Shown here one piece after another: positions 1 through 33,613 of a stretch of 33,613 bases of DNA. Below the pieces are notes generated by a model. The model did no database searches, was not told the origin of the DNA, and saw only the letters and a list, made by a program, of their open reading frames with translations. The stretch's first letter is position 1. Each line of letters begins with the position of its first letter. A program made the translations under genes and the position numbers. The stretch is from Candidatus Thorarchaeota archaeon (GTDB taxonomy: Archaea; Asgardarchaeota; Thorarchaeia; Thorarchaeales; Thorarchaeaceae), in assembly GCA_018238205.1 (NCBI GenBank), contig JABCTV010000015.1, positions 1 to 33,613 of the forward strand. The letters are read 5' to 3'.

Positions 1-1
1 A

Positions 2-1198
2 ATCGATATTGGTTTTGCAATTACTCTATTCGGTGGTCGCTTGATGGTCGATATGGAACATCATTCGACAGGACCAGATGGAGACCCAGACGATCCGTCA
101 TACTATGGATATTTCACTGAATATCTACGAGAAAGTGGAGTTACTCTATCAGAGTTTGGAAGTCCAGATGACTCCTCTACAGATTACATTGATATTGGCT
201 CGCTTTCCAGCTCAGACATCTTTATGATTATGGACACTGAAACGGCCTATACAAGTGACGAGGTTTCAGCCTTACACACTTTTGTAGAGAATGGTGGTAC
301 TCTCTTTGTTCTTTCGGAGTTCTGGGATTCAGCAACTGAAACCGCAACTTTTGGCATAGATTCGTATAATGAGATTCTAGAGCCTTTTGGAATTCAATGT
401 GAAAGACGAGGTATCGGAGAAGGTAGTGGAGGTCAAGGCCTCCTCTATGATGCATCACTTGGTAGCGCTGTTGAAAATGATACATTAATGGAAGGAGTAA
501 CAAGTCTATACATAATCCTAGGGAGTACACTGAGCATAAATTCCTCTGTTTCAAATGCCAGAGGTCTTTTCTGGGAGGATGCTGCAAAAACCCACGCCAT
601 TGTGGCTACAGCTGAATATGGCAGTGGAAATGTGATCGTAATCTCAGATGGTTCAACACTCTATGACACAGTCCTCTATGACGCAATTCGTGCAGATGCA
701 GATAATCTCAGACTCCTGAGGAATATTGCAAGTGCGATAATTCCCGAGGCACCGCGAATCTATGATGTTGTATTGACAACCGGTGAATTTGGAGAACCCG
801 CAAATGTTACAGCGTATATCTTCGATGATGACTTGGATGTTGTTTCAATGAGTATCATTGGACCTCTTGGAAATAATATTACAGGAGACGTCACCGAGAG
901 TTTGGGTTACAAATTTACAACTAGTTTCGATTACACAAGTGGTGGATTCTATTCATTCCGTGTTGTTGCAAGTGATGCCAGTGGCGACACACGTATCTTC
1001 CAGAAGACCATTCTAATCCCTGTAGATGCTGCTGATGATGTATTCATCCAAACGGTAATCTACTCACTTCTTGGTGTAGTAGCAATTGGACTTGGTTATG
1101 CAGGCTGGCAGAAATTTGGCTCAGATAGAAGGTCCCGTCCAAAACGAGTACAACCAAAAGAGGATGAGTGGGAAGTCCCGCCACCCTCTATCGAATAG
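2..1198 (+). CDS. C-terminal part of a membrane-anchored secreted protein (subtilase-associated type), 5' truncated
   Basis: The reading frame is open from base 2, so the gene begins before the window; the first possible internal start codons (TTG 41, ATG 44) are probably not the real start. The visible part begins with an alpha/beta region resembling the class-I glutamine-amidotransferase-like (DUF4350/ThuA-like) modules that follow subtilase domains in archaeal surface proteases: repeated buried strands, FVENGGTLFVLSEF near residue 82 counted from base 41, and a later 'GSGNVIVISDG' strand. A beta-rich module follows, then one hydrophobic helix (about residues 334-357) and a short basic, Pro/Glu-rich tail, as expected for a C-terminal membrane anchor with the bulk outside the cell. 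No Asp/His/Ser triad is visible in this fragment, so calling it a protease is inference from its likeness to the two S8 proteins in the window. Confidence 0.75.
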   Translation: MDIGFAITLFGGRLMVDMEHHSTGPDGDPDDPSYYGYFTEYLRESGVTLSEFGSPDDSSTDYIDIGSLSSSDIFMIMDTETAYTSDEVSALHTFVENGGTLFVLSEFWDSATETATFGIDSYNEILEPFGIQCERRGIGEGSGGQGLLYDASLGSAVENDTLMEGVTSLYIILGSTLSINSSVSNARGLFWEDAAKTHAIVATAEYGSGNVIVISDGSTLYDTVLYDAIRADADNLRLLRNIASAIIPEAPRIYDVVLTTGEFGEPANVTAYIFDDDLDVVSMSIIGPLGNNITGDVTESLGYKFTTSFDYTSGGFYSFRVVASDASGDTRIFQKTILIPVDAADDVFIQTVIYSLLGVVAIGLGYAGWQKFGSDRRSRPKRVQPKEDEWEVPPPSIE

Positions 1199-1207
1199 GA
1201 CCATCTT

Positions 1208-1240
1208 GTGATGAGCCGCTCTTCTCTCATCACTCTGACA
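1208..1240 (+). terminator. Hairpin downstream of the first gene
   Basis: GTGATGAG (1208-1215) and CTCATCAC (1226-1233) form a perfect 8-bp stem with a 10-base loop, 9 bases after the stop codon at 1198. The 3' side is pyrimidine-rich but lacks a clean T-run, so it may be a terminator or an mRNA 3'-end stabiliser. Confidence 0.5.
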
Positions 1241-1299
1241 CACTCTTTCATAATAAAGAAATTGTATGAGTTCATATACTCTCATCAAAATGAAATTAT

Positions 1300-1623
1300 A
1301 TGAAAGGACTAGGTATGTGGACTAGATCAGTTGTTCGAGGAACAACTAATCGACGTGCGCGACCGAAAGCCCGAAAGAAGAAGTCTTCTTCTCAAGGGAA
1401 GTCCTTACTCTCCACAAAGGAATCATCATCAGGTTCTGGAGAGTCCGCGGCTGTTCACTTTGTCCACTCGGACCTTATCAGTTTCAGTGATGCAACTGGT
1501 GAGAGTGATAATGACCCCGCCGTGGTAAGAACTGTGGAAACGCTCTCTGTCGCTGGAAGTGATGTTCCAGCTCAAAAACAGGAGAAAGAAGCCAGGTCTT
1601 CGGGAGGGATCCCATCCCAATGA
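1300..1623 (+). CDS. Doubtful 107-aa basic, Ser-rich hypothetical protein
   Basis: An ORF opens with ATG at 1300 (a second ATG lies 5 codons on). The product has a very basic N-terminal half (RRARPKARKKKSSSQGK around residues 18-34) and a low-complexity Ser/Gly/Glu remainder with no recognisable fold. A TATA-like TTCATATACT at 1271-1280 sits about 25 bases before the ATG, which would suit a leaderless archaeal transcript. Against it: an equally long ORF lies opposite (1429-1740, minus), there is no hydrophobic core pattern, and the composition is atypical of the neighbours. It may be a real disordered nucleic-acid-binding protein or chance. Confidence 0.33.
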   Translation: MKGLGMWTRSVVRGTTNRRARPKARKKKSSSQGKSLLSTKESSSGSGESAAVHFVHSDLISFSDATGESDNDPAVVRTVETLSVAGSDVPAQKQEKEARSSGGIPSQ

Positions 1624-1750
1624 TTGCTGACAAAGCTCATGCCAATTTTTGTAATTCAACAGAATTACGAAGAGGTGGTGACACTGGCAGGAAAAGGGTA
1701 GAACACAGAAATTTCTTACATTTGAGGTGCACTCACCCATATTGTAAGAT
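1624..1750. other. Non-coding interval between convergent genes
   Basis: I see no convincing gene here. It holds a short perfect inverted repeat (listed separately) and otherwise unstructured sequence. It lies downstream of the minus-strand protease/oxidoreductase operon and of the doubtful plus-strand ORF, so 3' untranslated sequence is the simplest reading. Confidence 0.5.
1651..1668. repeat. Perfect 7-bp inverted repeat, 4-base loop
   Basis: GTAATTC (1651-1657), AACA, GAATTAC (1662-1668). It is AT-rich and has no T-run on the 3' side of either strand, so it is a poor terminator; a 3'-end hairpin of the minus-strand operon or a protein-binding palindrome are both possible. Confidence 0.45.
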
Positions 1751-3031
1751 TTAGGTTATAGGACCATAGGTAGTTTCAAGATAGTCTCGTAAACGTTCAT
1801 GGCGTGGCTTCAAAAGAGGCTTATCCTGAAGGATTGCTCCAGATTCCACTCGTTCAAGTATCTCGTACCCAAGTCGGGCGCCCATTCTGGAGGTAATCAC
1901 TTGCCCACCGATAAGCTGACCCTTTGAATCAGTCACAAGAGCAACATTAGCAAATTCAGACGGATCGTTGATATATTGAACAGAAGTCTTCACACCCATA
2001 TCTTCAGCGGTAGTAGATGAATGTCCAATGCAAACAATATCGGTTCCAAAAATCCTATCATATTGAAGTCGCTTTGAGGTGTCCTCATAGATTTTTTTGC
2101 CGCCTACAGCAGCTACACCTGCCTGACGTCCTGCTCGTGCAGCTACACTTCCAACTGGTAAGAGAAGGGGCTTGTTAGTAAATGAATCAATTACTTCAAC
2201 ACAGTCTCCAACTGCGTAGATACCATCTTCAGAAGTCTGCATTTTCTCATCAATAACAATTCCACCAAGACTTCCAATCTTTACACCAAGTTGCTTCGCT
2301 AACTGAACATTTGGTTTGACCCCTGTCATAAACAGAACTGCATCTGCATCTAATTTTTTATCTCCAAGCGACAAACCTACCACTTTCACATCTCCAATAA
2401 CAGATGTTGGTGATTCACCTTGGTGAACTGTCAATGCACTGGGCAATCTTGACATCAGCTCAGTACTCATTGATTCCTCAAGTTGGCGTCGCATTATACG
2501 TGATCGAACAATCAAGTGTGTATCTTTCCTAAGTGAAACTAATCGCTCTGCAGTTTCAAGACCACTAAACCCTGCACCTACAATGACAACTCTATTCATA
2601 CCAGTGAGCAGTTTTCCAATCTCGCTTGTATCAGCCATAGTTTGAATTGTGAACACACCGGGTAAATCAGTACCGGAAATACTCGGAACATTGGGAATTC
2701 CACCTGTTGCTAAGATTAAGCGATCATAATCGAGCGTAGAGGTCCCTTCTGGTCCGGTAATTTGAAGACTGTTTAATTTTGAGTCTGCGGGAGTTACAGT
2801 TGTACCAGGTAAGACTTCGATTCGCTTTTTGGATAGTGCATCCCAAGACCAGTCTTTGATCGCAAGGTCATTTGTATCTGGAATTTCAAGAGCAAGAGAA
2901 GCCCCAGGTTTTCTATGTGATTCCAAGGTTTCCTGAGTTACAATCTTGATATCGGCCTCGGAATTGAACATTCTCGCAGCCACAGCAGCAGCTGCACCAC
3001 CTGGACCGTATCCAACCACTACAATCTTCAT
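1751..3031 (-). CDS. FAD-dependent pyridine-nucleotide oxidoreductase (NOX/CoA-disulfide-reductase superfamily)
   Basis: The 426-aa protein has the full layout of the two-dinucleotide-fold flavoprotein family: an N-terminal FAD site GYGPGG (residues 7-12), an ATGG strand near residue 108, a second Rossmann site VGAGFSGLETAE (about 151-162) for NAD(P)H, GIYAVGDC (about 270) closing the FAD site, and a C-terminal dimerisation domain. In NADH oxidases and CoA-disulfide reductases a redox cysteine follows the first ~40 residues; here that stretch reads HRKPGASLALEIP and has no cysteine, so a thiol-based mechanism is unlikely. Its ATG overlaps the stop codon of the upstream S8 protease gene by 4 bases (ATGA), showing translational coupling. 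The substrate is not evident. Confidence 0.85.
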   Translation of the reverse strand: MKIVVVGYGPGGAAAAVAARMFNSEADIKIVTQETLESHRKPGASLALEIPDTNDLAIKDWSWDALSKKRIEVLPGTTVTPADSKLNSLQITGPEGTSTLDYDRLILATGGIPNVPSISGTDLPGVFTIQTMADTSEIGKLLTGMNRVVIVGAGFSGLETAERLVSLRKDTHLIVRSRIMRRQLEESMSTELMSRLPSALTVHQGESPTSVIGDVKVVGLSLGDKKLDADAVLFMTGVKPNVQLAKQLGVKIGSLGGIVIDEKMQTSEDGIYAVGDCVEVIDSFTNKPLLLPVGSVAARAGRQAGVAAVGGKKIYEDTSKRLQYDRIFGTDIVCIGHSSTTAEDMGVKTSVQYINDPSEFANVALVTDSKGQLIGGQVITSRMGARLGYEILERVESGAILQDKPLLKPRHERLRDYLETTYGPIT

Positions 3032-6000
3032 CCTTCAACACCTCTTCGATTACTTAACCGTCTGAAGGCAAATATCGCGACTACTGCGACCACTGCTACA
3101 CTTATGCCTACCATAATTAGAGTATTGTCCTCAATGATAATCAAGGTAGCAAATTGCATCTCAGTGGTAGGAACCATCGTACCTTTAGCAATTGCGTATA
3201 CTTCATATTCTCCAACTGGAAATCCAGATGGTGCAATTGTAAATTCATAGAAACCTTCGCCATTAACTGTGAAGTTGAACCAGAGACCTGATGAATGCCT
3301 GAATCCAATGAGAGCCTGTGACACCAGTTCATATCCTTCGATTGAAAACTCACCAGATATTCTCTCTGTGAAGAGTAAACCAGTTCGGATTAACGAGCTG
3401 TCTAGGGATGCATCTGTTATCCGGACCAAGTATGTTGCAGTCACTGTCAACATGACAAGTGGAAAGTGAAGAGTTTCTGTATCGGAAGTGATATTCACAC
3501 TCAAACTATTCACATATTGTGTAAGAACAAGGTTCGAATCGACCGTTATCTCAGAGGAGTCCTCAGATATTGCTATTGAGGTTTGAAGAATCGAAAGACT
3601 CCCATCAACGATGCTCGTTCCAATTGATCTTGAACTTAATGCCGAATCTCCATCAAAAGAATCAATCATAATTGAAAGATTCCCATCAGACATCGTCATA
3701 TCGACTGCTTCAATCATCGGTATCCACTGGTTTGTAAGACTGGATGATGCTGTTGAGTCAACATAATTCAGTGTCGAGTTATGAGTATTAATCACAATAT
3801 TGCCACGGATTCCATTTGATAGCCCTTCTACTTTCAGGAAAGTTGCTGTTGACGAATTCCACCAAGATCCTGTATATGACGAAAGCTCATAGAACGAGCC
3901 ATTCCATTCATAGATATTCAAGCTATCAGCAGTAAGATTGAGGAGGATATCAGCTCCATTGACTCCTGTTAGTAAGTTAGAATCAGAATCCCACTCAACG
4001 CTCAACATATCGGTTCCAGAGAAATTACTTGTTTCATCTGTGAATATCGCATAAGCAAGAGTGTCAGCCTGTTGAAATACCTTAACATAACGTATGTCTA
4101 AATCTGGCTGTACTTCAGGCTCATCAATATCTGTCATGAAGTTTCCAAGAAGAGCCCAATCAGAAATGGTCGAATCAGTTTCAAGAGTTTCTGAGAGCAC
4201 ATACATTGTAGATAATCCAGCATCACATAGACCATGACCCCAATCATTCAAGGGAATCTCATAATGTGAAGACGAGCTACCAGCCCCATTTATCAAAGAA
4301 CTATAATCCATCCAGGGATTCTTATTTCCTTCGGCTTGCCGAATAAGAGCTAGGACACCTGCAACATGAGGTGAAGCCATACTCGTGCCAGTTTTTGATT
4401 CCCAGAGGCCACCAGAAACGATGTTTCCCGAAGCAGCTGTTATTCCTACCCCGGGGGCAGCAATATTTGGTTTTGGTGCACCATCAATACGTGGTCCTCT
4501 GCTAGAAGTTGAAGTTATAGTTGCTAAGCTTTCACTATATGATGACACAGCTATTGCAAAGTCGGATGTACCAGGAGAGCTGATAGTGTGGAGATTATCA
4601 ATATAGTTATCAAATGTCATATAGCTTGATTCCCAATAACCATCCCATGAGTAACCATCAACCCAGATGTCTTCACCTTGTGGATTTGTGACAGTGACAT
4701 CCCAAACACCATCCTCCCATTCATGTTCCGCAGTTGATACTTGGACTATGATGTTGTTCATACCCCTAGAACTAATTTCACAGAAGACGTATGCCGATAG
4801 GCTATCAGTATCAAGAGAAAATGAGTTTCCAGCAATCTGTGAATACTCACCCAAGTCGATAACAGGACCTGTTGGTGGAGTAAGTAGAACGTGCTCATCT
4901 CTATCTCGTGATTGCCAGAGTAAACTGAGAAAGGAATAATCAGGTTCATTATTTACTCGGAGCAGTACAGTATTGCTATCACCTGAGGGTACGCTGAATC
5001 TTGCATGCTTATCTCGATTGCCAAGGTTACCAGCAGCCGCAGTTGTCAAGACGCCATGATTAAGGAACGCTTCTGTAACAGCTAAATCTTCAGGATCCGT
5101 GCCATCCAAAAATCCTAGATATGATGAAAAGGACATGTTGATAATATCCGCATCATTTTCAACTGCGAAACTAATTCCATCAAGAATGTCGGCAGAATTG
5201 AGTGGACTTCGGACAATGATTAAATCTGCACCTGGAGCGGCACCAATATATGATGTGAACCCAGGTTGTCCACCAGCAACAGTGGATGATACATGTGTTC
5301 CATGTTGAGTAGAGTGTGAATCACCAACAGACACTGCCTGAGTTAGATTGACTCCTCGAACATAGACATTAGAAGTAAATTGATCATAGAGAATTGCTAC
5401 TTTGGAAATATTCAGAATGACAGCTTTGTCAGAGCCTAGATTGACGTCACCGTCATCATCACCATCAATTCCACCAATCCATCTATCGCCATCAGCATAA
5501 TCGAAATTTCCAGTCCCATCTGTGCTGATATACATGTAGTCAGAACTGTAATCTATCAAGGGTCCAGTTTGACCATCTACGGTAAGAATCGGACCTTCTC
5601 CAAGGTCTGCTAAGGCATTACCATTGAGGTCGATATAGTAATATGAATCAGGATGGATAAAATTGAACTCAGCAGGATATTGTTTCCAAAAAGAGGGATG
5701 AAGCCATGCTGCGCCTGTATCTATCACAGCCACTGTTACTCCAGACCCATTTATTGTCTGACCATTTGTTTGTAGGTTATTCCAAACATCATCAGCTCGT
5801 ATCTCTTCCATTGAAGTAGTCAAGGATGGAACAAACTGCTTACTTCCTGATGTTGCACGAATGAGCCCCAAGTTAGAGAGATGCTCTATTGAATCAACAT
5901 CAAATACTGTTGCGGAATATATTCTTCCAACATTAACAATCGAAGAACCACGTCTGACAAATTCTACACCTAAGGATTCCACCACTGCAATCTCAGATAC

Positions 6001-6198
6001 TGAAAGTTGATCGTCAAATTCCAAGAGGGCGCTTACACCTTGACCTTCTTCACTGGCGATTTCCATCTGTAGCTTTGTTTCAACTAATGAGATATCAAAG
6101 TTGAGAGTGGATTGCATTGTTGATGTGTAATCTGCTGGTGCAGGCATTGCAATCATCGATGCTAGTAGGAGTGCAAGAACAAGGTAACGTCGATTCAT
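3028..6198 (-). CDS. Secreted, membrane-anchored subtilisin-like serine protease (S8)
   Basis: I take ATG at 6198, not the frame's upstream opening at 6318: it begins a typical signal peptide (MNRRYLVLALLLASMIAMPA) and has GAGGG about 8 bases upstream. The 1056-aa product has an I9-like prodomain region, then the S8 triad: Asp160 in VAVIDTGAAW, His299 in HGTHVSS, Ser606 in GTSMASPHVAG, plus AAAGN before the serine. The Asp-His distance (139 residues) is far above the ~32 of subtilisin and includes Asp-rich stretches (DLNGNALAD, DGDDDGDVN) that look like calcium sites. A long beta-rich region follows, then a membrane helix close to the C-terminus and a basic RRLSNRRG tail. It is the third gene of tldD-tldE-S8-oxidoreductase; the 120-base gap after tldE could hold an extra promoter. 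Confidence 0.93.
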   Translation of the reverse strand: MNRRYLVLALLLASMIAMPAPADYTSTMQSTLNFDISLVETKLQMEIASEEGQGVSALLEFDDQLSVSEIAVVESLGVEFVRRGSSIVNVGRIYSATVFDVDSIEHLSNLGLIRATSGSKQFVPSLTTSMEEIRADDVWNNLQTNGQTINGSGVTVAVIDTGAAWLHPSFWKQYPAEFNFIHPDSYYYIDLNGNALADLGEGPILTVDGQTGPLIDYSSDYMYISTDGTGNFDYADGDRWIGGIDGDDDGDVNLGSDKAVILNISKVAILYDQFTSNVYVRGVNLTQAVSVGDSHSTQHGTHVSSTVAGGQPGFTSYIGAAPGADLIIVRSPLNSADILDGISFAVENDADIINMSFSSYLGFLDGTDPEDLAVTEAFLNHGVLTTAAAGNLGNRDKHARFSVPSGDSNTVLLRVNNEPDYSFLSLLWQSRDRDEHVLLTPPTGPVIDLGEYSQIAGNSFSLDTDSLSAYVFCEISSRGMNNIIVQVSTAEHEWEDGVWDVTVTNPQGEDIWVDGYSWDGYWESSYMTFDNYIDNLHTISSPGTSDFAIAVSSYSESLATITSTSSRGPRIDGAPKPNIAAPGVGITAASGNIVSGGLWESKTGTSMASPHVAGVLALIRQAEGNKNPWMDYSSLINGAGSSSSHYEIPLNDWGHGLCDAGLSTMYVLSETLETDSTISDWALLGNFMTDIDEPEVQPDLDIRYVKVFQQADTLAYAIFTDETSNFSGTDMLSVEWDSDSNLLTGVNGADILLNLTADSLNIYEWNGSFYELSSYTGSWWNSSTATFLKVEGLSNGIRGNIVINTHNSTLNYVDSTASSSLTNQWIPMIEAVDMTMSDGNLSIMIDSFDGDSALSSRSIGTSIVDGSLSILQTSIAISEDSSEITVDSNLVLTQYVNSLSVNITSDTETLHFPLVMLTVTATYLVRITDASLDSSLIRTGLLFTERISGEFSIEGYELVSQALIGFRHSSGLWFNFTVNGEGFYEFTIAPSGFPVGEYEVYAIAKGTMVPTTEMQFATLIIIEDNTLIMVGISVAVVAVVAIFAFRRLSNRRGVEG

Positions 6199-6318
6199 TA
6201 GTGTCCCTCTAGGTAGGCTGCTTAAACAGCTCTCTGTCTTTAACTGATATGCTTTTTCCCTTGGCATTAGAGAGGGATACCGAAATGATAACACTTTGGT
6301 CTCCCGCTCGTTTTGCAC

Positions 6319-7680
6319 CTACTCTTTAGCGATAACATCAATATCCTTAGCTACAATCTCAGGGCCATTCCATGAGAACAGTGGAATTGGTGTCTTGGCG
6401 ATTTCAACGACATTCTTGAGGAGGTCAAAGATGTTTCCTGAAACCATAAGACCAGCAACTCCGCCAACCATCTTACCGTTCTCGATTAGAATGGCAGGAT
6501 TGCCGACGACACTGAAATCACCAGATTCAGGGTTTGAACTATGTGCCCCCTGTACGCTCTGGATGTAATACCCATGATCTATTCCACTGATGATATCTTC
6601 AATGTCACGAGTTCCGGGTTCCACAACAAGAGTGGTCGGGCTTATTTCAACAAGTCCTTGTCGCATATTTCGTTTTGCATTACCAGTACTTTTGAGATCC
6701 ATCTTGTTTGCCCAGTATGTATCCCATAAGAAAGAACGCAAAACACCACCTTCGATAATAGGTGTACGTTGTCGTGGAACACCTTCATCATCAGCAATCG
6801 AAGTCACTGGGCTTGTTGGAAACAGACCATCATCAACTAGTGTGAAAATCTCAGAAGCAATCGCATCACCAATTTTGTCAGCAATCATTGACTTGCCTCG
6901 AGCAACGTTATCACCACGCGCCCCTTGCATCAGTGTGTAAGTGAAGAGCTGAGAGTAAGCCTGAGGATGTAGTATGATCTTGTATTTTCCAGTTTTCCCT
7001 TTTGCAGAAGTCTTGATTCGACGTATTTGTTCTGCCACCTTCTTGACGGTTCCGTCAATGTCGACATTCAAATTTCTCTGAATATCATAAGAAATCACCA
7101 TTGGAGTCGTGCCCGTTTCTGTTTGAGCAATAGCCACTTCTGCAATAAAGGACCCTGTACCTTTCGTAGAATAGGCAGCATCATTGCTATTCGCATAAGC
7201 AGTTACTCCAGAAAAGGCAGCAGCACCGCCAGCAACAATAATCAATCCAGGTTCACTTTGAGACCCCTTGGTAATTAATTCACCAGTCGAAGAAACAATC
7301 TCACTAGGATTTACATTTACTACTTCTTCATGCCAGAGACCATCTATCTTGGGATATTCCTGCGGATATGGAAGATCAATCCAATCGTTGTCTTCAGTAG
7401 TAACTTTTGCTGCAGCAATAGCTAGATCAACTGAATCCTTCACACTTTCTTTGGTAGCTATATTTGTGAAAGCGGAACCCATCTTCTTGCCAATATAGAG
7501 TCGAACAGCTATTCCAGTACCAATCCTCTGATTAACACTTGATATTTGAGAGAGTTCAATGTCGGATTCAATCTGGTTTTCAAATTGAGCGAGTGCTTCG
7601 ACAGCAGTTGCTCCGCTATCTTTTCCAACTGTTACGATGTATTTACAGAGTTCAAGAAGTTCTTTTTCGCTAACCATCAT
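6319..7680 (-). CDS. tldE: TldE/PmbA-type subunit of the TldD-TldE metalloprotease
   Basis: This 453-aa protein matches the TldD/PmbA family in length and layout: an N-terminal region with GTGIAVRLYIGKKMGSAFTN (about 52-71), a central GARGDNVARGKSMIADKIG segment where the active partner has its metal site, and a C-terminal SVVGNPAILIENG. It lacks an HExxxH motif, as expected for the non-catalytic partner. AGGAGGT lies 4 bases before the first ATG (7680) and 7 before the second (7677), so either start is possible. It begins 9 bases after the tldD stop, so the two are surely co-expressed. In bacteria the heterodimer cleaves small unfolded peptides, for example microcin B17 and CcdA; in this archaeon a peptide-processing role is inference. 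Confidence 0.92.
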   Translation of the reverse strand: MMVSEKELLELCKYIVTVGKDSGATAVEALAQFENQIESDIELSQISSVNQRIGTGIAVRLYIGKKMGSAFTNIATKESVKDSVDLAIAAAKVTTEDNDWIDLPYPQEYPKIDGLWHEEVVNVNPSEIVSSTGELITKGSQSEPGLIIVAGGAAAFSGVTAYANSNDAAYSTKGTGSFIAEVAIAQTETGTTPMVISYDIQRNLNVDIDGTVKKVAEQIRRIKTSAKGKTGKYKIILHPQAYSQLFTYTLMQGARGDNVARGKSMIADKIGDAIASEIFTLVDDGLFPTSPVTSIADDEGVPRQRTPIIEGGVLRSFLWDTYWANKMDLKSTGNAKRNMRQGLVEISPTTLVVEPGTRDIEDIISGIDHGYYIQSVQGAHSSNPESGDFSVVGNPAILIENGKMVGGVAGLMVSGNIFDLLKNVVEIAKTPIPLFSWNGPEIVAKDIDVIAKE

Positions 7681-7689
7681 CCATACCTC

Positions 7690-9078
7690 CTATGCTTTTC
7701 CTCCAAAAGTAATACCACCAGCAGCAAATCGAATATCAGGTCCACCAGAAGATACAAGGGCTTCCTGACCTTTTCCACAACGTCCAATTTCGTATTCAAA
7801 AGGTTCTTTGGAAATTGCATCGATTTTCATTAGTGAGTCAGTAGCAATACCAGAGATTGACAAATCAGTTACTGGACGACCAATCTCACCGTTTACTATC
7901 TCGTATGCCTCTTGAATTCCGACTTGAAAACTAGCATTTGTTTGAGCTTGCCCTCCTCTGAAATCTACACAGTAATAACCGAAGTCTATCCCTTCAAACA
8001 ATTCCTCGCGAGCATGGTTACCAAGTTCAAACTGAGTACTACGCATCCGGATTATGGGTTGAAAGAGGTAGCTTTCTGCTCTAGCATTTCCCGTGGTACG
8101 TTGGCCAATCTTAGCAGCATATTCTCTGTTCGTCATGAGTTCTGTTAAGACAGAGTCCTTGATGATATCTACGCGACTACTTAGAACACCTTCATCATCA
8201 TATTTCGAAACACCAACTTTCCCAGTATTGGTTCCATCATCAGTCATGTTGACACCATCGGCAGCAACAACTTCTCCGACTTTACCACCAAATGCACTAT
8301 TGACTGTCAAATCAGCTTCAGCAAGATGTCCGAGAGCTTCATGTGCAAGAGTTCCTATAACTCTAGGAGCACACACACATGGAACGGCTCCTGCCTTAGG
8401 AGCGACTCCTTCAAGTTGAAGTTTGGCTTTCCTCGCGGCCTGAGTTCCAATGACTTCAGGAGTTGCGACCTGTTCCAAAAATTCCCAGCCTTGATGTGTT
8501 GAGGCATCTTCATACCTTGCGGCACTCATTCGAGGGCCATCTTTTGCGCTGACCCATGGGTATGTCCACACAAGAAGTGAAGGAGATTGAATTTTTGTTC
8601 CTTCAGAAGTAACAAGATATTTCTGCCCCGATGCGGTACGAATCTTGACTGTTACTGCAGTAATTCGAGTATCGTAATCACGAATGATCTTGGTCATGTC
8701 ATTCATGTACTTGATCTTCTCTTCAATTGGAACATGACGAGGATCCTTCTTAGGGCTAGCCTTGATGACTTCCTCGTATGTTTTCACCTCAGCAAGTTCT
8801 ATTGGTTCACGTCTTGATGGGGCTGCAGTTTTTGCCATGGATATTGCATCAGACACTGCCTTGTCTAAGTTGTCAATATCACCAATCGTAACAAATCCCC
8901 AAGCACCATCAACAAGTGCTCTGACAGCAACACCACGTTCTAAACGTTGAGTAAGTGCGGTGATTCGTGAATCATCCATCTGAATATATTCGATGAAACC
9001 AGATTCTCCACGGACCTCAACATAAGATGCACCAAGATCGCGACTTTTGTCTATAGCCTTTTCCAATACATCAAACAT
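7690..9078 (-). CDS. tldD: TldD catalytic subunit, zinc metalloprotease
   Basis: The 462-aa product carries the TldD metal site HEALGH: His246, Glu247 and His251, inside TLAHEALGHLAEAD. A cysteine in GRCGKGQ (Cys434) matches the third zinc ligand known in TldD. The N-terminal half has the family's GVAVRALVDGAWGFVTIGD region. The length is close to that of bacterial TldD (about 480). ATG 9078 is preceded by GGAGAGG at about 6 bases. It is first in the probable operon with tldE, the S8 protease and the flavoprotein; the role is intracellular peptide degradation or maturation with TldE. The gene faces away from the TPR protein gene at 9188 across a 109-base region that must hold both promoters. 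Confidence 0.95.
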   Translation of the reverse strand: MFDVLEKAIDKSRDLGASYVEVRGESGFIEYIQMDDSRITALTQRLERGVAVRALVDGAWGFVTIGDIDNLDKAVSDAISMAKTAAPSRREPIELAEVKTYEEVIKASPKKDPRHVPIEEKIKYMNDMTKIIRDYDTRITAVTVKIRTASGQKYLVTSEGTKIQSPSLLVWTYPWVSAKDGPRMSAARYEDASTHQGWEFLEQVATPEVIGTQAARKAKLQLEGVAPKAGAVPCVCAPRVIGTLAHEALGHLAEADLTVNSAFGGKVGEVVAADGVNMTDDGTNTGKVGVSKYDDEGVLSSRVDIIKDSVLTELMTNREYAAKIGQRTTGNARAESYLFQPIIRMRSTQFELGNHAREELFEGIDFGYYCVDFRGGQAQTNASFQVGIQEAYEIVNGEIGRPVTDLSISGIATDSLMKIDAISKEPFEYEIGRCGKGQEALVSSGGPDIRFAAGGITFGGKA

Positions 9079-9187
9079 TTTGATAACCTCTCCATGATCG
9101 TAAGATATCTAGTTGGGTTGTTCTAGTAATGCAGTAATAACTTTGCGATACAGGTATTCTACACAACCGTAACATCCAATACACTTT
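9079..9187. promoter_or_regulatory. Divergent promoter region of tldD and the TPR gene
   Basis: The 109 bases separate two divergent genes and must supply both promoters. The tldD ribosome site is at 9084-9092 (minus). I could not fix a convincing TATA box for either side by eye. Confidence 0.4.
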
Positions 9188-11224
9188 GTGACTATCAACA
9201 AGATTAGCGTGGGAATCTTGAGTAGGAAATTCATACCCTCAGAATTTGATATTTACAGAGAAGAGGAATCAATCCCTTGGGATGAAATTGCTTCAGAAGT
9301 AGATAAGACTAAGAAGAAGGGTACTGATTCTTTCCAAACAATAACCAACATTGTGGTAAAAATAGCAACAAAGGAAAGTATGAAAGAAAATCCTAACCAT
9401 AAGAGAATTGCAGTGGGGGTTCATGCATGTCTGATTCGTGGTCGGTTAGCTGAAGCACTCTATATGTCAAATAAGTCTCAAGATCCAGAAGTCCTTGCAC
9501 TGAGAGCCATTGTTCTGTTTACCCTTTCAGACGTTACGGAACTTAGCAATGTATTAGATACTCTCAACGATGTGATATCTGAAGATTCGACACCTTCCGA
9601 TCAAGTGAGATTGAGCACAGTAAAGGTATTACTTGCTGCAGCTGAACAGGATACCAGTGTAATTATGTGCGTGATGGAATTTGATAATCTTCTTGAAGAA
9701 TATCCCGAACAGGTGGAAAATCCTCTTGTAGAAACAATGTTCACATTGTATGTAGTCGCATCACTATTGAAAGAAGTTGGTCAAGCGGGTCGAGCATCTC
9801 GCATAGTTGATACTCTGGAAGATATGGCTCAACAGAAAAACCATCGAATGTTTTTGGCACTTGTTGAAAATATGAGAGGCCATATTTGTAACTTCAGGGG
9901 GGACTTTGAGCAGGGGGAGAAACACTATGTGGCCTTCAGAACTATCAGTGAATCACTTGGATTCAAATTAGGCATAGCTATGGCATTGAATAATCTGGGT
10001 ACTTTGCGCTTGAATTCATTATTACTTGAAGAAGGATTAGACTTCTTTAGAGCATCCTTAGAATTAATGGAAATGGAATCAGGTCGTATTGTAACACTTG
10101 CAAACCTTGGTGAGATATCTATTATTCTTGGACGTTATGAAGAAGCAGAAAATTACTTGATTGAAGGAATACGGCTTGAAGAGAAGACTCAGACTGGAGT
10201 CATTGAATTATATGCATGGTATTCGATATTATTAGCAAAAATGGGGAGATTCCCAGACTCATTGATGTATCTTAAAAAATCTGAAAAAATGGTAAGTACA
10301 TCTGAGAAACCTATGCAAAAAGCGGCATACCTATTTGCAGAAGGTAACTACAATGCTCTTAGACACAAACATGATGAAGCAATCTCTCTTTTTGAGGAAC
10401 TTCTTGAGATAGCAAGGAAAGAAGATATCTTCGAGTTTCTAGTTCGAGCTGAACTCGAACTTGCTAGCACATATTTGAAAGCATATCAAAAATCTAAGTC
10501 TGTAGATCATCTATCTAAAGCAGGATACCACCTGAATGACTTGATTCAGATTGCACAAGAACAGGGAATACAGGCATTATATGCTGAAGCATTATTAGTT
10601 AGAAGTGACATGTTCACAATAGCAGGGCAAGATTTTGAAGCTAAGGGAGATATTGAGAGGTCTCTCAGTATCGCTCAATTTATCGAAGATGTTAGATTAG
10701 AAGAAGAGGCAAAATCAAGATTGAGATTGATGACTTCTTATTCAGAAATATCATCAATCGAAGAAACTCCGGCGGGTAAGTCATTAGATAGATTAAGTGG
10801 TTTCAAGCCAGTATCAGGAAAACTTAGAGATATACCTCAGCCAAGTCTTCACACTCTTATTACACTGGATAGAGAAGCTGGATTGCCAATCTTTGTTCAC
10901 CACTTCGATAACAAGCTTGAGATGGATAGTACCTTGATTGGTGGATTCATATCTGCAATTACAGCTTTCTCCAGTGAACTCATGGGGCAGAGTGGACTTC
11001 TAAGGTCCATTAATCATGAGGGATTCACTGTAATGATGGAGCACAAAGAGCAATGGATTATAACCCTGATTGCTAACCAAGAAAGCTTTGATGTGAGATA
11101 CAAGCTTAGAACTTTTGCGCAAGGATTTGATAATGAGTTCAAGGACATTAGAACAGGTGATGGTTTCAATTCCAAAGAGTATCAGAGAGCAGAGGGCCTT
11201 ATTGATATAATATTCAAAACATAA
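9188..11224 (+). CDS. TPR-repeat protein with C-terminal longin/roadblock-like domain
   Basis: The 678-aa protein is a helical-repeat scaffold: paired amphipathic helices of TPR type run from about residue 75 to 510, clearest in ALNNLGTLRLNSLLLEEGLD, NLGEISIILGRYEEAENYL and YLFAEGNYNALRHKHDEAIS. After a linker, the last ~125 residues form a separate alpha/beta domain: a strand LITLDREAGLPIFVHHF, helix GGFISAITAFSSELM, a strand around FTVMMEH, then WIITLIAN and a final helix. This strand-helix-strand pattern resembles the longin/roadblock sensory modules abundant in Asgard archaea; the assignment is by pattern, not alignment. No signal peptide or membrane helix, so it is cytosolic. The start is GTG 9188; GTG at 9209 is an alternative. 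The next gene is a GTPBP1-like GTPase, so a scaffold or GTPase-regulator role is possible. Confidence 0.8.
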   Translation: MTINKISVGILSRKFIPSEFDIYREEESIPWDEIASEVDKTKKKGTDSFQTITNIVVKIATKESMKENPNHKRIAVGVHACLIRGRLAEALYMSNKSQDPEVLALRAIVLFTLSDVTELSNVLDTLNDVISEDSTPSDQVRLSTVKVLLAAAEQDTSVIMCVMEFDNLLEEYPEQVENPLVETMFTLYVVASLLKEVGQAGRASRIVDTLEDMAQQKNHRMFLALVENMRGHICNFRGDFEQGEKHYVAFRTISESLGFKLGIAMALNNLGTLRLNSLLLEEGLDFFRASLELMEMESGRIVTLANLGEISIILGRYEEAENYLIEGIRLEEKTQTGVIELYAWYSILLAKMGRFPDSLMYLKKSEKMVSTSEKPMQKAAYLFAEGNYNALRHKHDEAISLFEELLEIARKEDIFEFLVRAELELASTYLKAYQKSKSVDHLSKAGYHLNDLIQIAQEQGIQALYAEALLVRSDMFTIAGQDFEAKGDIERSLSIAQFIEDVRLEEEAKSRLRLMTSYSEISSIEETPAGKSLDRLSGFKPVSGKLRDIPQPSLHTLITLDREAGLPIFVHHFDNKLEMDSTLIGGFISAITAFSSELMGQSGLLRSINHEGFTVMMEHKEQWIITLIANQESFDVRYKLRTFAQGFDNEFKDIRTGDGFNSKEYQRAEGLIDIIFKT

Positions 11225-11252
11225 CAGAAATAGAACGAACTTGTTGATAGAG

Positions 11253-11260
11253 CTTATAAC
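11253..11260 (+). promoter_or_regulatory. TATA-like box of the GTPBP1-like gene
   Basis: CTTATAAC is centred about 43 bases before ATG 11300. Initiation 22-27 bases downstream would leave a leader of about 20 bases holding GGAG (11288-11291) 8 bases before the start. Confidence 0.45.
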
Positions 11261-11299
11261 TACTCAATTTGAAGGACTAGCAACTATGGAGCTCACTTA

Positions 11300-12964
11300 A
11301 TGACATCACACGATGATATCTTGAAAATACTTGAAAATGGAGAGAGTCGGCACGCAGAATTTAAGAGACGACTTACAAAAGCGGATTTGAAGAAAGAGAA
11401 ACGTGAGAAGCTTGTAACCAGAATCAAGTATATGACCTATGACAATCCATTCGAGGGTCTTTTCCTAATCGGTATTGAAGACATTGCTGGAAAAGAATGG
11501 GAAGTCAGAGGAATATCAGAGTCTGCTCTAAAGACTTCAGAACATGTATTACTTGAGTTATGTGAAGAAGCTGCTGCAGAAATTGTGGAAGAGGAACGTG
11601 TTGAAACTCCAAAGGGATTAGTGGGAATCTATCTACTCAAAAGATTAGCAGCACCAGAAATCAAAGAAACATGTTCTGTCAATGTTGCAGGGCGGGTGAA
11701 CTCAGGAAAATCAAGTTTGATTGGCGCACTTGTTACAGGGCGACCAGATGATGGAAAAGGAAGTGCACGTTCATTCCTACTTACACATCCTCAAGAGATT
11801 ACGAGAGGTCAGACAGCAGATATTCATCTCTCATTCATGGGATTTGACAGTGAAGGACAATCTCTCCATTTGGAGAATCCATTGAGTAAGGAAGAGTCAG
11901 CACGAGTATTAGACCAATCTGAGAGAATCGTGACATTCTTTGATGCTCCAGGCCATAAGGAATACAGTAAGACAATGATCAGAAGTATTCTAGGGGCAGA
12001 TGCACAATATGGATTGGTTTTAGTTCCGGGCCCCGAAGAAGCTTATCTGATCAGACAGGAAGAAGAGAACACGGGAATTCCTAGACTTGATGATATCACA
12101 AGAGAGCATCTGATATTGATGTCGAGTCAAGAAGCTCCGTTCTTTATTGTAATCTCAAAGATTGACAAGACAAAGCCTGATGATTTAGATCTGGTAGTAA
12201 ATGTAGTGCGAAACAGTTTGAAAGATATTGGAAAGATACCTGTCACTGTAAAATCCTCAGATGAGATTCCTCCGATTATTCGTGAAATCAATCATGGAGT
12301 GATTGTACCAATCTTGCCAATCTCATCTCTAGATTTTGAATCTCTAGGGTTGATGATAGAGTTGTTGAAAAGTGTTCCAACAAATTCTAGACATTCGAGT
12401 ATCACGGACCCAACTAGTGCATACGTTGACAAAGTCTATCGTGGAATAAAGGGAACGAACGTGGTTGTCACGGGTACAGTGAAGGCAGGTGTTTTCAAAC
12501 AAGGACAGAATGTCAAAATAGGTCCGGATAGGAACAATCTCTTTCATGAAGGCCGATTATTTAGTATTGAGATGTTTAAGAATCGGATAAGTACAGTTAG
12601 AGCTGGAGATCTTTTTGGTTTTGATATCAAAGAGGTCGACAAACATAGCGTCCGCCGCGGGCAGGTTATTATTGATCCCGAAGATGACGGTCAAAGCAGT
12701 CGAGAATTTGAGGCTAATATTGTAGTCACGCGACACCCCACTAAAATTTCAGTGGGATATTCACCAGTATTGCAAGCACATACCATTCAACAAACTGTGG
12801 TTCTGCGAAAGATCTACGATGCCGAGTTTCTGAGTGTTGGGGACTTTGCAAGGGTGAAGCTGAGATTCATTGTTTCACCAGAAGCCGTTGGAGTTGGCGA
12901 TAAGATTGTCTTAAGAGAAGCAAATACACGTGCGATTGGAACAATAGTAGAGATTCTTAGCTAG
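11300..12964 (+). CDS. GTPBP1/GTPBP2-like translational GTPase with N-terminal AlbA_2-like domain
   Basis: The 554-aa protein opens with a ~115-residue domain starting ESRHAEFKRRLTKADLKKEK, resembling the N-terminal domain of archaeal GTPBP1-like proteins and AlbA_2/Schlafen-type folds. The G domain follows: P-loop GRVNSGKSSL (about 131-140), a GTPBP1-like switch region with LTHPQEITRGQTADIHLSFM and GFDSEGQ, G3 DAPGHKEY (Asp215), G4 SKID (286-289), then PISS. The rest is the EF-Tu-type domains 2 and 3, about residues 380-554. G4 has Ser in place of the Asn of NKxD; eukaryotic GTPBP1 has Thr there, so this is a family trait. GTPBP1 proteins help resolve stalled ribosomes and channel mRNA to decay; the same here is inference. 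The 3' end overlaps the convergent gene by 8 bases. Confidence 0.9.
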   Translation: MTSHDDILKILENGESRHAEFKRRLTKADLKKEKREKLVTRIKYMTYDNPFEGLFLIGIEDIAGKEWEVRGISESALKTSEHVLLELCEEAAAEIVEEERVETPKGLVGIYLLKRLAAPEIKETCSVNVAGRVNSGKSSLIGALVTGRPDDGKGSARSFLLTHPQEITRGQTADIHLSFMGFDSEGQSLHLENPLSKEESARVLDQSERIVTFFDAPGHKEYSKTMIRSILGADAQYGLVLVPGPEEAYLIRQEEENTGIPRLDDITREHLILMSSQEAPFFIVISKIDKTKPDDLDLVVNVVRNSLKDIGKIPVTVKSSDEIPPIIREINHGVIVPILPISSLDFESLGLMIELLKSVPTNSRHSSITDPTSAYVDKVYRGIKGTNVVVTGTVKAGVFKQGQNVKIGPDRNNLFHEGRLFSIEMFKNRISTVRAGDLFGFDIKEVDKHSVRRGQVIIDPEDDGQSSREFEANIVVTRHPTKISVGYSPVLQAHTIQQTVVLRKIYDAEFLSVGDFARVKLRFIVSPEAVGVGDKIVLREANTRAIGTIVEILS

Positions 12965-14687
12965 TCCCATCGCTCCATCTTAGAACATCCTCTCTTTCGA
13001 CAAACAATCGTTCATCACGAAGTAGTCTACGTTTTGATCTCACAGAAATGATTGGCCAAATTTCAAGGTCTGAGTCGTATGCTGATTCTAAGAGGGGTCT
13101 ACGCCAGCTTGATGGAGCAGATACTATCGCGAAAGCTTCTGCACCGCACTTGAATATAGTCGCTTCAAGAGTAGACTTACCAATTCTTTGAATATCATCA
13201 TATGCACCATGCAATACAAAATCAGGGTCAATACCTAGATGATTGAAATCTGGAACAAAAACAATACACTCTTTCTCAAGTAAGCTCTTCACAATATGGG
13301 GAGAACCTACAAGTGTATTTGATATGATTTCCAGATATCCCAATTGTAGACGTTCGAGTACGGCAATCTCCTTCGATTCAAGAGTCCTTTCTTTCTTCAA
13401 TTCTAGTCTTGCGTCAAATGTACTTGCGAGATGAGAATGAACCCCCATTTTTTCCAAGGCTCGTCGGACTATATCCAATCCATGAGATACGAGACCAGTT
13501 GATGAGGGGAAAATATCTTCCAAATTCAACCAATACTCAATTACATCAATAGACATAGCCTCCTGATTTCCGATGGTCAATGTCTGGATTCTGGACCCAT
13601 TAGCAAAATTGACTGAAGCCCATGCATCTTCAGATTCTTCATCTACAATGGATATTCCAATTTGATTGCCCAAACTTGTTAAATCACATAATATTCGAGG
13701 TGCAAGGTGGATTGATTCGAGCAGATGACGACGTTTGACGAGTTGCTGTGGTTTTCCAAGAGTCTTACAGAAGCCGTCAATCACATGAAACTCAGAAGTG
13801 CCCATAAGAACAATCGCTGAGTCATGTATTTCTGTTAAAGCTGGAATCCATGAAGTTGGCTCAGTATCAAAAGGTGATTTATGAAATACAGAAATATACC
13901 AATTGAAAACATCTGAACCATAAGTTTCTCGATGTTCTTGGAAGTGAGTTACAACTGGTGACCAAATGGTACCCTTACTCTGTTTTTTCCATTCATGTGT
14001 CCAGTGATTGCGAGTCGGATTCTTTAGAAGAGAATGGGCAAGACCATTTCCAATTGAACAGGCAGATTCATTCATCCAATGATTCTTTTCAAGTTGTAAT
14101 AGAAAAGCAGCTCGAATAAGAACACCATCAACCCATTTTTGGGAGAGAATATTCTCTTCGAAAATGAGTTCGAAATCGGAGGATACTTGTAATCCAAAAT
14201 TCTGCAACGAATCCTCATTCTTAGAACGAGTCACAAAAATATCAGGAAAAGTTGGTTCTTTTACAGCAAGAAAACGTGTGACTCTGCGGATAGCCTTTCC
14301 CAAGTTGTCACGAAGATCTTGAGTAGCTTCAATACGAAGTTCCTCAGGGGTAAGGACCTTAGGTTTCTCAAATTTAGCAATGAGTTTGGAACTCTTACGA
14401 ACCTTGCTGTAAGTCGAAATTTCTAGATTCTCACCAATCACCATTACACCTGCAGAATTGAAAAAATATACTCTTACACGATCAAGAGAGATAACTGCCA
14501 CCAAGAAAACAATACCTTTGAGTTGACGGAAGTGCTTTCTCATAACAGCGGCCTTAACTCGAAGAACCTCAACTGCAGCTGCTCCAGTTTCTTTGAATTG
14601 CTTCTCACCAAATGCAGCAATCGCTTTTGGTATCGCTCTTGAACTTCTAGACACAGCAAGTATCTCCTCGTCAACGTCTATTGACAC
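12957..14687 (-). CDS. Large uncharacterised protein, 576 aa
   Basis: I do not recognise this protein. It starts with GTG at 14687 (no strong ribosome site). The N-terminal part has a helical, basic segment (residues 30-55), a hydrophobic strand GIVFLVAVISLDRVRVYFF (about 58-76), then a basic region and mixed alpha/beta sequence with many Trp and His residues. A second alpha/beta stretch (ILCDLTSLGNQIGISIVDEE, about 338-357) has the look of an actin-like or nuclease-like strand-turn-strand, but I see no complete motif. There is no signal peptide; it appears cytosolic. Codon use is like that of the neighbours. It converges on the GTPBP1-like gene with an 8-base overlap and diverges from the small membrane protein at 14773. 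Confidence 0.8.
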   Translation of the reverse strand: MSIDVDEEILAVSRSSRAIPKAIAAFGEKQFKETGAAAVEVLRVKAAVMRKHFRQLKGIVFLVAVISLDRVRVYFFNSAGVMVIGENLEISTYSKVRKSSKLIAKFEKPKVLTPEELRIEATQDLRDNLGKAIRRVTRFLAVKEPTFPDIFVTRSKNEDSLQNFGLQVSSDFELIFEENILSQKWVDGVLIRAAFLLQLEKNHWMNESACSIGNGLAHSLLKNPTRNHWTHEWKKQSKGTIWSPVVTHFQEHRETYGSDVFNWYISVFHKSPFDTEPTSWIPALTEIHDSAIVLMGTSEFHVIDGFCKTLGKPQQLVKRRHLLESIHLAPRILCDLTSLGNQIGISIVDEESEDAWASVNFANGSRIQTLTIGNQEAMSIDVIEYWLNLEDIFPSSTGLVSHGLDIVRRALEKMGVHSHLASTFDARLELKKERTLESKEIAVLERLQLGYLEIISNTLVGSPHIVKSLLEKECIVFVPDFNHLGIDPDFVLHGAYDDIQRIGKSTLEATIFKCGAEAFAIVSAPSSWRRPLLESAYDSDLEIWPIISVRSKRRLLRDERLFVEREDVLRWSDGTS

Positions 14688-14772
14688 AAACTTCTTGATA
14701 AAGGTGAGGAGGCCAGAGATGCACTAGTCAACAGCCTTAATTTAGTTCAATTATCAGTAAACTTGATTTAGC

Positions 14773-14931
14773 ATGCTACAATTTGATATGACGCTACTCA
14801 TTATTTGGTACGTTGTTCCCTTTGGTCTTCTTGGACTTAGGGCTGTTTATGCAGGATATAGAGCCTGGCAAAAAAGAAAGGAATTACGTCTTATAGAAGA
14901 AAAAATTACACCATTTACAAGTAAGTTCTAA
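14773..14931 (+). CDS. Small single-helix membrane protein, 52 aa
   Basis: A short ORF runs from ATG 14773 (or ATG 14788, giving 47 aa) to TAA 14931. The product begins with a hydrophobic helix MTLLIIWYVVPFGLLGLRAV, continues AGYRAWQKRKELRLIEEK and ends with a short polar tail. One membrane helix followed by an amphipathic, basic helix is a common layout for genuine small membrane proteins. The stop lies one base before the stop of the convergent 164-aa gene, so the ORF fills the gap exactly, which supports it. No homologue is recognised; function unknown. Confidence 0.55.
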   Translation: MLQFDMTLLIIWYVVPFGLLGLRAVYAGYRAWQKRKELRLIEEKITPFTSKF

Positions 14932-14932
14932 T

Positions 14933-15427
14933 CTAAGTTTCTTCAGTTACTGCTTCACTTGCTTCGGGATCAGGATACATTGGCATAAGGATATCCCGAG
15001 TGGGTGTAGTGTTCATTACAACATCTAGAGTTTCCTCAGTTCTCATTAGAATACAACCAAGAAACTCATACTCAAATTTATCCAGACGAATATTCACACC
15101 ACGTCGAGGTATCTGTGTAAGAAGGAGGATTATCGAGAAATTACCTCGAGGAAGTTGATTGAGAATTCCTCGTTTCATATCTGGTTCAAGTTCACCTTCA
15201 AGTTGACGGGTCATGACACCACGTTCAATGAAGTTATATCGAATTCTCTCAAAATCACCACTAGAACTTTTCTTGGGGCGAATAAACGAAATCGAGTAAC
15301 CCAGACGTTTCAATGAATTGTACCCTATCAGTGTCCTGAAGAGCGGGGGGCTCAATGATTCTAGTTCTACCTTACGTAACTCTACTATCTCACCGTCTCT
15401 TCGTACTTTCAGGTTCATTAGGCTCAC
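14933..15427 (-). CDS. Uncharacterised 164-aa protein
   Basis: I do not recognise it. The frame opens with GTG 15427; ATG 15418 three codons later is an equal candidate. The sequence alternates short strands (NLKVRRDGEIVELRKVELE; GNFSIILLLTQIPRRGVNIR; FEYEFLGCILMRTEETLDVV) with basic loops, suggesting a compact beta-rich cytosolic domain, and ends with an acidic tail (PDPEASEAVTEET). There is no metal-binding Cys/His cluster, signal peptide or membrane helix. It lies on the same strand as the downstream 576-aa gene (about 250 bases away) and follows ogt by 63 bases. Confidence 0.7.
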   Translation of the reverse strand: MSLMNLKVRRDGEIVELRKVELESLSPPLFRTLIGYNSLKRLGYSISFIRPKKSSSGDFERIRYNFIERGVMTRQLEGELEPDMKRGILNQLPRGNFSIILLLTQIPRRGVNIRLDKFEYEFLGCILMRTEETLDVVMNTTPTRDILMPMYPDPEASEAVTEET

Positions 15428-15490
15428 GCATCCGTATGTATCTGGGTAATATTACTAGGAGCTTACTCATAGTTAAAGGATTCTGAATAA

Positions 15491-16012
15491 TCACTCCGCG
15501 AATACTCCTTCTCGCTTAAGAAATTCGATTTTTGTGTCAATTCCACTACCGTAGCCGCCAATCCCAGTTGATGCAACTACCCTGTGGCAAGGAACTATCG
15601 GAGCAAGTCGGTTATTGGCCATAACATTACCAACAAATCGTGCCGCACCAGGTAACCCAGCATATTCTGCAACAATTCCATAAGGTAACGTTTGACCATA
15701 TGGAATCTTCATTGTTGCTTTGTAAACTGCAATTTCCTTCGGAGAGAGATCTGTAAAATCTAATCTAATTTCGGTTATGTTCACATCTTTCTTGCCTTCA
15801 TAAATGTCAAAGATAGAATTTAGGATTCTAACAAATTCATCATTCCTAGTTTCGGGAAGGTCAAATCCATCAACTGCTCTAATTGCTTCATCGGGAAAAT
15901 CTCTTGGAAGACACGTAGCGTACAATCCCTCAGAAGTGAAAACTCCTGCAACGTGTTTCGTTCCGCGCTGCAAGAGCGTAATGACGTTCTCTCTCATCGA
16001 GTAGTACATCAC
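15491..16012 (-). CDS. ogt: Methylated-DNA--[protein]-cysteine S-methyltransferase
   Basis: The protein repairs O6-alkylguanine by moving the alkyl group to its own cysteine, a suicide reaction. The signature is clear: NRLAPIVPCHRVVAS with acceptor Cys142 (counted from GTG 16012), preceded by the helix-turn-helix GIVAEYAGLPGAARFVGNVM that carries the Arg finger and followed by GIGGYGSGIDTKIEFLKREG. At about 170 residues it has the usual archaeal/bacterial size. The start is unclear: GTG 16012, ATG 16009 or ATG 15997; AGGTGA lies about 10 bases before the last. It starts 3 bases after the stop of the toroid-repeat gene, so the two are co-transcribed. Confidence 0.95.
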   Translation of the reverse strand: MMYYSMRENVITLLQRGTKHVAGVFTSEGLYATCLPRDFPDEAIRAVDGFDLPETRNDEFVRILNSIFDIYEGKKDVNITEIRLDFTDLSPKEIAVYKATMKIPYGQTLPYGIVAEYAGLPGAARFVGNVMANNRLAPIVPCHRVVASTGIGGYGSGIDTKIEFLKREGVFAE

Positions 16013-16015
16013 CTG

Positions 16016-16885
16016 TCACAATAGATTATGAGCTCTCTTGAACTCAAGTAGTAGAATGGAACTCAACTCAGGATCGCTTTTCTTCGAACCAATAGGAGCC
16101 CATCCACCATCCTCTTTCTGGGAAGTCACAATCAGCTCGATACTATTTTGGATGATCTCTTTTTCCTTAGCCGTCTTGGGTTTTCCAATGGCAGTCACAT
16201 CAGCCAAATCGCAAATCGATTTCGCTTCTATGCAGTCGCTTAAATGCTGAAGTAGAGCGGCTCTTCCATCAACAATCACCTTGTTGTTGGATTCAACTCC
16301 GATCGCGTGCAATCCAAGTAGAATATTACCAGTTCCAAGAGGATCAGAGATATTCTGGTCCTTGAAATCAGGCCAATTACCATCCTCATATTGTGTTTCC
16401 AATAAGAAATCACGGGCTCTCAGTAATCTTTCACTATCTTCAAAATTCACTAAACATAAAGCTTCGAGGGATTTGCCTGTAAGCCATGTTATACTTGTGC
16501 CGACAGGATACCAGTCTCGCCCAACGCTACCCCATTTATCTTCAATGTGAGGGTCTATTTTGAGTGACTCTCCAAAGCCACCATCATTCTTCTGTCTAGA
16601 AACAAGGAATCCAATCATCTTCTTTACAGTATCTTCATACCCTGATTGGAAGTTAGAAATTAAACTCAGTAATTCAGCAGTTTCCTTGGTTGAACTGGGG
16701 GCACTCCTCTTGAATCCAAATGGGATACCACCATTTGCGTTCATGATACTCATCAGGTCTTCCATAATCTGTTCTTTGAGATCAGATGGAATCTTGTAGC
16801 CTGTAGTAATCAATCGCAGTTTGTCAGTGATATTTCCATTCAATATTAAAAAGCTCTGAAAATCATGATGAAGTTCGTTTCCCAT
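16016..16885 (-). CDS. Prenyltransferase/squalene-cyclase-like alpha-alpha toroid repeat protein
   Basis: I choose ATG 16885: AAGGAGG lies 11 bases upstream, inside the longer frame that opens with TTG at 16918. The 289-aa product shows three QW-type repeats of the terpenoid cyclase/protein prenyltransferase toroid fold: QKNDGGFGES (from residue 98), QYEDGNWPDF (165) and QKEDGGWAPI (256), each after a long helix. There is no DxDD or Asp-rich catalytic motif, no signal peptide and no thioester site, so it is neither a proven cyclase nor an alpha-2-macroglobulin. Similar stand-alone toroid proteins are common in archaea and unassigned. It precedes ogt by 3 bases and probably forms an operon with it; a functional link is not evident. 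Confidence 0.8.
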   Translation of the reverse strand: MGNELHHDFQSFLILNGNITDKLRLITTGYKIPSDLKEQIMEDLMSIMNANGGIPFGFKRSAPSSTKETAELLSLISNFQSGYEDTVKKMIGFLVSRQKNDGGFGESLKIDPHIEDKWGSVGRDWYPVGTSITWLTGKSLEALCLVNFEDSERLLRARDFLLETQYEDGNWPDFKDQNISDPLGTGNILLGLHAIGVESNNKVIVDGRAALLQHLSDCIEAKSICDLADVTAIGKPKTAKEKEIIQNSIELIVTSQKEDGGWAPIGSKKSDPELSSILLLEFKRAHNLL

Positions 16886-17025
16886 CTTAGTAAGGTCCTC
16901 CTTTGAATGAGCGTACAACCCTTGAAAATGGAAGGATTGTAAAACAAGTTAGTATAGTAGACGGCCCAAACCCATAGGTATGGATAGTATAGGTATTCCG
17001 GATATAAAAGGTATCTTAGCGCAAG
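16886..17025. promoter_or_regulatory. Upstream region of the toroid-ogt operon
   Basis: It holds the toroid gene's ribosome site (minus, about 16897-16903) and further up a TATA-like CTACTATACTAAC (minus, about 16949-16961). A TATAAAAGG on plus at about 17003-17011 has no plus-strand gene to serve. Confidence 0.35.
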
Positions 17026-17307
17026 TCAATCCTCACTTTCGTAATGTTCTAGTATCTCTTTTCGCCGTTCTCGTTGTTCATCCCCTGACAATTCGTCTTT
17101 CTGACGAGATTCTTCCTCAATTACTACGATCTTCTCACGAGGAGAATGTTTGATACGGTATTCTACCTTATATGCTGGTGCAGATTTAACTATCTTCTCA
17201 TACCCACATTCTCTACATTCTAGAACGAGCGTTTTTTTCGACTTTTCAGTGTCAGTTTCATCACGCTTAGGAAGCATCAATGCGCCACATTTTTCACAGA
17301 ATTCCAT
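17026..17307 (-). CDS. TFS/RPOL9-type single zinc-ribbon protein
   Basis: The 93-aa protein starts with a zinc ribbon MEFCEKCGALMLPKR ... LECRECGYE; Cys4, Cys7, Cys31 and Cys34 are the ligands. This is the N-terminal RPOL9 ribbon of archaeal transcription factor S and eukaryotic Rpb9. Ordinary TFS (about 110 aa) has a second, C-terminal ribbon with the DE pair that stimulates transcript cleavage; here it is replaced by a charged Glu/Lys/Arg-rich tail without cysteines. It may therefore bind RNA polymerase like the Rpb9 N-domain without cleavage activity, or be an unrelated ribbon protein. AGGGGA lies before the ATG. It is divergent from the DUF1015 gene. Confidence 0.8.
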   Translation of the reverse strand: MEFCEKCGALMLPKRDETDTEKSKKTLVLECRECGYEKIVKSAPAYKVEYRIKHSPREKIVVIEEESRQKDELSGDEQRERRKEILEHYESED

Positions 17308-17505
17308 GGTGTTCCCCTATCCATGTTGGTTCTCGCGTACGGGTATGGTTCTCATTTAAGTTTGACGCTTGGGTTTCTGCAGTGTATTCATGAGCCAAAT
17401 GATGCTGTATACCTAAAGAAAGACTTATGATAATGATGGATTGTGCCCGCAGCAATAGAATCTCTGAAACTAGCATTGTCTAGGGACAGCAAGGAAGTAT
17501 TCAAA

Positions 17506-18837
17506 GTGGTACGAGTAAAACCATTCAGAGCTTTCAGGTACGACGAGAGCAAAGTCGGTGACCTATCGAAAGTTGTCACACCTCCTTATGATATCATCAA
17601 GGGCGCAAAGGTGGACGAACTACAAGGACTTTCTGAACATAATATCGCTTGGATAATTAAAAACAAACCAAGAGATGATGATACTCCTGAGAGTAACCAA
17701 TACACAAGAGCAAGGGACTTTCTCAACAAATGGGTTGATGATAATTCGTTGAAGCAAGATGAGAAAGAATCGTTCTATGTCTATGGTCAGGATTTTGAAG
17801 TCGAAGGAAAGAAGCTCTTTCGGTTTGGGTTCATTGGTCTTATCGAGCTTGAGGACTTCGCGTCCGAAGCACCAAGTTCTGGATCATTTGCAGGCGTGCT
17901 ACAACATGAAGAAACCCTACCCAAAGACATTGTTGATAGACTCAGCTTGTGCAGAAGCTCGATGGCAAACTTTGGTCAGATTTTTGTCATTTATCCTGAC
18001 AAAGAGGGAAGCGTTGATGCAGTCCTAGAGAAGAATATGAAGAAAGGACCAGTAGCAGACATTACTGATACTGCAGGAGTAAGACATCGAATTTGGGCGG
18101 TTGATGATGAAGCTGATGTTAAAGCAGTTTCTGCGAATATGGCAGACAAGTATATCATTATTGCAGATGGTCATCATCGCTATAAGACAGCACTTCAATT
18201 ATCGACTGATAATCCGGATTTGGAATCAGCTAAATATAGGATGCTGACTTTTGTGAATATCTCAAACCCGGGTTTGGTAGTACTTCCAACTCATAGACTT
18301 GTACAAAACTTAGAGGTCTTTTCGAAAGAGAAACTTCTCGAGGATATCAAAGGATACTTCGATCTAGAAATCTTCGATAACAAAGACGATATGTTCAACC
18401 ATATGGACAAGATGTTCACACAGAACAAACATTCCTTTGGTCTGTTCATGGATGATGGAAATTACTATACATTCACATTGAATGATATGAAAATAATGGA
18501 TTCACTACTTGGCGATAAATCTCCAGAACTTCGCAGTCTAGATGTGGCAATTCTTCATGCTCTTATTCTTGACAAGATGCTGGGAATTGACAAAGAGAAA
18601 CTACTCCAAGGTACTATGAAGGGTGGTGGCTTTGTATCATACATCAAGGGTATTGGAGATGCAGTAGATGAATCAATAAAAACCGTTAAGGGTCCATCCC
18701 AGGCGGTTTTCTTTATGAATCCAACCAGAATTGAAGAGGTCGAGGCAGTGTCAAAGAACTTTGAGTGCATGCCTCAGAAAAGCACTTTCTTCCATCCAAA
18801 AATATGGACTGGATTCACTATCAACAAATTAAGGTGA
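17506..18837 (+). CDS. DUF1015 family protein, serC-linked; candidate free-serine kinase
   Basis: I place the start at GTG 17506 (product MVRVKPFRAFRYDE, 443 aa), which matches the usual N-terminus of the family and has AAGGAAG just upstream; the frame is open back to GTG 17443. Family motifs visible are KPFRAFRYD, VVTPPYDII (near residue 30) and IIADGHHRYKTAL (Asp221-Tyr226). The DGHHRY motif resembles the D-G-x-H-R motif of the ParB/sulfiredoxin fold, used by SerK and SbnI to phosphorylate free serine. serC begins 5 bases after the stop, with its ribosome site (AGGTGAG) spanning this stop codon, so the two are translationally coupled. Free-serine kinase activity is my inference; the membership in DUF1015 is firm. 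Confidence 0.88.
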   Translation: MVRVKPFRAFRYDESKVGDLSKVVTPPYDIIKGAKVDELQGLSEHNIAWIIKNKPRDDDTPESNQYTRARDFLNKWVDDNSLKQDEKESFYVYGQDFEVEGKKLFRFGFIGLIELEDFASEAPSSGSFAGVLQHEETLPKDIVDRLSLCRSSMANFGQIFVIYPDKEGSVDAVLEKNMKKGPVADITDTAGVRHRIWAVDDEADVKAVSANMADKYIIIADGHHRYKTALQLSTDNPDLESAKYRMLTFVNISNPGLVVLPTHRLVQNLEVFSKEKLLEDIKGYFDLEIFDNKDDMFNHMDKMFTQNKHSFGLFMDDGNYYTFTLNDMKIMDSLLGDKSPELRSLDVAILHALILDKMLGIDKEKLLQGTMKGGGFVSYIKGIGDAVDESIKTVKGPSQAVFFMNPTRIEEVEAVSKNFECMPQKSTFFHPKIWTGFTINKLR

Positions 18838-18842
18838 GTTTG

Positions 18843-19928
18843 ATGACAAAGAGAAAATTTAATTTTTTCCCGGGACCAGCGACTCTACCTCTTCCCGCAC
18901 TTGAAAAGGCAAGAGATGAGTTTCTAGACTTTGAAGGCACTGGAATGTCAGTGTTAGAAATCTCGCATCGTTCCAAACCTTGGCAGAAAGTCATGGATGA
19001 TGCTGATGCGCTAGTTAGAGAAGTGATGGGTGTTCCAAGCGACTACAAAGTAATGTGGCTAGGTGGCGGTGCATCATCACAATTCTACATGGTACCAGCT
19101 AATCTCCAAGTTCCAGGTAAACCCATGGAATATGTAAACACTGGAGGTTGGTCTACAAAAGCCATCAAAGAGGTCGAGCTCTATGGAGAAACAAAAGTAA
19201 TCGCATCTTCGAAAGAAGAGAACTTCTCATACATACCAGCTGATGTCGAATTCAGTGAAGGAGCAGCATATGCACACATCACTAGTAACAACACACTCTA
19301 TGGAACAGAATGGAACTATGAGCCAAAGGTTCCAAGTGATGTACCACTTGTTTGTGACATGTCATCAGACATAATGGCCCGAAAAGCCAATGTCAAGGAT
19401 CACGGCGTCATTTATGCAGGTGCTCAGAAGAACCTGGGTCCTGCTGGAGTAACCTTAGTTATTGTTAGAGAGGACCTGATAGATCGTGTGCCAGAGAACA
19501 TGCCAACTATGCAAAAGTGGAGTACTCACGTTGCTAAGGGTTCGATGTTCAATACCCCTCCAGTCTTTCCAATTTACATGTGTAAATTAGGGCTAGAACA
19601 TCTCAAGGAGATGGGAGGAGTAAAAGCGATGGAGAAGCTCAATCGTGAAAAGGCAAAGATTCTCTATGACGTGATTGATTCTTCGGATGGATTTTACAAA
19701 GGTCATGCTAGAGTAGATTCTCGCTCATTAATGAATGTCACATTCACAATGGAAACACCAGAGCTTGAGAATAAATGTGTAGACGAGGCAATTCCGCTTG
19801 ATTTGATTGGTCTGAAAGGTCATAGATCAGTGGGTGGTATGAGAGCTTCAATCTACAATGCAATGCCCATCGAGGGAGTCAAAAAACTAGCAAAGTATCT
19901 TACAGAATTCAAAGAAAAGAACCAGTAA
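18843..19928 (+). CDS. serC: Phosphoserine aminotransferase
   Basis: SerC interconverts 3-phosphohydroxypyruvate plus glutamate and O-phosphoserine plus 2-oxoglutarate, using PLP, in the cytosol. The 361-aa length equals bacterial SerC. Visible: KFNFFPGPATLPLPALEKA at the N-terminus, MSVLEISHRSKPW, the phosphate-binding WLGGGASSQF, and GAQKNLGPAG with PLP lysine Lys196, then a C-terminal SVGGMRASIYNAMPI substrate loop. The frame opens at 18765, but ATG 18843 with AGGTGAG upstream is clearly the start. It follows DUF1015 in a two-gene operon and is ended by a strong hairpin and T-run. Confidence 0.96.
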   Translation: MTKRKFNFFPGPATLPLPALEKARDEFLDFEGTGMSVLEISHRSKPWQKVMDDADALVREVMGVPSDYKVMWLGGGASSQFYMVPANLQVPGKPMEYVNTGGWSTKAIKEVELYGETKVIASSKEENFSYIPADVEFSEGAAYAHITSNNTLYGTEWNYEPKVPSDVPLVCDMSSDIMARKANVKDHGVIYAGAQKNLGPAGVTLVIVREDLIDRVPENMPTMQKWSTHVAKGSMFNTPPVFPIYMCKLGLEHLKEMGGVKAMEKLNREKAKILYDVIDSSDGFYKGHARVDSRSLMNVTFTMETPELENKCVDEAIPLDLIGLKGHRSVGGMRASIYNAMPIEGVKKLAKYLTEFKEKNQ

Positions 19929-19934
19929 ATGAAT

Positions 19935-19981
19935 GGTGGAGGATTATTTCCTCCGCCTTCCATATTTTTTCAAACTTTTTT
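19935..19981 (+). terminator. Intrinsic-type terminator of the DUF1015-serC operon
   Basis: GGTGGAGGA (19935-19943) pairs over 9 positions (one G-T) with TCCTCCGCC (19949-19957) around a 5-base loop, followed by T6 at 19965-19970 and T7 at 19975-19981. It begins 6 bases after the serC stop. Confidence 0.8.
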
Positions 19982-20305
19982 CCTGCGTGTGAACTTCTTC
20001 ACAGCTGCTTCTAGTTCTTTTGTCATCTCTGGAATAGCATCCAGTTCAATCAAACCTTTGTATGTACGACGCATCACAAGTCCACTTACATTCACTTCCA
20101 AATTCCGCATACTCTTTTCTCCAAAGAATGTCTTCAAAGCAGAAGCAATTGGTATCAAAACTCCACCAGGAAGTCGTCTTGCAAGATTTTCCTCGCAACA
20201 ATGACAATCAATCATTATTATAGTGTTCTCATTATCTAAGAGAACCTCAACTGGCATCTCTCGCTTTGAACCCAATTTCAATGTGAATTTGCCAATCAAT
20301 TTCAT
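19970..20305 (-). CDS. Uncharacterised 111-aa protein with a DCHCCEEN cysteine cluster
   Basis: I do not recognise it. The product has N-terminal beta strands, then IIMIDCHCCEENLARRLPGG with Cys34, Cys36 and Cys37, a helix IPIASALKTFFGE, another strand pair (LEVNVSGLVMRRTYKGLIEL) and a C-terminal helix ending in a basic FTRRKKV. A three-cysteine cluster in a buried strand suggests a metal or cofactor site. A TATA-like CATATACAAC (minus, about 20332-20341) lies about 30 bases before ATG 20305, so the leader is short. The stop codon sits inside the T-run of the serC terminator, so the two convergent units share this end. Confidence 0.65.
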   Translation of the reverse strand: MKLIGKFTLKLGSKREMPVEVLLDNENTIIMIDCHCCEENLARRLPGGVLIPIASALKTFFGEKSMRNLEVNVSGLVMRRTYKGLIELDAIPEMTKELEAAVKKFTRRKKV

Positions 20306-20410
20306 TGTTCTAACCCTTAGATTTGATGAGTTGTATATGTTCGCAATAGCTGAACTACATATAAGACCTGCTCAGGCCGCTCAACTTCAACGAATGACCT
20401 GAAAAGGTAC

Positions 20411-20427
20411 CAGTAAAAACTTTACTG
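20411..20427 (-). terminator. Perfect 7-bp hairpin right after the second S8 gene
   Basis: CAGTAAA (20411-20417), 3-base loop, TTTACTG (20421-20427); it starts 2 bases after the stop of the S8 gene on minus and is followed there by a short CTTTTC. A weak terminator or 3'-end stabiliser. Confidence 0.4.
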
Positions 20428-20429
20428 AT

Positions 20430-23021
20430 TTATCTTGACCTCCGTCGGCTATAAACAATATAGACAACAAAAATCACCAATACTCCTGTTAACAATAACA
20501 AAAGCCTCAGTGAATCAAGTTGGTCGTCTGGTATTGTCGAACTCGACGTGGTGGTAGTTGTTGTGGTTGTAGTGGTTGTTGTTTCACCAACAGTATAGCT
20601 GAACAAGCTCGATGTTGCCCAGAAACCAAGTGTATCATTTGCATAGAATCTGTATTCTATTGTCGTTCCATTGGGATATGCTGGAATAGTTGCATTATAT
20701 GTAACTCCATTCCAAGACATTGTGATATTCATCCAGAGAGTTCCATTAGAATAAGAAAGGATTACTGTATCAACTCCACTGACATCTGTCACAATAATAT
20801 CAACCAGCACCGATTCTGTATTAATTGGAATATTGGGTGTTCTAGTATGTAACCCAAACTCAGGTGGCTCAGTATCCGCTAGTAGAATAGATACAGCTGC
20901 ATCAGCATCGATCTTACCCCAACCCCAATCATTGTTAGGTACAACTCCAGTAAAGCCATCACTTCTTGCTGTTGATTCGATGATTGTCTTGACTTGACTT
21001 CCGCTTGTGGGGTCCGCCTGAAGCATTAGTGCAACACACCCTGCAACATGAGGACCTGCGGCACTAGTACCACTAAACAAACGGTAACTGCCAAATTGCA
21101 TATCGAATGGAAGACCTCCACCTTGGTTGTACCATGGTGCCCATGTGGATCCATTTGAATAAGCAGTGATGATATCAAAACCACCGGGTGCGGAAATACT
21201 CTGTTTCATTACTCCATCAATTCTGGGTCCTCTAGAGGAGTAACTGGCTAGATCGCCAATAGTACCAAATCGTGTATTGTAACTGGCTACACTAATCGCA
21301 CTATCAGCTGTGGATGGCCATGTTATTTGGAAGTCATTTGTAAAATCACTAGTCCATATGCAACCTCCAGACCAGCTACTCCGATCATCGGATATGTAAC
21401 CATGGAAGTTTGTAGGATCTGGAGTTGTAACGTTCAGCTTGTGGAAGGGAGGAATTGTGATTACGGGAATATTCCCATGTATCCAGATTCCTAACATACT
21501 TGTACCTCGTGTTGAGGTTGAAATGAAAGATTCTACAACGAAATTAGTCGTACCTGTTTCATGTGAAAAATTGCCATAACCAATTCCGGGGTGTAAGTAA
21601 ATTGTGATTGTGAAGTTTGCAGGAATAAAGGAGGATCTATCCATAATCAAACTGAAGTTACATGCTTGGAAGTCTGTGGGATCCACTGATAAAATGGTGA
21701 TATACACGTTATTGATGTCTTCAGGTTCACCGCTTGGAACCGCGAAATCAACTTGATATGAAACCATAGGAGCGGTCGTAAACATACTATGTTTTTGAGA
21801 TCCACCAAGGTTTCCACTAGGAGAAATGACTGGGATTCCATCAGCCACGAGTTCATCAATCATCTCTTCAGCCAGAGAACTACCATCCAGGTATTGATAT
21901 GTCCATGAGCCAATTTCTGTAATGATTACATCAGCACCAGTAGCATTTGCGTATGCTAATCCTTCTTCAATACTGAGCGTTGTGTTTTCATCGCCAATTA
22001 CTCGGATCATCATTAGCTCTGCATCGGGAGCTACTCCAACCCACTGTCTAAATCCGAGTTGGCCGCCTAGAAGTATACCAGCAACAGCGGTTCCATGACC
22101 TCCACCGTTTGACATAGTATCCCTATGATTACTCAGTGTCAGATTCTGCTCACGATCCCAGACCTGCAGAGATTGCATAGGTGTACCATCCCTCTCTACG
22201 ATGTAACGAGTTTTTGGGGTTCCCAACATGACCAAATCTTCCCAGCCATCTAGCAAACCATTACCTGATGTATCATTCACAACAAAGAAGAGTTCTCCAA
22301 CATCAGGGATTGCATTTTGTATAAGATTATCTACCCAGAGCCATTCTGTTTGAACATCGAAGACTCCATTCCTGTCTAGATCCAAGGCATAGAGGGTTTC
22401 ATTGACGTCAAGTGCAAAGTCTCGATTGAAATCAACACCATCAGAACCATTTAGGAAACCACTACTAGTTGCATTAACATACCAGTGTGAACCACCATCC
22501 GCAAACCAAAGATCAGGATGTCGCCAATCCACTCCTGAGTCAAGATCAGCAATTAGAATTCCTTCGCCCGTTACATTTCTACCAAAATCATCGAGAGCAT
22601 TCCAGACGTCATCAGCATTAATTTCAGGGATAGAAATATCTCGTGGTGACTCTAGAAATTGAGCATGAGTTTGTGAGGCGATTTCACTTACATCATTCAT
22701 ACTCATTAATGACTCGAAACTAGCAGCGCTTCCATCCAAGAGATAATAGGGACCAACGTGACTCATTGATGGACTACCTAAACTGAATTCTAAATCCAGA
22801 GAGTTTATAGTGTCAAGAAGCGAGGTTGTTAAACCGTTCTCAAACTTGACAACGACAGGAATCTGTTCACCATATACCTCTGTGAGTGCAGTAAAATCAA
22901 GAGGTGTGGCTTCATGCATTACTGTCTGCGGATCATCTACCGATGATAGATAGAAAAGAGCAGGGATACTTGATAACACTAAGCATGCCATTAGTAGCAC
23001 GCTTACCAATTTCCTTTGCAT
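20430..23021 (-). CDS. Secreted, membrane-anchored subtilisin-like serine protease (S8) with poly-Thr stalk
   Basis: ATG 23021 is chosen over the frame's opening at 23099 because it starts a signal peptide (MQRKLVSVLLMACLVLSSIPA) and has GAGGAG about 10 bases upstream. The 863-aa product carries the S8 triad Asp161 (IADLDSGVDW), His309 (GGHGTAVAGI) and Ser653 (SGTSAAGPHVAG), with GNLGG before the serine. The Asp-His gap (148 residues) is very long and contains calcium-loop-like DLDRNGVFD and DTSGNGLLDGWED. After the catalytic domain come one beta-sandwich module (FGLHTRTPNIPINTESVLVD onward), a run of about 11 Thr plus Ser, one membrane helix (LRLLLLLTGVLVIFVVYIVY) and a basic RRRSR end. It should sit on the cell surface with the protease outside. 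Its layout parallels the S8 gene at 3028-6198. Confidence 0.94.
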   Translation of the reverse strand: MQRKLVSVLLMACLVLSSIPALFYLSSVDDPQTVMHEATPLDFTALTEVYGEQIPVVVKFENGLTTSLLDTINSLDLEFSLGSPSMSHVGPYYLLDGSAASFESLMSMNDVSEIASQTHAQFLESPRDISIPEINADDVWNALDDFGRNVTGEGILIADLDSGVDWRHPDLWFADGGSHWYVNATSSGFLNGSDGVDFNRDFALDVNETLYALDLDRNGVFDVQTEWLWVDNLIQNAIPDVGELFFVVNDTSGNGLLDGWEDLVMLGTPKTRYIVERDGTPMQSLQVWDREQNLTLSNHRDTMSNGGGHGTAVAGILLGGQLGFRQWVGVAPDAELMMIRVIGDENTTLSIEEGLAYANATGADVIITEIGSWTYQYLDGSSLAEEMIDELVADGIPVISPSGNLGGSQKHSMFTTAPMVSYQVDFAVPSGEPEDINNVYITILSVDPTDFQACNFSLIMDRSSFIPANFTITIYLHPGIGYGNFSHETGTTNFVVESFISTSTRGTSMLGIWIHGNIPVITIPPFHKLNVTTPDPTNFHGYISDDRSSWSGGCIWTSDFTNDFQITWPSTADSAISVASYNTRFGTIGDLASYSSRGPRIDGVMKQSISAPGGFDIITAYSNGSTWAPWYNQGGGLPFDMQFGSYRLFSGTSAAGPHVAGCVALMLQADPTSGSQVKTIIESTARSDGFTGVVPNNDWGWGKIDADAAVSILLADTEPPEFGLHTRTPNIPINTESVLVDIIVTDVSGVDTVILSYSNGTLWMNITMSWNGVTYNATIPAYPNGTTIEYRFYANDTLGFWATSSLFSYTVGETTTTTTTTTTTTSSSTIPDDQLDSLRLLLLLTGVLVIFVVYIVYSRRRSR
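20545..20585 (-). repeat. Poly-Thr coding low-complexity tract
   Basis: A run of ACC/ACA/ACT codons encodes the threonine stalk between the protease ectodomain and its membrane anchor; such a tract is a likely O-glycosylated spacer and prone to length variation. Confidence 0.7.
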
Positions 23022-23137
23022 AGGATAATACTCCTCAGAATTCTGGCGGCGATTGGAAGATAACGTAAATCCAATCTCTGTTATAGTATAATACTTCATT
23101 AACCTATTAATTTATGCAGGAAGGCTTCTATTACGAA

Positions 23138-24562
23138 TTACAGTTCCCGATCAATGATATTCAAATCACTATCAAAGATATTCTCAGTACCTTTTGATTT
23201 CCTAAGGTCAACTTTTCTATCACGTAAGACGTTCACTGATGCATAGAAATCAACAGACTCGTCTGCCCGTGAAATCTTCTGCCCTTCATAGAGGGAAGTA
23301 CCGGCGCTTACTAAATATGAAACAGTGATACAAATGGCTAGTGGAATTACCAAGTCAAATGAGAGGCTCATCTCTAACATCATTACACAAGTGGCGACGG
23401 GTGTGTTTGTAGTTGCTGCAAGGACTGCGCCCATTCCAAGCACCATGAAAGCCGCAACATTTTCTGGATGAAATATCTCACCAAATATGGACCCAAGCAT
23501 TGCACCAACAAAGAGGGATGACGCAAGCACTCCACCAGAAACACGACCAGCTACTACAAAGGATGATGCAAATAGCTTGCTAAATAATAGTATGACAAGA
23601 ATGATAATTGGTTGCGGATTTTCTGCCAGGAAATTAATGACTTCGTAACCCATTCCCGCTATTGTCAGTGAAGGACCAGCAACTAAGACAGCAAAGAAGA
23701 TAACCACGCAAGCTAAGAGTGACCCAAAGATAGGATCCGCCCAATCAGGTAACTTCATTGTGAAGAAATTACGAGTTGCCATTAAACTTACAGCAAATAA
23801 GATTGATACAAGACCGGCTATTAGACCAAAGAAAATGAGGAGTGGGGTTTCACCCAGTGTAAACTGATATGATGCCTGAAAGGTGAAAAGATGGCTCGAA
23901 CCGGTCTGTGTGATATAAGAGTAAATCCCACTGAAAACTATGAATGATGTAATAGCAGCAATGACTGTTGGAACAAAGTAGCCTAGCCGAGCATCTCGTT
24001 TGTAAGGAGCTTCAGTGGCAAATAGCGCACCTCCTAAAGGTGCTCCGTAGATTCCAGCAGTTGCAGCCGCTGAACCCATCATTAGAAAGACTCGCAAGTG
24101 AGAAGGGTCCTTGAACCCAAGTCGGTGACCAATCTGACTACCAACGCCTGCACCTATTAGAACAGCTGGCCCCTCACGGCCTACAGGATTTCCAGTTCCG
24201 ATTGAAACTGATGTCGCAATCATTTTCGTGATCGTTGTACCTTTACGGAGTGCACTTGGTTTATGAGTTATTTCGATGGCTTTTGAAATTCCACTACCTT
24301 GAATCTCATTTCGACCAAAATAGATGAGGAGTCCTGAGAAGGCACCACCAATAAGTGGAGCAAGAAAAATTGGAAGTGAAGAAAAAGCGAATATAGTTGC
24401 TTCAATCATTAGTTGGAATGCGACCATGAAAAGACCACAAACTAGACCAACAAGAATTGAGGCTGGAACGTAGAGCTTGTAGAATCGTAAGAAGTGACTG
24501 ATATGGAATAGATCCTTCAGAGGAATCACATTCTCAATTTTCTTTTCAGCCATATCACTCAC
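23138..24562 (-). CDS. ClC-family chloride channel/transporter
   Basis: The 474-aa protein has about ten hydrophobic helices and the ClC anion-site motifs in order: GSGISKAIE (GSGIP-type), GNPVGREGPAV with the gating Glu of GREGP, and GGVLASSLFVGAML (GGxxxP-like). The second Glu used for proton coupling in CLC-ec1 (E203, in IIEEMR) is replaced: the matching stretch is GGALFATEAPYK, with Ala at that place. So it may be a channel, or a transporter that couples differently. No CBS domains. The start is GTG 24562 or ATG 24553; neither has a strong ribosome site. It is followed on the same strand by the second S8 gene after 116 bases, and is divergent from the winged-helix gene. Confidence 0.93.
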   Translation of the reverse strand: MSDMAEKKIENVIPLKDLFHISHFLRFYKLYVPASILVGLVCGLFMVAFQLMIEATIFAFSSLPIFLAPLIGGAFSGLLIYFGRNEIQGSGISKAIEITHKPSALRKGTTITKMIATSVSIGTGNPVGREGPAVLIGAGVGSQIGHRLGFKDPSHLRVFLMMGSAAATAGIYGAPLGGALFATEAPYKRDARLGYFVPTVIAAITSFIVFSGIYSYITQTGSSHLFTFQASYQFTLGETPLLIFFGLIAGLVSILFAVSLMATRNFFTMKLPDWADPIFGSLLACVVIFFAVLVAGPSLTIAGMGYEVINFLAENPQPIIILVILLFSKLFASSFVVAGRVSGGVLASSLFVGAMLGSIFGEIFHPENVAAFMVLGMGAVLAATTNTPVATCVMMLEMSLSFDLVIPLAICITVSYLVSAGTSLYEGQKISRADESVDFYASVNVLRDRKVDLRKSKGTENIFDSDLNIIDREL

Positions 24563-24646
24563 TAAGCCAGAGATTTTGTACTTCTAAATCGCTAATTCCA
24601 TCAGATTTATCTCTTACCGGTATCTTACTTGGGTTGGAGACCCCCC
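24563..24646. promoter_or_regulatory. Divergent promoter region of ClC and the winged-helix regulator
   Basis: The 84 bases must serve both genes. A TATA-like GATTTAG (minus, about 24584-24590) would start the ClC transcript close to its GTG; GATTTATC (plus, 24604-24611) lies about 40 bases before the regulator's start. GGAGA (24636-24640) is the regulator's ribosome site. An autoregulated arrangement is possible. Confidence 0.4.
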
Positions 24647-25129
24647 TTGGCTGGCAAGAAAAAGACCGACACTGCAGAATCTAAGGAGGTAGATGACCTC
24701 AGTATAGAGGAAGTGCAGGATAGGTTAGATGAAATCTCAGATAGACTTGCTAGGCTTGAAGATATTCTAGAAAGAGTTGGACCAGGAATCGAGGAAGTAC
24801 AGACATCTGCAAAGGTCATCCGCGAGGGTTTTGCATTTTACGATGGCATGGTAAAATTGATGGGTAAATTCACAAAGGCTGAAAGATTGGAATCACGATT
24901 TGGTGACTTGAAGAAAGATGATATCAGCTGGCGAATCATTCAGATTCTAGACAATTCCTCACGCCCCTTGAACATCAGTCAAATAACTGCTGGAGTCAGA
25001 GCCGAGAGAGGTACTGCTTCAAGACGGATTGTTCGTGAACGTGTCAACGATCTTGTAGCTCGGGATATTCTTCAAGTCATAGAAGACGAAGATGATCGAG
25101 CAAGATACTTTGCATTAGTAAGGGACTAA
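24647..25129 (+). CDS. Coiled-coil plus winged-helix DNA-binding protein
   Basis: I choose TTG 24647 as the start because GGAGA lies 6-7 bases upstream; the frame is open a further six codons to TTG 24629. The ~160-aa product begins with a Lys-rich tip (MAGKKKTDTAE), then a heptad-patterned helix IEEVQDRLDEISDRLARLEDILERV (about residues 19-43), a linker, and a winged helix-turn-helix: SWRIIQILDNSSRPLNISQI / ERGTASRRIVRERVNDLVARDIL / VIEDEDDRARYFALV. This is a MarR/ArsR-like archaeal layout with coiled-coil dimerisation. No ligand site is visible. It is divergent from ClC and upstream of the two small paralogues. Confidence 0.78.
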   Translation: MAGKKKTDTAESKEVDDLSIEEVQDRLDEISDRLARLEDILERVGPGIEEVQTSAKVIREGFAFYDGMVKLMGKFTKAERLESRFGDLKKDDISWRIIQILDNSSRPLNISQITAGVRAERGTASRRIVRERVNDLVARDILQVIEDEDDRARYFALVRD

Positions 25130-25183
25130 CTGGATTACTTGCACTGTTCAGAAAGCCAAATGGTACTGGTCACAAGTTTCCAG

Positions 25184-25193
25184 ATTATATATA
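25184..25193 (+). promoter_or_regulatory. TATA box of the small paralogue operon
   Basis: ATTATATATA, the clearest TATA element in the window, centred about 43 bases before ATG 25232; initiation 25 bases downstream would leave a leader of about 15-20 bases. Confidence 0.6.
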
Positions 25194-25231
25194 CTGAGTG
25201 ACCACCCAATACATACTTGGTGAACAATAAA

Positions 25232-25645
25232 ATGAGTGACGAATACTCAGATAATGAACCAAAGAGAAAGAAGAAGAGCTCATCCAGTGATATGAATGAA
25301 CTTCGTGAAGTTGCTGAAGTACTGCCAGAGATATTTGGTGCTTTGAATGAATCAATACCAAAGCTGATATCTGGTTTGATTGGAAGTGTCTACAGCCCAG
25401 AATCTGCTGGAAACATGGCTAAAGGAATTGGCCAGTTTTACAGCAATCTAGTTGCGGAAGGAATTCCAGAGGATGTAGCACTGGATATGACCAAGAAATT
25501 TGTGGGCGCTCTGGATTTCGGGAAACTGATTAGCATGGTTAGTGACGAATCCACTTCTTCAGTCAAAAGAAAGAAGAAAAGACGTAAAGTTGAAGTTGAT
25601 TTTGATGATGAAGATGAAGCATTCGATGAGGAGTTTGAAGAGTAG
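25232..25645 (+). CDS. Small charged protein with FY-x2-LVA-x-GIP motif (paralogue A)
   Basis: ATG 25232 is chosen because GGTGA ends 8 bases upstream; the frame also opens at TTG 25217 and GTG 25220. The ~137-aa product has a Lys/Ser-rich head (KRKKKSSSSD), a helical core with LPEIFGALNESIPKLISGLI and FYSNLVAEGIPEDVALDMT, then a basic patch KRKKKRRK and a strongly acidic tail (DFDDEDEAFDEEFEE). The core motif is repeated in the next gene, so the two are paralogues. The opposite charged tails look like binding arms for nucleic acid or protein partners. The stop overlaps the next GTG by one base. Function unknown. Confidence 0.75.
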   Translation: MSDEYSDNEPKRKKKSSSSDMNELREVAEVLPEIFGALNESIPKLISGLIGSVYSPESAGNMAKGIGQFYSNLVAEGIPEDVALDMTKKFVGALDFGKLISMVSDESTSSVKRKKKRRKVEVDFDDEDEAFDEEFEE

Positions 25646-25932
25646 TGGGTAATGCGCGGTCTATTACATCAATCATACTCACAAGCATGGGTGGCGGATC
25701 AAAGATCCTAGCAAAGACATGGTGGGCTATTAGAAAGGGTCGTGGTGAAGTAAAGAAATCCGCTAGGATTTTCTACAATGCACTCGTAGCATCTGGAATT
25801 CCAAGAGAAGATGCAAAAGAAATTACAGTGGCATACGCCAAACCTGCTTGGGAATTGCTTAGTGTCAGAAACCTAATTCGAATGGCAATTGAGATGGATG
25901 AAAATGATTCATCTCTATCAATTTCTATTTAA
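25645..25932 (+). CDS. Small protein with FY-x2-LVA-x-GIP motif (paralogue B)
   Basis: The 95-aa product starts at GTG 25645, sharing one base with the preceding stop (TAGTG), so expression is coupled. Its core KSARIFYNALVASGIPREDAKEITVAYAKP aligns with the core of paralogue A (FY..LVA.GIP, then A, T and aromatic at matching places). It lacks the charged tails and has a short N-terminal hydrophobic stretch (SITSIILTSMGGG) and a C-terminal LLSVRNLIRMAIEM helix. No known family is recognised. The 3' end overlaps the convergent UspA gene by 8 bases. Confidence 0.72.
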   Translation: MGNARSITSIILTSMGGGSKILAKTWWAIRKGRGEVKKSARIFYNALVASGIPREDAKEITVAYAKPAWELLSVRNLIRMAIEMDENDSSLSISI

Positions 25933-26398
25933 CAACTAAAACAGCACAGGGAGCCTTTCGAACAACTCTTTCTGTCGAGCTACCTAATCTGGAGTGACCA
26001 GTACCTGTTGCTCCATAAGACCCCATTACTATGATGTCAACTCTTTCTTTTCGTGCAAATTCAATTATCTTATTTGATGGAAGACCCTGTTCTAAAACCA
26101 ACTCTACGGTCAGCTCAAATTCTGAAGCTGCATTCTTGTATCCCTCGAGGAGACGCTCGCCATTAGCCAGATACCTAGTTAACACCTCTAACGAATCTGC
26201 ATCAGACATTGTTGCAATTTGGTGAACCATGCCAATATTGATCACATGCATAATGAAGACTTTTCCCTTTGTGATTTCGGCCAGTTCATACGCAACTGTT
26301 GCAGCTCGTGCAGTTCCCTCACTACCGTCCACGGGAAGAAGAATTCTCTTTGTTCGCCAGAACAATCTGTCTGGGGAGTGATACATGATTTCTTCCAT
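25925..26398 (-). CDS. Universal stress protein (UspA family), copy 1
   Basis: The 157-aa protein has the UspA fold: RILLPVDGSEGTARAATVAYELA near the N-terminus, KVFIMHVI, VDIIVMGSYGATGTG, and the ATP-binding G-2x-G-9x-G-S motif (GSYG, nine residues, GSS) before VVRKAPCAVLVVK. It should bind ATP and be cytosolic; a specific partner is not known. The gene follows the second uspA on the same strand by 48 bases and probably has its own TATA-like element (GTTTTTATTGG, minus, about 26422-26432), about 25-30 bases before ATG 26398, so it is nearly leaderless. Confidence 0.94.
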   Translation of the reverse strand: MEEIMYHSPDRLFWRTKRILLPVDGSEGTARAATVAYELAEITKGKVFIMHVINIGMVHQIATMSDADSLEVLTRYLANGERLLEGYKNAASEFELTVELVLEQGLPSNKIIEFARKERVDIIVMGSYGATGTGHSRLGSSTERVVRKAPCAVLVVK

Positions 26399-26446
26399 GC
26401 TAATTCCAAGGCAAATTAACCAATAAAAACTTCGGAAGAGCGTGAA

Positions 26447-26920
26447 TTATACAACTAACACTGGAATATCGATATTTATGGTAACTCGTTCTGTTGAACT
26501 TCCTAAACCGGATGCTCGTCCGCCACCTGAAGCTCCACTAGAGCCAATTACTACCAAGTCGATACCTAATTCTTTGACCTGAGCCAAAACCCTTTCAGAA
26601 GGGGATCCACGGTCCATTATGAGCTCGACCTCAATTCCATATTCCTTTGATACCTCCTTAATCCCTTCTAGAAGTGTTTCACCTTTTATGGAGTATTTAG
26701 CTAGAATGTCATCGACATTGCCATCAGACATCAAGGCAACCTGCTTAACTATTGGAGTGGGAATGACATGGAGAATGAATAGCTTAGATTTTGTCATTTC
26801 TGCTATTTCAAAAGCGGCTGTGGCAGCTCTAGCAGAACCTTCACTTCCATCAACTGCGAGAAGTATCTTTTTTGCTCTGCAAAAGATATGGCCTGGTGCA
26901 CAATAGTGAATTTCGCCCAT
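26447..26920 (-). CDS. Universal stress protein (UspA family), copy 2
   Basis: A 157-aa paralogue of the next gene, identical in length and start (HYCAPGHIFCRAKKILLAVDGSEGSARAAT vs the neighbour's similar N-terminus). Motifs: ILLAVDGSEGSARAATAAFE, KLFILHVIP, IDLVVIGSSGASGGG. The nucleotide motif is GSSG then ten residues then GSS, one more than the usual nine; this may shift the ATP loop. A tandem duplication explains the pair. A TATA-like box lies just upstream. Confidence 0.93.
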   Translation of the reverse strand: MGEIHYCAPGHIFCRAKKILLAVDGSEGSARAATAAFEIAEMTKSKLFILHVIPTPIVKQVALMSDGNVDDILAKYSIKGETLLEGIKEVSKEYGIEVELIMDRGSPSERVLAQVKELGIDLVVIGSSGASGGGRASGLGSSTERVTINIDIPVLVV

Positions 26921-26936
26921 ATGTTGTATTGTAAAA

Positions 26937-26952
26937 CTTTGCTATAATAAGT
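26937..26952 (-). promoter_or_regulatory. TATA-like element of the uspA copy 2 gene
   Basis: On minus the sequence reads ACTTATTATAGCAAAG, centred about 25 bases before ATG 26920, so transcription would begin at or next to the start codon (leaderless). Confidence 0.5.
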
Positions 26953-27031
26953 TGCTATTCTGGCGATTTTCAACTCGTGCTAACGTTAATATTCAATCGG
27001 GTAATTGCGCATCTGAAGGAGGAGCAATCAC

Positions 27032-28408
27032 TTGACAAGTGTTGACCTTATTGATTATCATAAAAAAGAACAATACCCAAGCCATAAGGGAGCAATTGCC
27101 GGACTCTTTGTAGTCTTTGGTGCTTTCATTGGTCTTGGGCTCTACTCATTATGGAATCTCTGGCAAGTCTATGAAGTTCAAATAATGGGATTCATCACAG
27201 GCATCTCACCTATGCTGGCTGACAACCTGTGGATGATAGGAGCTGGATTGGCGGCTATAGTCCTTTTGAGCGTAGGATTCGCATTAGGCGCGTCTATGGC
27301 TGCAAGAAGATTGGGAGCAACCCTGATTTACATTGGAGCTCTCTTCATGAACCTCATGACATGGGGTATTGTAGTATACCTACTTGTTACAGGTGTCTAT
27401 ACAATACAAACGTTACTTGCATCCTGGACGATTTTGATTCCAGGAATCTTCACACTCTTCATCACTCTTCTTCTATTTACAGTATTCAGAGATAGAATTC
27501 GAAGAGCTGGAGAGATCATCAAGCTAACAGGGCAGGTCACATTGGATGAAAAAGGAACTTTTGTGCCTCCACTGCTTGCCATGATATTCACATTATTTTC
27601 CGCAATATTATTCGCTGGAATCATAGTTTATTTCATGCCCCAAATACTTGTACCGGGTTATGAATTCGTTTTAGAAACGGATTGGGGCTATATCGTCGGT
27701 CTTGTGACTTACTTATTCGTAACAATCTTCTTCTACAACTTTGCCTATTCAACAACATCCGCCATCACGTACATCTACATGAGAGGACGGAACCCTAGTA
27801 TAGGAGATGGTGTTAAGGCATCAATGGGTGTCATTGGAGGACTTGTAGTACTAAGCATCATGAGTGTTATAGTCAAACTCATCCAGATTCTCATCCGAGC
27901 TGCTACACGAAAATCGTCGAGTCCTCTAACAAGAGGTGTTGGAAGTGTGGGTTCAGGTATCCTTGGATGGGTGTGGATGCTTGTGAACTACTTCACGATT
28001 CCAGCTATGGTCGCAGAAGAGCTGAGTGCCACCAAGGCAATCAAGAGAAGCGCTGGACTTGTACGTAAGAATTTCGTAGATGTTATGATTAAGGAAACAG
28101 CTGTCCGCTGGGGATTTGGTGTGCTGGCATTCATGATATTCATTGGCTTTGCAGCTTTTGGAGGTCTCTTTGGATGGATGTACACTGGAGGAGATCTAAT
28201 CATGACGTTTGCTTATGTGATGATTTTCACAGTCTTTGCAGCGATTCCAAGTGCACTGGTTCTACGAACATTCGATATTGTCTACGTTACGCTACTATAC
28301 GTTTTCATTCGACGTAAGGAAGGCGATATATCTGGAAAGACTGCTATACCTTCCTCGATGAGTTCGGAACTAGACCGTGCATACAACAAAGCTCAGCGAA
28401 GTGACTAA
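27032..28408 (+). CDS. Polytopic membrane protein, DUF6159-like
   Basis: TTG 27032 is the start: AGGAGG (27017-27022) lies 9 bases upstream. The 458-aa protein has about nine or ten hydrophobic helices. The C-terminal half resembles DUF6159: an FFYNFAYSTTSAITYIYMRG helix, a RNPSIGDGVKASMGVIGG loop, and a NYFTIPAMVAEELSATKAIKRSAGLV segment just before another helix. No transporter signature or catalytic motif is apparent. A hairpin and T-run follow it, so it is probably monocistronic. Membrane-organisation or envelope roles have been guessed for such proteins; nothing in this sequence decides it. Confidence 0.82.
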   Translation: MTSVDLIDYHKKEQYPSHKGAIAGLFVVFGAFIGLGLYSLWNLWQVYEVQIMGFITGISPMLADNLWMIGAGLAAIVLLSVGFALGASMAARRLGATLIYIGALFMNLMTWGIVVYLLVTGVYTIQTLLASWTILIPGIFTLFITLLLFTVFRDRIRRAGEIIKLTGQVTLDEKGTFVPPLLAMIFTLFSAILFAGIIVYFMPQILVPGYEFVLETDWGYIVGLVTYLFVTIFFYNFAYSTTSAITYIYMRGRNPSIGDGVKASMGVIGGLVVLSIMSVIVKLIQILIRAATRKSSSPLTRGVGSVGSGILGWVWMLVNYFTIPAMVAEELSATKAIKRSAGLVRKNFVDVMIKETAVRWGFGVLAFMIFIGFAAFGGLFGWMYTGGDLIMTFAYVMIFTVFAAIPSALVLRTFDIVYVTLLYVFIRRKEGDISGKTAIPSSMSSELDRAYNKAQRSD

Positions 28409-28420
28409 TTCAACTAACAG

Positions 28421-28461
28421 TGTGTGTTGGTGTAGAGCCATCACACACATCTCTCTTTTTT
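28421..28461 (+). terminator. Terminator after the DUF6159-like gene
   Basis: TGTGTGT (28421-28427) pairs with the ACACACA near 28443-28449, the stem extended by TGG/CCA around a 2-base bulge; TCTCTCTTTTTTC (28449-28462) follows with a T6 run. Confidence 0.65.
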
Positions 28462-28513
28462 CACTATAATCTGCGGCCCAGAAGAAACAAAAGTAAGAGA
28501 ATTCCGAAATCGC

Positions 28514-29542
28514 ATGGTGCAAACCATGGATCCTATTAATGCAGCTGCTAATGCTCTTGAATCTGTTCTAGAGGCACGACAGGGAGAATCTATTCTAATT
28601 GTTACTGACGATGTTAGATTAGATGTTGCCAATGCTTTTGCCCAAGGAGCAATAAAATTAGGTCTCTGGACAAGGATGGTCGTTCTTGAAACTGAAGAAG
28701 GAGTGTTCAGAAAGACTCCTCCAAAACATCTCATTGAGATGATCAACTCCCCTCACCAACCAGATATCTTTGTGAATACTCTGCGAGGAATGGCAGAAGA
28801 AATCCCATTCCGAATTGCAACAATCAAACTGGAAACCAGGAAGGGTAGATCACGTCTCGGGCACTGTCCAGGAATCACAATGGATATGCTTACAGAAGGC
28901 GCTTTGTCGCTTACTCGTGAAGAGAATGCAGAGATGCAGAATAATGCAAGAGCGATGCTTGCAGTTCTTCAGGATGTTGATTCGGTCCATGTAATATCAC
29001 CATCGGGTTCTGATTTCACATTGAATGTTAAGGGTCGTACATGGTTCAGTGATACTTACATTAACTGGAAAACTATGAAATGGATGAACCTTCCAACTGG
29101 AGAGGTACTTGTTGGACCTGTGGAAACTGGTATGCAGGGAACCTTGGTTTGCGATCTTGCAGTGGGAGGAATTGGACCTCTGAAATCGTCTATCACGGTC
29201 TTTGTGAAAGATGGCAAAGTTGAGAAAGTAGATGGTGATGATAAGAAAGCAGTCCAAGTTGTACTTGATACTCAAGCAACTGATTCCATGGCAAAACATG
29301 TTGGTGAGTTTGCTTTCGGTCTTAATCCTAAAGCACGAATTGTAAAGGAATTCCTTGAAAGTGAAAAGGTTGGGAGTGCCATCCATGTAGCCTTTGGTAA
29401 CAACATGGACTACCCTGGAGTTGTAGCAAATAATTCTGCAACCCACCAAGATTTCCTTGTTGACAAGCCAACCGTTGTCATAACATATGCAGATGGTCGT
29501 ATACGGACAATCATGGAAAACGGAAAGATTAAGTTAGCCTGA
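28514..29542 (+). CDS. M29-like (AmpS/AmpT, COG2309) aminopeptidase
   Basis: The 342-aa protein begins with an alpha/beta region typical of COG2309 (ESILIVTDDVRLDVANAF). The C-terminal half supplies metal ligands in the M29 order: Glu197 (PTGEVLVGP), Glu265 (GEFAFG), His291 (HVAFGNN), a Tyr at 300, and His311 and Asp313 (THQDFL). With the full ligand set it should be an active dinuclear metallo-aminopeptidase that removes N-terminal residues in the cytosol; ordinary M29 enzymes are about 410 aa, so this is a shorter version. The start is ATG 28514 or ATG 28526. TATAAT at about 28465-28470 could be its promoter. It fits the window's peptide-degrading set. Confidence 0.85.
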   Translation: MVQTMDPINAAANALESVLEARQGESILIVTDDVRLDVANAFAQGAIKLGLWTRMVVLETEEGVFRKTPPKHLIEMINSPHQPDIFVNTLRGMAEEIPFRIATIKLETRKGRSRLGHCPGITMDMLTEGALSLTREENAEMQNNARAMLAVLQDVDSVHVISPSGSDFTLNVKGRTWFSDTYINWKTMKWMNLPTGEVLVGPVETGMQGTLVCDLAVGGIGPLKSSITVFVKDGKVEKVDGDDKKAVQVVLDTQATDSMAKHVGEFAFGLNPKARIVKEFLESEKVGSAIHVAFGNNMDYPGVVANNSATHQDFLVDKPTVVITYADGRIRTIMENGKIKLA

Positions 29543-29577
29543 GATTTAGACGAAATGCCGCGGAGAGGAAGGGTTTC

Positions 29578-32103
29578 ATGCACACCAAAAAAAATGTGAA
29601 AATCATTCTAACGATTGTAATTCTTTTATTCATAGTTGGGATTAGTCCAACCCTAACAAGTGATAACTCTCAATTTGTTGAAGGAACCGTTGATTGTATC
29701 AAACCATACGAATCAAAATATGTGATTGCTGAAGAAATACATCATTACGTGAATGATACTCTATCAAATCCATTGGGAACTCATACCACCCCTCCTCCAG
29801 GTGGAATGAGTCTAGATAATGCGGTTGCAACAACGTTAACTGAAACGCAGTACTCGTCATCATCTTGGAGCACGATTCAAAGCCAATCAACATTCAGTAG
29901 TACTCCTTCAGGGTGGTCTGCAAGTGGAATTGACTATTTTGGAGGATATTTTCAAGATGATGGTGGATTTTCAGGCTCACTCGAAGGTTCAACTGTCAAT
30001 ACCACTGACAGTTTAGAAGTTAGATTCACATTGTACATTGATGGTGATTGGCCGTCCCAATTTGTTACAGCATGGTTCTGGAACAGCACTGGTGATTGGG
30101 TCCAAATGGGGGATTTCAGTGATGCATCTGCTGGAGACCAGTCTTTTAGTTCAACATCTGGACAATTTCAGTTCAATGGATTCAAAGTGAAGGTGACATA
30201 TGGAATATTTTCAGGATCTGAATCGTTTCAGGCAAATGATTGGAGAGTAGAAGAAAGAAATTCCTGGAACTATCATGCGTTTCAAGGAGTGTATACTTTT
30301 AGTGATCTTTCGTATAATACACATTACATAGAAGAGCTCGTTATAGATTTCTCAATTGGTGGAGGATCAACAGAGAATCTGGCATTCCGTTTTGAAGCAG
30401 GAGATAGTACTCCAGACTATCTACTAAGTATACCAGATACTTCAGGTAATGTGGACATTGTTGTCAATATCTCACAATATCTCACAGGACCTCTCTGCTA
30501 TTTGGATATTAGAGATACTTCTAGGGGTAGTAGTGATGTGGCTGCAAATGGATGGGCAATCGATAGAATGTATATCAGGTTGTCAGAACCCCCTCCAACA
30601 TGGAATATATTGCCATCAGATCAAATTCTGGAGTATTTCGATCCCTTATCATATCCATTAGATGCAACACTGACCCCAGCTGTGGATATGTGGTGGTTAA
30701 ATGATACAATCAACTTCGATGTTGATGGTGCGGGAGTCCTAGAAAATGCAACTATCGTACCTGCTGGTATTTATGGACTCCACATATTTGTAAATGATAC
30801 CTGGGGAAGAACAATCGACTCAATCATCACAATAACAGTACAGGATACTATAGACCCAGTATGGACAACTCCAATCGTAAATCAAGCAAAGGAATATGGG
30901 AATGACTTTGAATACATTCTAGGTGCATATGACTTAGCGGGTATCAAATCGTGGAACCTCAATGATTCAATCAATTTCAATATGGACAATGGAAACATCA
31001 CAGGCAATACTCTACTCGAAACTGGTTACTATTGGTTGAATGTAACCGTCATGGATAATAATGACAATTCACTTAGCGAAATCTTTAGCGTATTCATCAA
31101 CGACACAGTAGACCCAGTTTGGGAATTTACTCCAGTCAACCAGTTTCGGGAATATGGACTTGATTTTGTCTACGATTTAAATGCAACAGACCTTGCAGGA
31201 ATTATATGGCATATTAATGACACATCCAATTTCGATATTGATAATGAGGGAGTGATTAGAAACAAAACTGCGCTTTCAGTTCGTACATATGGATTACTGG
31301 TAATAGTTGAGGATTCTCATGGTAACACAATTAGTGCATCCTTTGACCTACTGGTTAATGATACAGTAAATCCTGAGTGGATTTCGAATCCCGCGAATCA
31401 ATTCAGGGAATATGGAGATCAGTTCATTTACGATTTAGATTCATTTGATTTAGCAGGAATCAATACATGGCTAATCAGTGATACACAGAATTTCACTATT
31501 GACTCGAGTGGGGTCGTGAGTAACAAAACATTTCTAGCTGTAGGAAACTATAGCTTGCAAGTAACAGCTATCGATGCTCACGGAAATTTTCTATTTGGGT
31601 ATTTCATACTTGAAGTAGAAGATACAACACCGCCTATTTGGGATGTGGTCCCACCAATTCAGGAACTTGCATATAGAGAGCAACTATCACTGCAGCTGTA
31701 TGCTTCAGATATTGCAGGAATCGTTCATTGGATGGTCAATGACACTGACACCTTCAATATTGATAGTAGCGGTTTCCTAACAAGCCTTGGCAATCTTGAA
31801 GATGGCTGGTATTATGTAGAAGTAACGGCAGTAGACGCGCATGGAGTAAATTCATCACTGGTGATTGGCATATTTGTAGCATTATCTACAACTACTACTC
31901 CGGATCCAGGATTAACGCTGTTATTGACTATTGGTGGTATAGCACTTGGAACAGTTGTTCTTTTTGCTTCTCTTAGAACGTGGAGAGCTGTTCAGAGAGA
32001 TAGATTGAAGCAGATCGAAGATGGTAAAGGAGAGGTAGATACAGCTCTAGACTATCTAGAATCCATTAAGCCAGATTTGGAAGGCAAAGATGAGGATACG
32101 TAG
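29578..32103 (+). CDS. Secreted, membrane-anchored protein with five Ig/cadherin-like repeats
   Basis: ATG 29578, with GAGGAAGGG upstream, starts a signal peptide (KIILTIVILLFIVGISPT). Residues ~100-335 form beta-rich domains, probably lectin- or jelly-roll-like (SGSLEGSTVNTTDSLEVRFT, NLAFRFEAGDSTPDYLLS). From residue 342 come five tandem repeats with Trp at 342, 429, 515, 601 and 688, that is 86-87 residues each. A repeat has the pattern D-P-x-W, EYG..F.Y.L.A.DLAGI..W.IND(T/S).NF, a turn with DxxG.I.N, and a last strand with VEDSHGN. NDT/NDS sequons recur, so N-glycosylation is likely. A Thr/Pro linker, one membrane helix (LLLTIGGIALGTVVLFASL) and a ~45-residue charged cytoplasmic tail close it. 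An adhesin or S-layer-associated protein is likely. Confidence 0.88.
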   Translation: MHTKKNVKIILTIVILLFIVGISPTLTSDNSQFVEGTVDCIKPYESKYVIAEEIHHYVNDTLSNPLGTHTTPPPGGMSLDNAVATTLTETQYSSSSWSTIQSQSTFSSTPSGWSASGIDYFGGYFQDDGGFSGSLEGSTVNTTDSLEVRFTLYIDGDWPSQFVTAWFWNSTGDWVQMGDFSDASAGDQSFSSTSGQFQFNGFKVKVTYGIFSGSESFQANDWRVEERNSWNYHAFQGVYTFSDLSYNTHYIEELVIDFSIGGGSTENLAFRFEAGDSTPDYLLSIPDTSGNVDIVVNISQYLTGPLCYLDIRDTSRGSSDVAANGWAIDRMYIRLSEPPPTWNILPSDQILEYFDPLSYPLDATLTPAVDMWWLNDTINFDVDGAGVLENATIVPAGIYGLHIFVNDTWGRTIDSIITITVQDTIDPVWTTPIVNQAKEYGNDFEYILGAYDLAGIKSWNLNDSINFNMDNGNITGNTLLETGYYWLNVTVMDNNDNSLSEIFSVFINDTVDPVWEFTPVNQFREYGLDFVYDLNATDLAGIIWHINDTSNFDIDNEGVIRNKTALSVRTYGLLVIVEDSHGNTISASFDLLVNDTVNPEWISNPANQFREYGDQFIYDLDSFDLAGINTWLISDTQNFTIDSSGVVSNKTFLAVGNYSLQVTAIDAHGNFLFGYFILEVEDTTPPIWDVVPPIQELAYREQLSLQLYASDIAGIVHWMVNDTDTFNIDSSGFLTSLGNLEDGWYYVEVTAVDAHGVNSSLVIGIFVALSTTTTPDPGLTLLLTIGGIALGTVVLFASLRTWRAVQRDRLKQIEDGKGEVDTALDYLESIKPDLEGKDEDT
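30592..31890 (+). repeat. Five tandem 86-87-codon repeats in the surface protein
   Basis: The conserved Trp codons are at 30601, 30862, 31120, 31378 and 31639, giving a spacing of 258-261 bases. The repeats are similar in protein but not in DNA, so the duplication is old. Confidence 0.85.
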
Positions 32104-32115
32104 GTTGGCGAACTT

Positions 32116-33366
32116 TCAATTGAGCCATTCGTATGCCTTATTCCAAGTAACACTTGATCCAGAATATGGATTTAGATAGAGAGTTTGATAGAACTTCGCA
32201 AGCTCGTTTTCCTCAACAGCCTTGTTGAAAGTTGGAAGAACAAAGTCAGTTCTACCGAAGAAATATGTGAACACATATGGAGCCCAGAAATTGGGTCGAC
32301 CGTCAGTCATCTTTGGCCCTATGAATGCAATAGAACCCTTTGCTGATTTTTCGGTGCGGTAGCCTCGTTCAATCATATATTCAACAGCTTCAGCCACAGT
32401 TTTCCCCTCATCATTCAGCATGATTGCTGCGTTAATGCTGGTCATCCGTCTAAGAGAATACAGAGCGTCAGCAATCTCAATGTGGGGATCATCTTCAACA
32501 ACACCAAGGAAGTCCTTGGCAGTATCTGCTGTTCCTTCCGAAATTACACACCTGCCAGTGTGGAGAGGGACCACAGCCAGTTCCAGATTTCCACTCTCTT
32601 GGTAGAATTTCTCACGCCAGCAATTGGATACATGATGCTCGTACTCGTGATAGATTACACCTTGAAGCGTGTTCTTATTGAAGGTCACATCAATGTTGAA
32701 TTGATTGAGACTCTTGAACCCTTTCTGATACCAATTGTATCCGCTCCAAGGAGCGTCTGTGACAGTCTGATACTCAACACCATTATTTGTTACAGAAGTT
32801 CCAATTAGAGAATAGATATTGTTCTCAAACATCTGACCGACTTCAATTGCTTTGTTCTGAAGATCGGTTTCAACAAGATGCTTCAATTCGGCTCCAGAGA
32901 TTTCACCTTTTTGTGTGAAATGTTCCACACGCTCTCGCAACTCAGAATCAGGAAATTCTCGAAGGGCTTCGTTAAGATCTTCAATCTTCTTGTCAATAAC
33001 TGGTTTGGAAAATCGTTTGAGAGGAATGTGAAATAGACCTTGAACTAAATCACCATATGAAATGTCCTTACCGTTCAACCAATCAACTGTAACTATCATT
33101 GATTGGCATTCACCAATCAGATGTTCTACTCGGAGAGGATCATCGATATCATCCGCTACTCGATCAATTAGTTCCTTTATGCCGTGTAAGAGTTCTTCAG
33201 GAGTCTTATCTTTGGCTTGATTTTCAGGATTCAGATGCTCAGGACCAATATATGCATCTACAAAGCTTGTACCAGTTTTAGCTTTTGTGAAATTTGATAC
33301 TTCACCACATAAGAGAACAAATTTTTCAGACACTTCCATTGCAATCATATGAGAGCAGGTCATCAT
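32116..33366 (-). CDS. Gluzincin-type HExxH metalloprotein, probable metallopeptidase
   Basis: The 416-aa protein has a clear zinc site: HEYEH (His240, Glu241, His244) on a helix VIYHEYEHHVSNCWREKF, and a downstream glutamate in ISEGTADTAK (Glu277) as the third ligand, 33 residues on, the gluzincin layout. N-terminal ~230 residues are helical and may form a substrate-binding cap. No signal peptide, so intracellular. I could not assign a named peptidase family; the sequence around the motif differs from DUF885 and M32. The start is uncertain among the Met codons at residues 1, 2, 7 and 10; the first two ATGs lie right after AAAGG. Its end is 12 bases from that of the repeat protein. Confidence 0.8.
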   Translation of the reverse strand: MMTCSHMIAMEVSEKFVLLCGEVSNFTKAKTGTSFVDAYIGPEHLNPENQAKDKTPEELLHGIKELIDRVADDIDDPLRVEHLIGECQSMIVTVDWLNGKDISYGDLVQGLFHIPLKRFSKPVIDKKIEDLNEALREFPDSELRERVEHFTQKGEISGAELKHLVETDLQNKAIEVGQMFENNIYSLIGTSVTNNGVEYQTVTDAPWSGYNWYQKGFKSLNQFNIDVTFNKNTLQGVIYHEYEHHVSNCWREKFYQESGNLELAVVPLHTGRCVISEGTADTAKDFLGVVEDDPHIEIADALYSLRRMTSINAAIMLNDEGKTVAEAVEYMIERGYRTEKSAKGSIAFIGPKMTDGRPNFWAPYVFTYFFGRTDFVLPTFNKAVEENELAKFYQTLYLNPYSGSSVTWNKAYEWLN

Positions 33367-33438
33367 GCCTTTAGTATTTGTCCTTCAAGATGAGCTGTTT
33401 TTTATTCAGTTCTGTTTTCCAAACACTGAGGATTACTA
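33367..33438. promoter_or_regulatory. Divergent promoter region at the right end
   Basis: It lies between the gluzincin gene and the last gene. A TATA-like TTTTTTATTC (plus, about 33398-33407) precedes ATG 33439 by 35-40 bases, and GAGG (33429-33432) is its ribosome site. Confidence 0.4.
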
Positions 33439-33613
33439 ATGCCTAGGAAGAAGAAAGGACAGTCGAAAACCAAAATACTCCTTGTTATCGTGGTAATAGC
33501 TGTTGTCACCGTTGGTGTAGTAGCTTGGCATGATGGCTTGATTGGAATTACAAGAGTCCAAGATATCAATAATGGCACTGTATCAGTTGGTTCATCAGTA
33601 GCTGTGAAAGGGG
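33439..33613 (+). CDS. N-terminus of a membrane-anchored OB-fold-like protein, 3' truncated
   Basis: ATG 33439 opens a frame that runs off the window, preceded by TGAGG. The 58 visible residues are a basic head (MPRKKKGQSKTK), one hydrophobic helix (ILLVIVVIAVVTVGVVAW) and the beginning of a soluble domain, TRVQDINNGTVSVGSSVAVKG. The pattern 'I.dI..GtV..GssV.VkG' is that of the first strands of an OB-fold, as in tRNA_anti-like or YgiW-like domains. It is probably held to the membrane with the domain outside; the function cannot be told from this fragment. Confidence 0.75.
   Translation, partial: MPRKKKGQSKTKILLVIVVIAVVTVGVVAWHDGLIGITRVQDINNGTVSVGSSVAVKG

Follow-up and report, generated by a model that had tools for sequence, protein, structure and literature searches.

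The 33,613-nucleotide window, meaning the whole stretch of Candidatus Thorarchaeota DNA analyzed here, carries a DUF1015 gene followed on the same strand by serC (Table 1). PF06245 spans the full length of the DUF1015 protein (profile positions 1–324 of 325; E 4.2e-80; 269.5 bits, with a Pfam gathering score of 25.8 bits), and the serC product exceeds both NCBIfam cut-offs for phosphoserine aminotransferase (474 bits to TIGR01364 serC_1, for which the cut-off is 443.6 bits, and 477 bits to NF003764). A preliminary description of this DNA had proposed that the two genes are translationally coupled, and this reading holds: AGGTGA, which ends 5 nt ahead of the serC ATG, closes the DUF1015 frame and doubles as the ribosome site of serC. 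Of the 27 loci in the window's Asgard family, 22 have serC on the same strand no more than about 35 nt 3' of DUF1015 and 25 have it no more than 800 nt away, so the pairing appears to be kept beyond chance. The pair is flanked by two genes on the opposite strand (Table 1). A DUF1015-serC pair about 70% identical to the window's occurs in L053 (JAUVBH010000129.1), which is titled Thermoplasmatota and is probably a misnamed or mixed bin. The open literature gives no function for DUF1015, COG4198, or PF06245; subscription journals lay outside the search and may hold a prior assignment.

Table 1. Coordinates of the DUF1015-serC pair, its motifs and flanking genes in the window, and of features at other loci
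Feature	Position	Strand	Remarks
Flanking gene, 300-aa protein (window)	16016–16918	-	Weak squalene-hopene cyclase-type repeats
DUF1015 (PF06245, type A)	17506–18837	+	443 aa; GTG start, TGA stop at 18835–18837; predicted SerK/SbnI-fold serine/phosphoserine enzyme
H134-E135	17905–17910	+	Counterpart of SerK H29-E30 (catalytic Glu), predicted; invariant in 91 homologues
D221-G-H-H-R225	18166–18180	+	Counterpart of SerK D69-G-H-H-R73; invariant; profile alignment to SerK
P423-Q-K-S-T427	18772–18786	+	Counterpart of SerK P220-K-T-T223; profile search, hhalign
serC Shine-Dalgarno AGGTGA	18832–18837	+	Overlaps DUF1015 stop codon; read from sequence
serC, phosphoserine aminotransferase	18843–19928	+	361 aa; ATG start
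Flanking gene, subtilase (window)	20430–23099	-	889 aa
Type B DUF1015, L200	303–1661	-	
Type B DUF1015, L201	326–1642	-	
Type B DUF1015, L202	4720–6099	+	
Type B DUF1015, L203	4881–6185	+	
Type B DUF1015, L204	196–1524	-	
Glycine riboswitch, G376:C50	1871–1964	-	Just 3' of DUF1015, same orientation, before next gene
Glycine riboswitch, G265:C6	9699–9783	+	Just 3' of DUF1015, same orientation, before next gene

The predicted structure of DUF1015 points to the free serine kinases. A prediction from the single sequence was useless (pLDDT 40) and was redone with 91 homologues drawn from Asgard archaea and a wide range of bacterial phyla, giving an AlphaFold (AF2) model with a pLDDT of 95.8 and a pTM of 0.93. 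When this model was compared with the PDB by Foldseek, the first nine matches, all with probability 1.00, were SerK or its Pyrococcus homologue (1vk1, 5x0k, 5x0e, 5x0j, 5x0g, and 5x0b) or SbnI (6nr6, 5ujd, and 5uje); the tenth stood at 0.23, and all remaining matches were at or below that value. The two-domain SerK fold was recovered with TM-scores by target of mostly 0.52–0.61 (0.40 for one SbnI chain). Sequence comparison gave a fainter signal. Searching the PDB by phmmer with DUF1015 as a single sequence returned no SerK and nothing meaningful, whereas a profile of the 91 sequences matched SerK-family chains and nothing else, weakly (E 0.003–0.03), through two separate ordered stretches: one at DGHHR, then a C-terminal stretch ending in PKTT. 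Direct hhalign comparison with SerK gave 93.7% (E 2e-7), the alignment being confined to 52 columns at the C-terminus. The sequence used as the 1vk1 query, which we take to be that of this entry, returned a full-length match that seemed identical letter by letter.

All three SerK motifs, PHE (containing E30), DGHHR, and PKTT, were found in DUF1015 in collinear order. The catalytic glutamate of SerK is E30 in KPHEQ, as PDB entries 5x0b, 5x0j (E30Q), and 5x0e (E30A) show, and the acidic residue that SerK uses is conserved in DUF1015, where H134-E135 stands mostly in a PHE context. Across the 91 diverse sequences, H134, E135, D221–R225, P423, and K425 are invariant and ADGHHR occurs without variation. 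Of 127 DUF1015 proteins, 126 have HE, DGHHR, and K[STA]T in this order; none of the 384 other ORFs above 300 aa at the same loci does. The equation of E135 with E30 rests on motif, order, and predicted fold position (in the loop leading into the first helix of the ParB-like domain), and we infer that serine or phosphoserine would bind at the site formed by E135, D221–R225, and K425–T427. The preliminary description had suspected kinship with SerK and SbnI from the ADGHHRYKTA motif; that motif is present as IADGHHRYKTA (D221–R225), and both the predicted fold, which matched no other PDB structure, and the conserved catalytic residues bear the suspicion out. Structural and catalytic likeness of DUF1015 to free serine kinases, as judged from the model, is strongly supported.

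The same fold could in principle serve a non-enzymatic role, with DUF1015 binding nucleotides as a regulator or scaffold of the ParB/sulfiredoxin-like type and controlling SerC, SerA, or something else. ParB-type folds serve as nucleotide switches elsewhere, and a "DU1015" fusion was among proteins picked for nucleotide-binding tests (PMC12704722). Genes of the parA-parB type also lie beside DUF1015 in some Planctomycetota: parB adjoins it in L100, L106, L111, and L119, as well as in L065, and in several of these a parA-like gene separates the two. However, the significant PDB matches are SerK and SbnI, neither ParB nor sulfiredoxin giving a significant Foldseek match among the hits listed. 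PF06245 is the sole Pfam match to DUF1015 at E<=1 (ParB_N, PF02195, does not match), no DNA-binding domain was detected, and the catalytic glutamate of SerK is invariant. Together, these observations make a regulatory role improbable.

In a divergent clostridial form of DUF1015, which we call type B, DGHHR is replaced by DGNHS and the HE motif by ATEGTVIDRLPPR, and the C-terminus carries LPRKTFSMGEAEEKRF (or LPRKSFSMGEAEEKRF). No serine genes lie beside it in clostridial loci L200–L204 (Table 1), and type B probably has a different function within the one Pfam family.

Genes of serine synthesis recur beside DUF1015 well beyond the window's family. Unbiased clustering of neighbours was hampered by spurious ORFs in G+C-rich genomes, and homology queries were used instead; this survey, of the kind that the preliminary description had suggested, found serA and serC-type genes next to DUF1015 in several phyla. 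SerA, a class-V aminotransferase (AT5), or both adjoin DUF1015 in Asgard families f6, f11, and f20, Chloroflexota, Bipolaricaulota, and Planctomycetota; the order is AT5-SerA-DUF1015 in Chloroflexota, Bipolaricaulota, and Asgard f6 and f11, and DUF1015-AT5 in Planctomycetota. In Clostridia, SerA lies immediately 5' of DUF1015 in 25 of the best 30 loci and is preceded by a true SerC or another aminotransferase, the latter arrangement fitting the serC3-serA operons described previously (PMC9026213). Two different aminotransferase subfamilies recur beside DUF1015. When mapped on a tree of 127 sequences, serine-gene neighbours are found to either side of the deepest split, and their distribution requires eight or more changes on well-supported branches, which argues that the link is recurrent rather than inherited once.

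Neighbours of other kinds were also seen. In Thermodesulfobacteriota and Myxococcota, a methyltransferase-like family, read by eye as the tRNA1(Val) methyltransferase trmN6, regularly adjoins DUF1015 (L075, L081, L101, L104, L109, L112, L115, L120, L123, and L124). In three Poribacteria loci (L095, L114, and L130), a cysteine-synthase-like gene ends 29–62 nt 5' of DUF1015; its product scores 312 bits to TIGR01138, under the cut-off, and could be an O-phosphoserine-using cysteine synthase. Altogether, 80 of the 127 DUF1015 genes have no serine neighbour, some because their loci are short and others having trmN6 or parA-parB instead. Such loci, and type B, would suit an enzyme acting on another small hydroxy or phospho compound, with the serC link incidental in the window's lineage. 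We regard this as very unlikely, given that serine genes, with two aminotransferase subfamilies among them, accompany DUF1015 in both deep clades and that serine-specific regulation precedes some of these operons, as described below.

The distribution of SerB, the usual phosphoserine phosphatase, suggests what the enzyme may do. In a search limited to the SerB model among the phosphatase families, SerB exceeded the cut-off in 0 of 291 Clostridia, and the same search found it in seven control genomes; DUF1015 is present in 225 of the 291, type B included. Among 228 Asgard genomes, 18 have SerB over the cut-off and 129 have DUF1015, with no overlap (Fisher p=1e-7, a value that ignores the relatedness of the genomes). 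The two genes are swapped within one genus (G161 versus G159, G160, and G162) and within one family (G083 versus G084). Previous studies noted that every known form of SerB is missing from 450 gut Firmicutes genomes that have SerA and SerC (PMC9026213), and that Clostridium perfringens grows without serine despite the lack of a good SerB candidate (PMC7311316). Two control genomes, Bacteroides ihuae and Methanosarcina acetivorans, carry both SerB and DUF1015, so the role of DUF1015 may differ by lineage.

Regulation of the clostridial operons bears on the direction of the reaction. T-box leaders lie just 5' of four clostridial SerC/AT5-SerA-DUF1015 operons, and their specifier, in register with the family consensus, is UCC (Ser). 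In two T-boxes preceding genes that resemble valS, named from N-terminal sequence only, these columns read GUA (valine), which serves as a check on the register. T-boxes activate their genes in response to uncharged cognate tRNA, which suggests that the clostridial DUF1015 operon responds to serine shortage. A glycine riboswitch has been reported upstream of COG4198 in Firmicutes (PMC2211319). We saw none 5' of DUF1015 in 13 window-like, 20 clostridial, and 19 longer loci, nor, by eye against DUF1015 coordinates in 291 genomes, any upstream among the best hits listed. Two glycine riboswitches lie just 3' of DUF1015 (Table 1).

Our preferred explanation, which we hold with slightly better than even confidence, is that type-A DUF1015 belongs to the SerK/SbnI fold family as a divergent and enlarged member, that it converts L-serine and O-phosphoserine into each other and acts alongside SerC and SerA, and that it favors conversion of phosphoserine to serine as a replacement for SerB. 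The pathway would run from 3-phosphoglycerate through SerA and SerC to serine, with DUF1015 taking the place of SerB at the last step, and phosphoserine to serine would be the usual direction both here and in Clostridia. Hydrolysis is the more likely form of the reaction, since passing the phosphate to ADP or AMP would be thermodynamically unfavorable. We prefer serine synthesis on the grounds of the serine T-boxes, the Clostridia without SerB, and the mutual exclusion of SerB and DUF1015 in Asgard archaea. The same three observations weigh against the serine-assimilating route from serine to 3-phosphohydroxypyruvate put forward in the preliminary description, the interpretation of which is supported in part, through the kinship with SerK and SbnI.

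Alternatively, DUF1015 may be an ATP- or ADP-dependent free serine kinase, with SerC and SerA running in reverse toward 3-phosphoglycerate in serine or glycine assimilation, or with phosphoserine passing to cysteine. DUF1015 has the fold and motifs of SerK and SbnI; the characterized proteins of the fold that it matches are all kinases, and the phosphate-site motifs are kept. In Thermococcus, SerK channels serine to 3-phosphoglycerate and cysteine, and in some Desulfurococcales SerK lies near serA and aminotransferase genes (PMC5120207). The cysteine-synthase-like neighbour in Poribacteria and the reported glycine riboswitch (PMC2211319) would also suit serine phosphorylation, and exclusion of SerB would prevent a futile cycle. 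A kinase could thus account for the mutual exclusion with SerB but not for the T-boxes, since induction in serine shortage makes little sense for a consumer of serine. Clostridia with SerA and SerC but no SerB also argue against it, as does the lack of a glycine riboswitch 5' of any DUF1015 checked. We therefore favor synthesis and consider assimilation the weaker of the two directions, with kinase activity a close rival that is credible at somewhat over a third of the full weight of belief. Replacement of SerB must likewise be set against the many DUF1015 genes without a serine neighbour, the two genomes that hold both genes, and the phosphatase candidates of the window's own genome.

These candidates are two HAD proteins resembling phosphoserine phosphatase, which score 118–119 bits against a SerB cut-off of 144 and could perform the phosphatase step; no protein of that genome exceeds the cut-off. 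A SerA candidate lies elsewhere in the genome (368 bits to the first 300 positions of the PGDH model). A canonical SerK was sought and rejected, the single PF02195 protein, another gene, being ParB-like with no SerK match. A cysteine route was likewise rejected: of eight PALP proteins found, the five that were checked are threonine/serine dehydratases or threonine synthases. Several serine/threonine dehydratases are present. The window's genome is compatible with either direction, and the preference for serine synthesis derives from comparison with relatives and with Clostridia rather than from this genome itself.

The lack of a known phosphoserine phosphatase is a recorded gap (PMC9026213, PMC7311316), and DUF1015 is carried by more than half of the Asgard genomes sampled and by three quarters of the Clostridia. 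The chances are about even that type-A DUF1015 represents a novel kind of enzyme that makes serine from phosphoserine with the free-serine-kinase fold, replacing SerB in Asgard archaea, Clostridia, and other phyla and closing the gap in hundreds of genomes. If so, serine auxotrophy would have to be predicted anew for many microbes of the gut and the environment, and a kinase fold would have been put to use for the reverse reaction. If DUF1015 is instead a kinase, free-serine phosphorylation would extend far beyond the few archaea and the staphylococci in which it is known.

Among known systems, SerK of Thermococcus kodakarensis (TK0378; PDB 5x0b–5x0k; Pyrococcus homologue 1vk1), whose product is phosphoserine, shares with DUF1015 the fold of both domains and a common order of the PHE (catalytic E30), DGHHR, and PKTT motifs. 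Like DUF1015, it is accompanied by serA and an aminotransferase gene in some archaea (PMC5120207). DUF1015 exceeds SerK by about 200 residues, the overall identity being about 12%, and unlike SerK has an N-terminal extension with an invariant PxD (P27, D29), an insertion before DGHHR, and neighbouring regulation that suggests serine synthesis. SbnI, the free serine kinase of Staphylococcus (PDB 5ujd, 5uje, and 6nr6), has the fold in common with DUF1015; it works in staphyloferrin B synthesis, whereas DUF1015 lies in serA/serC operons. The ParB/Noc CTPases and sulfiredoxin are distant relatives through the ParB/sulfiredoxin-like fold, which is also that of SerK (PMC12704722), and DUF1015 differs from ParB in having no ParB_N match. 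SerB (TIGR00338), a member of the HAD family, is the counterpart of DUF1015 in proposed reaction and pathway position; its fold is unrelated, and no NCBIfam model, TIGR00338 included, matches DUF1015 at E<=1, which places DUF1015 outside the HAD-family SerB proteins.
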